Assembly: GCA_003024175.1 (NCBI GenBank)
Contig: MDYQ01000110.1
Coordinates: 25,979 to 89,978 of the forward strand
Direction of reading: 5' to 3'
DNA from: Planoprotostelium fungivorum
Taxonomy: Eukaryota; Evosea; Variosea; Cavosteliida; Cavosteliaceae
DNA: 64,000 nt
The notes under the pieces were generated by a model. The model did not search any database. It was not told the DNA's origin and saw only the letters and a list, made by a program, of their open reading frames with translations. Made by a program: the position numbers and the translations under genes. Shown piece after piece: positions 1 through 64,000 of the stretch (position 1 is its first letter; every line of letters begins with the position of its first letter).

Positions 1-1989
1 AGATGTGACAGTGATACACTGAGATGTTCTTGCTCTCCTTCGGCTCATCCTCTTTGATGGCGGTCGATGATGGTGTCGGTGTCGTCACGGTGGGTGATGA
101 TGCTGGCGGGGGTGGAGGTGGTGTCGTCACGGATGGATGTGTGGGTGTTGTTGCTGTCACCGGGTCGAGTGGTGCTATCGCAGGTGCCACCGTTGCTGTC
201 GTTGTCACGGGTGCGAGTGGTGCTATAGCGGGTGCTGCCCCTGGTGGCTGAGAAGGTACGATTGTAGATGGAGGTGCTGCCGCTGGTGGTTGAGAAGATG
301 CGATTGTAGATGGAGGTGCTGCCGCGGCCGGCGGTGTCGATTGGACCCGATCGGGCAGCCGGATGTTGCTGATCATCTCTTCTCGCACCACCGAAGGTTC
401 TACTGCGTCCGTGATGATGTTCATCACCATGTCTTCATGAGATGGTGGTGGTGGTGGGACTCTGTGATAAGTCGAAGGCTTCGGGGGTGGTGTCACCTCA
501 TCATCATCGGAGAGGTCTAAGACGACGACAGACGGTGTCGACTGGTGGACGACTGTTCTGGCGTCAGCTGAGAAATTTCCGAGAAGATTCACCGACCCTT
601 CTGCTTCTTCGCCTTGTTCTGTGGAATCGACCATTCACCGTCTGGACTCATCTCGATCTACAACGAGTCAAAGATAAATCCTCCTGCCTCGCTCACGTCT
701 TCTATGTCGGCATTCATCTTTCCACACGCCTCCAGAATATCCGCGAAATAATTGTCCACCTCTAAATCGTTGTAGTCTGCCGTCTTGTAACAGTTTGGAC
801 ACTGCCACTTTGGTGTCCTCTCGTTCATTCGAATGAAACTGTCCAACTCGAAGCACTGCAGGTGGTGACAAGTCTTTGCCCTCGTCGGTGTCTTGATGAT
901 GCTCTTGCTCAGCGGATCTAAGAGAGAGATCTTGGAAGAGATCTGCTGAATCTCCTCTTCTTGCGAGCTGAAAAATCTTCGTACTCTTTCCTTCCCCATG
1001 GCAGAAGTCAAGCTGTGATCTCTCATGATCTTCTCGATAAGAAACTCGGGGGAGACTTTGCGGTAGAGATTGACGACAAAGGTGTGGTCTCTTCCTCCGT
1101 GGTTGACTTTGACGTGGTTTATGCCGGTCCCGCAGAGAGATGTGATGTCACTGATCTTGTCTTTCTCTTTCTTCGTGGCCTGCAATGTGGTTCAGTCATC
1201 TTTTCGTCATCACGAGCTGATGGACGATGGAGATGACGATGGACTATGTGATCATATCATCATCACCCTCTTGGCTGTGTGAACTTTGTTGTTGATCATA
1301 ATACCGAAAGCCCTTCCCTCGTAGACCGTCGGCGGCCACACGTGAACACCTTCCGATTTCTGATGATTGTAACTGAGCAGTTGGACACAGTGCTGCGAAT
1401 CGAGCTCCAGGGGTGTCAATTTGAACGAGAGGACTGCAGAATCTGGTTGAACTCTCTGATATGAGATGGTTCTTTCGAAAGCCAAGAAGGGATTGTGTTC
1501 GAATCTGTCCATCCGTCGATATGATGTCATGTTCTGGATCTAGATCAGATGACTCACTTCTGGATGGCATACTGAGGGAGTGGCTCTACGGTCGGTGGTG
1601 GCGTTGGTTGTGTGTTAACCGCCTGGGGGTATTGTAGCTGTCTGATCAGATCAAAAATGGCCCTGCGTTGGTGGACATCCTTCTCATTCTACGTCACAAA
1701 TGAGCTTCTGAGTGATGTACGAGAATATTGGGTTGTCATCTGCCTTCAAACTCACCAACACCCAATCCCGTATACGATCGATCAACGCTTGTTTCGAACC
1801 CGACTGTGATAAATTCGCCTCTCGACATACTCTCTTCAATTCATGCTGGATACGGAAGGTCTGTACCACGTGCTAGCCGTCTATCAGCCTGACCATGATG
1901 CAATCACGAGATGAATGTGAGACGCTCAATGTCACTCTTCGTATCACCTGTATCGAACTCCAAGAGTATTCACTCGTCGTGTCTCCCAT
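1..1989 (-). CDS. PIAS/Siz-type SUMO E3 ligase (3' end outside window)
   Basis: Likely nuclear SUMO E3 ligase. Read on the minus strand, the first exon begins with ATG at 1989-1987 (MGDTTSEYS) and is followed by a SAP helix-loop-helix exon (about 1872-1750). A PINIT-like exon follows (NPFLAFERTISYQR, about 1515-1290). The SP-RING exon (about 1185-697) carries C-H-x3-C and W-x-C-P-N-C zinc ligands. A 39-nt intron (696-658) ends in CGTTGTAG and must be removed, because read-through hits a TAG. The next exon encodes the family signature PDGEW. A SUMO-interaction motif, VVVLDLSDDDE, lies near 520. A Pro/Ala/Thr-rich low-complexity tail with two APPSTI repeats remains open to base 1. One join near 570-600 would need an intron of only about 29 nt, so it is uncertain. 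The gene is divergent from eL43. Family assignment is firm; paralogue is not. Confidence 0.85.
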
Positions 1990-2131
1990 AGATGCACCTC
2001 TTCACCAGCGCCCTGTGATGAGTCCGTTGTAGTCAGGTCGTGTGACACACAATAAGATATCTCAAAAATAAAACGACACCGGATTCAAGCGATTCTGTGT
2101 CTTTGTTGCAGCGGATCCTTTAGACGTCAAT
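1990..2131. promoter_or_regulatory. Short bidirectional promoter between PIAS-like gene and eL43
   Basis: Only about 142 bp separate the divergent start codons, so both promoters must lie here or in the 5' UTRs. No TATA box is evident. The sequence holds a GTTGTAG copy at about 2029. This is an inference from gene layout. Confidence 0.4.
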
Positions 2132-2648
2132 ATGGTGAGCATCTGAACGTCCTTCGTCCTTCTATCCCTTCTCTCTCTATTCTATCGCATCCATCGAGTG
2201 GAATCAAGTGGATGTGTGAAGAGAACATGATCGTCCATCATCGTATGGGAATGGGATGATGTCTGATGGAATACTTTCTAGGCCAAGAGAACTAAGAAAG
2301 TTGGAATTGTTGGAAAGTACGGAACCCGTTACGGTTCTTCCCTCCGTAAGATGGTCAAGAAGATCGAGATCACCCAGCACTCTACCTACACCTGCAGCTT
2401 CTGCGGAAAGGTGCGTTCATCACTCGATCATCTTCTCCCTTCGTGATGATTTCCATTGCACCTCCATATCATGTAATCCCATTTGTCTAATGGGATGGTA
2501 GGACTCCGTCAAGCGTACCGCCGTCGGAATCTGGCACTGCAAGGGATGCCGCAAGACCGTCGTCGGTGGAGCCTGGACCCTCAGCACAACTGCTGCTGCC
2601 ACCGTCAGATCCACGACCCGTCGTCTTCGTGAGCTCAAGAACGCTTAA
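2132..2648 (+). CDS. RPL37A: 60S ribosomal protein eL43 (RPL37A)
   Basis: Zinc-binding protein of the large ribosomal subunit. The first coding exon is the ATG alone (2132-2134), followed at once by GTGAGC. The second exon starts after CTTTCTAG with [19 protein letters not shown] second intron (GTGCGTT...GGTAG) follows TCSFCGK, and the last exon runs from [16 protein letters not shown] to LRELKNA and TAA at 2646. The C-x2-C (CSFCGK) and C-x2-C (CKGC) pairs are the family zinc ligands. The joined product is about 91 residues, normal for the family. An ATG-only first exon is common in ribosomal protein genes of several eukaryotes. Confidence 0.97.
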
Positions 2649-2853
2649 TTTCTTCTCTTCATAAATTGGCCAAGGACTCTCTCTTACCTCCGTGTGATCT
2701 TTTTATCATTGTTTATTCCGAGCGTTCAATTGAAATGACAAGAACACTTGTTCTCTATGTTCTCTTGCATAGTTGATCATCCTCTTCCAATTTTCAACAG
2801 GCGTTTCCTTTAGATACTGTAATATTTGCACTTGTCTTTTTCATGTTCTCTCA

Positions 2854-3590
2854 TCACTTTGACTTTATGTTCTCTTGTATTCTTCGTAGACTTGCTTCAT
2901 CTTCTCGGATAAAAAGTGAAACTCTCCCTCTTCTCTCTCCTCCACTCTCGACACCGTCCATGACAAGTAGAACTGCACCTTCTTCACCGTCACAAACATC
3001 TTCTTCTTATAAGCTCTATCTGCCAACCCTCATCAGACACCTCCACACGATGACACGCCCATCATGTTCACCTCGGTTCGTCTCATCTTGATGAGCCCTG
3101 TCGATGATGGACGCGAGGTGAGAAAGGGCAGCGGTGATGTATCTCCCGTTATCTAACAGACTCGACGTGTCTCTGACAGCTTCGATTCTCATGACACCTG
3201 CACCTGGTGCGTTGTTCACCTGTCTCTCATTCAATCTCAACAACATTATAGACTCTATATTGTACGTGTGGTCGATCTTCTATATGGATTGTGTATCTAT
3301 ATTGTATTTATTGTATTTTATTTATTCACTCACTCTGACTGCAGATTCAACGACGGAATGGATGGCAACAGATGCCGACTCGTGATTGTCTGTAGAGGAC
3401 AATACGGTGGACACCCCCAACACATCATCTGCAACATCTCTAGAGTCCATTTCTTCTGGCTCACCGTTGACACACCTCATGACAAATGCATACGTGTATC
3501 TGATGGAGTCAAGGTGTTGTCTAAATGTTCATCATGTCATCTCATCAGGATACAATAAATCGATGAGATTGAAGAAGAGGAGTTTAGATG
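2854..3590 (-). CDS. Uncharacterised protein, multi-exon
   Basis: I do not recognise this gene. On the minus strand a coherent reading runs through RYTYAFVMRCVNGEPEE (near 3500) and MLLRLNERQVNNAPGAGV (from 3246). It continues through LDNGRYITAALSHLASIIDRAHQD. A GTGAAC...GGCAG intron leads to RAYKKKMFVTVKKVQFYL and a TGA at 2856-2854. The C-terminal exon is basic and helical. No start codon could be fixed upstream of about 3560. The ZNHIT2-like stop lies just upstream at 3621 in the same direction. Exon structure is provisional. Confidence 0.4.
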
Positions 3591-3620
3591 GTTTCGATCG
3601 GCTCAGGGCTGGAAATTGAG

Positions 3621-4422
3621 TCAGGAGATGACGAGTGAAGAGGTCCCACAGTGGAAGGGAGGCACTTGAATCAACGGAGGGATGTCGGATGACTTTCTGA
3701 TCTCGTCTTCGATGGAGACGTTCTCTCGTGTAGTGCCCATCATGATGGCATCATCGGACCACCAGGGTCTCCAGGGTTGGATGTATTCAGAGACTCTTCC
3801 GCTCTTGATCCATTCTATGAAACCCTGGATTTGTTCTTCGTTCAAGTCTTTGATGTCTTCCTCTGCTTTTGTTCAGATGGATAGAATATATAACAGATGG
3901 CATCTCACTCGAGATATTCATCTTGGATAGTTCCTCCTCAACATCGATGATTTGTGATGGTGTCACATCTTCCTCTTGGGAATCCAATTTCTGAGCCTGT
4001 TGTATGTTAGTATCATGTATTGGAGAGTGATCATCACTTGTTCTTCGCTTAGATTCATCTTTTCGTAGTTTTCTGTCAGCATCTTGGCAAACTTTTGTTT
4101 CTCTTCATCAGATGCTTTCTGGCTCTGCAACTCGCTCATGACATTCTCCTTCCAGAACTCATTTGTGCATCCATCGTTGTGGTTCTACCAGTTTTTCGTC
4201 AGGTGATGATGTGATGCATCTTCTCACCTTATAACATTGTGCAGAACAGTAAGGAAGATTGCACTTTGGACACGTGTATTTCGAGGTGTTTTTGTGACAA
4301 CTACAGGGTGTTAAATCAGATCAAGCGATCTCCAGATCTCACACTCTGCAGACTCTCTCTCTATTCGTCGGCGCTATCTGAACGGATTCCAACTCTTCAT
4401 TCAACTTGATCTCAGACTGCAT
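3621..4422 (-). CDS. HIT-type zinc-finger protein, ZNHIT2-like
   Basis: Probably a cofactor of R2TP/snoRNP or spliceosome assembly, as known for ZNHIT2. The start ATG at 4422-4420 gives MQSEIKLNEELESVQIAP. After a short intron ending in CCCTGTAG the join restores a zf-HIT domain: VCRVC, then YTCPKCNLPYCSAQCYK, with later His/Cys near 4170. A helical region follows (QKFAKMLTENYEKMNLSEE). The C-terminal exon (3845-3621) has FIEWIKSGRVSEYIQPWRPWW; the W-x-PWW ending resembles ZNHIT2 rather than ZNHIT1, 3 or 6. The zinc finger is clear from sequence; the subfamily is inferred from the tail. Confidence 0.75.
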
Positions 4423-4527
4423 CGATGATCATCTGGTGGGATTGTAATAATAACACACAATTTATATTTTGGTTTAAATCAATTTTGGCACAACGAGAAG
4501 TGATATCCTTCATCTCCATTCAGACCT

Positions 4528-4689
4528 TCAAGCTTCTAAATCGAGCCCTAACATGCAAGGAAAATTGGTATCCTTGTTCTCATCGATGTATGCAGGATCC
4601 CCTTCGTCCGGATCTTGAACGCATCTGCGTAGAACGTTAAGTTGAAACAGGTCTTCGTCCGACTTCAATGTGAGTATAATGCATTCCAT
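4528..4689 (-). CDS. Possible 53-residue ORF or extra 3' exon of the dynamin-like gene
   Basis: On the minus strand an ATG at 4689 opens MECIILTLKSDEDLFQLN, ending in TAG/TGA context at 4528. It is acidic and looks protein-like (DPDEGDPAYIDENKD). Just upstream is AATAAACATTTTTTCAG, which could be either a poly(A) signal for the dynamin-like gene or a 3' splice site joining this exon to it. No family was recognised. Confidence 0.3.
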   Translation of the reverse strand: MECIILTLKSDEDLFQLNVLRRCVQDPDEGDPAYIDENKDTNFPCMLGLDLEA

Positions 4690-4736
4690 CTCTGAAAAAA
4701 TGTTTATTGGAGTACACATCATACTACCGGAGAACA

Positions 4737-7125
4737 CTACTGTCTCGAAGGTTTCGAGAGGTTCTGTATCTCGTACAAGATGTGTTGAAGGTTGTCGTAT
4801 GCGTTCTTCCTCTCTTGTCTCTTCACTTGATATTCTTGTCCCTCCAACAAGACGTTCTCAGGGCTGTGTGGAATCTGTTGCATCAGCGCGGGTGACCCCA
4901 ACTGATCCGCAGTAGGTACCAACACTTCTTCTTCCATGACCCAACAGAGGACCTTCTTCCTTTCAGTCTCACTCATCATGCATCAGATGTCCTCACGCTG
5001 TCCGGATTGATTCCCTTATTCATCTCTGCTTCTTCCACCATCCAAAAGTCGTTCATCCTGTCTCATGTCAAAAAGAGTGCGACGCAAACATTAAACTCAC
5101 TTTTCCAGGAGTACATCCTTGGCGGTCTCTACGTGGCCCTGTGCTATTTCGAATACAGAATCCATCCATTCATCGATGAACGGTCTGAAGCGTCCGAATT
5201 TCATCGAACCCGACATGTCATTCTCAAGGAGGGATCTCAACTCGGCGTCGATCTGACCGCGATGAGATCTGATGATGGATCGTACACAGTCAAGATCTCA
5301 CCAGATCGGGAATGGATAAGAGGGCGGCGAGCATGGCTTCTTCCTTTGCGTTCCTGCGTCTGGTCGTCATCCTTCTCTTGTTTAACCTTCCCTCGCCGAG
5401 ATTACCGACGGGAGCTCTGTGCGCTGCTGATTCCTGTAGAACTCTCTTGGCCACTCTGTCCATGATGCTGTCTAGGTTCAACTGTTTAGAGGTGAGACGT
5501 GATGTCATCGCGATCACGCACCGCGATGAGTTTGTATAGGTGAGTCCAAAAGTCAGAGTGCGTATACTTGCGAGGGTCTCTTCCTAACTCCGTCTCTTCT
5601 TCGGTGACCAAGAGCCTGATCTCTCCTTGCACCTGCATCATCGTCCGTCATTCGATCGTGATGTCATCTCATCACCTTCGTGCTGGCCTCGTGGGACCAG
5701 GTTTCTGAAATGTACTGGCACAGCATGTCGGTCAGTTTCAAAACAAGTTGATCTCCCGTCGCTTTTCCCTGGGCGGTGTACCCCGGCAGGTTACGTTCGA
5801 ACCATCTGCACATCGCGATGAGTCATCTCGGATGTCTAAATATCCTCACTCTGTCTCTCTCGTGGCCGCCGTCGTAAGATCCATTCCTGCGTGGAGGGTG
5901 TTGTCTCTGTTCATGACTGCGATGTAGTTGTTCTTGAGTGGAATGACATCTTTGGCCCTGCCGCTAAGTCTCTCTTTCAATTCGAAGAAGGGATCCCGCG
6001 GTCTGAGATTGCTCTGGTCTGCCTTGTCACACATGGTTAAGACACCTGATGAGTCACATCAGAAGATATTCCGATGACCATCGTCAAATGAGAGCTCACC
6101 GATGGTCTGATCTTTCTTTCCCGATCTCTCGATGAGATCCATCACTTGTGCATTACGGATCCTCTGATAAGCTGGTACAACGGCGATGGCCAAAGTGTGT
6201 TGGTTGTTGAGATATTTTTCGGCTAAAGCTCTTGTCTGCTGCGGCATGTCTATCGGTTCGCCTGCCACAGAACCTCCGATGATGCCGGGAAGATCGACCA
6301 ACGTCAGATTAGGTACCTTGACCGGAATCAGTCTGGGTGTGGTGTGTTTGTGTCGTCATGTTCACCTCGAAAGATGTGATTTCGACCACCATTACGTCTT
6401 CGATGATGCCCTTGACCTGTCCGTGTTTCTGTCTGACGGCTTCATCCATGAACTGTTTGACCTTCTCTTCGATCTATCTCAGTCAGCCTTCATCACGAAA
6501 AAAAAGAATGACCTCGGCTATGGTATAGAAGGGTGACCACTGCTTGTTCGCTGGCTTGTGAGCGTCCTCGTAACATAGTCTCACGGCGGCAGTACCTTAT
6601 CTTGGTTCAGCTTCTTTCGAGAGGATGGAGAGTCTCACCATCTTGGTACCCGATGCCATTCTGCGCACAGAACGTCTTCATCTCTGGAACCGAAAGATGC
6701 TTCAGTCGAAGTTTGATGGGCATTCTCGTGCAGATGGCTTCTGTGCGATCTCTGTCCACCATTCAGATATGAGAACGGCCGAACGAGAGAATGTCATACC
6801 TAGGGAAGAGAGGCATCATGCAGATTCTCTCCAGCGTTGAACTCTTTCCACATGATTCTTCTCCGACTACGACCTGTTTTGTGTGAGGAAGGTGGAGGAG
6901 TTATCCTTCCCACCAGCTGAGGAAAGTCGAGTTTCAGCTTTCCCTCTAAGCTCTCCGAGATGTGGTCCAATCTGTCGATGAGACCTCTGGCTCTGTCTAA
7001 GAGTACTTCACGGATGCCCACTGTATCGTGTCAGAAAGACATCGTCCGATCATCCGATCGTGGTGAAAACGAGAATCCACAGCACCTGGTGCTCCTGTTC
7101 TTCCTGGTGATGTTGGTCCTCCCAT
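4737..7125 (-). CDS. Dynamin-superfamily large GTPase
   Basis: Membrane-remodelling GTPase of the dynamin/Mx type. The start ATG at 7125-7123 gives MGGPTSPGRTGAP, joined by an intron to VGIREVLLDRARGLIDRLD. G1 appears after the intron at about 6900: DFPQLVVVGEESCGKSST. The switch region is at about 6740 (ICTRMPIKL), G3 at about 6290 (LVDLPGIIGGS), and the G4 region at about 6010 (LTMCDKAD). Stalk exons follow (GRDPRKYTHSDFW near 5560; FRPFIDEWMDSVFEIA near 5180). The 3' end (4979-4737) resembles a GTPase effector domain, with PENVLLEGQEYQVKRQERK. No PH or proline-rich domain was seen. The product is near 650-700 residues. A damaged second copy lies immediately upstream at 7519-8640. Confidence 0.85.
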
Positions 7126-7518
7126 TGCTCTCGTTGTCTTTCTGGATTATGATATCCACGTCCACCGTACCAAATCCTCGGAGCGAAGTTGACAGCTTCT
7201 CTTTTCTTTTTATGGAGCAATCACCCCGCTGTACTCGTGAAACAACCCATGGCAACCTCTGGCGAATGCGACCTTTCACGTCCTCAAGTGGAGTGCCGTC
7301 TCCAGGACGTCGCAGGCCTTGTACATCGGAGCGTCAGAAATAAGGAATCAGGAATCAGGAAAACCAAAGGCTGAATCCGAGATGGTGTGATCGATCGATC
7401 AGACAAGGTCTAAAGTTTATTCACTCATTCGAATATTCACAGAGCTTTTGAATCTCGCCCAGCATCTTTTCGAGGTTCGCAAGTGTTCCTCCCCTCCTGT
7501 CGCTTCTTCTGATGTTCA
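7126..7518. other. Intergenic, no gene seen
   Basis: This is the 5' flank of the dynamin-like gene and the 3' flank of its damaged copy. It contains GAATCAGGAATCAGGA near 7346, a small direct repeat. No convincing coding exon, RNA gene or mobile element was found. Confidence 0.4.
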
Positions 7519-8640
7519 TCATCTGGCGTTATCGCGAATTCGCGACTCTTGAATGGCCCTCTGCTTTATCTTTTCTATGACTAAATGGATGTTGGACTGT
7601 TTGACATTCAGCCAAGAGATGTGACAATGATCTATACGAACCAATATCCATTGAGTGAAATGTGCCCAGAATTCAGCGTGGGTGTATTTCTGAGGGTCCC
7701 TGCCCAACTTTGTCTCTTCTTCTACGATCCTCTTTATCTCCTCTCGTATCTGTTGATATTCAGAGATCGATTCAATTCGTACGAATAAATTGAAATAAAT
7801 CAACGTGGATTCTTATTTCACCTTCTCGCTGGCCTTCGTGGCCCATTTTTCAGATATGTATCGACACAGCATGTCCGTCAGCTTCAACACCAGCTGATCT
7901 CCCGTCGCTTTTTCTTGCGCTGCATAACCGGGCAGGTGACAATCGAACCACCTGCACATCGTCATCATCTTCCGTCTCAGATTGCACGTGAGCGTCTCAC
8001 TGTCTCTCTCGTTTGGCGGCCTTCACAAGGTCGATTCCCGCATGGATCGTATCGTCTGCAATGTAATTGTTCTTGAGTGGAATGACATCGTTTGCCCCTC
8101 CATCTAATCTCTCTTTCAACTCTAAGAAAGGATTGTTCGGTCTCATGTGACCGAAATTTGCTTTGTCGGCCATGGTTAAGACCCTGAAGGATGATACGTC
8201 AGAGGAGGTGGTGTCGGTGTAGTGATGATGAGAGCTCACCGACAGTCTGGTCCATCTTTTTCGATCTTTGGATGAGGTCCATCACTTATGCATTACGAAT
8301 CCTCTGATTGGCTGGTATGACGGCTATGACCAGCGTGTGTTCGTTATTGAGATATCTTTCAACCAAAGCTCTTGTCTGCTGTGGCATGTCTGCTGGCTCA
8401 CCGAGGTGTGATCCTCCGATGATGCCGGGAAGATCAACCAACGTAAGATTGGGCACCTGCAACACGCTGAGAGATTACTCATCACGTGATGATTCTCACC
8501 TCGGTCGATGTGATTTCGACCACCATCACATCTTCGTTGATGCCCTTGACTTCACCGTATTTATGTCGGACCGCTTCGTCCATAAAATGTTCGATCTCCT
8601 GTGAGACCTATTTCAGGTGATGAAAGGTACACCGCACCTG
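7519..8640 (-). pseudogene. Truncated, disrupted copy of the dynamin-like gene
   Basis: Exons on the minus strand parallel the intact gene at 4737-7125. G3 is VDLPGIIGGSHLGEP (about 8430). The G4 region is LTMADKANFGHMRPNNPF (about 8170), followed by GANDVIPLKNNYIA with a small in-frame deletion. A stalk piece has KLGRDPQKYTHAEFW (about 7690). In the intact gene RIRNAQVMDL is encoded with CAA; here the same codon is TAA (8288-8286), an in-frame stop. No G1/P-loop exon is found upstream of about 8640, and the 3' end stops at 7519 without the effector domain. It is therefore both truncated and interrupted. It lies upstream of the intact gene in the same orientation, consistent with tandem duplication. 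Confidence 0.75.
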
Positions 8641-9235
8641 GCCCAGCCGTCTGTCCACTCATCTTGCCAGCTTTGTTGTCTATCCGAACGACCCAACGGA
8701 TCTTTGTGGGTCACCGACCCAATTTGTGTGAGTGATGCTGCAACGTCCGCGTTAAGAGGTGCGGCTGGTGCCACGGTGGGCAGCGTCCAGCGATTGGACA
8801 AAGGTGTCACCTGCTTCTCGTTCGGGGAGCCTTCATTCTGCAAAATGAGATCACCTTGACTACCTCTGAAGAAAGGGGTGATTGTTGGAGCCGGAGCTCG
8901 GTATCTGAGCAACAGAAACGAGCTGGGGTCGTATCACCGCTCTGATTTCGGAGATCAAGTTCATCTTTATCCTCTTCGCTCTACCCAGATTCCCACGGAA
9001 TATTTCATGTGCAGCAGGCATCGCATCTCCGAACCATCATGTGATGTGTTGTATCAACCAGTCTACTTCATCGGAGGCGTTGCGGAGGCGTACGCATCTG
9101 TGTGATGTGAAGCATTACGACGGTGGATAATACGCCGTGATCTTATGGGCTGCGTCACGTGACAGACAATAAATTCGGAAGTTTAATTTAACGGCCTCTC
9201 AATTATTGCGAGCACAAACAGCCTCACATGGGACA
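8641..9235. other. Intergenic with a decayed gene fragment repeated at 38.76-38.96 kb
   Basis: From about 8940 to 9145 the sequence matches, in inverted orientation, bases 38762-38950: shared runs include CAGCAGGCATCGCATCTCCG and GTGTTGTATCAACCAGTCTA. Relative to that copy it has small deletions that break the reading frame. The part from 8641 to 8880 has an open stretch on the minus strand but no recognisable family. Confidence 0.5.
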
Positions 9236-11059
9236 ATGAGCGACAAAGTCCAAACACAGAATCGAATCTATTTCTTAGATGGCCTGAGAGGATGGGCCGC
9301 TTTCTTCGTCATGTTCCACCATATTGGAATGATGTTGGAGCCAAATCTCTTCTTTCCCCTCCGATCAGTCAACTCACAACGATTCCCTGAAGCAAGTTGG
9401 TTCGTTGGTTTCTAACGAGCTACACACCATCTGATCTCAATCAGGTGGAGGAATGCGACGCCTCTATGGCATTTCACGATGGGCCACACGTGTGTCCTCA
9501 TCTTCTTTATTCTATCGGGAAGATCACTCTTGCTAGCCGCCATCTCACACAACTCAATTGAGTCCATTCCAGCATCGTGTGTCCGAAGGTTTCCGAGGAT
9601 CTATATACCAGTCTATGCATCCATATTATTCGCAGCCTTCTTCAGTCGCTCAGGTCTGGTACCAGATCCCAAGAAGGTGGCTCAGATCTCTATGAACGAT
9701 TGGATGATGAAACGATCGGTCAATGCGGAGCTGTGGGTGATACCTCCACATCTTCGACTCATCAAACGCAGTTACGTCGACCTGTGGAACAATTTTCTCT
9801 CATCGCTGATCACTTTCATCGGACCCGGTTCCCCTTATCCAGAGGTGTAACATCATCTCCCTCCATTGTATCCCATCGTCTGATGACAGTGATTGAAATG
9901 TCCCATAGGTGGCTGCGGGTGTCCTCTGGACCATCAACACCGAGATGTGGGGATCACTGATGACTTACGGAGTGGGCGCCATCCTTCTCACTTTTCGTCA
10001 CCGTAGAATGTTATTCGCAAACTTTGTCCTCTTCTATTCCATCGTCTTCGCAAGGAACTATGGTCTCTTCACCATCGGTCTGTGGTTCTGCTTCGCAGCA
10101 CAGGAAGGTTATTTCAAGTTTCAGAGGTTGTGGGTGTCCCTGTCACTGCAGTTGTTTCTGGTCTCCTTCCTCTGCATCGGAACGATGGGACCGCAGGGCC
10201 CGGGCTATTCATTGACGGAGTCGATCCATCGTATACTGATCAAGTCACAAGTGAGTAATCGGATCTCACCGTATACATCTCATCATCTGGATCGTGTTGG
10301 ATGACGATGATTAGATGGGAGGTGATTGGAAGATGGGTACGTTCAAATGGCCTCACGTGGAGATGTGGCTCGCAGCTATGGTCATCATACTCCTCGTAGA
10401 AGTCTCTCCCTTATTACAGAGGTCAGCCTCTCCATCTTTTATTTCATTTTATTTCTCATCCTCTGACGAGGGCCTGCAGGTTGTTGTCCACAAAATTCTC
10501 ACAGTGGCTGGGTCACATCAGTTTTGGTTTATATCTCACGCACGGCACCGTGTGCACCACATACATGGCTCACACTTATCTTCGTTACAACGTGTCACCC
10601 TGGCTCGCCGGCAGCTACCTGTGGTTCTGTCTCAAACATGGATTGACCGCTATGACTCTGGCTTTCTTCGTGGCCAGTCTCTTCACTGAATTTGTCGATC
10701 AACCCTCCATCAAATTTGCGAGAAAGTTTCAACTGTGGCTGATGGAAGAACCACAACCCGTGCGGCAGCTGATCGCCGGCACGATGGATCCAAAGTTCTG
10801 GGCCAGTCTGCCCGGACGATTTGTCAGCACCATCATCACTTCGTTTAAGAGGCTGCCATTGGTGATTCGAGTTTGGATGATGGAACGATGTCTGATTGCT
10901 CATCAGGACAGCATCACGTGTCTCTTCTCTTGGAGGTGGTGGAAGAACACGACGGAAGAATGGAGCAGAGAGGTTGCCACCTACTGGCGCCAGTTGAGAG
11001 GGGACGTGAAGGGAAGGGTCATGCTGGAGGACAAGGTCAAGAAAGAAGACAGCGTATGA
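9236..11059 (+). CDS. Acyltransferase 3 family membrane protein
   Basis: Integral membrane O-acyltransferase (Acyl_transf_3), expected to move acyl groups onto sugars, lipids or small molecules; substrate unknown. Start ATG 9236-9238 gives MSDKVQTQNR. The family signature RIYFLDGLRGWAAFFVMFHH includes the conserved R/H region. Further exons encode hydrophobic segments: TCVLIFFILSGRSLLL, RFPRIYIPVYASILFAAFF, WTINTEMWGSLMTYGVG and WLGHISFGLYLTHG. The FTMGHTCVLIFFILSG segment corresponds to the usual FF.lSGyl motif. A basic tail follows (CLIAHQDSITCLFSW, KGRVMLEDKVKKED) to TGA at 11057. Several short introns interrupt it, and their joins were not all verified. Confidence 0.85.
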
Positions 11060-11113
11060 AATATAGTGTTCGTGTTAAAGAGATCTTGCATCATCCGATT
11101 GTGATGTCATTTA

Positions 11114-11878
11114 TCATCTGCATTCGTTGAGTAGTTCTTCGTGGGCTGTGAGTTTCTCTATGTCGATCTCTTCTTCCGTCACAAACTGCTCTGACTCTCC
11201 AAAATCATCATCGTCGTCCATCATTCTCAACAGAGGATCTTCTTCGTAGACAGGGATCAGCCATCTGTGTCGTGTGAGTTATGATGGGTGAAGATCTTCT
11301 TCACCTGTTCTCTTGATAGAATGGGGCATTGTCTGGAACACCGTGGTGATTCTCCGATGTAAGATGAGATCTCAACTCCTGTACGTCCTTGTGTTGAGAT
11401 CCACACATGCAGCAGACATTGTCTCTCATGCTCTGACGGATGAAGTTGATCATTTTGATCCAAGAGTAGAAGCCCAACTCTGATGGAATACATCAGAACA
11501 TGATGTTGTGATGTTCCTCACTCTTTTCCTTCTTCAGTTGCTCGAAATCAAAGTTGTGCTCCTTTGATAGATGAACGAGTGCATCTTGCGCACTTGGTGA
11601 AACGGATGGACAAAACAGACAGATTGTTTCTTCATCAGCCAACTCTTCCTCGAAGTCTTTCTCATCTTCCCAATCTTCCCATGCTTCTCCTCTATAAACA
11701 TGTCAAAACTTTCCGTTATATTAGAGGACTCACTGTGGCTCTTCTCCCTCCTCTTCCTCCTCTCTATCTGACTCTGATGTGTAATCATCATCTGAGTGGA
11801 ACTGTTGCGTGTCAATGTCTTTTACATGAGACGAGACGGTATTACCTCTTCTTTATCGTTAGAACTGAAGCTGGCCAT
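11114..11878 (-). CDS. PRMT3-type zinc-finger protein lacking the methyltransferase domain
   Basis: The minus-strand ATG at 11878-11876 opens MASFSSNDKEE, followed by an acidic exon (DDDYTSESDREEEEGEE) and WEDWEDEKDFEEELADEE. The PRMT3-type C2H2 finger is CLFCPSVSPSAQDALVHLSK, ending in EH. Then come LGFYSWIKMINFIRQ, a plant-PRMT3-like CCMCG...LRSHL module, and WLIPVYEEDPLLRMMDDDDDFGE, which matches the region just before the catalytic domain in PRMT3. The product then ends with LNECR and TGA at 11116-11114. The next gene on the plus strand ends at 11059, so no SAM-binding domain can follow. It may be a stand-alone adaptor of the ribosomal-protein-S2-binding type, or a truncated PRMT3. Confidence 0.75.
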
Positions 11879-12092
11879 GGTTATCGCTTCCGTATGTTGC
11901 TGCCGTGAGTACTTTCCTTTCTTTTCGTGAATCGTTGTAGAAGAAGTCGATGAGATCTGTGGGTGATCTCATCTGATTTTACACACAACACCACCCCTAG
12001 ACACCACCCCTATTACTATACGTCCTGTATAATACCTATACATAACAACATTAGAGACAAATTCGCTTCAACATTTCATATTGAGAGGGCTC
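11879..12092. promoter_or_regulatory. Bidirectional promoter region, PRMT3-like gene / CNOT11
   Basis: About 214 bp lie between divergent starts. It includes a CACCCCTAGACACCACCCCT direct repeat at about 11989-12010 and a TATA-like ATAATACCTATAC at about 12030. Function is inferred from position only. Confidence 0.35.
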
Positions 12093-13923
12093 ATGCTCAA
12101 CCCTAAAGAGTTATCGACCCTCTTGAGCATCATCGCTGAAGATGAAAAGTCACTAGAGAATGTGTCCATCCAATTTCACAAGACTTTTCAAAAGCAGGTG
12201 ATGTACCTTACACCCTCCACTCCCTTCACGTTCCATTCTTCTTTCATCATCTAGACGACATCTCATTCCATTCAGGATGTCTTCAAGGTCGAATGCTGTC
12301 TGTGCAGTCTACTGAGCGAAGGTTTAATCTTCGAGATCACACATCGCATGGTGGCTTATTATCTCTTATACGATTCCTATAGAACGGACACCTTGCATGC
12401 CAATCCATTTCTGCAGGTGATGTCTCCATCTCCGTCTGCGCCGTCGATTCACATCGGCAGCTCTTCATTCAAATACTGAAGGAACCAAATGTATCACAAG
12501 CGGAGAAGTTCTTCGTTGGGTCATTGGCCAATGCACCATCGAAAGAGGTGAAGATGAATCCATCCATCATCGTATTTGTGATGATGACTCATCACACAAC
12601 AATCGAAAGTCACACGTTACATCTCTTCCCATGTATATCATCCACGATTCTCATCACAGACTCGACTCATCTCTCCAATCAATGTGAAACACCACCATAC
12701 GATGACTCCACTACATTCACTTCTATCGAAGAGATTCACAAGAACAGTTTTCCAAAAAGAGTGCAAAGGATTTGACGAAAATCGTCGCCACGACACCGAT
12801 ACAGACCGACACACTGTCTCAATCGTATCACAACCACATCAACATCCCTCCTCTATCCATCCAATTCAGAGGTATCTCTTCCATCCTGTTACCTCCCGAT
12901 CGATCAACGAAGACAAAAGTACTGGCGTGAGAGGAAAAAACATTGATTCGATTTTAAATTCGAAAGGGATTCGGAATGCATGGAAGAACTATTGAGAGAA
13001 GGTGCGAGAGACTTTGTGCCACCGTTCGTGAGGCCTGCGCCTCCTGTCTACCCTGGTTTCCATTCAGAAGACGTGAGAGAAAAAAAGAAAAGAAGTAATT
13101 GACTCGGGAGGCAGATCAAATGGGTCACCGGTGTGTCACACTCTTTCGCGTGGGACGACAACATGTGCAAGGGCAGGTCAAATTTAGACGCGCTGCTGGA
13201 AAGAGCCTCCACGACGCCGCTCGAGCAGAGAGAGCTGCAGGTGATCGATAGACATTCAAGTCTCGCACGTCCGTCGCTCATCATCATCAGGAGGTGACTC
13301 AACTCATGAGCGAAGCTTCGACGCAAGCTTTAGAGGTAGCTCTGTCCAGCGACCAATTGGTCGATGTCATAGAACACAATACGCAGGTCGCGGTCGGGTT
13401 CATCTTGAAGATGATGAGCACCGCCACCATAGACACGTGTGTCTTAACTTGTCTCTCTTACCAAGTTGACACGTATTCAGATACCTCGGAGCTTTGGAAC
13501 GCACACAGATGAGCCTGCAGTCGATGGAGGTGAAATATCTACGTAGGAGATCAAGTTCTGAGAGGAAACAGGTGGTGAATCAACTGACGAGCACGGTGGA
13601 GCTTCCCTCTCCTTTTCTCTTACGTTACATCAACAACTGCATCGATCAATGTCAGAGATACAAAGACAAGTTCACACAACAGAGGATGGTTCGACTCGTC
13701 TGCGTTTTCATCTCCTGCCTCGTCCGAAACAAAATCATCCAGGTCAGAAGACACGAACGCGAACGTCTATAGAACATGATTGACACGAATGCAGGTGAAA
13801 GACCTCACGCCTCCTTCTTCTTCTGTCCAGAGCTTCTGCATCGAACACTCGAAGATAAGAGAAGCAGCGAGTCTGTTTCGTCTTCTAAAAAATTTGGAGA
13901 CACCGAACGGCAACGGAATATAA
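12093..13923 (+). CDS. CNOT11: CCR4-NOT complex subunit 11
   Basis: Subunit of the CCR4-NOT deadenylase complex in the cytoplasm. Start ATG 12093-12095 gives [20 protein letters not shown], closely resembling the CNOT11 N-terminus. Exons after short introns encode [38 protein letters not shown] and the family signature [15 protein letters not shown]. The conserved C-terminal half includes [68 protein letters not shown] and [20 protein letters not shown]. The stop TAA is at 13921. The middle (12560-13040) is Ser/Thr/His-rich and less certain. The gene converges on the glycosyltransferase gene, 34 bp away. Confidence 0.93.
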
Positions 13924-13956
13924 AAGAAGAAGAAATCTTTTCGATGTCTTTTTATT

Positions 13957-15796
13957 TCACGTGTCGGTGAATAGAGTTACGTTCCAGTTATCTCCTCCGC
14001 CTCTATCGTGGATGAACTCGTTCTCTTGTAGTTCTTTCCTTCTGAAGCTGACTCCTCCGTCTAAAAAGTACTGGGAAGCGTTCATCATGGAGATCTTCAT
14101 TGTGATGTGATGTGATTGTCATGAGAAAGAGAGGTGATGTGATTGATGAGACGGTGATGTGATTCGTCATTAGATCGTGATGACTCACCATGGTGATCTT
14201 CCAATTCTGAAGGTGTAGGAGAGGTTGTCTATAGTGTTCAATGTATCCCTTCTTCCCCGAATCCATCTCCACTTCCAAATTGACCCTGTATGGATTCACC
14301 ACCGTCCTACGGTTGATCGGCCCCAGCGGCACATCCCTCGACAGAACCTTCGAAAGTCAACACCGACACCCTCTTTAAACCCAACACCTCCGCTCTACCG
14401 TAGTCGAACCTTCCCTCTCTGTGTTCGATGCAGGACCTCGCTGCCTGTAATATCCACCACATACCGTTACCTTCACAGCGGAAAGACAGTCTCTGCGGCC
14501 CGTGGTTCTGTATGACGTTCGTGTAATCGGGTCGAAACGGTAACTTGTGCAGGCGTAAGACTTCTCTGTCGGTGTAACGATCGGGGGCATAGATGACTGT
14601 CCTCAGTTTGTCTCCTCCTCGGATGTCTAAATGGTAGTCCTTCCACTTTACATGTTGGAGTGCACCATACCATATGACCCATGTGAATTCGGTGGCTAAA
14701 GTGACTTGAAGGGCGTTGCTTCCTTCATCGTTGGCGCCGTAGCTGAGAAAAGATTAAAACGGAGGAAAAATCATTTTATTTTTATATCACGAGAACGTGA
14801 CTCACCCCACACTCTTTTGACCATCCTTCCTCTCCTTCTGATAATATTCCATGAAGGTGGTTGGTGTCTGCATGTCTGGTATTCTCAACCAGATCCTGTC
14901 TAATTGTGGATCGATGCGGAGGGCTGTGGACATGCCAGGCCACCATATGTTCTTCCAAGTGTATTGATCGAACGGCCGCAGGGCAATGGCGTCGTAAGTC
15001 AACAGGTGCCAGGGGAATGTCCTCATGTCTCCGATGATCATGTCCAGATCGAGACGTAACCAGTGTGTGAATTTCGTCTGACGGTCCTCCCAGTCCCAGT
15101 GATCTTCAAAGATGGAGCCGAAGGCAGGTTTTAATTCTGTCACAGCGTAGTTTCTACCACTGATCCATCTGATAGAAAGAACATGAGTCGATGATAAAGA
15201 ATGTGACGTGGGTGATGACCCACTTTTTCACTTCTTCTTTGATCTTCTGCGATTCATTCTCGTCGCACTCCCACACTTTGCACATCTTGGAAGACATGAG
15301 AGCGTAGAGGTCGTCGCTCGACATGCATACGTACTTGATGTTGCCATCGTATCTCGTCCCTGCCTTCTTTCCAGGACAGAATAGTTCCGTGTCTGTGACG
15401 GAAGGGATCATCATGTAGAGCTCCGGATTCCTCTTTACGCTTGCCAAAAATTGTGGCACATAATCGGGTAGCTGAATGACTTAATCGCCTGCGACGCCAT
15501 GATGGTTCACTCACGTTGCCTCCCAGCCACACAGTGATACCAATGACCGATGGTTCTTTCGGTATCACACCGGCCAACGGTAACGATGCTTCCCATCGAT
15601 CCGTCCAATCTAAAGGTGAAGCGTCCGAACCGTTGTGCTGCTTGGTCTTGTGAACCTCTTCCTTCGATGGTGTTGCTGCCGCCGCCTTATACGTAGTCTC
15701 CTCAGGTGATCGAAAGCTAACGGTAGAGAACAACACAAGAGCTGCTATGACTAGGATGGCCCCATATAACTTGGAGCCACCTCTTTGTTTGATCAT
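13957..15796 (-). CDS. Type II membrane glycosyltransferase-like protein
   Basis: Start ATG 15796-15794: MIKQRGGSKLYGAILVIAAL, a short basic tail then one membrane anchor, as in Golgi glycosyltransferases. A disordered stem follows (TKQHNGSDASPLDWTDRW). The catalytic-like region has VIGITVWLGGN, QFLASVKRNPELYMMIPSVT, KYVCMSSDDLYAL, and then KPAFGSIFEDHWDW with WLRLDLDMIIGDMRTFP. LDLD is the probable DxD metal-nucleotide-sugar site, and KPAxGxIFEDxW is typical of DUF6625-type transferases. The C-terminal exons carry NPYRVNLEVEMDSGKKGY and YFLDGGVSFRRKE, ending at TGA 13959-13957. Substrate is unknown. It is divergent from UBE2V. Confidence 0.7.
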
Positions 15797-15906
15797 CGTG
15801 GCTGGCTTCCAGTTTAAAATGCGAAGAAGAGGCCCAGCTTCCGTCTACAACGCGCAGTTGAACACGAAAAGATTTCATCATCATCCAACTCAACCATAAG
15901 AGAGGC
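15797..15906. promoter_or_regulatory. Bidirectional promoter, glycosyltransferase / UBE2V
   Basis: Only 110 bp lie between divergent start codons. It contains a GTCTACAACGCGCAG copy of the iterated CTACAACG motif at about 15845. Inference from layout. Confidence 0.35.
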
Positions 15907-16543
15907 ATGTCTGTGACAGGTGAGGAGGAGACATTGGAGAGTCTCCATTTGATCTCATGCGTGCAGTTCCTAGAAATTTTAGACTCTTGGAGGAGTTAGA
16001 TAAGGGAGAGAAGGGCATCGGAGATGGAACGGTGAATCATGCATTCGTCCCGTGATTTTATTTCTCACCGTCTCGTAGGTCAGTTACGGTTTAGAGGATG
16101 CAGAAGATTTACTTCTGACGAACTGGATCGGCACCATCATTGGTCCCAGCTCCGTGAGTTCTTTCATCGTCTATCACTCACTCATCCATTGTATAGACTG
16201 TTCACGACGGTCGTATCTACAGCGTCAAGATCAGCTGCGGAGAGAACTACCCAAATTGGGCTCCTGTCGTTCGTTTCACTTCAAAGATCAACCTCACTTG
16301 TGTCAACCAACACAATGGACTGGTGAGTCTCCAATGCCACCTCTCGTTTGTCATACTGATACAAATCGTGACCATTTGGAGATTTGAAATGACAATGAAC
16401 AGGTAGAGCCCAGCAAGTTTCCCATCTTGAACAACTGGAGGAACACGTACACGCTCGAGACCGTTCTGGTCGAGTTGAAGAAGGAGATGATCTCCCCACA
16501 GAACAAGAAGTTGCCTCAACCTCCCGAGGGAGCCAGATTCTGA
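15907..16543 (+). CDS. UBE2V: Ubiquitin-conjugating enzyme variant UBE2V/MMS2
   Basis: Catalytically inactive E2 variant that pairs with UBC13 to build K63-linked ubiquitin chains. ATG 15907-15909 gives MSVT, and the intron ending TGCGTGCAG joins to [20 protein letters not shown]. Next are [60 protein letters not shown], then [19 protein letters not shown] and [14 protein letters not shown] with TGA at 16541. The usual catalytic Cys position is absent, as expected for UEV proteins. Length is near 145 residues, normal. A downstream in-frame ATG at 15957 exists, but the upstream start matches family N-termini better. Confidence 0.95.
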
Positions 16544-16832
16544 ACAAGATAAAATTCTTTTTGTGATTTATCCTCTCATTTCATCGTAGCATGTATGCAT
16601 GCAGGTGATCCAGATATGAGTCATCACATCCAGGACGTATCGCGTCAAAACAGAATGCATCGGCTATAAACAAGAATCAAAATAGATGCGACAATATTTC
16701 CTTCAGATGGACATCTTAATTGTACATCGTTGTTCATCTTGATGCTTCTTGCAAACTTTTGGGTCGAATTTCTATCGGACCAAATATTTGAACCCCACTA
16801 AAAATAACCTGAATCTGAAATTCAACACAAAG

Positions 16833-19206
16833 ATGCTCAGCACAGGGATCGGGGGACAGACTATCTATAATCGTAAAGTCAACGAGGGAGCGTGGACGCA
16901 GACGGTCTACAATCTGATCAGCGAGGCCAAGTATCAGGATGCCGTCAATCTCTTGGAACATCAGCTGACTGCCTTCCCTCTAAATCGAGCTGCTCTCTCG
17001 ATATTGGCGTGGTGTTACTACTATCTGCAAGATTTCGGTCTTGCTGCGGAGAAGTATGAAAAATTGGTCAGGGCTTACCCTGAAGTCACAGAGTACAAAG
17101 TCTTATTCATCCAAACATTGTATAAATCAGGAAACTATCAAGAAGCACAGCAGGCGGCTCTCGCATTGGAGGACTCTCAGTATGCACCGAGAGTGAGCGA
17201 TCGGCATTCGTGACGATTCGCTCATTCGATGTAGGTCTTAAAGATGCAAGCTTATGTACAATACGAACAGAACGATTCCGCAGGAGCAAAAACATTCTTA
17301 GACCAGTGTTCACCCACAGACGGTGATGTGATAATGAACGTCGCATGTCTCTTATTCAGGGTGATGAGATCGATCACCATCCGTTCATTCGTGACCATCC
17401 ACAGGAAAAGAAATACGAAGATGCACGACAGAAGTTCACCGATGCGTTAAACACATACGGATTCCGACCTTCCATCGCGTACAACATCGCCTTGTGTTAC
17501 TACAATCTGAAACAGTACTCCCTGGCTCGAAAATACATCATCGAGATCATCGACAAGGGAATCAAAGAACATCCGGAGCTGGGCATCGGGAGCTCATCTG
17601 AACCAGGATCAGAGGTCCGTAGTGTGGGAAATACGCTCACTCTCAAAGAGACAGCATTGGTGGAAGCGTTCAATCTGAAGGCAGCCATCGAGTACGAGAT
17701 GAAGAACTGTGAGCACCGCGATGATCGTGTATGGAATCTCATCAATACAGACGAGGCCGCTAAAGAGTCACTGAATGACATGCCACCCCGTTTGGAGGCA
17801 GAATTGGATCCAGTCACTCTCCACAACGTCGCTCTCATGCACATGGATGACAACCCGAACGAGCACCTTCCCAAGTTGAATTTCCTCCTCAGTGCCCCCT
17901 CCAGCCCTCCACAGACATTTGCCAATCTCCTCTTGGTCTACTGCAGGTTCCAATACTTTGAAATTGCTGCAGACGTTCTCGCAGAGAACTCGCACTTGAC
18001 GTACACTCTATTAGACCCGGTGAGTCGACCGTTTCTGTTGATCATCGTGAACGTCCTCTCACCTTCACCAGAGTCTCTACGCATTCTTGGATGCTCTCAT
18101 CATGCAGCAGACGTCACCCGAGGAGGCTTATCGTAAATTCGACGAGCTGGCTCAGAAGCACATCGAAATCCTTCGCAAGCTGACGAAACAAGTTCAAGAC
18201 GCCCACAACAACCGCGACGAAGTCCAAACGAAGGCGGCCATGAAAGAGTTTGACGAAGCCCTCGAGAGGTACATCCCAGTTCTGATGGGCCAGGCGAAGA
18301 TCTATTGGGACATGGAGAACTACGCACAAGTTGGCAAGCTCTTCCGCACTACGATGGACTTTTGCAACGACCATGACGTGTGGAAGTTGAACGTGGCTCA
18401 CGTCTTCTTCATGCAGGAGGGTCGATTCAAGGATGCCATTCGATATTACGAGCCCATCGTGAAGAAGCACTTGGACAACGTGAGTGGGGGAAGAGGGAGA
18501 GGAATTGACCAGTGACAGTTGCTCAACGTGCAGGCCATCGTGTTGGCGAACCTCTGTGTGTCTTACATCATGACGAGTCAGAATGACGAGGCGGAGGAGC
18601 TGATGAGAAAGATCGAGAAAGAGGAAGAGAGGTGACAATCGTGGCTCATCGCAAGTCTCATGAAGGTTTCAGAGTGGCATACCAAGATCCAGAGAAGAAG
18701 ACGTACCACTTGTGCATCGTCAACTTGGTCATCGGTACCCTGTATTGTGCGAAACAAGTGAGCATCTGGATGAGGTGATGAAGATGATCTAACCGATTCA
18801 GAATTTTGAGTTTGGTATCGTGCGAACGATGAAGAGTCTGGAACCATTCCAGAAGAAGGTGAGGACGACTGATGAGATCATGTGATCTGATGTCTTCAGT
18901 TGGACACGGATACATGGTTCTACGCCAAACGTTGTTTCCTCTTTTTGATCGAGAATCTGGTCAAGCAGGTGAGCCAACACCCGTCGCGATGAGAATCTGA
19001 TCGACCTTCAGATGATCATCATCAAGGACACGATATACAAGGACATCCTGCAATTCTTAGATGCTTGTGACAAACATGGAAAGAATATTCCAACCGTGAT
19101 CTCTCATCTTCCAGAAGAGATGGGCGGTGGTCTGATGGAAAACAACACAGTCAGCTACGAGGCCAGAAGAATCAAGGCCGTCTTCCTGAAATTAAGAGAT
19201 TGGTGA
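16833..19206 (+). CDS. IFT70: Intraflagellar transport protein 70 (TTC30/DYF-1)
   Basis: TPR protein of IFT complex B, needed to build cilia. Start ATG 16833-16835: MLSTGIGGQTIYNRKVNEGA. TPR helices begin at once: EAKYQDAVNLLEHQLTAFP, LNRAALSILAWCYYYLQDFG, LAAEKYEKLVRAYPEVTEYK and LYKSGNYQEAQQAAL. Later exons carry YEDARQKFTDALNTYGF, IAYNIALCYYNLKQYSLARK, the family-specific TLKETALVEAFNLKAAIEY, DMPPRLEAELDPVTLHNVAL and YAKRCFLFLIENLVKQ-like residues. The C-terminus is YEARRIKAVFLKLRDW with TGA at 19204. About ten short introns interrupt it. It is the best evidence here that the organism is ciliated. Confidence 0.95.
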
Positions 19207-19301
19207 TAAAGAGATTTTATTTCGGTTTCTCTCTTCCTCGATGATATGATGCACAACGTCTCTTTTTACAGGTCTCCTCTTTCGCATACAACGTGATGTC
19301 T

Positions 19302-20784
19302 TCATCGCTTTGGCAGGTTGACAAAGTTGGCGGGAAACAGTCCTCTCCTTCCATTACTTGTCTCTCCTGTTTCATCTCAGTATCCATACATCCTCTATTG
19401 TCATCACCTTCCCACCAATCAGGGAACGGCTGTCCGATGATCTTCACTGTCTCTCCCTTCTGTAACGGTAACTCTCTCTCTCCCTCGGGTGCAAAGTCTT
19501 GCACAGCGACGGCGGTTTCACATTCTTCTTCTTCTCCCTCTTTAATTTCCACGTAGGTGCCGTTCGCGAGACCCTCGCGGATCATCAATCTGATATGACA
19601 TGTCAATCATTGAGAACATGTGATGTCGTGTCGTCACCTTCTCTGTTGAATGGCCGACCATATTTTAGCCAACACCACAGGTAGTCCGATGATGGAAAAG
19701 AAGATGGCGATGAGAGAAGATGGCTTCCAGCCACCTTTCGTTGCGGTTTGAAACTCTGACACGTCGAAAGAGTTGCCCTTCAGACCTCCATGAGTGACTC
19801 TCTTGACTCTGGGTGTGCCCAGAATAAACCGAATAAAAGCGGAGAAGGGGGACATGATGAGCTTGACGATGGCGAATGTCTTTAGGATGTGGAAAAACTC
19901 TCCAGCTACGTCTACGAATCTCATGACGGAGCCGAGGGTGCCGTTCATGGCATCGACGTTCATGTCCAAGAGGCGTGAGAACGATGTGAAAGACTCGACG
20001 GCGGTGACAAATCGATCCATGTGTCTCAGACCCGAGTGAAGCATGCCTGGTTCTCCCATCATGCCGCCTCCTGTGATGGTGAGATCGAGAAATAATCAGT
20101 GATGATATATGCATGTCCAATGGCGATTCTCAATGATATTCACCTCCATAACCACCCATTCCGGATCCGTAGCCACCTCCATATCGAGACATACCATAGC
20201 CTGTTGATTGGTCTTGAGCTTGTGTGAACAGAAAAAACTAAATTTCAACTCACCTCCATAACCACCCATTCCCCCGTAGGATGAGCCGTATGATGAACCA
20301 TATCTTGAACCATATCCTCCTCCATACGATGATCCTATTATTATCAGATCAGATACGGTCAACGACACTCTAAAAGTCGAACATGCAGCGTGAAAAATCA
20401 CTTACCATATCCTCCTCCATATGAGCTTCCAAGACCTCCATAGGAGCTACCGCCATACGAACTGCCCCCATACGAACTACCATAAGAGCTACCATAAGTG
20501 CTCCCTCCCAAGCCTCCATATCGGCTGCCCATCGTCGACGAATAAGGTGAATTGCTGGCCATTCCTGGTCGAGGTGGAACCGATAATGCAGAACCGGTCG
20601 CGGAAGATCCTCTCAAATGCATTGCATTAGCGGCACTGCTGGCTGCCCCAGGTACATCCGGTACATCGGGGGCCAATCTTCCATTCGCCACGCTCGAAGA
20701 TACTTGAAATGCGCCTGACGATGCCGCGCCACCTCTAGCTCCTTGCCATGGCTTCGGTCTTCCTGCGGTCGTTGCGGTTGCCAT
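19302..20784 (-). CDS. PEX13: Peroxisomal import protein PEX13 with long YG-rich N-terminus
   Basis: Peroxisomal membrane docking/translocation subunit. Start ATG 20784-20782: MATATTAGRPKPWQG. Residues from about 70 onward are built of Tyr-Gly-Ser repeats (RYGGLGG, STYGSSYGSSYGGSSYG), spread over at least three exons (20600-20400, 20335-20265, 20205-20150). A membrane region follows (LDMNVDAMNGTLGSVMRFVD, FAIVKLIMSPFSAFIRFI, SLIAIFFSIIGLPVVLAKIW). The C-terminal SH3 domain has AVAVQDFAPEGERELPLQKG, FPDWWE and, after an intron, GLFPANFVNLPKR, with TGA at 19304-19302. The SH3 seems to lack a few residues between DWWE and GLFP, possibly a missed micro-exon. Confidence 0.93.
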
Positions 20785-21201
20785 GTTCTCCTCTAAGATA
20801 TCGAATGAGGATGATGTGCAGCCGTGGAGTTGGAAAGTTGTTACAGCAGTGGGAACCGGAGGAATTCCGGATGTGCGGAGAAATCGGATATTTTGTATTT
20901 GTAGATGCCGGCCCGAAGCAATGAAGACATGATGTTGTTGCAATGAATCGGATTAGATGAGCTCATCTTGATCGTGGATGTGTATAAAAGGTAAAGTGTT
21001 CGATTCATCTTTTTATCAGTACGGCATGGCATGATTAGGCTTCTACGCTGCTCCGCTCTTGGTTCAGCACTTCCATATGAACATCCGTATGTTTTTCAGA
21101 TGACGTCGATGATGTTCCCGTGTCCGTGTTCAACGTTAACATCCTCTTCCACTTTGTGATTGGGATGTAGATCTACGATTTTTAGCACCGACAATGTCTT
21201 C
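20785..21201. other. Intergenic, nothing recognised
   Basis: 5' flank of PEX13 and 3' flank of the membrane-protein gene to the right. Short open stretches exist but none resembles a family, and no RNA gene was seen. Confidence 0.4.
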
Positions 21202-22380
21202 TCAGAGCTTCACCTCCAGCATGCCTCCTGTTACAAAGAACAGCACGATGACATCCTTGATCGGACCCCACAGCATGTTAGTCAGTATATCCCTCTCTTT
21301 TCGGTATATGGCCAGTTGATAAACTGCAGACAGGATCTTGTCGATCATGGCGACGAAAACGATGACGGACAGCTGTATGGTCATCTGAAGTGATCGATTA
21401 GTGTCGGGAATGTGTGAGGATATTACTTTTTTAGCCTGGTGAGATAGAGCTCCACTCATGAGGCGTGTCAGACGCTGACCGTAGACGAGAAAAGAGATGG
21501 AGAAACCCAGCCAGACGAGAGCGTAATACAGATATACGACCAAGACCATCGTGTCGTATAAAGCCCAATTTGTACCTTTCAATTCCACCACGATCTGATC
21601 GCGCGTCGATTAGACGATGAATGACTGCGATGACATCTCACATTGAAGATGGTCAATGCCAATGAGATGCTTCCACAGATAACAAATGGAATTCGAAATT
21701 TGTTGAGGAACGAGACATTGGAGAGGAGTTCTTCTACGGTGAAGGTGGCAGGATAATTCGCATTGATCTTGCTGATCATCTCCTTGTTCTTGATGGACCG
21801 CATGGTGTAGCTATACATCTCTGCCCTGGCGGTTCGTTAGAAACAAAAGTGTTTGTGTCATTACCAGTGAAATAAGATGCTGGCAAATAGAGCCATTTCT
21901 AACCAACTCTGTAGTAATAACAGGGAAAAGAATGTCTGAGGATTCAATCTCCCTTCTGCTCCGGCAAAATCCACAGATAAAACGAATTGAACTGTATAAG
22001 CTCAGTACAGACGTCATCTCTTTCGACGTGCGACTCACCGACACATAATGCAGTGATGATGCTGAGACTGATCTTTGTAATGTTATGGATGGTGACGGCT
22101 CTGACCGTCGTCTTCTTATTCGCCCTCAAGAGTTCCAAGATCAATCTCCAGACGGACAGAATGAGAAAGATGCCAAATCCAATGCCGGATAAGCATTGAA
22201 AGAAGAGGTGAGCTGGATGAGCTCGCGTGTCGGTGTCGAGGTCTGTATGAAGAATGAGACTTCATGTTCAGATATGGTAGGATCACCTCCTTGACAATCC
22301 CAAGGACCACCATACGTTCCCAGAGGAACCCAGCTAGATGTCCTTCAGATCTCACGAACGTCTAAGAGCTCACCTGATGA
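21202..22380 (-). CDS. Multi-pass membrane protein, TOM1/GPR137-like (paralogue A)
   Basis: A predicted seven-helix protein on the minus strand. Exons in order: ERMVVLGIVKEVILPYLN (about 22320), CLSGIGFGIFLILSVWRLIL (about 22190), a KISLSIITALCVG segment, LEMALFASILFHW, then EMYSYTMRSIKNKEM. TFTVEELLSNVSFLNKFRIP, TMVLVVYLYYALVWLGFSIS, FLVYGQRLTRLM, QLSVIVFVAMIDKILSAVYQ and IKDVIVLFFVTGGM follow, ending at 21202. The pair LFHWAEMY and LGFSISFLVYGQRL matches the corresponding regions of plant TOM1/THH1 and animal GPR137 proteins. A clear paralogue lies at 53170-54819. The first exon and start codon were not fixed. Subfamily assignment is tentative. Confidence 0.6.
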
Positions 22381-22599
22381 AACATCGGCACTGTCCATCG
22401 TTCATACACTGACCGAACCCATCACTGACAAGTGTGAATTCTTCAGATATGGAAGCGTCTCACCAAGTGGGGTTGAATTCGAAGCAGGATCCAGTGGTGA
22501 CCATAGTCAGTCGTGAGATATGTGAGCCAGGTGGATGATATCTCTTCTCGTGCATTTCAAAACAACATCATCATCACCTGAAAACTCATCTCTCCTCAG

Positions 22600-22850
22600 G
22601 ATGTTGGCAGGATAACCCAAGAGACAGACCTTCCTTCAAAGACATCTGCCACTACCTCGGTGTGGGTTCGATCATGCCGCAGGGCAATTTGACTCCCCTC
22701 TCCACTCCCGAAAACTCTGCCGGTATGTCTTTCCACGACGTAACACCCAGTGCGAGTGGACTCTCCTTTGATCTAGATTCTTTGGGTGGCGACCAAGCCC
22801 GCAGATATGAATGGATACCTCCAGTTTCAAACTCGTTGGGGACTGGGTGA
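22600..22850 (+). pseudogene. Protein-kinase C-terminal tail fragment
   Basis: After a 3' splice-like CTCCTCAG at 22592-22599, an exon reads CWQDNPRDRPSFKDICHYLG, the end of a tyrosine-kinase-like catalytic domain (CW..P..RPSF..I). It continues as a Ser/Thr/Pro-rich tail (TPLSTPENSAGMS) to TGA at 22848. No catalytic HRD, DFG or glycine loop was found upstream to 22200, where the membrane-protein gene occupies the other strand. It may be a relic, or the last exon of a gene whose other exons I missed. Confidence 0.45.
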
Positions 22851-23000
22851 GAAGAGAGAGAAAGAGAAGAGTGACGTGGAGCAGGGGACAAGTGAAGGAT
22901 AGAGAAGAAGTCATTTTGACGGAAGAAGAGTTGACTCAATACTCGGCTGTCGAGATGAGAAATATGGAATAGAATAGAAGACACACTTTTGATGTTACAT

Positions 23001-23945
23001 TTATTTCGATACGGGAACCCTTCGAATGCTTCTGATCGTGTGTGCCTCGTGTTGTATGTTCGTCTGTTTCAGTGCCAGAAAGTCAACCATGTACTCCCAC
23101 TGCCCCGACTTGACTGCCCTCACGTCTGTCCCTCTTCTGTTCTGCAGGTAGTCCAGATAGATCTCTTCTACTGTGTCTGATGCCTTCACGTCGTAGTTCT
23201 TCCATCCGTTGTGCTCGTACTGCCACAGGTGATCGTATTTCAGACCGGCTGCGGCAGGTGCGACTGACTTCTCAAGAGTCCCCTCTCTCTCTGCTCTCTT
23301 TTGGTTCAAATCGATCTCCGGGAGGTCCAGTGTGGTTGTATCGTAGCTCTTCCAACCGCTGTGATCGTACAGCCACACGGTGACCCTCCTGACGGCAGGT
23401 GTCTTCTCTTCCTTCTTCTCTTCTGTGGACTGGTCGGGCTCGCTGCGGGAGATATCCTCTCTTCTGGCTCTCTTTCGCGGCACTTGTGCCTTCTCTACTG
23501 TCTCCTTCTTGGACACTCTGGCTCTTCTCACGGCGGGTGTCTTCTTCGTGGGCAGATCGTCGGCCTCGCTTTTGGAGGAGCTGTCGACCTCTCTCCTCGC
23601 TCTCTTTCGGGGGGCTTGTACCTTCTTCTCAACCTCCCTCTTGTTCGTTTTGGCCTTGGTCAAGATGAAAGATTGGCGAATCTGCTTGATTCTCTTCTGC
23701 TTCACGGCTTCTAGCACGGCCTTTCGGATGCATTGGGCGGCGCGACGTTGATCTTTGAGATCGTAGTTGAGTGACACCCACTTGACCAGAGCTGGAACGG
23801 AGGTAGGATGTGCTCTAGAGCTCTTCCTGTTCAGTTGATGAAGAGCGGGTAGGATGAGCTTCGAATAGGCGGGCTTCTTGGCTGGCTTGTTCTCTTTCTC
23901 GGTAACAATGTTTCCTGATGCTGTCCTTAACATGGCTGATGGCAT
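23001..23945 (-). CDS. Linker-histone (H15) domain fused to a WWE domain
   Basis: An uninterrupted 314-residue frame from ATG 23945-23943 (MPSAMLRTASGNIVTEK) to TAA at 23001. Residues 24-98 form a histone H1/H5-type winged helix: PAYSKLILPALHQLNRKSS, VPALVKWVSLNY, QCIRKAVLEAVKQKRIKQ, SFILTKAK. Residues 99-187 are basic, with two copies of PRKRARRE, probable nuclear signals, and two of TPAVRR. Residues 190-212 look like half a WWE repeat (VWLYDHSGWKSYD). Residues 235-310 are a full WWE domain: LWQYEHNGWKNYD, VEEIYLDYL, SGQWEYMVDFLALKQTN, IRSIRRVP. WWE domains bind ADP-ribose polymers, so a chromatin protein that reads poly-ADP-ribose is the obvious hypothesis. An upstream in-frame ATG at 24095 is less likely. 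Confidence 0.85.
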   Translation of the reverse strand: MPSAMLRTASGNIVTEKENKPAKKPAYSKLILPALHQLNRKSSRAHPTSVPALVKWVSLNYDLKDQRRAAQCIRKAVLEAVKQKRIKQIRQSFILTKAKTNKREVEKKVQAPRKRARREVDSSSKSEADDLPTKKTPAVRRARVSKKETVEKAQVPRKRARREDISRSEPDQSTEEKKEEKTPAVRRVTVWLYDHSGWKSYDTTTLDLPEIDLNQKRAEREGTLEKSVAPAAAGLKYDHLWQYEHNGWKNYDVKASDTVEEIYLDYLQNRRGTDVRAVKSGQWEYMVDFLALKQTNIQHEAHTIRSIRRVPVSK

Positions 23946-24258
23946 CTTGATTGTTGTTTGTGTTGTGTGAATGGATGTTTGGGTGAAAGTGAGTTTGTGT
24001 CTTTCCACATCGTGTGTTCCGATCTTTTCTCCAAACTCTTTTCCGCGAACTCCATCTACAATGACATGTGTCGTGTACATCATGAAGAACATCAACGACC
24101 TCTAAGAGAGGCTTCCTTGTCGTCCATCTTCTAATAACATATCGTAATTTATTCTTTCAAGCCGCATGAACCTCTCTTCGATGAATTCCCAACCCCTCCA
24201 AATTGATGAACCTCCTCGAACATTCTTCGCACATCGTGACGTCTCTCCTGCATCATCA

Positions 24259-25484
24259 TCAGCCCAGTCTCCATCTCTTCTCTTCCCACCCCGAGCTCTT
24301 CTCTCCAACCGACTTATCGGGCGAAGGCTGATGAGCTTGTCTAGATGGGGCCTCCACGTGTCCGGCGGCCTCTTTAAATCCTTCCATTGGCTTCGGCTTG
24401 CTGCTGTCTTTCAACTCCATGACTCGATCTCCAAATTTAAACGTTGCGTCTCTGACTGCCTGTGCGAAGCTCTCCTCCGTCCTGCCCTCTTCAGACTTTC
24501 ATCCATCTACAACCCGCCGCGCGCGAACCTGAAAAACGCGAACGCGTAAGAGGTAGATGCATCCCTGTTTCTCTTCTTCACGACCCTCTTGATGTCTGTA
24601 TATTTTTGTCTCATGGCAGCTTCTAGTTCTTTTTCGGGAAGGTCTGCTGGAACATCACTGATCCACACTCGTCTCTGCATGGCCTTCAACTCCTTCTCTT
24701 CTGATCTTTCCTTCTCATTCTTCGTGGGGGCTACCATGCTGTGACCTTCTACGTTTCAGAACACGATGATGGATGTCTGAGATGGAAGATCGATGTTTCT
24801 GTACCTGGAAATTGGACGTCGGTGTGTGATGATCTCGCGATGTGAGAATAGAAGAGGACTTGATGAGCTAAAGTTTTGTCTTGTTCGTTATGAGAGAGAC
24901 CGAGGATCTGTATGACGTGACGTTTGTATTTGGCTTCGTGGATGTAAGTGGAGAAGTCGTGATCTCCAGAGATGACGACGAGAGCAGGTGCTGAGCAATT
25001 GATGATACCGTTTGTGATGAGATGATCGGCTGCATCTGATGGATTCTATGTCAATGACACAGTCGGATTTTGATTGTACAATGGAAAGATGATGGTTTCA
25101 TGATTGGTGAGCTCACTCGGTTTTTTTGCCGCCACTTGGCTGATGTGAACTCCCTTTTGATGATTCAATAATTTGGGACAATAACACCCTCACCAGCGTA
25201 TTCAGTTTCTTCTGCACGTGAAGAGGTAACTTGCCAATGTTGATGGGGACCGTCCAGCGAGAAGATGCGATCGGTGATTGAGGAAATCTCTCTTTGAGGC
25301 ACCGTTCGATTTGATGTCTCAATTCGTCATAAAGACGTTGAATAGCGTCCACATCTCTGGGAATGAGACAGTTTTCCGCATCCCACCATACTTCGTATGT
25401 GATGGGTTTCATCTGAGGATGGTGAGAAGAAATTGAAATAAGGGGACTCACATCGTCAAAGTTGTTTGAATATAGAGAAGTCAT
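24259..25484 (-). CDS. NYN-domain RNA nuclease-like protein with RRM
   Basis: Start ATG 25484-25482: MTSLYSNNFDD, joined after a 40-nt intron to MKPITYEVWWDAENCLIPRD. The WWDAENCLIP motif is the N-terminal acidic strand of NYN/PIN-like nucleases; SAPALVVISGDHDFSTYIHE (about 24960) carries the second acidic site. The following RRM-like exon has RRVWISDVPADLPEKELEAA and STSYAFAFFRF. A basic/polar tail ends in EEKRWRLG and TGA at 24261-24259. NYN followed by RRM recalls MARF1/limkain b1, which cleaves RNA. The nuclease fold is well supported; the RRM is weaker. Confidence 0.65.
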
Positions 25485-25594
25485 GGAGTGGGTGTTGTCT
25501 GATGGGTCAAACTGACACCGAAAAGAAAACCGCACACTACAATGATTGCAGTCACGTGACCAATTTTTCTTCGCGACTGGATCGTCTCATCGTT

Positions 25595-27052
25595 ATGTCT
25601 TCTGCGTCCATCGTCAATGAAGTCCCTGAAATACCAGAGGACGTTCTATACATAGTATTCACTCATTGCTTTCGAACTTATAGACACCCTCTTCAACCAG
25701 CAAGACAATGGGCTCGTCTGCGCTCTGTCAATCACACGTGGAAAATTGCAGCAGATAGGTCAGTCTTTCGATGCCGTATCATCTCATTCGTCTCAGGGTC
25801 ATCCACCTCTTTGAATTATGGACGTGGTTGTTCTCCCATTGCGAAAAGGAATACATAGACACGACCAGGTGACAAAATCGACATAGCATTCACAATGCTC
25901 AACATCACAAGATTCCTGCTGCAACATCCCAGTGTGGAGCCAGGGTGTGATTATAACCTTGCTATTCGATCATGTGTCATTCGTGGCCTCGACAACACCC
26001 TCTCCATCCTCTTAGATGACAAACGAGCCGATCCCACCAGCTGTGGATTAGAGATGGATGAGGCAGCTCGTCTCGGACATATACGCATCGTTCAGAGTCT
26101 ATTGAAGGATAGAAGGTATCACCCTCACATCTCTGTCCTCATGTGACCCTGATTGACAGATGCATCGGTCCTCAGTGCCTCGTGGCTGCCGCAGGAGCCG
26201 GTCATGCCAGCATTGTCTCCATGCTCTTACGCGACAAACGTTTCAGCCAACACGATGAGGCCCTTCGAACTGCTTGCGAGTTGGGTGATCCTCGCATCGT
26301 CAACTTGATCCTGCAAGATGGTGTAGCTGATCCGGACTTCACTCATGCAAAAACATTCTCTCCCCGAAAAGTAATCTTCTTCTCCGTTCATGCGATCAAT
26401 ACCGTCATATCATCCCACGCTTGACATCATCATGAGAAAACATCAGATGTACGTATTATAGAAACATCACGTCGACTGCATCATCATCATCACAAACGTC
26501 TAAACAAACGAAAGGGAGAGAGACCGAAAGGATACACTCCATTGATGTACGCAGTGACATCTGGCAGCACCGAAGTCATGAACATCTTGATGCGCGATCC
26601 CCGCGTTCATCTCTGTGAGACGATTTCACATCGACTTGATGATCTCATCTTCTCAGCCGGTCACGAGCTTCTCCTCGCTTCCGAACTGGGGCACTGCAAC
26701 GTCGCACGACTCTTGTTGAAAGACACGAGAATCGATCCCACCTTCTTAAACAGTCTCGCTCTGGTCGTTGCGGCAAAGAAGAATCACGCGGGTGAAGAGA
26801 TCACACGCAATGCGATGATGTGACTCACTCGCATCCAGATGTCGTCAAGTTGTTGTTAGAAGATGGGAGGGCGGATCCATCGGCGAACGCTTCAGAGTGT
26901 GTCTCTGTTGCATCTGATTCGAACGTGATGAGGTGATGCAGACCGAGTGAAACTCGTTGACTCTGTGAAGGTTGTTTGTAAAAGATGGACGGGTGCAGAT
27001 GACATCATCTCACGTCAAGACGGTCTCCAGAAACATGAGGAGAAAGAAATGA
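25595..27052 (+). CDS. F-box-like protein with ankyrin repeats
   Basis: Start ATG 25595-25597: MSSASIVNEVPEIPEDVLYI. An F-box-like helix pair (IPEDVLYIVFTHCF, ARLRSVNHTWKIAADRSVFR) is followed by ankyrin repeats of the LLxDxRxDP type. These include FLLQHPSVEPGCDYNLAIRS, LLDDKRADPTSCGLEMDEAA, RLGHIRIVQSLLKDRR, AGHASIVSMLLRDKRF, GDPRIVNLILQDGVADPDF, YAVTSGSTEVMNILMRDPRV, LGHCNVARLLLKDTRIDPTF and VVKLLLEDGRADPSANASE. The last exon (LFVKDGRVQ) ends at TGA 27050. Short introns separate repeats. It may be a substrate adaptor for an SCF ubiquitin ligase. Proteins of this style are common in large protist families. Confidence 0.65.
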
Positions 27053-27165
27053 ACGAGTGACGTCGATGATCGTTGTCTTTATCGGTTCTCATTACTTTGC
27101 GCGATGCATCGTCCACGCTTGCGCACGTGTCTTCTATACAGTACAAATGTCTGTGCATTCTGTCA

Positions 27166-27324
27166 TCATCCAGGGAACGCTCCAGCTGCCTTCGCTAAGA
27201 GGGCCGCCACGCATGCTATCATGACGAAGGCTCCGACGTAATCGATGCCGGTCGACTGCATTCAATCAGTCTCTCGCCTCGTCCTCTCCCTTCTCACGTG
27301 CGATCTTGTCACTTCGTAATCCAT
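27166..27324 (-). CDS. Candidate 33-residue single-span membrane protein
   Basis: ATG 27324-27322 encodes MDYE, then an intron (GTGACAAG...GAATGCAG), then STGIDYVGAFVMIACVAALL followed by AKAAGAFPG and TGA at 27168-27166. The one hydrophobic segment fits a membrane helix. The splice sites match local style. No homologue is recognised; tiny subunits of OST or TOM complexes have this size. It is missed by ordinary length cut-offs. Confidence 0.4.
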
Positions 27325-27499
27325 GTTGCGTCGCTGTTGTGTGTTCAATGATGTTTGTGATGATCATCCCGTCCTAATGTCTTCGGGTCCCGAAGAAGGT
27401 CCGATTTCAATGCAAATCCGAGGCAACGGGGCCTTGAGAAGGGGTATTGCGGGTATGTATATTCAAGGATGTCGAAATAGGAGCGAAATCTCTGGTCCT

Positions 27500-27960
27500 C
27501 GGCGTCTCATCCAAACGTGTCTATCTCTTCGGGCATGAAGCATCCGCCATCGATGTCAACATCAACTGAAGCCAGTCATATAGAAGAGTGTCCGAGGGAT
27601 GTTGTTTGGTGTCTGACGATGATATGTAGAGAAGAGAAGAATACACAGATATTTACATTTCAGTCAGATGTGGCCTGGAATGCTGAGCGAGTGGTAAGCG
27701 TCCATCACTATCCTTAGGTGGTCTCGATCCACAGGCTTCGTCAGTATGTCGCTCATGCCTGTCCATCGAGTCATGCTCGTGTTCGGGTGGTGGTGAGGCC
27801 GATCGTTCACCTGCGTCCAAACAATCTCTACGATTCCCTGATACTAATCTCATCTCTCCCATCGTCATCATCTTCACCTTCACTGGCATGTTACAAATTT
27901 CTGCGATACAATCTCTCCTCTCACACATGAGAACGACATGATACTTTTTCACTGCAAGAA
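27500..27960 (-). pseudogene. Decayed inverted copy of the 3' end of the hybrid histidine kinase
   Basis: The minus strand here matches bases about 37900-38450 of the plus strand. It encodes KYHVVLM and CNMPV, jumps directly to [11 protein letters not shown], and then after an intron-like stretch matches the coding of [13 protein letters not shown] and the terminal ISIPGHI-type end. The segment encoding [20 protein letters not shown] is deleted. Similarity extends past the stop into the 3' flank (GGCATG...CCGCCATC...GTC.ACATC near 27530-27560). It is a partial duplicate, not a working receiver domain. Confidence 0.7.
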
Positions 27961-28099
27961 CGGATCTCTCTTCTTAATTCGTCTCTTCTCACGCTATCAT
28001 GATGTTGGCATGTCAGCATCACCACTACGATGATCGATGATGATCCATCCGCGAGTGCAAAGACACATTGTAGAAAATTTATAAAGGTCAAAAATGGAT

Positions 28100-29153
28100 C
28101 TAGTTCTCCTTTTTGGTGGGTCTCTTAGAATAAGTCTTGACGAAGAAGTTGATGAAGAGGATGAGGAAAGACAACAGAACGGATTGTCCAAAGATCCAAG
28201 AGAAGGGGTGTCCTGATGATGTGTCATTCGAAATGTAAGACGATGATGATGTGATGGATGATCATACGAACGTGTCTCACCTGCACACTTTCTCCCATCG
28301 TGGAAGATGAACCAGAATCCGATGAAGTTGGCGATGAGATCGCAGACGAACTGAATGATCTGGAATTGAGTGATGTATCTCTTCCACCAAGGAGAGTAAC
28401 CGACGGAACTAAGAGCGTAATAGAAGTACATCGGCACGTGGACGGCGGCATTGGCAGAGATGGCCATCCATTGGACTCCAGTCTCGTGCTCCAGCATGAC
28501 GAACGTTAAGACTGGTAGAGATCAGATGATGACTATCTACGAGTGAACTCACTGAGCGTGATGCAGTGGTGGTAGACGTGAAGGAAGATGATGGGTCTCT
28601 TCTTCAAGACGATGATGACAGTGTCCAGGAGTTCGTATGACTTGGAGAGAAAGAAGATGTAGAACCACCAGACCTGCTTTCCTTTGGCCAATCTATGCTC
28701 GGGATCGCAGAAGTAGAGGAGTGTCTTATCTTGAGTCTCTGACAGATAGATTCGCACCAACTCGTAGATGATGCCAAGTAACATAGCCAGGGACCAGATG
28801 CATAAGATGCTATTGTGAAGCGGGACGACACCGCTGAGCTTGAAGGCCTCACGATTGGCCATAAACTTCTTCAGGGCAAAGATAATGACCAGGTAGGTTC
28901 CGACAGCGCTCAGACAGTAAGTCCAATTGGCCAGCGGCAGATCGCCTCTGTACTTGAAATCATCGCTGTATTCAGAAAAGATCCGGTTGATTGCCTGATT
29001 CACAGTGAGCTGAGGACTCTCCTCCCTCCTACACCATGACATACCTGCATCGTCCCCTGACCGTTTGTTTGTAAATAAATCAACGGCGGAAGAATTTCGG
29101 AAAAACAAAAGATCCACACGAACAGAGAATAAAATCAGAACTCTCTTGTTCAT
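28100..29153 (-). CDS. Very-long-chain fatty acid elongase (ELO family)
   Basis: ER 3-ketoacyl-CoA synthase of the ELOVL type. ATG 29153-29151: [19 protein letters not shown]. After a short intron: [73 protein letters not shown] and [22 protein letters not shown] is the invariant ELO histidine box; [10 protein letters not shown] is the D.xDT-type motif and KK.P the conserved turn. Then [35 protein letters not shown] and the last exon [19 protein letters not shown], with C-terminal KRPTKKEN, a dilysine-like ER signal. Stop TAG at 28102-28100. Confidence 0.93.
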
Positions 29154-29348
29154 GATCTCTCCTCTAAAGATATTCGTCCGCGTGGTCCCGCGGGTACTGG
29201 GTGGTGCGTGATTTTTTCGGCAGCGAAGAGGAGTGGTTCTGTGTGGAAATTCCCTAATTCATCAACGGATAAGTCTCCCGCCAAAAATTTGAATTCGTCG
29301 GATTCATTCTTTCTAAAACCATATCGGCACCAACATCATCTGAACAGC

Positions 29349-29951
29349 ATGTCTACTTCCCGTGTGGCCTCTTCACCTTCTAAGACCAAAGCCGCCCCCG
29401 AGCCAAAGGCAGGAGGATCTGTCGCAAAGCGTCTGCAATCGGAGCTGATGTCTTTGATGGTGAGAATCCTGCAATCTTCATCCATCTCACCGGTAATGCA
29501 GATGTCTGCCGATGTTGGAATCTCTGCATTTCCTCAGGGAGATAATCTCTTCTTGTGGTCCGCCAACATTACCGGAGTTGAAGGCACCGTCTACGAGGGC
29601 CAGCAGTACTCTCTGTCCATCAAGTTCCCCTCCACTTATCCTTACACTGCCCCCACCGTCAAATTCGAGACTGCATGTTTCCATCCCAATGTGGATACTC
29701 ACGGAAACATCTGTCTCGACATTCTGAAGGACAAGTGGTCCGCCGTTTACAACGTCCGAACGATTCTGTTGTCCATCCAGAGTCTTCTGGGAGAGCCCAA
29801 CAACGACTCTCCTCTCAACGGTTACGCGGCCTCGTTGTGGGAGTCACAAGCAGGTGAGAGACCTCTCCGGGGTTCATCATCTAATGGGACAATAGAGTAC
29901 AGAGATGTCAACAACAAGAAGTATCAGGAGGCCACCGCCACCAGAGCTTAA
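29349..29951 (+). CDS. UBE2C: Ubiquitin-conjugating enzyme E2 C (UBE2C/UbcH10)
   Basis: E2 for the anaphase-promoting complex. ATG 29349-29351: [20 protein letters not shown], an N-terminal extension as in UBE2C. Then [15 protein letters not shown], a 43-nt intron, [59 protein letters not shown] with the catalytic Cys in [14 protein letters not shown], and [18 protein letters not shown]. The final exon ([18 protein letters not shown]) follows a GTGAGAG...AATAG intron and ends in TAA at 29949. Length is typical. Confidence 0.95.
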
Positions 29952-30126
29952 ACACGAGACCATCACCTTGTCGGTGATTTCGAGTGGAATGTATAAAGAT
30001 ATCTCCATCATCGTCGTTCTTACACTGGTGCCTGTTACAATTGACTTCTATTCGTAATCTCGAACGACAAACTGTGGAAATGACTTCATGATATCAACCA
30101 CCCCTCATCGTCTCACCCTCCATCTC

Positions 30127-30898
30127 TTAGGATGATTTTATTTCCTGCATCAGTCTCTCGAGGAGGATCTCGGGCATGCCTTTAATGGCTGATTCGTGAC
30201 CGATTCTGTCGCCCAGATAAGGTTCCATGCGCTCGATGATAAAACCTCCCGCGCAGGACATCACGTCCCCGTGTGAGATGAGTTCTTCGATCAACTCTTC
30301 GGGGATCTGCATCTTGTCATTTCCATCTTTTAAAAAGATGCAGTGACTATTGTTCGTTGCACATTGCGAAGACGAGACAAGAGACCCACAGAAGATGATT
30401 CCTCGTAATGGAACCTGATGGTGAAGATTGATGATGTTAATGGATGATCACCTCTTTGAAATATTGTGTCGCCTTCTCTGTTCCTTCTACGAATTTACCA
30501 GTGCTTGTGTCTGTGACACGGAGAGAGGATACGCAGGTGGCAGGGTGAGTTCTGTACGATCTCAGAAAAGTTCGGCACTCTTCTGCATCTTCGGGCTTCT
30601 CCCTGATGACTCCCTCACAGGTGACTACTTGATCACCCGTGATGAGGAAACTTGGCTCTTTGATCTGTGAGTGACATCATCAACACTGCGACTTTGAATC
30701 ATCGTCTCTCACCTTGGGAACAAGAGCGGCTGCTTTCGCTTCGGATATCATTCTAGTCAGGATCTCTGGATCGGGATGTCTGATTGCCTTCTCATCGATA
30801 TCAGGCGACATATATTGGCACTTATATCCGAGCGATTCGACGACTTGTCTCCTCCATATAGAGGATGATCCTAATATGACCTGATGTGATGTCGTCAT
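30127..30898 (-). CDS. Maf-like nucleotide pyrophosphatase
   Basis: Maf/ASMTL-type house-cleaning enzyme that hydrolyses non-canonical or UTP/dTTP nucleotides. ATG 30898-30896: MTTSHQVILGSSSIWRRQVV; the S-S-x-x-R motif is the family N-terminus. MSPDIDEKAIRHPDPEIL and RMISEAKAAALVPK follow, then in the next exon SFLITGDQVVTCEGVIREKP (conserved GDQVV / EKP) and ECRTFLRSYR. The last exon gives SCAGGFIIERMEPYL with conserved E and SAIKGMPEILLERL, ending at 30127. Head to head with NMD3. Confidence 0.85.
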
Positions 30899-31017
30899 GC
30901 TGCCGCGATCTCATGTGTGAAATAGGAAAGAAGCGTTGTAGATGAGGGGCATCGAAATGCAGAATTTCATCTCATAAATTTCCGGAAATCAACTGGAACA
31001 ACACATCGGACAGCACG

Positions 31018-33101
31018 ATGGAGTTTCAATCGACCCCCGCGACCATGTGAGCATTCTATCTAGACAAAGTCTTTCCTGTGCTTCATCTCACATCATCGCC
31101 ACAGATTATGTTGCATGTGTGGTACCACCATACAGGCCAACCCCTCCAACATGTGTGTCAACTGTTTGAGAGCACAAGTTGACATTACGGATGGTCTGCC
31201 CAAGAATCTCACAGTCCAGTTCTGCAAAGGCTGTGATCGGTGAGTATTTCGTCAAGAAAGACGATGCCCATTGATGTTCATGCAGCTATCTGAACCCTCC
31301 TACTCAGTGGATTAGCTGTGATCTCGAATCCAAGGAGCTCCTCTCTCTCTGTCTTAAGAGAGTTAAAGGATTGAACAAAGTCAGACTCATTGACGCCGGC
31401 TTCATTTGGACAGAGCCCCATTCTCGTCGTATCAAAGTCAAGCTCACCATCCAGAAAGAGGTACGAGGCCTCTCCTCTCCCTTCTAACGGCTCGATCAGG
31501 TCTTCCATTCCACCATCCTGCAGCAGACGTTCCAGATCGAGTACGTCGTAGCCGCCCAGCAGTGCGAGGCCTGTCAGAGAAAGGACGCCAAGGACACATG
31601 GCAAGCCGTAGTTCAGGCCAGACAGAGAGTCGATCACAAGAGAACTTTCTTCTATCTCGAACAAGTCATCCTCAAGCACAATGCTCATCAGAACACACTC
31701 AACATCAAGGAGAAGCCAGACGGTATCGATTTCTTCTTCAGGTGGGGCTCATCCATCCTCCATCGATCATCACATCCATCGATGATGCAATGAGATGACT
31801 CACCTGTGATACAGCCACCGTAACCACGCCGCTAAGATGGTCAGTTTCTTACAAGCTGTCGCCCCCCTCCGCTCTTCTCAATCAGAGAAGCTCATCTCTG
31901 CCGATCAGAAGAACAACACGGCCAACGTGAAGAGCACCTACATGGTCGAGATCGTGCCCATCTGCAGAGTGAGCCATCCAATTGACCTGGAGAGAGACTG
32001 ACGGAGGGTAGGATGACATCGTGTGTCTACCCGCGAAGACAGCTCAATCGTTTGGTAACATCATTCCTCTCCTTCTCTGCGTGAAGGTGACATTCATGAT
32101 CACGATGATGATGACGTCTGACCGACAAAGGTATCTAGCATGATCTATCTGATGGACCCTTTTACCCTTCAAAGTGAGTGACATCCATCGAGATCCTCCA
32201 TTTCATCATCTCCTCATGCGAACTCGCAACTCACGCAAATTGTAGCTGCCGAACTGCAAGGCCCAGTCTTCTGGCAAAATCCATTCAGAGCTATCGCCTC
32301 CAGCAAGCAGATGATCCCCTTCATGGTCTTAGACGTCACCCTCTTGGGCCCTCAGAATGGAAGAGTGAGCCCACACACTCTGATCCATCACACCTTCTGA
32401 ATCTTTCCTCCAGTACAGTCTCGCCGACGTACAGATCGCCAGATCTTCTGATTTCGGAAAGAACGACAACGTTCTCTACTCTCGCACTCACTTGGGTAAC
32501 ATCCTTCACCCCGGAGACACCGTCTTAGGGTGAGACATGATGATCATCATGCATGATCGCTCATTATCTCCGATCACGACATCATCATCATCTGCATGAA
32601 AGAGGCTGACTCTTTCAGTTACGATCTCGGTAACTCCAACTACAACGATGATGACGTGTCAGCCATGAAGGGCAGAACTGTGCCTGAGGTTGTCCTCGTC
32701 AGAAAGACCTACCCAGAGAGAAGGAAGAAGAACAGAGTCAGACATTGGAGATTGAACAACATGAACATGGAGTCTGATGACGGCATGAAGCAGGCTGAGA
32801 TCAACAAGGCACTGATCGATTACAACAAGTTCTTGGAAGAGCTGGAAGAAGATCCGACTCTGAGAGCGAACGTCAACATCTTCAAAGGTGATGAACCATC
32901 GTGCCGTCGATGATGGAGATCTGATGATGGACAGCTGATGGAGCGGACGACATCTACAAGAGACACAAACAGGAAGATGAGGAGGAGATGCTGGATGATG
33001 ACTTCCCAGACATCGGGCTGGATGAGCTCAAGATCACGGACGAGGGATCCGATGATGATGATGATGAGATGGAAGGAGAAGACATGGAAGAGGAGCAATG
33101 A
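31018..33101 (+). CDS. NMD3: 60S ribosome export adaptor NMD3
   Basis: Adaptor that loads CRM1 on nascent 60S subunits. ATG 31018-31020 (MEFQSTPAT), then after an intron MLCMCGTTIQANPSNMCVNC and FCKGCDRYLNPPTQW, the zinc-binding Cys pairs. Next are DAGFIWTEPHSRRIKVKLTI, QTFQIEYVVAAQQCEACQRK, QVILKHNAHQNTLNIKEKPD, GIDFFFSHRNHAAKMVSFLQ, CVKVSSMIYLMDPFTLQ, FWQNPFRAIASSKQMIPFMV and DNVLYSRTHLGNILHPGDTV. An acidic tail (EDEEEMLDDDFPDIGLDELK, EGSDDDDDEMEGED) ends at TGA 33099; NMD3 carries its export signal in this region. Around ten short introns. Confidence 0.96.
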
Positions 33102-33224
33102 AGAAGTTAGACTCGAATATCTCATTCATTTCTCATCTGACGATCGTTTGGTACGAAAAGATGGAATATTTATTTGTCCACCACTACAACGAGACACGAT
33201 TGAGTCCCTGTAGAATCAGTTCCT

Positions 33225-34500
33225 CAGATGTATGAGAAGAGAAGATGAATGAAAGTGGTGTATTGAAAGACTTGTGGTCGAGTCCTTGTTTCGCCTTACG
33301 CCTGAGAACTGAGTCGAGTTAGACTGCAGAAGAGGCAAAAATAGAATGGCTCACGACCAGGCTGCTTCGATAAGATCTGCTATTCTATCTATCTCTTGAC
33401 GGTCGACATCAGACAAGTCCTCTGGACGCACTATGCCACGTAACACGGCAACTAAATTGCTCCTCTGCCTGATAATCAGGATATTCAACCTGTGCAACAT
33501 TCAGAAGAGGCATCATGTGTGAGCTCACTTGGTGAGGATGATAGGGGGCTGAGCGACGGCAGAAGGAGCCATGTTTGGCACCTGTGCTGGACGGACGACG
33601 TCTACAACGGATGCATTCTCGACGGCCCTGGCTGTCAGAGCAGGTAGATGCAATCATTCGCACTGTCTCTGTCTTGTGGACGATACTGCCACAGGTGGTG
33701 GCAGTTCTGCCTGCCTCTTGACTATGGCCTCAGAGTGACCTCGAATGGTGGCAGTCTATCAGACATGTTTGTTGTTGCTGTTGTCTCTTCTCTCGCGTGT
33801 GCTGCTTCGTTATGCAGTGAAAGAATTGTCGATGTACATCTCAACCTCTTGCGGTTGTCACCGTACGCAGTCGACATCTGTCTTCATGCCACTCTCAGAG
33901 CGCATTCTGCTGTTATCTGGACAACTGACAAAACAGAGAAGCTGCGCTCATTCCTTACTGCTCTGGGAAGGTGCTGTGCTGAGGGATGGATGGAGCGTGC
34001 AGATGCTCAACTCACAGATCTGATGGAGCAAGATGTTCTGATAAAACAACTCGCCACGCTGCGCCTGACAGCCAGGAGTTCCAACCTGCGCAACATTCAG
34101 AAGAGGCATCATGTGTGTGCTCACGCGGAGGCTGAGTGACGGCGGGCCATGTTTGGCGCCTGTGCTGCATGGACGATGGCTACGGGTGTGTTCTCGGTGG
34201 TCCTGACTGTCACAGAAGGTAGAGGCGACGGTCTAGCCTTTAGTGGGGATGTATTGGCGAGCGAAATCGATTGGACATTTTGTTACTGCTCTTGAGTGTT
34301 GTTGCTTCGTTATGTTGCGAAGATCTGTTGGAGCACAGCTTAACCTCTTGCGGTTGTTACCGTGCGATGATACGGTCGACATCTGTCTGCATGTCACGCC
34401 AGAGCGGATATATTTGTGCTCTGAGAAGTTATTGCAAAGAGATATCACTACACCATTAGACACTAATGAGAGAGACACGTACGTAGGACCTCCATCCTTC
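33225..34500 (-). repeat. Dispersed repeat, copy R1 (with internal tandem unit)
   Basis: Matches copies at 39180-40148 (inverted relative to R1) and 63165-64000. Shared blocks include the stretch with TCTTGACGGTCGACATCAGA, CATTCAGAAGAGGCATCATG and CTGACAAAACAGAGAAGCTG. Within R1 a unit starting near 33490 repeats near 34080, spacing about 590 bp. On the minus strand the end EDLSDVDRQEIDRI is kept in all three copies; on the plus strand TDKTEKLRSFLTAL is kept too. Frames differ between copies, so which strand codes, if any, is unresolved. No transposase, terminal inverted repeat or target duplication was identified. From 34500 to 34839 nothing else is seen. Confidence 0.7.
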
Positions 34501-34839
34501 AGTACGGATGATGATGTTGTGTTTCATCTTTGACGTCTGCAGGGCCATTCGCTTGTTTCGGAAAAATCAAAAAGAGTACAGAGACGCTGTCGGATGATGG
34601 ATGATGATGTTGTCGATGATGTGGGAAGAGGTGAAGTCGTACATCGTACACTCTGACTGAATTGACGATGGACTATGCCCACGCGACGTAATTTATTACC
34701 CCCAGGCAATCTGTATGATTCATCAGATTTCCGTATGATTTATCAGATTTGTGACAGATCTGACGCCCGAGTATGGAGATTTCGCGCTTGTGTTTGAATA
34801 GATCGGCGATTGTGATAACGGAGGACTCCTGACCAGGCG

Positions 34840-37800
34840 ATGGGCAATAAGAGGAGGAGATCGAATCATGCCGGTCTCAGCGAAGAGCTTCTCTTGTCTT
34901 GTCTCGATCACGTTGACGTTGGCATCGTAGTCTTTCGAGATGGAGGGCAAATCAGTTTCGCAAACGCTACGGCGATGACATACCTTCTATGGACAGAGGA
35001 TATAAATGGGTGAGTTTCACTTTCCGTATTCACGCTCATAGTGATCGAGCAGTGATGTACCTCTGGTATTGCAGCAGGCTGTGCTGCAGGCACAGACAGA
35101 GAAGCTATCAGAGTGCACATTTCGAGTGAACCACGATGAAGAGACGGGATATCTTATAGAGGCCAAATGCATCGCATCCACCTCCGAATTGATCACAGCG
35201 ACCCTCAGAGGTCATTTCTTCAATTTTCCCATTCGAAACGACCGGTTATGCCAACTCTGGGAGCAACAGGTAATCACGATGAAATCATCTCACCGACACA
35301 CCCAGATGTGGATCGACATTGCAGAAGTCTATCAATTGTCCGCCGCCGTCGTAGACGTGGACGAAAAGAGAAACGATGTGAAGATCATCTTCTGCACTCC
35401 CAGGTGGAACGAGATCTTCTTTCCAGGTAAACTTCCCGACGTGAGTTGCGATTGACTTCTCAGGTCTGGATTGCCAAGGGAGATTCATCAAGGAAGAGTT
35501 GGGGATGCAACCTGACATGCTGGACGTTTGGATCAGAGACATCAGCTCCGTTCGTAACAAGGGAGGGTACGGTATGATGGAAAACGAAGTCATTCTCACG
35601 ACCGGGGGTGAGTTACGATCGTGATGGATGATGATGGTGACAGTGATGTAGAGTCATTCTACGCCGAAAATCGATGTCGTTACATGTATTCTCTCTGTGA
35701 AGATGGAGTCCACAGGAGACTCATCGATAGAGAGTGTCCTCCCACAGTGCATCGATCACTCAACTTGGCCCACGATGTGACAGAGAAGAAGAAATTCGAG
35801 AAGATGTCCCAACTACAACGACAAATCATCGATGCCACCGATACCATCATGCTCGTTGGTAAGTCAGATGACTCCACGATCATCATCCATCATCACAACA
35901 TCATCTCATCGTGATCATTATCTCATCGTGATCATCATCTCATCGTGATCGTCATCCGACACGAACAGTGGAGCCGATAGCCGATGGACATTTCAGGTGG
36001 CACATGTTCAACGAAGCTGCAAAGAGAGCCCTCTGCGAGATGAAATCTATGATGGGGTCCTCTATCGAAGGTTTCGAAATAGAGGAAGGCGTGACATCGA
36101 GTGAGTTCTCTTCACGAGTGAACTCGCGTTCACAATGTGGTAGAGGAATTGGGGATAGACATCGAATATCTCTCGTTGTACAGAAATCTGGTCAACAAGC
36201 TGATATCCACGGGGGACAAACAATGCTCCGAAGAGATACGATACACGGACACGGGGGTGTGCCGCATCGATACGTCGTTTCATCTGATATCATTGTAGAC
36301 GACGTACTTTTGTACGGCGTATGAGTTGGAGGCAAATCGTTACGGTTTACTGTGCGTAGATGTGACGGAGATGAAGAAAACGAAATCCATGGTGAAAGAG
36401 CAGGAGGACATGTTGGCCGCACAATCGAGATTCCTCGCAGTCATGTCGCACGGTGAGTCTACAACGTTGTAGATGGCCGCATGTGCTCACTGCCGACAGA
36501 GGTGGATATTCTGAGAGATTTCAATTTACGTTTCATAGATCCGCACGCCACTGACAGGTATCATGGAGACTCTGAATCACTTCTTGGAGAAGCAGCTCCA
36601 TCACGAAGATCATGATGTTCTCATGATGGGAAAAGGTTGCAGCGAACAACTGTTGTGTGTCATCAACGACGTCTTAGACTATTCGAAGGTACCTCATCGT
36701 TCACTGCGTCATCACGATCATCATCGCATCACATTATCAGATCACGATCATCTCATTCTCATCATGGTAGATCGAACACGGAGGGCTGTCTCTCGAATAT
36801 CAATCTGTTCTCCTCCAAGGCGTATTCGAAGAGAGCATAGACATCGTCACCATGCAGGCCAACCGCAGAAATCTCCCCATCGTCTGTTTCAGCGAATTTC
36901 CAATACAGACGCAGATCCAAACAGATCGCGGGCGACTGAGACAGATCATCTGTAATCTGTTGAGGTGAATCGACCGCATCGAAAAGCTTGATTGATGTGA
37001 ATCTAGTAATGCCATCAAATTTACGGACTCGGGCCAAGTGGTGATGAACGGAAAGATGACCGATGGAGAAACACTCGAAATCTCAGTCAGTGATAGTGGT
37101 GTAGGACTCAGCGAAGAATTCAAGCAGAGGATATTCAGTCCATTTCAACAGAGTGACTCCTCCATCACACGTAAATACGTACGTACCCTACGTCTGACGG
37201 GACGCTGACGGCTGGCAGGGTGGGACGGGGCTGGGTCTGTCCATCTGCAAGAGAACTTGCGTCGCAATGGGCGGCGATATTTCGGTGGAATCTATCGAGG
37301 GTAGAGGCGCTACGTTTCGCTTCCACGTAAGGGCCAGCCCGTGTGAGACGTCAGAAGAGGGCAACGTTCTGAGAACCATGGTGGAGCAACTGTTGAAAAT
37401 GAGTCAGAAGAGGATAGCCGTCATCGAGGGACAGAGGGACCAGTCCGACATGCTGAGAACCACCTTGGAGTCCCTGGGAATGATCGTGGAGACGTTCGAC
37501 GACGACCGTCAGATTATGCCCACGGCACAAGGATGCGATCTCGTCATCGTCGACAGATCGTGCCTGCGAGATGGTGCCCTCACCCTTCGGTCGACATTTC
37601 CTAAGCCATCATCATCTTCAGCGGTAATTTTGCTCCCGGAGTAGAAAGGAAGGAAGAGCAGCTCCTTTGGAAACCGTTCAAGAGGAGACAGATCGTCAAG
37701 CTGCTCCATCGCAATCTCGTTCCACAGAACCATTCTTCCACACTCAGAGTGGAGAAGAAGGAAGAAGATCTGAACGGCCTCAAAATTCTCGTCGCGGAAG

Positions 37801-38299
37801 ACAACGTGACGAACCAGAAGGTCATCCACAGGATATTGACCAAAATGGGAGTCAGAGACATACGATTTGTGGATGATGGTGAGAAGGCGGCACAGTCTTG
37901 CAAGGAAGACAAGTATCACCTCGTCCTCATGTGAGTGAAGAAGAGATGACAAGAGCTGATTGTATCGCAGGGATTGTAACATGCCAGTATGATGACGATG
38001 GGAGAGATGAGATCAGATGGACTGATGAGAGCAGGGGGGCATCGATGCGACGTGTGACATCGTGAAGTTGCTGGAAACGGATAGACCTTGTGTCGTTGGA
38101 TTGACGGCCGATGTATCAGCAGGGAATCGTAGAGATTGTTTGGACGCAGGTGAACGATCGTCCTCACCTTCACCCGAACACGAACCTGACTCGATGGACA
38201 GGCATGAGCGACATACTGACGAAGCCTGTGGATCGAGACCACCTGAGAAGGATAGCGATGGACGCTTACCACTCGCTGAGCATTCCAGGCCACATCTGA
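34840..38299 (+). CDS. Hybrid sensor histidine kinase with PAS-like, kinase and two receiver domains
   Basis: Start ATG 34840: [22 protein letters not shown]-like region follows ([20 protein letters not shown]; later [20 protein letters not shown]). The H-box is [17 protein letters not shown], split by two introns around a 2-nt exon (36500-36501). Then [12 protein letters not shown]-box [21 protein letters not shown]1 [11 protein letters not shown]-box [11 protein letters not shown]2 [13 protein letters not shown] degenerate receiver follows ([20 protein letters not shown], lacking the phospho-Asp context), then a canonical receiver: [52 protein letters not shown] at 38297. No membrane span was seen, so it is probably cytosolic. 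A partial inverted copy of its 3' end lies at 27.5-28.0 kb. Confidence 0.9.
35899..35955 (+). repeat. Intronic tandem repeat
   Basis: Three to four near-identical copies of a 17-18-bp unit containing ATCTCATCGTGATC lie inside an intron of the histidine kinase gene. It reflects the TCATC/GATGA bias seen in many introns of this window. Confidence 0.8.
36457..36475. repeat. Intronic palindrome CTACAACGTTGTAG
   Basis: A copy of the 20-bp palindrome iterated through this window, differing at one end. It lies 4 nt inside the 47-nt intron that splits the H-box of the histidine kinase, between donor and branch-like CTCAC. Confidence 0.85.
36500..36501 (+). other. Apparent 2-nt micro-exon (AG)
   Basis: Exon ...TCG CAC G ends at 36452. 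A GTGAGT...GACAG intron (36453-36499) is followed by AG, then a GTGGAT...CATAG intron (36502-36538), then ATC CGC ACG CCA CTG. G+AG+ATC restores the invariant H-E-I-R-T-P-L. Removing one long intron instead gives H-D-P in the wrong frame. Confidence 0.6.
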
Positions 38300-38760
38300 C
38301 TGAAATGTAAATATCTGTGTATTCTTCTCTTCTCTACATGTCATCGTCACGCTCTTCTATATTGACTGGCTGCTCCCAACATAAAGTTCATTTGATGTCG
38401 ACATAGATGGCGGATTCTGCATGCCCGAAGAAGTTGCTCTTCGCACTCTTGAAAATCCTCAAAGAGGAAAATTCCAACCTATCATATCGTCTGGTTCTCA
38501 AGCGCGAATCCCATCAATCGAGTCTTGACACCACAATTGACACAACAACAGACACAATGCCAGAAGGATCGTGTGAAACGTGATGGTCAACGAGACAGGT
38601 TGGGTGAAGAGATATTTTCTCAAGGATGCAAAGGTGGAACACCGACGGTCGGATCGGTGGTTCTTCCAAACCACTTGATAAACCTCCCAGTCGCAAGTGA
38701 AGTGGTCCTCGCATGAAAACCGATTCATCATCAGCTCCACGAAGAGAGAATAGAAAGATC
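38300..38760. other. 3' flank of histidine kinase, partly duplicated at 27.5 kb
   Basis: Bases to about 38450 match 27500-27650 in inverted orientation. The rest has no recognised gene. Confidence 0.5.
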
Positions 38761-38761
38761 A

Positions 38762-39152
38762 TGGCGTATTATCCACCGTCGTACTGCTTCACATCACAGA
38801 TGTGTTCACTTCCGCAACGCCTCTGATTCAATAGACTGGTTGATACAACACGTCACATGATGGTTCGGAGATGCGATGCCTGCTGCGCATGAAATATTCC
38901 TGTGGGAATCTGGGTAAAGTCGAAAGCCAGAGCGAAGAGGATAAAGACGAACGTGATCTCGTGCACGCGAATATGAGTTACTCTTCGCAACTTGATCTTA
39001 GCGATGAGTTTATTCTCACAGATCGACAGTTCCTTCGTTTTGTATAGGTTCTCGGTCATTACAGTTAGTTCGAGGATATAGGGAGAGGGATCTGTAGAAA
39101 TAGAGGGTGGCACTGAGCAGATGTCCGACAGTGGGATGTGAGCAAGCGTCAC
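38762..39152 (-). pseudogene. Fragment of a membrane-protein gene, cut by repeat R2
   Basis: The minus strand has an open stretch ending IRVHEITFVFILFALAFDFT and QIPTGIFHAQQASHLRTIM with TGA near 38853. Bases 38762-38950 recur, inverted and frame-broken, at 8940-9145. Upstream it runs directly into repeat R2 at about 39180, so the rest of the gene is absent. No family was recognised. Confidence 0.4.
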
Positions 39153-39179
39153 AGCAACAGCTGTGACAGATCACACGCT

Positions 39180-40148
39180 CAGTATGCCGCAGCCTGGCGA
39201 GCTGTTTTTATCCCATCATCTTCCTCCATCAGATCTGTGTCTTTAACACCTGCACGCTCCATCCATCCCGCAGTATAACGCCTTCTCACGGCAGTAAGGA
39301 ATGAGCGCAGCTTCTCTGTTTTGTCAGTTGTCACATGTGTAACTTTAACAAGGGCATGCTCCATCACTCCTTCAGCATAGCACCTGCTCAGAGTACCAAG
39401 GAATGCGCTCTGAGCGTGACATGCAGACAAACGTCGACCGCGTCATCGCACGGTAACAAGCAAGAGATTGAGCTATGCTTCTGCACTTGTTTGCAACATA
39501 ACGAAGCGGCAACAGTCAAGAGCAGTAACAAGATGTCCGATCGATTTCCACCCATTCGAGGTAGCTCCAAGGACACAGTGGGCACCAGTGCTGCCACCTG
39601 TGGTAGCATCGCCCACCACGCAGAGACAGTGTAAGTGACTGCATCTTCTCTATTGCTCAACACTACAGCCCCACTACACGCCTCACCTCTACCTCCCGTG
39701 ACAGCCAGGACCACCCACACCACACCCGTTGTAGACGTCGTCCACGCAGCACAGGTGCCAAACATGGCACCTTCTGCCGTCGCTCAGCCTCCTGTTATTC
39801 TCACCGAGTGAGCTCACATATGATGCCTCTTCTGAATGTTGCACAGGTTGGATCTCCTGACTATCAGGCAGGTGGGCAATTTATATGCCGCGTCACGTGG
39901 CACAGTACGTTTAGAGGACTTGTCTGATGTCGACCGTCAAGAGATAGATAGAATAGGAGCTCTTGTCGAAGCAGACTCGTCGTGAGCCATTCCATTTTTG
40001 CCTCTTCTGCAGTCTAACTCCACTCAGTTCTCAGGCGTAAGGTGAAACAAGGACACGACCACTTTCAATAAATCACATTCACTCATCTTCTCTGTTTTAT
40101 ACAAAGACTTCTCATACAATATAGTTCCTCATACTCGTTCATTGTTCC
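39180..40148 (+). repeat. Dispersed repeat, copy R2
   Basis: Near-identical, in inverted orientation, to 63165-64000: its right edge (ATACAAAGACTTCTCATACA, then CTCGTTCATTGTTCCG) is the reverse complement of the left edge of R3. Plus-strand end: EDLSDVDRQEIDRIGALVEA with TGA at 39983. Minus-strand open stretch: TDKTEKLRSFLTAV with an internal duplication (SFLGTLSRCYAEGVMEHA). Parts match R1. No element-type hallmarks were seen. Confidence 0.7.
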
Positions 40149-40299
40149 GTTTATCATGCCTCATGCATAGTTTCTGACATTCACATCTCGTGATGAACAT
40201 CACCTCCAGATGTCGATAAAGGATTGCATCGAGTGCATCACAATTACACCTCCTATCAACACTTTATAGATCGTTACACTATCAGCAGAAATCTACATT

Positions 40300-43033
40300 C
40301 TATATCTTCTTGTTGAGGGCCTTCCTGGTCAAGTCTTTCTTGTGCTGCTGGACGTGCTCCCTCTTCTCCTTCTCCTTCTTGTTCTCCTTCTCTTCCTTCT
40401 TTCCGTGGTCCTTCTTGTGGTCTTTTCCATTCTCTTTTCCGTGATCCTTGTGCACCTCCTTGTGTGGTTCCTTGTGTGCCTCCTTGTGAGGCGCTGCCAC
40501 CTTCTTCTCTTCCTTCTGCGCGACCTGAGGCACCGGCTGGGCCACCTATCGTCCCGTCAGTCGTCCATCTACAACGTTGTAGACGGTCACCTCCGCTTCT
40601 GAAGATAATCCGTTGATGGGCACGGTGATACCATTTCTCTCCATCTTTTTTCTCGCTCTCTTTCCCAGCATGGGAACGTCTCCGATTTCCTCTTCTGGTT
40701 TGATGATCCGCGTGACCTGTATGACGTCATCACACGTCATCCATGTCGCAAAACCTCACCCTTCCGATTCCCTTGGTTCTTCCCTCTCTGAAGATGAGTC
40801 TGGCTCCCTCTTTGACGTACTCGTTCCAGTACATGAATCTGAATTGGACTTTGGCCTTGTCTCCCGTACGCATGTAGTCCTTGTTCAACCCCACCAGCTG
40901 CCTCCATTGAGTACGACGAAATAAAATAGAATAAAATATATTTCACCTTGGCGGTCTGCTGGGCGACACCACAATGCACGACGGCCTGGTAATTCGCCGA
41001 TATCGTTGTAGAATGATACAACACGAGTACCTCGGCCTCGAATTCTCTGCACGACTGTGGTTTCAGCGAGGCATCCACCATGACCATTCCCTTCCTCAAG
41101 GAAGACCTCTTGATCTTCTTCAGAGCAATCGCCGCTGATTGTCCAGCCTTGACCGAGCGAACGGGCAGCCTCTTTGTTTGGATGCTCTTCACTACGGCGG
41201 GGTTGAAGGCTCCGAACTCGTCGGGACCTATCGTGGTGAGGGGGCGAAAAATGGCGGGAACGCACCCAGCATGAGGGTCTGGTTGACTGTGATGTTTCCC
41301 GCCACGAGTGTGCCTGAGACGACGGTACCTACTCCGGGCACGGAGAAGGTGGAGTCGATGTGAAATTCCGTCGGTTTTTTACCGGCCTCCTCCCATTCGG
41401 TACGTACGGGGAGTAAGTTGAGGAATTTTCTGAGAAGATCGATACCCTGCCCCGTAACGTTCGACACGGTGAACACGGGAGCGATCCTGGGAAAAGGGTC
41501 AGATCCGCGGAACGGCGGGGTGTCACCTCTCGGAGGTGAAATTACGGGCGGAAACGATGACGTCATCGTCGTTTCTGACCAGAATGGGGATCTTCTTGCA
41601 TCCGGGAGATTTCAACACCTGATCTCATCATCAACATCATCATCATCATGTTGACATGATCGATGATGCCCACCTTCTTGATCTGTTGCATGGTCTCCTT
41701 CAGGATGTTCTCGGGACACATGTCGATCTTCGTCACGACGAGAAACACCGGCACCCTCAGGGCCAGAACGATACCCAGGTGCTCCTTTGTCATTCCACTG
41801 ACACCCATATTGGCTCTGTTCTACCGTCAGATCTATCTCAGATCTACCATAGATCTATGATAGATCTATCATGTGGTATAATATATTGTAATAGAATAAA
41901 GAATAAAATCTTCTTTTCACCCGATCATGAGCATGGCAAAATCAGGAGAGTGACCCGTCAGGCCAAAAACAGTCGTTCTCAGATATTTCTCGTGTCCAGC
42001 AAGATCGATGAAATTTACAATCTTGGCCGAGGCCTCGCAGATCTCGTTGGTCGACAGGGTCCTCATTCCCGCGTAATTCACGATGGAACCTGATGGGGTG
42101 GTGAGGCCGGGGGCACAAATATTCGTGCCGCCCACCTTTGCTGTCGAAACCGAGGATCTCTTGGCTGATCGAAGAGGTCCTTCCACTCTCGATCTCGTGC
42201 TTGTGGACAAAGATGTTGGTCCTAGCTAGACCTCTTCCGTTGTCTAATTGTCCTCTGGTGAGGACTCCCAGCATGGTTGATTTTCCTGAGTCGACATTTC
42301 CTACCACGGCCACGCGGACCTGAGGGTGTCGGCGCGTTGTAGACGGTGAAATTCACCTCGACGAATTGTTCGGTCATGTACCTGCGGACGAGCACCTCTG
42401 CCACCTTACCACAAGGTGCATCACGAGTTCGTAAGACTGATGGAGGGCTCAGATGGGGTTAAAGATGAGTGAATCATCTCACCCGAGATGTCTGCGCTCA
42501 GTTGTTTGGCCATGACTTCTAATGTCTGCATGCTCTTTGTCATCTCTTCGTCGGTGAGACCGGTTGGGTTTCCATCATCTTCGACGCCGATCTCGTAGAT
42601 GGCCTCTCCACCACCTTTTGTCGTTCAATTTTATGACGTCTCAGAACATGTCACACCTTCCGTCAATCTCCATTTCATCTGAGAGACGAGATGTTCGATC
42701 CTGTCTGGGGTGGGGTCGACTAGTTTCAACTGGACAGAGTGAGAACGGTCGAGAAGTGGAGGGGGGTCTTGTGATGTAGACAATCACATGAGAGTATGTC
42801 ACCTTGTATTCGATGTTACCCTCCTCTATTTCTTGAGGGAGTTGAACGGCGTCTGGGCCGTCTCCATTCTGTATACCCTTGCTCAAATCGCCTTCATCTT
42901 CACCACTGCTTTCTGACGAGTGGTTTCTAACCAAAGCAGTACCCATGACTTCATGGGCCAATACAGTCGCTGGTAAATGCTTCTCATTGTGTATCGTGAG
43001 GTCCTTAAGAGTTGCCTCGATGGAAGTAGTCAT
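40300..43033 (-). CDS. GTPBP1/GTPBP2-like translational GTPase with charged tail
   Basis: EF1A-superfamily GTPase of the GTPBP1/2 group, linked in animals to mRNA decay and ribosome rescue. ATG 43033-43031: [21 protein letters not shown]-terminal exons include [13 protein letters not shown], then G1 [20 protein letters not shown], switch [18 protein letters not shown]3 [18 protein letters not shown]4 [12 protein letters not shown] and an NVTGQG region. Domain [22 protein letters not shown]; domain [23 protein letters not shown]. After GIGR an intron leads to [20 protein letters not shown], and a further 48-nt intron carrying the palindrome leads to a tail rich in Lys, His and Glu ([20 protein letters not shown]), ending ALNKKI at 40300. 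The tail of about 75 residues is unlike animal GTPBP1. Confidence 0.9.
40566..40585. repeat. Intronic palindrome, CATCTACAACGTTGTAGACG
   Basis: Iterated palindrome with one mismatch, placed just after the donor of the penultimate GTPBP-like intron. Read-through of this intron would give a stop, so it must be removed for the charged tail to be made. Confidence 0.85.
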
Positions 43034-43654
43034 CTTTCGTCAACCTGAAGCGAAATAAATATGAGGGGAACTTCCTCGTGTCGCATGAGTGACAACATCC
43101 AAGTTACAATTTGATCATCGAGCGACAGATAATCGTTCACCTTGTAAGTTGGCAAACTGTGTTCCTCAACTTGTTCTTCTGTTACGAGCGAATGTTCGTT
43201 ACGATGCGTCCAATGTGCTGCTGTGCCGACTTGTTCTGTTGCCCGCAATGTCGACTATGGGAGACCGTTGAGGAACATTTACACGTAGTAACGGTTTAAT
43301 TTTCCGGTCACGTGTTTCCTGAATCAGAACTGTTTCTTGTTCATTCACCGTTCTCCTTCAATTCAGAAGGCGTTCTCTTTCTGACCCAGACACACGTTCA
43401 ATCGTCCCAGATACAAGGAGTGGTATCAATGTCTTCGTGATGTGAATTTTGAACAGTGTGCATGCTGCGACGACGATCGTGTCTGTTAAGAACTTGAGCT
43501 AATAAAACGAGAAGAGGACAAGTGTTTTCATCTACAGAAGACCCTCGGTGGGGCCAGTCTATGTATATCCGTTTTATTTACAGCTCTGTAAAAATAGTGT
43601 CTCATATGTTCATCCGTGGTTGCTCTAGCACAAGGAAAGCGTTGTCCTTCCTTA
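43034..43654. other. Intergenic, no gene recognised
   Basis: Upstream of the GTPBP-like gene and downstream of the reductase. Short open stretches occur on both strands (around 43100-43300) but no domain is recognisable. Confidence 0.4.
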
Positions 43655-44398
43655 TTAGCAAGCTTCCATGGGGATGCATTGTCGAAGCATCTCGATCGAT
43701 GGGTCATTGCGACTGACATCGAAGGTCGTGAGGGTCAATGTCCTTCCATCAGTAGTCGTCTCAATGGTCTCTATGGGGGGAGCGGACCAAAAGTGAATGG
43801 ATCTCGAATGACAGAGGTCCTTCAGTGGCTGCTGGAACTGCGTGGGACTGACGTCGGCCTGGCAGACCGAAATGGGTACAGTGGCGATGGTTAAAAGGCT
43901 CTGAAGTTGTTCGGCCGTGACGTTGGTGACTCCAATGGCCTTGGCCTTTCCACTTCTATACAGTCTCTCCATTACTTTCCATGTCAAAAGAAGAGAAGCG
44001 GCACGGGGATCTCGGCTGGATCTAAAGAGGTCAGTGAGTAAAGAGAAAAGATGGTGAGTGTTTACGCACCCTCCAGGTAATGGCCAATGCATTAGACAGA
44101 GGTCTACATGTTCTATCTTTAAGTTCTCAAGTGTTCTATCTAAGTTGGCGGAGACACTCTCTGGCCTGGCGGGGAGAGCCCAGATACGGCTAGTAATAAA
44201 GAGCTGTGATCTCTCGACTCCAGACTCTTTGATTCCCTGACCAACTTCGGCCTCGTTTCCATATATCCAAGCAGTGTCTATGTGTCGGTGTCCAGCCTCA
44301 ATGGCCGCCTTCGTATATGGTGCCGCATCATCGCGGTAGACCTTCTGTGTGCTCACGATCACCGATGGCATCTCGACTCCAGTGTTCAGTTTGTTCAT
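43655..44398 (-). CDS. Aldo-keto reductase family protein, divergent
   Basis: The minus-strand ATG at 44398 (MNKLNTGVEMPSVIVSTQKV) fits the family start; an in-frame ATG at 44515 would add 39 residues. Catalytic-region motifs: HIDTAWIYGNEAEVGQGI keeps the Asp and Tyr; DLCLMHWP keeps the His. FITSRIWALPARPESV has Arg where the family has the catalytic Lys (usually S/T-K-L/V-W). Cofactor-side motifs are weak: SVCQADVSPTQFQQPL replaces the usual Q-x-E-x-H-P. One intron lies at about 44070-44015. It may act poorly as a reductase. Stop TAA at 43655. Confidence 0.7.
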   Translation of the reverse strand: MNKLNTGVEMPSVIVSTQKVYRDDAAPYTKAAIEAGHRHIDTAWIYGNEAEVGQGIKESGVERSQLFITSRIWALPARPESVSANLDRTLENLKIEHVDLCLMHWPLPGGCVNTHHLFSLLTDLFRSSRDPRAASLLLTWKVMERLYRSGKAKAIGVTNVTAEQLQSLLTIATVPISVCQADVSPTQFQQPLKDLCHSRSIHFWSAPPIETIETTTDGRTLTLTTFDVSRNDPSIEMLRQCIPMEAC

Positions 44399-44515
44399 CT
44401 TTCTCTCTCTTGCACCTTCTCTGATGCGTTTCTGATCAACTATGAACCTTCCAGCGCCAAAATCGTCCGTCCTGACAAACGCATTCGTTTCCTGCATCGG
44501 AGGACAAGCATTCAT

Positions 44516-45328
44516 TAACTTTTGATATATCCTAACGCAAAACTCTACGCTAGCTAACGCGAAGTTGCCGGATCATCAAAGTTCCGAGGTATGGAGTGAG
44601 GAATTCCCGAGTTTGTGGAGGGAAACACTTCAGCACCACAGATTGCTGGCAACTCTTCACATCTTGATAGACTTACGAGCAACACGAGAAGGGGTGAAGA
44701 AGATCGTGTTGAGGCCGCAGCGATATATTCTATAGAAGCTGGGGACAAAGAGAGAAGTTTGTGTCCAGAGAGGAACGAGATGAATAGGCAGTGTGGAAGT
44801 GACACTCTTTTTCGAGGTTTGTTAAGGGAAATTTCAATCTCTTGTAGTAAATGTTCCGACGATTGTTCCGAAGGGTGAAGGTCTTCAGAAGCGGTTGAGA
44901 TGAGAAGTTGAGAGGTTCAATTTAGGGAGAGGTCTGAAAAGGGATCGGAGGTGAGAGACACCTGCAACGCTCGATGACATCACGGGGAGGAGAAGAAAGT
45001 GGGAATGGTTGGAGTCCATCGAGCATTTTTGACGACCTTTTTGAATAAGAGATGACTCAACATACTCACGATGAAAAGTGAATGAGTTCTGGTCTCAGGT
45101 GTTGTTATCTTGAACTAAATGGAAGAAGTCACTCAATCGCAATTTCCACGATGATCTCTGACGATCGCTGCATCTTCCAGCCACGTGAATACTTGAGCTT
45201 ATTAAATAAAAACATTTAGCAGCGTGAAGCCTGGTTTCACGCTAGCCCAAATTCTGTTGTAGTTGTCTCAAGTGATGTGTGAGTCAGACGAAGTCTCCTC
45301 ACTATTCACACGCACACAAACCAAAAAC
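44516..45328. other. Intergenic, nothing firm
   Basis: About 0.8 kb without a recognisable gene. An 87-codon plus-strand frame at 44615 (MEGNTSAPQIAGNSSHLDRL) and a minus-strand frame overlap each other; neither has domain similarity. Confidence 0.4.
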
Positions 45329-48300
45329 ATGGTGGCAACTGAGAACAGCCCTCTGAGGATCACGTACGTAGAACTACCTCCAGGATCCATCGATGACGCC
45401 GATGCATTCGGACAGCTGCTAATAGAGGGCGACATCCCTCAAGGTCTACGACTGGTACTTGTGGACAAACGTGGCTCAGTTCAGTTTCAGGTGACCTCTC
45501 GTGTTGAGATCTTCTGACCATATCAGGGTTCGAGGTCCAAAACTTTTGATGTGTTGGCTCCTGGCACTGTCACCTTGACTTCAAAGTCAAACGAAGCTTA
45601 CCGAGAGGCCATCATGATCCAGACCGTAAACATCGTCGCTGGAAGAGAAGAGAAGCGTTGGGCACATGCGTTGGTCACCGTCGACTACCTGGGAAAGATC
45701 GATCCCCAATTAGAGGAAGCGATCCGATCGAAGGGTGCTTACGCCCGGGTGGGTGCAGAGATGGAGAAGGTGACTCGTCTGAGATACGATGCAGGAGGAG
45801 AGTAAGGGGGAAGACATCGAGCGGAACCTCCATCAGGAGATCGGAGAGAAAGTTCTGGGAGACTGGACTTATCCCGTCTATCTATCCAACTACCCCAATC
45901 AGCTGATGTGATTCTGCATCACATGCGTGTGATGGATGATTGACCCTCACAGAGTGTCACAAGCACATCTCATCCCAAAGACTTGGAGTCGGCAGTTCAC
46001 ATCTTGCATCCGCCTCGAAGAGTTGCAGTTGAACGAAGACATCAAGGCCTTCGATCTTCACGAAGCAGACATCACGAGAGAAGGTCACCTCTATCGCCTC
46101 TTCGTTCCCGGTTTGGCCGAGAAGAGACCCTCTCTTCTGAAAAGCGATGCCGTCTTCGCACAGATACAGGCGAGAGACAGAGCTTACAAGGGTTTCATTC
46201 ACAAGGTCGGGCACTGTCGTCAACATGATGATGATGGCGATGACGATGCTGTCGCTGACGCTAGCGTGTAGGTCGAGCAGGATTCGGTGTTGATCAGCTT
46301 CGGTTTCAAACATCTGGCGGGCACTCAGAGGATTCGCTGCAAGCAGATCCGATTCAGTTTCAATCGTCTGAGTCTGAGAAGGATGTACGGAGCGGTAGAC
46401 AAGGACATCAACAAGAGGGAAGCCCTTAAGAGGATGTTATTTCCCAGTGTCATCCTACCCAAGGTGAGGTCTCCTCACCGTCATCATCATCGCGTGACAC
46501 CGTGATGATGATCGTCTGAAAAAGATAGAACGTGTCGATTCCAACGGAAGACATCACGACATTCAACACCCTCCTCAACGAAGAGCAAGTCGCCACCGTA
46601 GAGAACATAGTCTATCCAGAGAAAAAGAGGCTCATCCCCTATCTCATCTTCGGTCCACCCGGTACAGGAAAGACGAGCACTGTTGTGGAGGTCATCAAAC
46701 AGGTGATCGTGAGACCGATCGATGATGGAAGATGACTTCATCAGATCTTTCAGAAGGGAAGTGGAACCATTCTAGCCGCCGCACCTTCGAACACTGCGGC
46801 CGATCTCATTGCGGAGAGGTTGATGACGGCACCGGCACCTGCCGGGTTAGAGAGAGCTATTCTTCGTCTCAATTCGTTGCAGAGGAACGATAAGGATATG
46901 CCAGAGAGGATCCGCGGAATTGCAAAGAAGAAAGAAGATTTTGTTGACGCGAAACAGATGAAATCATACGTCGAGAGGTGTGATGATCGTGATCGTGCAC
47001 GATGATCGACACGATGTTGATTTTGATGATAGATTCCGCGTCGTCGTGGTGACTTGCGTTTCCGTTGGAATGTTGGAAGCCGTCGGACTACCTTCAGGTC
47101 ACTTTGATCACATCATCATCGATGAGGCCGGTCAAGCGTGCGAACCCGAATGTGCCATACCTATCACCCACTTTGTCAACGAGTGAATCAAAAGTTGTCA
47201 TCATCGCAACTGACACGCAGCAGTAACACGGACCTTGTTCTGGCGGGAGATCACATGCAGCTAGGGCCAGTCATTCGATCGAGGGTGGCCATAGAGAGAG
47301 GTTTCAATGTCTCTCTACTCGAGAGACTCATGAATGGAAAGACATTTCCATACGAGAGAGATACGGACAGGTGAAGCCGATCGACGGTGATAATGAGATG
47401 ATGACGTCTGATAATGTGGAGGTGGAAGGGTTCGAACGGTTGCGATCCTCGCTGTGTGACCAAATTGGTGAGAAACTATCGCTCTCACGTGAATATCCTG
47501 GAATTTCCCTCGAAGACCCTCTACAACGGTGAGCTCGTCCCCTGCGCCGACCCCATCTTTACGGAAAGGTGAGCTGAGATTTCCCTCTATCACATCTTGA
47601 CTTCCAATCAGGTACCTCAATTGGGACAAGCTACCCAACAAAACCTTTCCCTTCCTCTTCCACGGAGTCATGGGTAAGAACGAGAGGGAGAAGGGCAGTC
47701 CATCTTGGTTCAACAAGAACGAGATCGACGTGATGTATACCATCTGTACGTCAATAGCTGACATCGTGCAGGCAGTCGTCAGCTTGGTGAGCAGTCTGTT
47801 CGATCAGTACAAGTTGTTGAAACCGGAAGACATTGGTGAGTTGAAGTGAAGACATGGAAGTTGACTCGGAGCAGGAGTCATTTCGGCTTATCAGAAGCAA
47901 GTCGAAAAATTGAGAATTGCATTCAAGGCGAAGAAGAGAGAGAAGATCAAGGTGGAACCCTTCTACATCCATGAGATATAGATGAGCCTGACACCCATCA
48001 GGTTGGATCCACCGAACAGTTTCAAGGACAGGAGTACCCCATCATCATCATCAGCACCGTGCGATGCAATCGAGAGTACATACAGAGTGACGCGAAACAC
48101 GATCTAGGCTTCCTCAACAATTATAAGAGGATGAACGTGGCCATTACGAGAGCAAAGGCCTTGTTGGTGGTCGTAGGTAACCCACATCTCCTCGCTTATG
48201 ATCCATATTGGAAGAAGGTGAGAAGATGCGTGAGACGATGGAGCTGATGGAATTCAGCTGATCGATCACTGCAAGGAGAATCGCTCGGCTACAGGATGGG

Positions 48301-48386
48301 GTATCAATGACTATCTGAAGGAACAACGAGAGTCTCTTATTCAGGAGGTCGATGCGGAGATGCCTCCTTTCGAAATTAAGACTTGA
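45329..48386 (+). CDS. Superfamily 1 RNA helicase, MOV10/UPF1-like
   Basis: Start ATG 45329: [20 protein letters not shown]. An N-terminal beta-rich region includes [18 protein letters not shown] and [20 protein letters not shown]. Motif I is [20 protein letters not shown] (about 46650). Then [18 protein letters not shown] (Ia), [16 protein letters not shown], motif [22 protein letters not shown], motif [18 protein letters not shown], motif IV region [25 protein letters not shown], motif [10 protein letters not shown] and [20 protein letters not shown], and motif [19 protein letters not shown]. The C-terminus is [20 protein letters not shown] with TGA at 48384. MOV10-like enzymes unwind RNA and act in mRNA decay or small-RNA silencing. 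A one-base frame slip appears at 45803-45806 (see findings). Confidence 0.9.
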
Positions 48387-48633
48387 TCGAACGTCGGTGT
48401 CGCTCGACATTACTGCACCATCGATCGAGCCCGAGATGAACGAATAAAAACATCATGATGAATTGGACTTCTGGTGTGTGCTGGACGCAGATTCCGTTTC
48501 ATTAATACCTATCAGGATCTGTAGATCGTTCAGGGTTGAACGCGGCCTTTCGAATGCTACTCAGATCTTCGAAGAAATTTCATATAATCTCATCTCTTGA
48601 CATTGTCTCATAGAGATCGAAACAAACCGGTCA

Positions 48634-48870
48634 ATGCTGCAAGGATATATACCAGGGAAACCACCCAGGAGAGAGGACGACTCAGACCAGTCCACTTCTC
48701 TGGGGAGGGCCAAGAGAGTCCTCTCCTTCATTTTAGACTGGAATGATCCACCCACACCTCCCCACCCACACAATCCAGTGGTCACACCGATGGACACGAA
48801 CCATGCACCGGTTGCATCACAAGAAAATAATCACAGTCCGAGAGATGGAGAACAGATGGATGAAGATTGA
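48634..48870 (+). CDS. Possible small proline-rich protein
   Basis: A 78-residue frame: MLQGYIPGKPPRREDDSDQS, RVLSFILDWNDPPTPPHPHN, ending DGEQMDED. It is hydrophilic, with no domain or signal peptide. No intron is required. It lies between two long genes and could be a real small gene or the 3' UTR of the helicase. Confidence 0.35.
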   Translation: MLQGYIPGKPPRREDDSDQSTSLGRAKRVLSFILDWNDPPTPPHPHNPVVTPMDTNHAPVASQENNHSPRDGEQMDED

Positions 48871-48958
48871 AACGTGAGATGTGAACGGGTCGAGCAGGGC
48901 GCAGGCACCCAGTGACGTCTAAAATGTATTTAATAGACAGAAGCGGTGAAACATACAT

Positions 48959-51900
48959 CTATTGAGTGATCTCTTCTTGTGCATACAGCAGCAGATTATA
49001 CAATAGTCCCCACGTCAGTGACACCATGCTCATTGCTGCGTCTAAACCGGTCGGCGTCTGTACATTGCCCAGTCCCATTTGCAACATGTAATCCATCGTA
49101 TCAAGCTGCCCCTGTGATTTGTTCAGTCATCACACTCCATCTCATTCTCCTTTCACCTGTATGGCAGACAAGCGAAACAAGTTCTCCGTCGAGTGGAACA
49201 ATTTGTACATGATGGGATCTTTCCATCGTTCCATCTGTGCGGACTCTAATGGCAAGATCATACCCTGCGTCTCTTGGAAGATCTTTGTGGACAAGACTCG
49301 GACTTCTTCTGATGTGATGTTCTCCTTCAGAAGTCCGTCCAAACTGATGACTTGCACCGATGTAGTCACGAGGAAGTCATTAAAGTGATAAGGAAAGACT
49401 CTCAAATGGTTACCCGAGAGAACATGTTTCATCTGGTGCAACGATTAGACATCTCCAATGATGGAAGAAACAAACCTGTCTCGCGAAGACGTTCGTGTCC
49501 AATTCGAGAGGTCTCGGGGATAGATAAGTTGCCGGCTCCATAATGTTTCGCATGACCCCACCGATCCTCTGCAATGACATCAGTTTCATCTTCCATCGGG
49601 CTCCATCTCCATCACCCTCGTCGCTTTCGTTCTCTCCTCTTCGGACATGTTCCCCTCCAATGTCTTCTGGACAAAGTCTTGGATCTCTCTCGACTGATGG
49701 ATGGCCTCCATCATCTTGTTCCTGTCGTTCAGATTCCTCTTGATGTGCATGTGGATGAGCTGTCATCATCAGAACCATCATCACCTCTTCCCCTCACCTC
49801 TGAAGCGTGATAGAGGAGCTTTCGCAGTGACGCTCTGTCTTTATTCTCCCCTGCTCGTGTCACATCCTTCACGGCCAACAGAAAAGCGTGGACGTATTCC
49901 ATTCTATCCTCTTCGTTGCAATTGCAGAGGAGAACGTCACAGATGGCCGTGCGTGTGATCTTGATGTACTTGAACAGACCTGATGACGTCAGATCTACTT
50001 GTGATGACGTGTGATGACGTCACTCACCCAGCTGAAGGCGAGCTTTTCCCGCCGAATTCTCCCGCTCGCCTCGGCCGAAGCTATTCGTGCTCTCTCGCAG
50101 CACTTGCACCACGGCGATGGCTGCGTTCGACAGAATGGGCTTCGCTTGCTCTACCGCAGCTTCATTGTCCAATTGTCCGATCTACAACGAGTCAGATGGT
50201 TCTTTAAGACGGTGGTGTCATGCCGATCATGAGATGACTTACCTCGGTCATGAGATCTTTCAACACGGGGAAGAAGAGTGATAGCCACTCGCTCAGATGT
50301 CGATTGAACGCCTCTTGCGTCATCTCCTCCTACTCCCATCAGCCCACTACAACGCGCCGTCTTTCCATCTACAACTCGCCCACCTTGAATTTGGCCACGG
50401 CCTGTGTTCCCACCCAATCAAAGATGCAGGCGATGAATTCGTCTACGCACTGATAGAGCATGGGTGAGCTAGACACAAAGAGGGGAATCGGTGTAGCTCC
50501 GTTCAAGTCATAGTGGGGCGTGCAGGTTTCACCGTTGTGATCTCGCGAGTAAGTGTGACGTAACGTACCGGGGGCGCTGGGAGGAGCTGAGCCTCTGGTG
50601 GGGGTGAGTTTCATCTACAACGTTGTAGATGGATGATGTACCGGAGGAGAGTGCGTGGGGAGGTGGGGTGTGTAGGGCTTAAGGTTTGTACTTGTGATTT
50701 GTTTCTGAGTCTGGCTTCGTGTGCTTCACTCGTCGATTGGCTCATCATATTCAGCGGCTGGTGGTGAGTTAGAAAACTCGGAGAGATTTCGGATTACGTA
50801 CCGGCACGTGGGGTTTACTGGGTAGGTCCGACGTGGAATGGACAACTTGTGGAATTCTGCGCGTTGTAGATACATAAATACTGGGTTGGGGGTAGATTTG
50901 GGAGATGGCGGGTGCCGAAGAAGATTCGACGATGACCGTTGTAGATGGCAGCCCTTGTGATCTCATCGGCATGGGATCCGAAGGTGCCGCGGACAATTTG
51001 TTCTCCTGAAATTCCGTCGACATTTCGTTTCCCGCCCTTTTTCTCACTTGAAGTACGTTCCAGAAGGAGCTGGTGAGGGGAGATTGCTGGATGATTCTCA
51101 TTCCATTCTTACTCTTCGCGTCAAATTTAGCACCCTGGGATACCAAGAGAATGGCTATCCGGTCGTGACCGTTGGTACATGCGTAATCGAGCGGCTGAAA
51201 CGGTCAGTACGCACCACGTGATCTATAAATAGCTACCGTGAATCCGTCGGCGTCAGTCAGGTTGGGATTGGCTCCTTCTCCCAACAGGAACTCACTCGCC
51301 TCCCAAGCTCCCGATTTAGCAGCATGGTGTAGAGCTGTCACTGTCAGACGTGTCCACCACATCACGTATCGATCACCTGTCTTAAGGTCTCCGTCCACTC
51401 GATTGATGCCGAAGCTGTGACGGAGGCTCTTCACAGCTTCGATGTTGTTGCTGGCGGCTGCCTCCCAGAGAGAGTGGTTCTTGCTGTCGAAGCCAGAAAT
51501 AGCCTGAGTCAACTTCTCTTCTTCTTCTCGGTACTGATGCATGGCGATGGCGTCCTGAAGGGGTCAGAATTGGGACGTGATTAGGACGTGATTTCCCGCC
51601 ATTACCTCCTCGTGAACGTTGACGGTGACATTTCGGCGGGAGGATCGCAGGGTCAATATTTTGAATTTTGATTTCGTGTTTTCCCGCTCTGAAACGGGTC
51701 TCGCCTTGCTGTCCAGAGCCACAGTCTGCATGTGTCACTCGTTGTAGTTGGAAAGAGAGAATAAATCACAATGAAAGTAGATACAATATCATATCATATC
51801 CGAGACGAGCGTTAGAGGTTACCTTCTGGATGATGGCGTACTGCTGCTTCTGTTGCTCGGGTGAAGCTTCTAAGAAAGATCTGAGAGAGTAGAGACATCT

Positions 51901-52737
51901 ACGGAGCCCTTGAGTTACGGCTCCAACGTCTTGCGTATCATAAGAAGATACGGATATGCGATGCAAGAGGTGGATCATGTTCAGGACCTGCATGCGTGTC
52001 ATTCGAAGAGATGTCAAAATAGATAATCACCTCTCCGTCCAACGTAGAGACTGAGCTGACTGCCTTCGAACAGGGTAAAGCGTTCTTGATGACTGGCAAT
52101 GTGAGATGGTGATACGACATGCATCTCACCTCTGTCCAGATCCTGTCTAGCGGTTAAGAAAGCGTTCGAAGTAACGTGCATAGCTTGCAGTAGATTCTGC
52201 TTCTGGACTCGACTCAACAGCTGATCGGACAAAACTCTCGTGGTCAACAGCATGTCCGTCATCAACCTCGTGAGAGATAGAATGTAATGTATGCAGGCAT
52301 CATTGACGACCTCTAACTCTACATGGGATCAGTCAAGAGATCATCTTCTAAATCCTCACTCCTCGCGCTCTCGCTGCGTAGAATATTCGCGTGGGCTTTT
52401 CGATTCGATCTCGGTGAATGGGAGGTGCTTCGTGTGATGCTTAGAGATGTGTCTAAGATGGACGAAGCAGTGTGGGGCGCGCCTGCTTCTTCGTGCGAAC
52501 TCTTCGAGAGTGTTTTCTATTCTACGGTCAGGCGCTTCTATCACGCGCAGAAACATAATGATCGATCGGCCTCACCAGCTCTTTTTTCCTCTGTTTCTCC
52601 CTCAGCTTCTCAGCTTTCTTAGCCTCTTTCTCTTCCTTTTTTCGTTGCTTTTCCATCTTCTTCTTCTCTGCAGGTGATACGATCACAAAGACACCGCTCT
52701 TTGGTGATAACTCTGCATCGCCACAGAGAGATGTCAT
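48959..52737 (-). CDS. Large ankyrin-repeat protein of unknown function
   Basis: ATG 52737-52735: MTSLCGDAELSPKSGVFVIV, followed by a Lys/Glu coiled region (EKKKMEKQRKKEEKEAKKAE), a Ser-rich linker and a helical segment (LEVVNDACIHYILSLTRLMT, DQLLSRVQKQNLLQAMHV). Ankyrin repeats follow (DSKNHSLWEAAASNNIEAVK, SALHHAAKSGAWEASEFLLG, GANPNLTDADGF, LLVSQGAKFDAKSKNG). A Pro/Ser-rich stretch and a long helical C-terminal half come next (YQCVDEFIACIFDWVGTQAV, EQAKPILSNAAIAVVQVLRE, LFKYIKITRTAICDVLLCNC). The end is LTWGLLYNLLLYAQEEITQ with TAG at 48961-48959. Introns carry the iterated palindrome. I do not recognise a named family; membrane or cytoskeletal scaffolding is only a guess. Confidence 0.6.
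50612..50631. repeat. Perfect 20-bp palindrome CATCTACAACGTTGTAGATG
   Basis: Perfect palindrome lying near the donor of an intron of about 47 nt in the ankyrin gene. The minus-strand join LLR/GSAPPSAPG removes it, while using its internal TTGTAG as acceptor gives an immediate stop. Confidence 0.9.
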
Positions 52738-53169
52738 GAGATCTCAAACGAAGGTTCTATGAATCTACCAGTGATGTGCTTGTGTTATCTTAACAGATGT
52801 GCGTAGAAGAGAGGAGAATTCCTACCCGTGGAAAGGTGGTGGTGATATCGCAGAATGCGAATGTCAAACCTCCCTCTACAAGCCTGTCGTTCTGTAAACT
52901 GCGGAGTGGATGAAATAAACGTCAAGCTGACACAGCATTTTCTGGTTACCAGTATGGCCAATGCGTTTCGCCTCATCATCCCACGGATCAGGTGCTAGGC
53001 CTATGGTTTGTGGGCCTTTCAGTATGGAGGAGCTCATCTGTATTACAACAAGACAACGTAGATCTACATTTAAGAGAATTTACCCCACCTGAGTTTCAGA
53101 GGCTCGTCACCGACACAGATGAAAGAGAGTCACAGATCAGATCGATCACGAAATCTCGTTCGTCATCTT
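52738..53169. other. Intergenic, nothing recognised
   Basis: Between the start of the ankyrin gene and the end of the TOM1/GPR137-like paralogue. No gene or RNA was recognised. Confidence 0.4.
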
Positions 53170-54819
53170 TTATATTGCACCGTCAGAAACGCCTGGCATG
53201 ACTACGATGGCAGGCTGGGAGCTGGAAGAATTCTCTTGCAGTTCCATCTTCACAGATGGAGTTTTATCCGAACTATCCTCCGATCCAGTTTTTCCAGTGG
53301 TCGACCTCAGCAGATCTGTTGCCCATCAGTGCCCATCGATCGGCATGTCTATATGACGATGACGGAGTTGATGGTGGATACGGTGGAGAGATGGATGCGA
53401 TGATGGTGATGTCACCCGTGCTAAACCAAGAACGGAAACGAGTGATGGGCATGTGCATCTCTAATATGACGAACGCCACGATCATGCGAACTGCGAATGT
53501 GATTCCGTTGCGAGTGAAAATGCTCTTGGATGGTTCTCGTATGACCTTCGTGACGATGAGAGTTGAACGGTGACACGTGACTCACCGAGGTCAACACCAC
53601 CAATTGAATGGAGTTAAAGAGGCTGAGAATCAATATGATTTCCATCTTGTATGTCATCTGAGATCATCAGCCGCGATGATGGATGGACTCATTCAGAGGA
53701 TGGTGTGTCGATGAGATGAACTTATCAACTCACTAATTTGATCTTGTGGGCCAGAGTGGGCGGCATGACTTTCGTCAAACGGTAGCCGTAGATGCTGAAA
53801 GTCAGAGCGAAACCAGTCCAAACTACGGCGTAATAGGTTGGAACGATGATGAACCACACGCTGTAGCCACGAGGATTGGTCATGTAGACGTTACCCACCA
53901 TCTGATGACGAATGAGATGAGATGATTGACAGGGAGATGATGTCCGAGGACTCACCCGGAAGATGTATACGAAGAGGGTGAGGACGCTGATGGCGACGAA
54001 CGGGACCTTTAGACGTTGGATGAAGGTGATGTTCTTCATGACTTCCTCGATGGTGAGTTCTCCGTTGTAGTTCGAATTGACTCTCTTCATCATGTCCCTG
54101 GCCCGAATCGCTCTCATGGTGGATTGATAAATCTCTACCCTAAAATGAAATCAGCCGGTTAACATGGTCAACTATGTAATATGGATCTCACCAGTGAAGG
54201 AGGATTCCACAGAAGACTAATACGTACAGCCAGTCGATGATAAAATAGAGGCTAGCGTAGGCGATGAAGGGAAGGACGTTATATAATCCCCAATAGTCTA
54301 GAGCGGAGACAAAAAAATTGACTGAAGGAGTTTTAGACATGACGGGAAGATGATCTTACGAAAACATGCGGAATCGATAACGGCCAGAGTGAAGATGACA
54401 ACATGTCGAACGGCTGGATATCGATTGATCTCGTCAGTGGACTGAAATTTGATCTCCAAATAGAGTCGCCAACTGATAAGACCAGTTAGGATGGCACTGA
54501 TGATGGCAGTGGTGGCTCTCAACGCCACAATGTCTGATTCTCTCGTGTTTCTAAGACCTTCTTACATCAGAAGATGTCGGGCGATGTAAAAAATACTCAC
54601 TGCCCGTGCAGATGTTAGTCTGAGCGGTTCCATTGATGACCGGACTGGATCTCCTGCCACCTTGTTAGGTTCGATTTCTTCGCAGGTGAATACTCACGCC
54701 GCGTAGCATTGGCAAATTCCATTCGTCATGCAGACGCCTAATCCTCCACAGTCGGTGCACGGTGTGACGGCGTAGGTAAATCCACAGATGCAGAGGAGAA
54801 AGATGAGGAGAACCTGCAT
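53170..54819 (-). CDS. TOM1/GPR137-like membrane protein with signal peptide and Cys-rich ectodomain (paralogue B)
   Basis: ATG 54819-54817: MQVLLIFLLCICGFTYA is a signal peptide, followed by CTDCGGLGVCMTNGICQC, an EGF-like Cys module, and NGTAQTNICTG. Then membrane exons: VALRATTAIISAILTGLISW, YPAVRHVVIFTLAVIDSACF, LVFCGILLHWVEIYQSTMRA (the family HW-E-x-Y motif), TIEEVMKNITFIQRL, VPFVAISVLTLFVYIF, FIIVPTYYAVVWTGFALTFS, IYGYRLTKVM, MEIILILSLFNSIQLVVLTS and ITFAVRMIVAFVILEMHM. A Ser/Pro-rich cytosolic tail ends QPAIVVMPGVSDGAI with TAA at 53172-53170. It shares the central region with paralogue A at 21202-22380. The secreted-type N-terminus suggests a receptor. Confidence 0.65.
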
Positions 54820-55308
54820 CGGACAATGGATGGTGATCGTTTTGTTCGGCTGTGTGTTGTGGAATTTTGTCAACTGTACTCTCCTGACAGAACAAATGTC
54901 CTTTAGAAGCCCTCCAGCCTGCGGGAGTGACATATAGGTCTTTTACAACGTTTATTTGTGCACAACCGCATCGTCTCCTGTTTTCGAACGACCTATGGTT
55001 GACCGGCTGTACCATTTGAATAGGTGAGTGAAAGGAAGTGGATATGCTCCCCTTGTGGCTGATGTGAAGGAGGCTGATCCCCTCCGTTTTATGCGTTACC
55101 ATTGGCAGTGCGGCTTTCTGTACGTCACCAAGGTTACACGGTAAGCGGGTAGCTCGACTATCACCTCTGCACTGAACAGAGGCCATACACATACTGAGGT
55201 GGTGTGGATGTACCAAAGTAGAGGCCTCCAAACTTTATTACAGTGACCAGGTCTAACCCAAATTTTGGGCAGACCTACACGAATGACATCTCGCGTATCA
55301 CACGCCCC
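54820..55308. other. Intergenic, nothing firm
   Basis: About 0.5 kb upstream of two divergent genes. Long accidental frames occur on the minus strand but carry no domain. An AAATTTTGGG at about 55260 recalls an Sm site, but no snRNA fold was found. Confidence 0.35.
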
Positions 55309-55574
55309 ATGGTAAGTAACAGGGAGCAGTCTCACCCTCTAATTCAATTGTTCAGGACACACAGGTCATCAAGCCAGACCCTGTATCCTTCTTTATCGGC
55401 AGTGTGATTATGCTCGTTGGAGTCGTGAGTCCGGCTACATCTCACTTAAACTGAATCAACTCTCAGATATTGCCATTGAGTGTTATGATATTGAAGAACA
55501 AGAAGGTGAAGCACATGATTATGTATGACATGGCAATTCAGATCTCGCAGGTCTTTGCCAAACAAAAGTCTTAA
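55309..55574 (+). CDS. Small two-span membrane protein with ATG-only first exon
   Basis: ATG 55309-55311 is followed directly by GTAAGT; the intron ends TTGTTCAG. The next exon reads DTQVIKPDPVSFFIGSVIML and VGV, then after a second intron ILPLSVMILKNKKVKHMIMY and DMAIQISQVFAKQKS, TAA at 55572. The product is about 60 residues with one long or two short hydrophobic stretches and a basic middle. No family is recognised. Confidence 0.6.
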
Positions 55575-55674
55575 AAAACAATTCGAACCATTCAACCGAA
55601 TTCTATCGATACATTAGAATTCACCATCCAACAAGAACAAAACTACATCAATCACATTTTACGAAACAACAAAC

Positions 55675-58600
55675 ATGATGGAACCCATGTTACCTCTACC
55701 ACCTCCACCCGATCTACAACAGACGTTTGACTCTTTTCGTCAGATCAAGGTCAGTCACCGTCCTTCGTGATATGTAATCGTATCATTCTCAATTGTTGAT
55801 CTTCTTCGCAGGTGATGGTGGTGCCCATTGGTGACATTCCAAATGATAAATTTAATTTTTACCTCGACCTCATCTCCGCCAAATCATGTCACAACCTCTT
55901 AGAGATCTCAACGGAGCGAAATATGGGTACGTCTTCCATCTACATCTCAATCTACCATACTCCAATCGAAATCAGTATATGTGTCAACCAACATGAACCA
56001 TACATTCTTGTCTATATGCACACAAGTCTGGAATGAAAATCAATTTATTTGTGGACATGAGACGTTTTTCCTCATTCATCATCTACCATGGATGTAGACT
56101 ATTTGATTCTATCATCTCACCTCTCCCAGCTGCCTTCCCAAATCGCAATGCGATGGAGGCAGAGCTGCAGCTCCAATTCGACACGGAGAGTCTGCCCATA
56201 CAACAGGACATGGACAGGGGTATGGACACCATGCAAGTCCACAGGAAGGTGATCACCATCATCATGATGATCACGATGGTGACACGAACAGGTCTTGTGT
56301 CTGGTGGGTGTAGCTCTCTGTCACCAGTTTCCAGATCTGACCCAAGCTCTCAACATTTTCCGTGAGATTTCCGCCAATTACCCCAGCGTCATCGCCTCCA
56401 AGATGTTCGCCTTCGAGGTGAGACGTGATAGAGAGAAATGGTCCACTCACGTCCGCACAGCCGATGCACGAGCAAGCGGATCTTCCCGCAGGAGGTACCT
56501 CCTTGGTGATGGTACCGGATGGCAATCTAGATCGATTGGCGGGGTACGTGGAGACTCACATGTCAGAAATGATCTTCATCACTCTCAAAGAGATCGACCA
56601 TTGGGTGAGATCATCCTATATATATATTCCATCTACAACGAACCAACCCCCAACGCATCATCCACATGTGATCGTGATGTGACGATGCTGTCATCATCGA
56701 TCGCAGAGGTGATGACTGATGATGCCACAGATGACCAGACCCCCCGCGGAGAGTGGAGCTTACATTGCCACACCCTTCGACACCATTCACAGTGATCCAG
56801 AATCCATCAGCAAATTGAAGAAGAGGAAGATGGGACGACTGAGCAAATGCAAGGGAGATTGGTCCATGATCGCAGGTAGCCCACGTGATGCCCTCATACA
56901 GTACGTACACGCCGTGTACGTAACGTAACGTAACGGTAGTTACACGTCGGCGATAGAGCAGACGAGAGCGAACAACGATTGGATCTGGCTGGGTGCCAGT
57001 TTAGAAGGACAAGTGGCTGCAGTTGTCGCCGGTAATTCTGAAGTAGCCCTCGACGATCTCGTCAAAAAGGTTCGCCATCCTTTTGCATCCCATTTCATTC
57101 GATATATTTGATCTACAACGCGATGCACGTGCGAGGTGTGACGAATGGATCAGATCAACGAAGCCATCGGATGTTACAACCGAAGAAATTCTCCGAACCT
57201 AGTCATGGAGGCTAAATTTAGATTGGTCCACTTGTACATATCTCGCGAGGGAAAGAAGAAGGAGGCCAGCGATCTTCTGACCGAAATCTACGAGCAAGCT
57301 CTGGACAGTCCCCTCTACAACAGCGTGAGTCCTTTTACCCCCTCCCATTTGACTCGTTGTAGATCGTCGTCGTGTCGGCCATCGCCCTGTGCTACCGCAA
57401 GTTGGAATATCACCGAAAATTCGCCTTCTTCATCAGAGAGTGTGCCGTCCTCTACTATAAGTTCCACAAGCCCCAGGCGGCCCACTCTCTCTTGGCTATG
57501 GTTGCTAAGCACTACCAGCTAGAAGACTTGGACGAGGTCGACTCCATCATCTCTTCGAAGAGTGAGTGTGATGCTCGAGTTCGAATCCCATTCCCGCCTT
57601 TTTTTCTCACCCCTACAGCTCGCTCTCCGTTCAGTGAACCGACGCCGTTCAGCGTTGCTAACATGAGGAGACCGCTGAAGGACAAGACGAAGAGAGATTG
57701 GAAGTACCTTCAGAAGATCATGATGAGAAACTTGGTCCAAACTTCAAAGGGTTTACAAGGTGAAAAGGCGTTGTAGATGGACCACTCACATGTACCAGAT
57801 CCCCTGTCCATCATTCGCTACTGTGTCTACATGCTGGCTTCTCTGTCCAACGTTCTGAACGAGCCCACACAACAACACTACCTCAATGAGCTCATCGGTG
57901 CAGTGCACAATGTAAGTGGTATCACCTACCAGCCATTACAACTGGACATGTTCGGATTACCTCAGCTGAAGAAACTGACACCCCTCGCGTGAGTGCTTCC
58001 TCTTCTATTGTCTCTGAAGGGATGATTTTGTTGTCTCTGATTCTATTTAGAATGCACGCCCACCTGCAGCCCGTAGTGAGGGAGACGGAGATATCGAACG
58101 AGAGGCCGTTGTTCATCTACAAACCGCCAGGATACAGCAAGGAAGCATCTACAACGATCAATTGGGTGCAGAACGAGATCAGTCAAGTGAAAATCGAGCT
58201 ATCGAATATGGCCGCGTTCCCGTTGGAGATTCAGAGCATGAAGCTGAGGTACGTAGCGTACGTAGCAATAGTCTGGTTGACACGCACAGTACGTCGGGAG
58301 CTGCCTTCGAAGCGTACCCCATCTCTTTCGTGATTCCCGCTCGTTCGACCTCGTTCGAGGTGAAATTTCAGAGAGAAGTCACACCTGACAGGTGACAGGT
58401 GACGTTGTCAGGGAAACCATTGGAAGGCACGGGTGTCATCACCATATTGGGTGTCATCGTGGAATGCTTCAATATCTTCTGTGAACATTTCGTCAACGCA
58501 CAAGGACAAGGTATATCACTGTGAGTCCATCATCATTCCCTCACCATCATCTCATGTGCTCCTGATCATGACGATCATCGCCATCAGATGTGATCATCGC

Positions 58601-60585
58601 CATCAGATGTGATCATCTGATGATCATCGCGAAGGAGAAATTGAATGGAGAAACAGGAAGGAATTCGATTACCTGACGAAAAATCCACCCAAAGTGCAGC
58701 CGAACAATCCAATGAACAAGATCAACTTGATCGCAGGTCTGCCTCTCTTGTCCATCCACTCTTCCGTCACTGCAGATGATTCTCTCATGCTCAAACTCAA
58801 GCACGGGGAGAGGTGAGGCGTCCCAAAATATCGGGCTGACTCGTTGTAGATACACACTGATGATCGACATCGATAACACCGGACAAGAGGTCGTCGATTC
58901 ACTGGATCTAAATATAGAAGAGCAATTGAGGGTCACACAATCGGCTTCTCTGTCAGCCGCACCACCACCACCTGCCTACTCCATCTACGAGGTACGTCCA
59001 TCTACAACCCAACGCATTTTTCCCGCCAAAATTTTCCCGCCATCTATCGTACTCAACGTCTCACAGGTCGACGAGGAGCCCCTCTCCTTTGTCTTTGACA
59101 ACAGTCTGTTACAGAAGGCCTTACCTCTGGCCCCTGGTGCCAGGCTCAGCTTACCCATTCAAGTGTACATCAAGACTTGGTCTCCAGCCATTGGCGGGAA
59201 ACTCACCTTCGATTACGGCTCTAACAGCGTTCCCAACTACGGAAGGAGAAGTACACTCAATGTACCCTTCCACGTGAAGGTGAAATTTCATCCACTTTTC
59301 ACCGACGACGTCACGTGACTCCATCACAGAAAGGACTCGATGTCATCCACTTTGAGATCGTCCCCACTACAACGCCCCTTGTCACAGCCTTCGCCACACA
59401 GGGTGTCGACACGAACGTGAACGTCGACAGTACAGATGAAGAGAAGAAGGAGAAGATGGAAGGTTTAGGAGAGTACTGTCTACTGGTCATGGACGTCTTA
59501 AACTCGACCGGAAGCAACTTCAAGATCAACTGGACCGTCCGAGACGGTGGGTCCCCCTCCATCACTTCATGGAGCCGTTCCCAACTGACCGTTGTAGATT
59601 GGCAATCACCCCTGCACGGCTGCGTCGACCAGGCAGAGAAGTCCGTGCAGAGAGTTGTCATACCTATACGTAAATTCAGGCTGAACGATGAGAAATTGCC
59701 TCCCATGCGAGAGGCCAAGGGACAGTACATCAAACCAACAGAGAAGATCTCGCCCGAGCAAGAGAGAGAATCGAGAATGCTCTACTGGTACAAGCAGGAG
59801 CTTCTGAAGAGGGTACACGTGTCGTGGAACAGTGTGGTGAGGGGAGAGTGGCTCGTTGTAGATGGACTGACTGGGGGAGGTGGCTGGTACGGGAGGGGAG
59901 CTGTGTCTGTTTCCAAAGATGTTCTTGACGAGGGAGCTGTTGAACGTGTTGAAGGCTGATATCGTTTCTTTCAGATTCTCCGTCTCTGGGGAGGTGATTT
60001 ATTTCATTTTATTTCTCTTTCCAGGAAGAAACGTCTCCATCTCTCGCATGATCGATCTGATGACTTTAGGTATCTCCCAAACGAAACGGAGAAGCATTGT
60101 CAGAAGACAAGCTCACCCCTTCTACTCCACAGGTGATGCATCATCTTCTTCATCATCACTCACCGTTTCAAGTACGACGACCTCTTCTACCTCAGGATAC
60201 GCAAGGAACCCATCGGTCTCTACTACCCCGTCTTCGAACTGAGGAGCGTCCGATTTCACATCTGGAACGTGTCGGGGAAGGTGTTAGACTCTCTTCGAGT
60301 GTCCATTCAGATCTTCCAAGACCAAGAGAATGGAAAGACAGAGATGTCTATCTTCAAGAAGGTGTCCTGGGTTGGATCTCTCACTTCACAGTTGAAAGAG
60401 GTCAGAGGAGTTGATGATGATGAGATCGTGTTGACATGGTCTAGTTTGAAGATCGAGGCCTGCACACGATCGAGTTACCCGTCTGTTTCTTGGCCACGGG
60501 CACCTTCAAGTTTATGATATCCGTTCAAGATGTTGTGCATGGAGAGGTGGCATGCAGCAAGGCTCTGAGAATCCGATCCTTTTAA
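55675..60585 (+). CDS. TRAPPC9: TRAPP II complex subunit TRAPPC9 (Trs120/NIBP)
   Basis: Subunit of TRAPP II, an exchange factor for Rab11-type GTPases at the trans-Golgi. ATG 55675: MMEPMLPLPPPPDLQQTFDS, then MVVPIGDIPNDKFNFYLDL, a family-typical start. TPR-like helices follow (TEIYEQALDSPLYNS, VVSAIALCYRKLEYHRKFAF, FIRECAVLYYKFHKPQAAHS, IIRYCVYMLASLSNVLN). The C-terminal half holds Ig-like beta regions: QVKIELSNMAAFPLEIQSMK, MLIDIDNTGQEVVDSLDLNI, SIPNYGRRST-like NVPFHVKVKFHPL, and CLLVMDVLNSTGSNFKINW. The end is LATGTFKFMISVQDVVHGEV with TAA at 60583. More than 15 short introns, several carrying CGTTGTAGAT or ATCTACAACG. Confidence 0.93.
58573..58610 (+). repeat. Intronic 19-bp tandem duplication
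   Basis: GATCATCGCCATCAGATGT occurs twice back to back inside a TRAPPC9 intron. Confidence 0.85.
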
Positions 60586-60893
60586 TACAATATCTCCTCT
60601 TGGTCGGCTGTCCGAAAACTCAAAATACAGCTCACGCGACCATTCCTGCATGCATTACAATCGATAGAAAAGAACACCATTCTCGATGATCTGTGCTCTC
60701 AACAAATTGAGAGAAAGTAAATGGCATGTCATGTAGCTTACCAGTTGTCTTATCATCTGCGAAAGATTCAGATAGATGATACGATCCAATGTTGAGAAAT
60801 TTTGATCGGCGCGAGGACGTCATGAAAAATCACTGATCCATCACTGAATTGAAAAATACCGTAATAACGATTGGATAGTAATGTGAGGGGGAC

Positions 60894-62354
60894 TTGGAGG
60901 AAGATCAAAAGGAGGTCGAACAGAAGAGAAAACAACTTATTCCATGGTGTAGTGTCCAACATGTCAGCCAGACCTCTTTCAGAAATTCTGAACTGTTGGT
61001 CAACACGGATGCTTCTCGCTTCGGTATCGTAGTATATGGCAATACGGACACCACCGTCTACCTCTACTCTAGGTCTTCTGACACGAATGTCCTCAGTTTG
61101 TTCTGGACCCTCACCTCTTCGAACATCGAGTTGAGCCAAGATCTGAGCACTGCCTTCCAGCTGGACTCCGCTCTGAAAGGAGTGAACGTCACAAAGCTGG
61201 ACTGGACCAAGAAACAACTGGTTCCATCGGTGAGACATCACATCTTCCATCACATCTGAACGACTACATAGGGTTTCGTCCCCGTCGGCGTAGATTCGAA
61301 TACGAGTGTGGTGATCTCTGCCGTCAGTGCAGACGGATCCTCCTTCATTGTGGACGGTGAGGTTCTGGCCCGAAACAGGTTTCGCTCCTTCCATCTCCTC
61401 TTCTCACCGTCTTCACAGCTCTCGAGGATGGATGACAAATGACCTCCACATCGCATTTGGTGAGGTAGTCTATCATGCCTTCTCCGGTGACAATGTTTTC
61501 CTCTTCCAGTCCACACCCGCCGGAGTAAGAAGATACTTGCTGACCGACACTACCTCCACTTACCTCCCCTACGACGTGTGAGTGACCACGATGCACATCG
61601 TCTCGTCTGACATCTCAGAATGACCACCCAAGCTGCTGTATATGTGGTGTCCAACGTCAATGGCAGTCGCATTGCTTTCAATGGTTACCAACGTGGAATG
61701 AGTTCCAGTAAGGCTTACGTCTTAGACATCGCTGGACCTCGCTATTATATCCGTGGTGTCTGCCAGGACGACACTTGGTGTCAGGTGAATCTAAAGTGTG
61801 CATCCACTCACTACTGCTACCTCCCGGGATCCAAATCGATGCCCAACAATTACTTCATCAGCGTCACTCGTCACGAAGGTGAGAGACCCACGTGATATCT
61901 ACAGAGGATGATTTGTGCAGTGGAGTTTGATTTCGCTAGCGTCAATGCCAGGGACTGTTTTGCCGCCGGCTCCAGCCCCATCGGCCAAGTCATCAACTCT
62001 GACAACAGGATCGTAGCCAACAACACGAACGTCACCATTGCCATCTTCGATGACAAGGGAAACTTCAGCCTCATCCAAGTCGGCCTCGTCTCTGCGGCGG
62101 ATACCTCCAAGATCATCATCATCGATCTGAAGGACAATCAGAGTCAAGTCCAAATGTGGCTGACCAGCGTGTGCCTCAACCCCGCTGCCACGTCGGACGT
62201 TCAAGTCCTCTCGTTCAGTCTTCCTGTGGACACAACAACAACATCCGCTGATACCACAAAGAGTACCACAGTTAGAACTTCGACCTACAGCTCTGCATCT
62301 ACCGTAGGAATGGGATCTGCAGTCATAATGGTGTTGGTGGCTCTCCTCTTCTGA
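60894..62354 (+). CDS. Surface protein with probable GPI-anchor signal
   Basis: Beta-rich extracellular-type exons: SRFGIVVYGNTDTTVYLYSR, LDWTKKQLVPS, GFVPVGVDSNTSVVISAVSA, VVYHAFSGDNVFLFQSTPAG, TQAAVYVVSNVNGSRIAFNG, GPRYYIRGVCQDDTWCQVNL, HYCYLPGSKSMPNNYFISV and NTNVTIAIFDDKGNFSLIQV. Cys pairs and N-x-T sites are frequent. The end is a Thr/Ser-rich stalk followed by GMGSAVIMVLVALLF, typical of GPI-attachment signals, with TGA at 62352. The start is not fixed: I could not find the signal-peptide exon between 60590 and 60950. Family unknown. Confidence 0.6.
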
Positions 62355-62384
62355 GGATGAATCAATTCGTTGTTTGTTGGACGG

Positions 62385-62600
62385 AACGATAAACGAGTTT
62401 GAAGAATCCTATTGTATGAGAAGTCTTTGTATAGAACAGAGAAGATGAGTGAATGTGATTTATTGAAAGTGGTCGTGTCCGTGTTTCGTCTCACGCCTGA
62501 GGCATCGTATCTATGCTCCCTCGTTGTGGATGACAGGAGGCTGAGTGACGGCAGTTTGGCGCCCGTGCTGCATGGACCACGTCCACAACGGATGTAGTGT
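62385..62600 (-). repeat. Short fragment of the dispersed repeat
   Basis: Matches the left end of R3 (TATTGTATGAGAAGTCTTTG, then GTGATTTATTGAAAGTGGTC) and an inner block (GGAGGCTGAGTGACGGCAG...CCACAACGGATG) with the middle deleted. A solo, internally deleted copy. Confidence 0.7.
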
Positions 62601-63164
62601 CTCTGCGGTGATGGATCACCGTAGAGACACCCGATCGACGTACCACAGCAAAAGAAATCTTTGCATCGATTCCCTGTAAGAGGAAAAGAGGGCCTCTTAG
62701 AGTAGAAATTGCTCACCGGAGAGTCCGATTGGAAGAATGTAAACATCATATCGACCATGACCCAATTTGGACCTGGCCCGACGTACTATATGCACAACAG
62801 AGATACACCTCTATGGCCTTCAAGGGGTACAGATCAACCGGTGATGCAGCCATCGCCTTCAAGGTGACGAATTCATTGGGTGAGTGAGTCGAATCGACAG
62901 TGGTGTGTGTGACGTAGAGATTGACGTGTCATAGGAATACCTGAGACGTCTTCCACCATCAACTCATCATCCAACTCGATCGACGCATCATCTTCTCAGG
63001 CTACGTCGTCTCTACTTCCCTCCTATCTACTCTCTCCGAACGTAGCAACCCTCAATATTATGATACTCTTTCGCGATGGCGCATCCTCTTACAGCAGAAC
63101 AACATCAGGCTGAAGGCGATGTTCATCACGAGCTGCGGGTGTTGGAAAATAAACTACGAATGAC
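62601..63164. other. Intergenic between repeat copies
   Basis: A plus-strand exon-like stretch (YAQQRYTSMAFKGYRSTGDA, AIAFKVTNSLG) near 62790-62880 resembles the style of the surface protein to the left and may be a relic of a paralogue. Nothing else was seen. Confidence 0.3.
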
Positions 63165-64000
63165 GGAACAATGAACGAGTATGAGGAACTATATTGTATG
63201 AGAAGTCTTTGTATAAAACAGAGAAGATGAGTGAATGTGATTTATTGAAAGTGGTCGTGTCCTTGTTTCACCTTACGCCTGAGAACTGAGTGGAGTTAGA
63301 CTGCAGAAGAGGCAAAAATGGAATGGCTCACGACGAGTCTGCTTCGATAAGAGCTCCTATTCTTTCTATCTCTTGACGGTCGACATCAGACAAGTCCTCG
63401 AAACGCACTATGCCACGTAACACGGTATATAAATTGCCCCCCTGCCTCATCTGCAGGAGTTCCCTCCTGGAAACATTCAGAAGAGGCATCATGTGTGAGC
63501 TCACTCGGTGAGAATAACAGGAGGCTGAGCGACGGCAGAAGGAGCCATGTTTGGCACCTGTGCTGCGTGGACGACGTCTACAACGGGTGTGTTCTCGGTG
63601 GTCCTGACTGTCACGGGAGGTAGAGGCGAGGCATGTAGTGGGGCTGTAGCGTTGAGCAATAGAGAAGATGCAGTCACTTACACTGTCTCTGCGTGGTGGG
63701 CGATGCTACCACAGGTGGTAGCACTGGTTCCTGGGGTCTCACTGTGCCTCGAATGGGTGGAATCGATCGGACATCTTGTTACTGCTCTTGACTGTTGCCG
63801 CTTCGTTATGTTGCAAACAAGTGCAGAAGCATAGCTCAATCTCTTGCAGTTGTTACCGTGCGATGACGCGGTCGACATCTGTCTGCATGTCACGCTCAGA
63901 GCGCATCCCTTGGCACTCTGAGCAGGTGCTATGTTAAAGGAGTGATGGAGCATGCCCTTGTTAAAGTTACACATGTGACAACTGACAAAACAGAGAAGCT
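63165..64000 (-). repeat. Dispersed repeat, copy R3 (runs off window)
   Basis: Nearly identical to R2 in the opposite orientation and related to R1. The left edge is ACGGAACAATGAACGAGTAT. In this copy the minus-strand frame stays open through SSHMMPLLNV, RRELLQMRQGGNLYTVLRG and EDLSDVDRQEIERI to its stop at about 63330, unlike R1 and R2, where the frame changes. The window ends in the CTGACAAAACAGAGAAGCT block. Confidence 0.7.

Follow-up and report, generated by a model that had tools for sequence, protein, structure and literature searches.

Linker histones and poly-ADP-ribose (PAR) share chromatin, and in the systems known to us they meet through separate proteins. Here we analysed a 64,000-nucleotide stretch of Planoprotostelium fungivorum DNA (the window), in which one gene joins a linker-histone (GH1) domain to a WWE domain, and the locus raises the question of what such a protein could be. 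If a linker histone does carry its own PAR pocket, the link becomes directly testable within one protein. Our reading, which we consider on balance probable, is that the gene encodes a nuclear linker-histone-type chromatin protein with a built-in ADP-ribose reader, steered by PAR.

The fusion is a confirmed observation. The minus-strand frame runs through 314 codons without a stop (Table 1), and in a Pfam scan of its product Linker_histone (PF00538) scored 25.0 bits against a gathering cut-off of 22.4 and WWE (PF02825) 46.2 bits against 21.1; PF00538 reached 27.8 bits at the gene in the genome search. The initial annotation had taken both domains to be genuine and their fusion to be independent of any guess about splicing, and had proposed a profile search for the two families as a check. 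All of this holds, with both domains above threshold and spanned by one frame. A WWE domain arising by chance is ruled out by the score, and two genes read as one by the stop-free frame together with six copies in the same domain order. The whole protein has a pI of 10.05, and no ligase or PARP domain was found in it by the Pfam scan.

Table 1 Features of the H1-WWE gene and the DNA it shares with other contigs (window positions).
Feature	Position	Strand	Description
H1-WWE CDS	23001..23945	-	Single exon, 314 aa plus stop; ATG common to C384 and C68
Linker-histone (GH1) winged helix, aa 24-90	23676..23876	-	PF00538; profile to H1.0/H5; fold
WWE domain, aa 240-309	23019..23228	-	PF02825; alignment to TRIP12, DTX1, PARP11, ZAP
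Half-WWE, aa 189-222	23280..23381	-	First part of WWE, without the later pocket Tyr, Gln and Arg
Basic linker, aa 101-188	23382..23645	-	Carries duplicated PRKRARRE...KTPAVRR segment
DNA common to dispersed copies	22996..24067	-	Homology stops at both ends
Segment found also on C238 at 96-98%	22571..27244	.	Extent within the DNA compared, may run further; ~730 nt (23252-23983) absent from C238

The linker-histone side is supported by profile and fold comparisons. While a single-sequence search of solved structures with the window protein gave no match, a profile of eight H1-domain regions from the same genome retrieved human H1.0 at 8.5e-8, followed by H5 and yeast H1; an earlier three-sequence profile had reached HP1BP3, yeast H1, and H1.0 at 0.004-0.1. 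The H1-domain model (pLDDT 72.7) has the GH1 winged-helix fold; linker histones match it best, other winged helices follow closely, and none of the Foldseek matches in the PDB had an E-value below 0.001. For the full-length model, which is weak (mean pLDDT 45.7), the best Foldseek match was again a linker histone, 5nl0_Z (probability 0.98, E 0.15). The GH1 domain of the copy on contig C207, searched alone against solved structures, matched a lipoprotein (E 0.2) and HP1BP3 (E 0.47), neither significantly. Net charge of the GH1 domain is +15 in the window protein, +10 in the C37 copy, and +4 in C207.

The residues with which H1 contacts nucleosomes appear to be kept only in part. With H5 numbering, as we assume it, placed on the profile alignment, the window protein keeps Lys52, and both Arg73 and Arg94 are replaced (R94 by Ile); the equivalents of K40 and R42 presumably fall inside a loop with shifted Arg/Lys residues. 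The compaction residues of X. laevis H1.0 are K40, R42, K52, and R94 (PMC11500106). The same source describes medusavirus H1 and Acanthamoeba H1.1 as having GH1-like folds and no DNA binding, so that a GH1 fold by itself is no proof of nucleosome binding, and the clandestinovirus linker histone is suspected likewise not to bind DNA (PMC12724268). The Acanthamoeba and medusavirus result is our main warning against presuming nucleosome binding here. Both of the proteins concerned are listed as acidic, with a pI of about 5, whereas the window protein is basic.

A three-sequence WWE profile retrieved PARP11, DTX1, ZAP, and TRIP12 at 0.015-0.063. In WWE pockets, a Gln bonds to adenine, a Trp (Tyr in RNF146) stacks on that base, and a Tyr and an Arg sit at the proximal phosphate (PMC11269756). 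Alignment of the window protein to TRIP12, DTX1, and PARP11 places Q294 at the adenine, Y243 at the stacking position (a Tyr, as in RNF146), and Y285 and R305 at the phosphate, and all four pocket positions of ADP-ribose-binding WWE domains are conserved. Because these residues are conserved, the link that the initial annotation proposed between linker DNA and ADP-ribose signalling is plausible. Strong binding of single iso-ADP-ribose is particular to RNF146 (PMC10877565), so the affinity of the window domain is not predictable; many E3 ligases and PARPs carry a WWE domain, and strong PAR binding is not obligatory among such domains (PMC11269756, PMC10877565). In the full-length model, weak as it is, the order of strands and helices in the C-terminal part agrees with a WWE domain; no WWE chain was among the Foldseek matches listed for that model, which is uninformative given its weakness there.

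The half-WWE reported before the full domain is present, and what it represents can be narrowed. Within the window CDS, the half-WWE has a DNA self-match of 86% over 43 nt, and CDS positions 320-358 and 452-490, in the linker, match at 85% over 39 nt. The half-WWE is missing from C384, C68, C37, C48, and C207, leaving the window copy as the only one of six intact copies to have it. Judged by these repeats, the half-WWE and the linker preceding it are the product of a duplication within the window copy. A second working reader was considered and rejected on this origin and on the missing later Tyr, Gln, and Arg; as these pocket residues are lacking, such a role is unlikely.

The gene belongs to a family. 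Profile searches over 36.9 Mb in 471 contigs gave at least 12 WWE and at least 9 linker-histone matches, both counts being lower bounds. Six intact H1-WWE genes were found, on C46 (the window), C384, C68, C37, C48, and C207, all in the order GH1-basic linker-WWE. The other WWE matches are a remnant on C238 and five loci (C212, C468, C109, C164, C434) beside which no linker-histone match was found in the genome searches. Both domains exceeded Pfam cut-offs in four of the five H1-WWE proteins scanned; the H1 domain of C68 fell just short (22.3 against 22.4) and scored 24.6 in the genome search, where C48, outside the Pfam scan, gave 30.8 bits for H1 and 52 bits for WWE. The C37 protein is 223 aa long, intronless, and 98% identical to that of C48, and the two may be alleles or recent duplicates. 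Compared with C48, C37 contains 1983 nt of extra DNA starting about 8 bases past the H1-WWE stop (L036:3530-5512 versus L037 near 1819).

The C207 copy is larger. In a gene model that we built from sequence alone, its exons are 30083-29311, 29268-28869, 28828-28701, and 28658 to a stop near 28538. The three introns between them measure 42, 40, and 42 nt and are bounded by GT and AG. The predicted protein has 473 aa, a pI of 10.1, 26% Lys+Arg, and ten S/T-P-K/R type sites, and passes Pfam for both Linker_histone (31.3 bits) and WWE (50.4 bits). With its SPKK-type basic tails, C207 has the appearance of a canonical H1. PF00538 retrieved no plain H1; its nine matches are the six H1-WWE genes and three H1 domains with a vWA or vWA-like part. 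A genome search with the C207 GH1 domain recovered itself and a weak match on C278 (E 0.47); it missed C46, C384, C68, C37, and C48 and is too insensitive to argue absence. An intron-split H1 could escape either search.

The vWA-bearing loci are a second linker-histone fusion, in which a von Willebrand A-type region comes after GH1. It is seen on C21 and C434, and C152 has a weaker version that may be degenerate (L039:3289-4425, minus; L040:3077-4204, plus; L041:2891-3598, minus; along the gene's strand). VWA_4 scored 30.5 against a cut-off of 27.0 in C21; the C434 assignment is by resemblance to C21, and the likeness of C152, which has no Pfam vWA match, is by eye. A TxSGxI motif at the N-terminus is common to C152 and the short H1-WWE proteins.

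Within the H1-WWE family, pairwise identity among C46, C37, and C207 is 65-66% in the WWE domain (window versus C207, 65%) and lower in the H1 domain (C46-C37 43%, C46-C207 24%). Against a profile of these WWE domains, the five other WWE loci reached at best 12.8 bits, with no match for C468, in domains that introns may cut. The high WWE identity inside the family, set against the low score outside it, favours a single ancient fusion.

The substitution pattern points to selection on both domains. Among C46, C384, and C68, dN/dS was 0.13-0.20 for H1 (aa 24-100), 0.04-0.06 for WWE, and 0.21-0.79 for the linker; ratios between deep groups were not used, as synonymous change there is saturated or nearly so. 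Synonymous and replacement changes per site were compared with one-sided Fisher tests on rounded counts, the three pairs among these copies not being independent. C46 and C384 differ by 8/56 versus 5/175 in H1 (p 0.0035) and 16/51 versus 3/195 in WWE (p 8e-10), and C46 and C68 by 14/55 versus 7/176 (p 1.4e-5) and 4/52 versus 1/194 (p 0.008), respectively; C384-C68 gave p 0.0014 for H1, 9e-8 for WWE, and 0.54 for the linker. The linker has a synonymous excess in the two remaining pairs of the three (C46-C384 p 0.02, C46-C68 p 0.002). Depletion of replacements is not limited to the domains, but it is weaker in the linker. The C37-C48 pair agrees (H1 with the N-terminus p 0.0004, WWE p 1e-5, linker p 1). 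H1-WWE is a real, selected, multi-copy family.

How the short copies spread can be read in part from their edges. Homology among C46, C384, and C68 extends from about 120 nt 5' of the ATG to a point 5 nt past the stop for C384 and about 30 nt past it for C68, between unrelated flanks. These limits of homology are transcript-like (window 22996-24067; L034, L035). Intronless single-gene units, against the three introns of C207, suggest that the dispersed short copies are retrocopies; no poly(A) tail or target-site repeats were seen at them by eye. On C238, flanks like those of the window gene are retained, and about 730 nt of the gene is missing, with only a WWE fragment left. This fragment (L038 about 3171-3500) is nearest C68, matching it at 252 of 254 nt, inside the window-like flanks; its alignment to C46 is slightly longer, with 299 of 313 nt identical. 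The pattern hints at gene conversion between copies or allelic mixing, and the loss of the H1 part from so close a copy indicates that single copies are dispensable.

Machinery for PAR turnover is present in the genome. PARP catalytic matches lie on seven contigs, five of which also have regulatory matches (C448, C133, C468, C35, C40), which answers the earlier suggestion to look for PARP genes. PARG matches were found on four contigs and macro-domain matches on six, and the WWE of C468 is near PARP domains. The contig of the C68 copy also bears macro-domain and PARP-like matches (C68:45923-46427 and C68:56391-57097). Around the window gene, ten frames between 16.7 and 30 kb were scanned; four exceeded the cut-off, all with eukaryotic families (TPR, SH3, ELO, and ubiquitin-conjugating enzyme), and none of the ten matched a viral family. 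The other six comprise a peroxin-13 just under the cut-off (21.6 versus 22.3), one sub-threshold TPR, and four without a match. As far as the surroundings were read, the gene appears to sit in ordinary nuclear DNA and not in a viral insertion. The TPR protein (window 16743-18515, plus strand) resembles intraflagellar transport protein IFT70/TTC30; were it that protein, cilia genes would be present in the organism.

The pairing of the two domains is not new. The initial annotation knew of no named family with this architecture; H1-WWE proteins had in fact been reported in clandestinovirus and the pithovirus-related LCPAC304 (Talbert et al. 2022, PMC9145170). Within the literature searched, the term H1-WWE was found in that article only. 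The clandestinovirus protein is listed elsewhere as linker histone H1/H5, in an article whose text does not contain 'WWE' (PMC8383183). In BFVD, our H1-domain model found its best viral match in clandestinovirus, a 226-aa protein labelled 'bifunctional linker histone H1/H5' (Foldseek E 9.9e-4, 16% identity). No other viral match fell under 0.001, although unrelated phage proteins followed at no great distance. The clandestinovirus entry is presumably the WWE-bearing protein of PMC9145170, an identity that we infer. Two strict-pattern scans of IMG/VR contigs and a search of a phage collection returned no relatives, although distant ones could be missed. The pairing is thus known in viruses; the literature searched, which covered few subscription journals, yielded no report of a nuclear H1-WWE family, nor of an H1 of canonical appearance that bears a WWE domain.

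These observations suggest how the window protein might work. GH1 and the basic linker would bind nucleosomal or linker DNA, and the WWE domain would bind ADP-ribose units of PARP-made PAR, so that PARylated chromatin, for example at DNA breaks, could attract or retain the protein. Clearance of the polymer by PARG would then release the protein. Recruitment would be akin to that of macroH2A1.1, through a different reader fold. The short intronless copies, including the window gene, would be dispersed derivatives of a family shared with the intron-bearing C207.

Other readings compete with this one. The protein could be an adaptor tethered to chromatin, with its WWE domain docking on a ubiquitin-ligase or PARP partner, not on the polymer, and with GH1 serving as a DNA anchor without compaction. 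The loss of the H5 Arg73 and Arg94 equivalents from the window copy, by the numbering assumed here, would fit such a role, as would the known occurrence of WWE domains in E3 ligases and PARPs (PMC11269756) and the doubt expressed in PMC9145170 that H1-WWE proteins condense chromatin. We nevertheless consider an adaptor unlikely, given four pocket positions as in ligand-bound WWE domains and a stacking residue that is aromatic in six of six copies (Tyr in C46, C68, and C207; Phe in C384, C37, and C48). That the short intronless genes came from a giant virus resembling clandestinovirus, as viral tools or relics, with C207 as the host gene, appears improbable. The clandestinovirus linker histone is the best viral match and presumably the WWE protein of PMC9145170, and the intronless C37 product (223 aa) is close to it in length (226 aa). 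Against this, the window and C207 WWE domains are 65% identical, identity to the viral H1 model is 16%, four of ten neighbouring frames match eukaryotic families and none a viral one, and the strict IMG/VR patterns and phage collection, which could miss distant relatives, yielded none.

More doubtful still is the view that the window copy has no function and is a duplicate in decay. Its duplication of linker and half-WWE is unique to it, its sister copy C238 has lost the H1 part, and divergence among copies is uneven along the gene; but the 314-codon frame is intact, the duplicated insertion preserved it, and replacements are depleted in both domains relative to C384 and C68. The PAR-steered linker-histone reading can also be carried further, tentatively: C207 could be both the canonical principal H1 and a PAR reader, in an organism where no single-domain H1 exists and PAR acts directly on the bulk linker histone. 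The short copies would then be specialised versions, and the H1-WWE proteins of giant viruses would stem from genes captured from amoebae.

Among known systems, canonical H1/H5 resemble the window protein in having a GH1 domain, recognised by both Pfam and profile, a winged-helix fold, and basic tails; H1-WWE differs in its extra WWE, in contact residues kept only in part, and in DNA-binding and compaction roles that are putative. RNF146, HUWE1, TRIP12, DTX1, and PARP11 have in common with it a WWE domain with adenine and phosphate pocket residues kept, whereas the window protein carries GH1 in place of a detectable ligase or PARP domain. The giant-virus proteins likewise combine an H1-like domain and a WWE in one protein; they are viral, whereas the six intact genes here are nuclear, and one of them has introns together with tails like those of canonical H1. 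Any kinship between the two sets is putative, with an H1-domain fold match (16% identity) as the link observed. If our reading is true, the family would be a cellular counterpart to these unexplained proteins of amoebal giant viruses. The closest working analogy, not kinship, is macroH2A1.1, an H2A variant whose macrodomain binds PAR and which is recruited by PAR (PMC9859207). On our reading both are histones with a built-in ADP-ribose reader, macroH2A1.1 joining a core histone to a macro fold and H1-WWE a linker histone to a WWE fold, and the latter would then represent a second, independent route to macroH2A's job.
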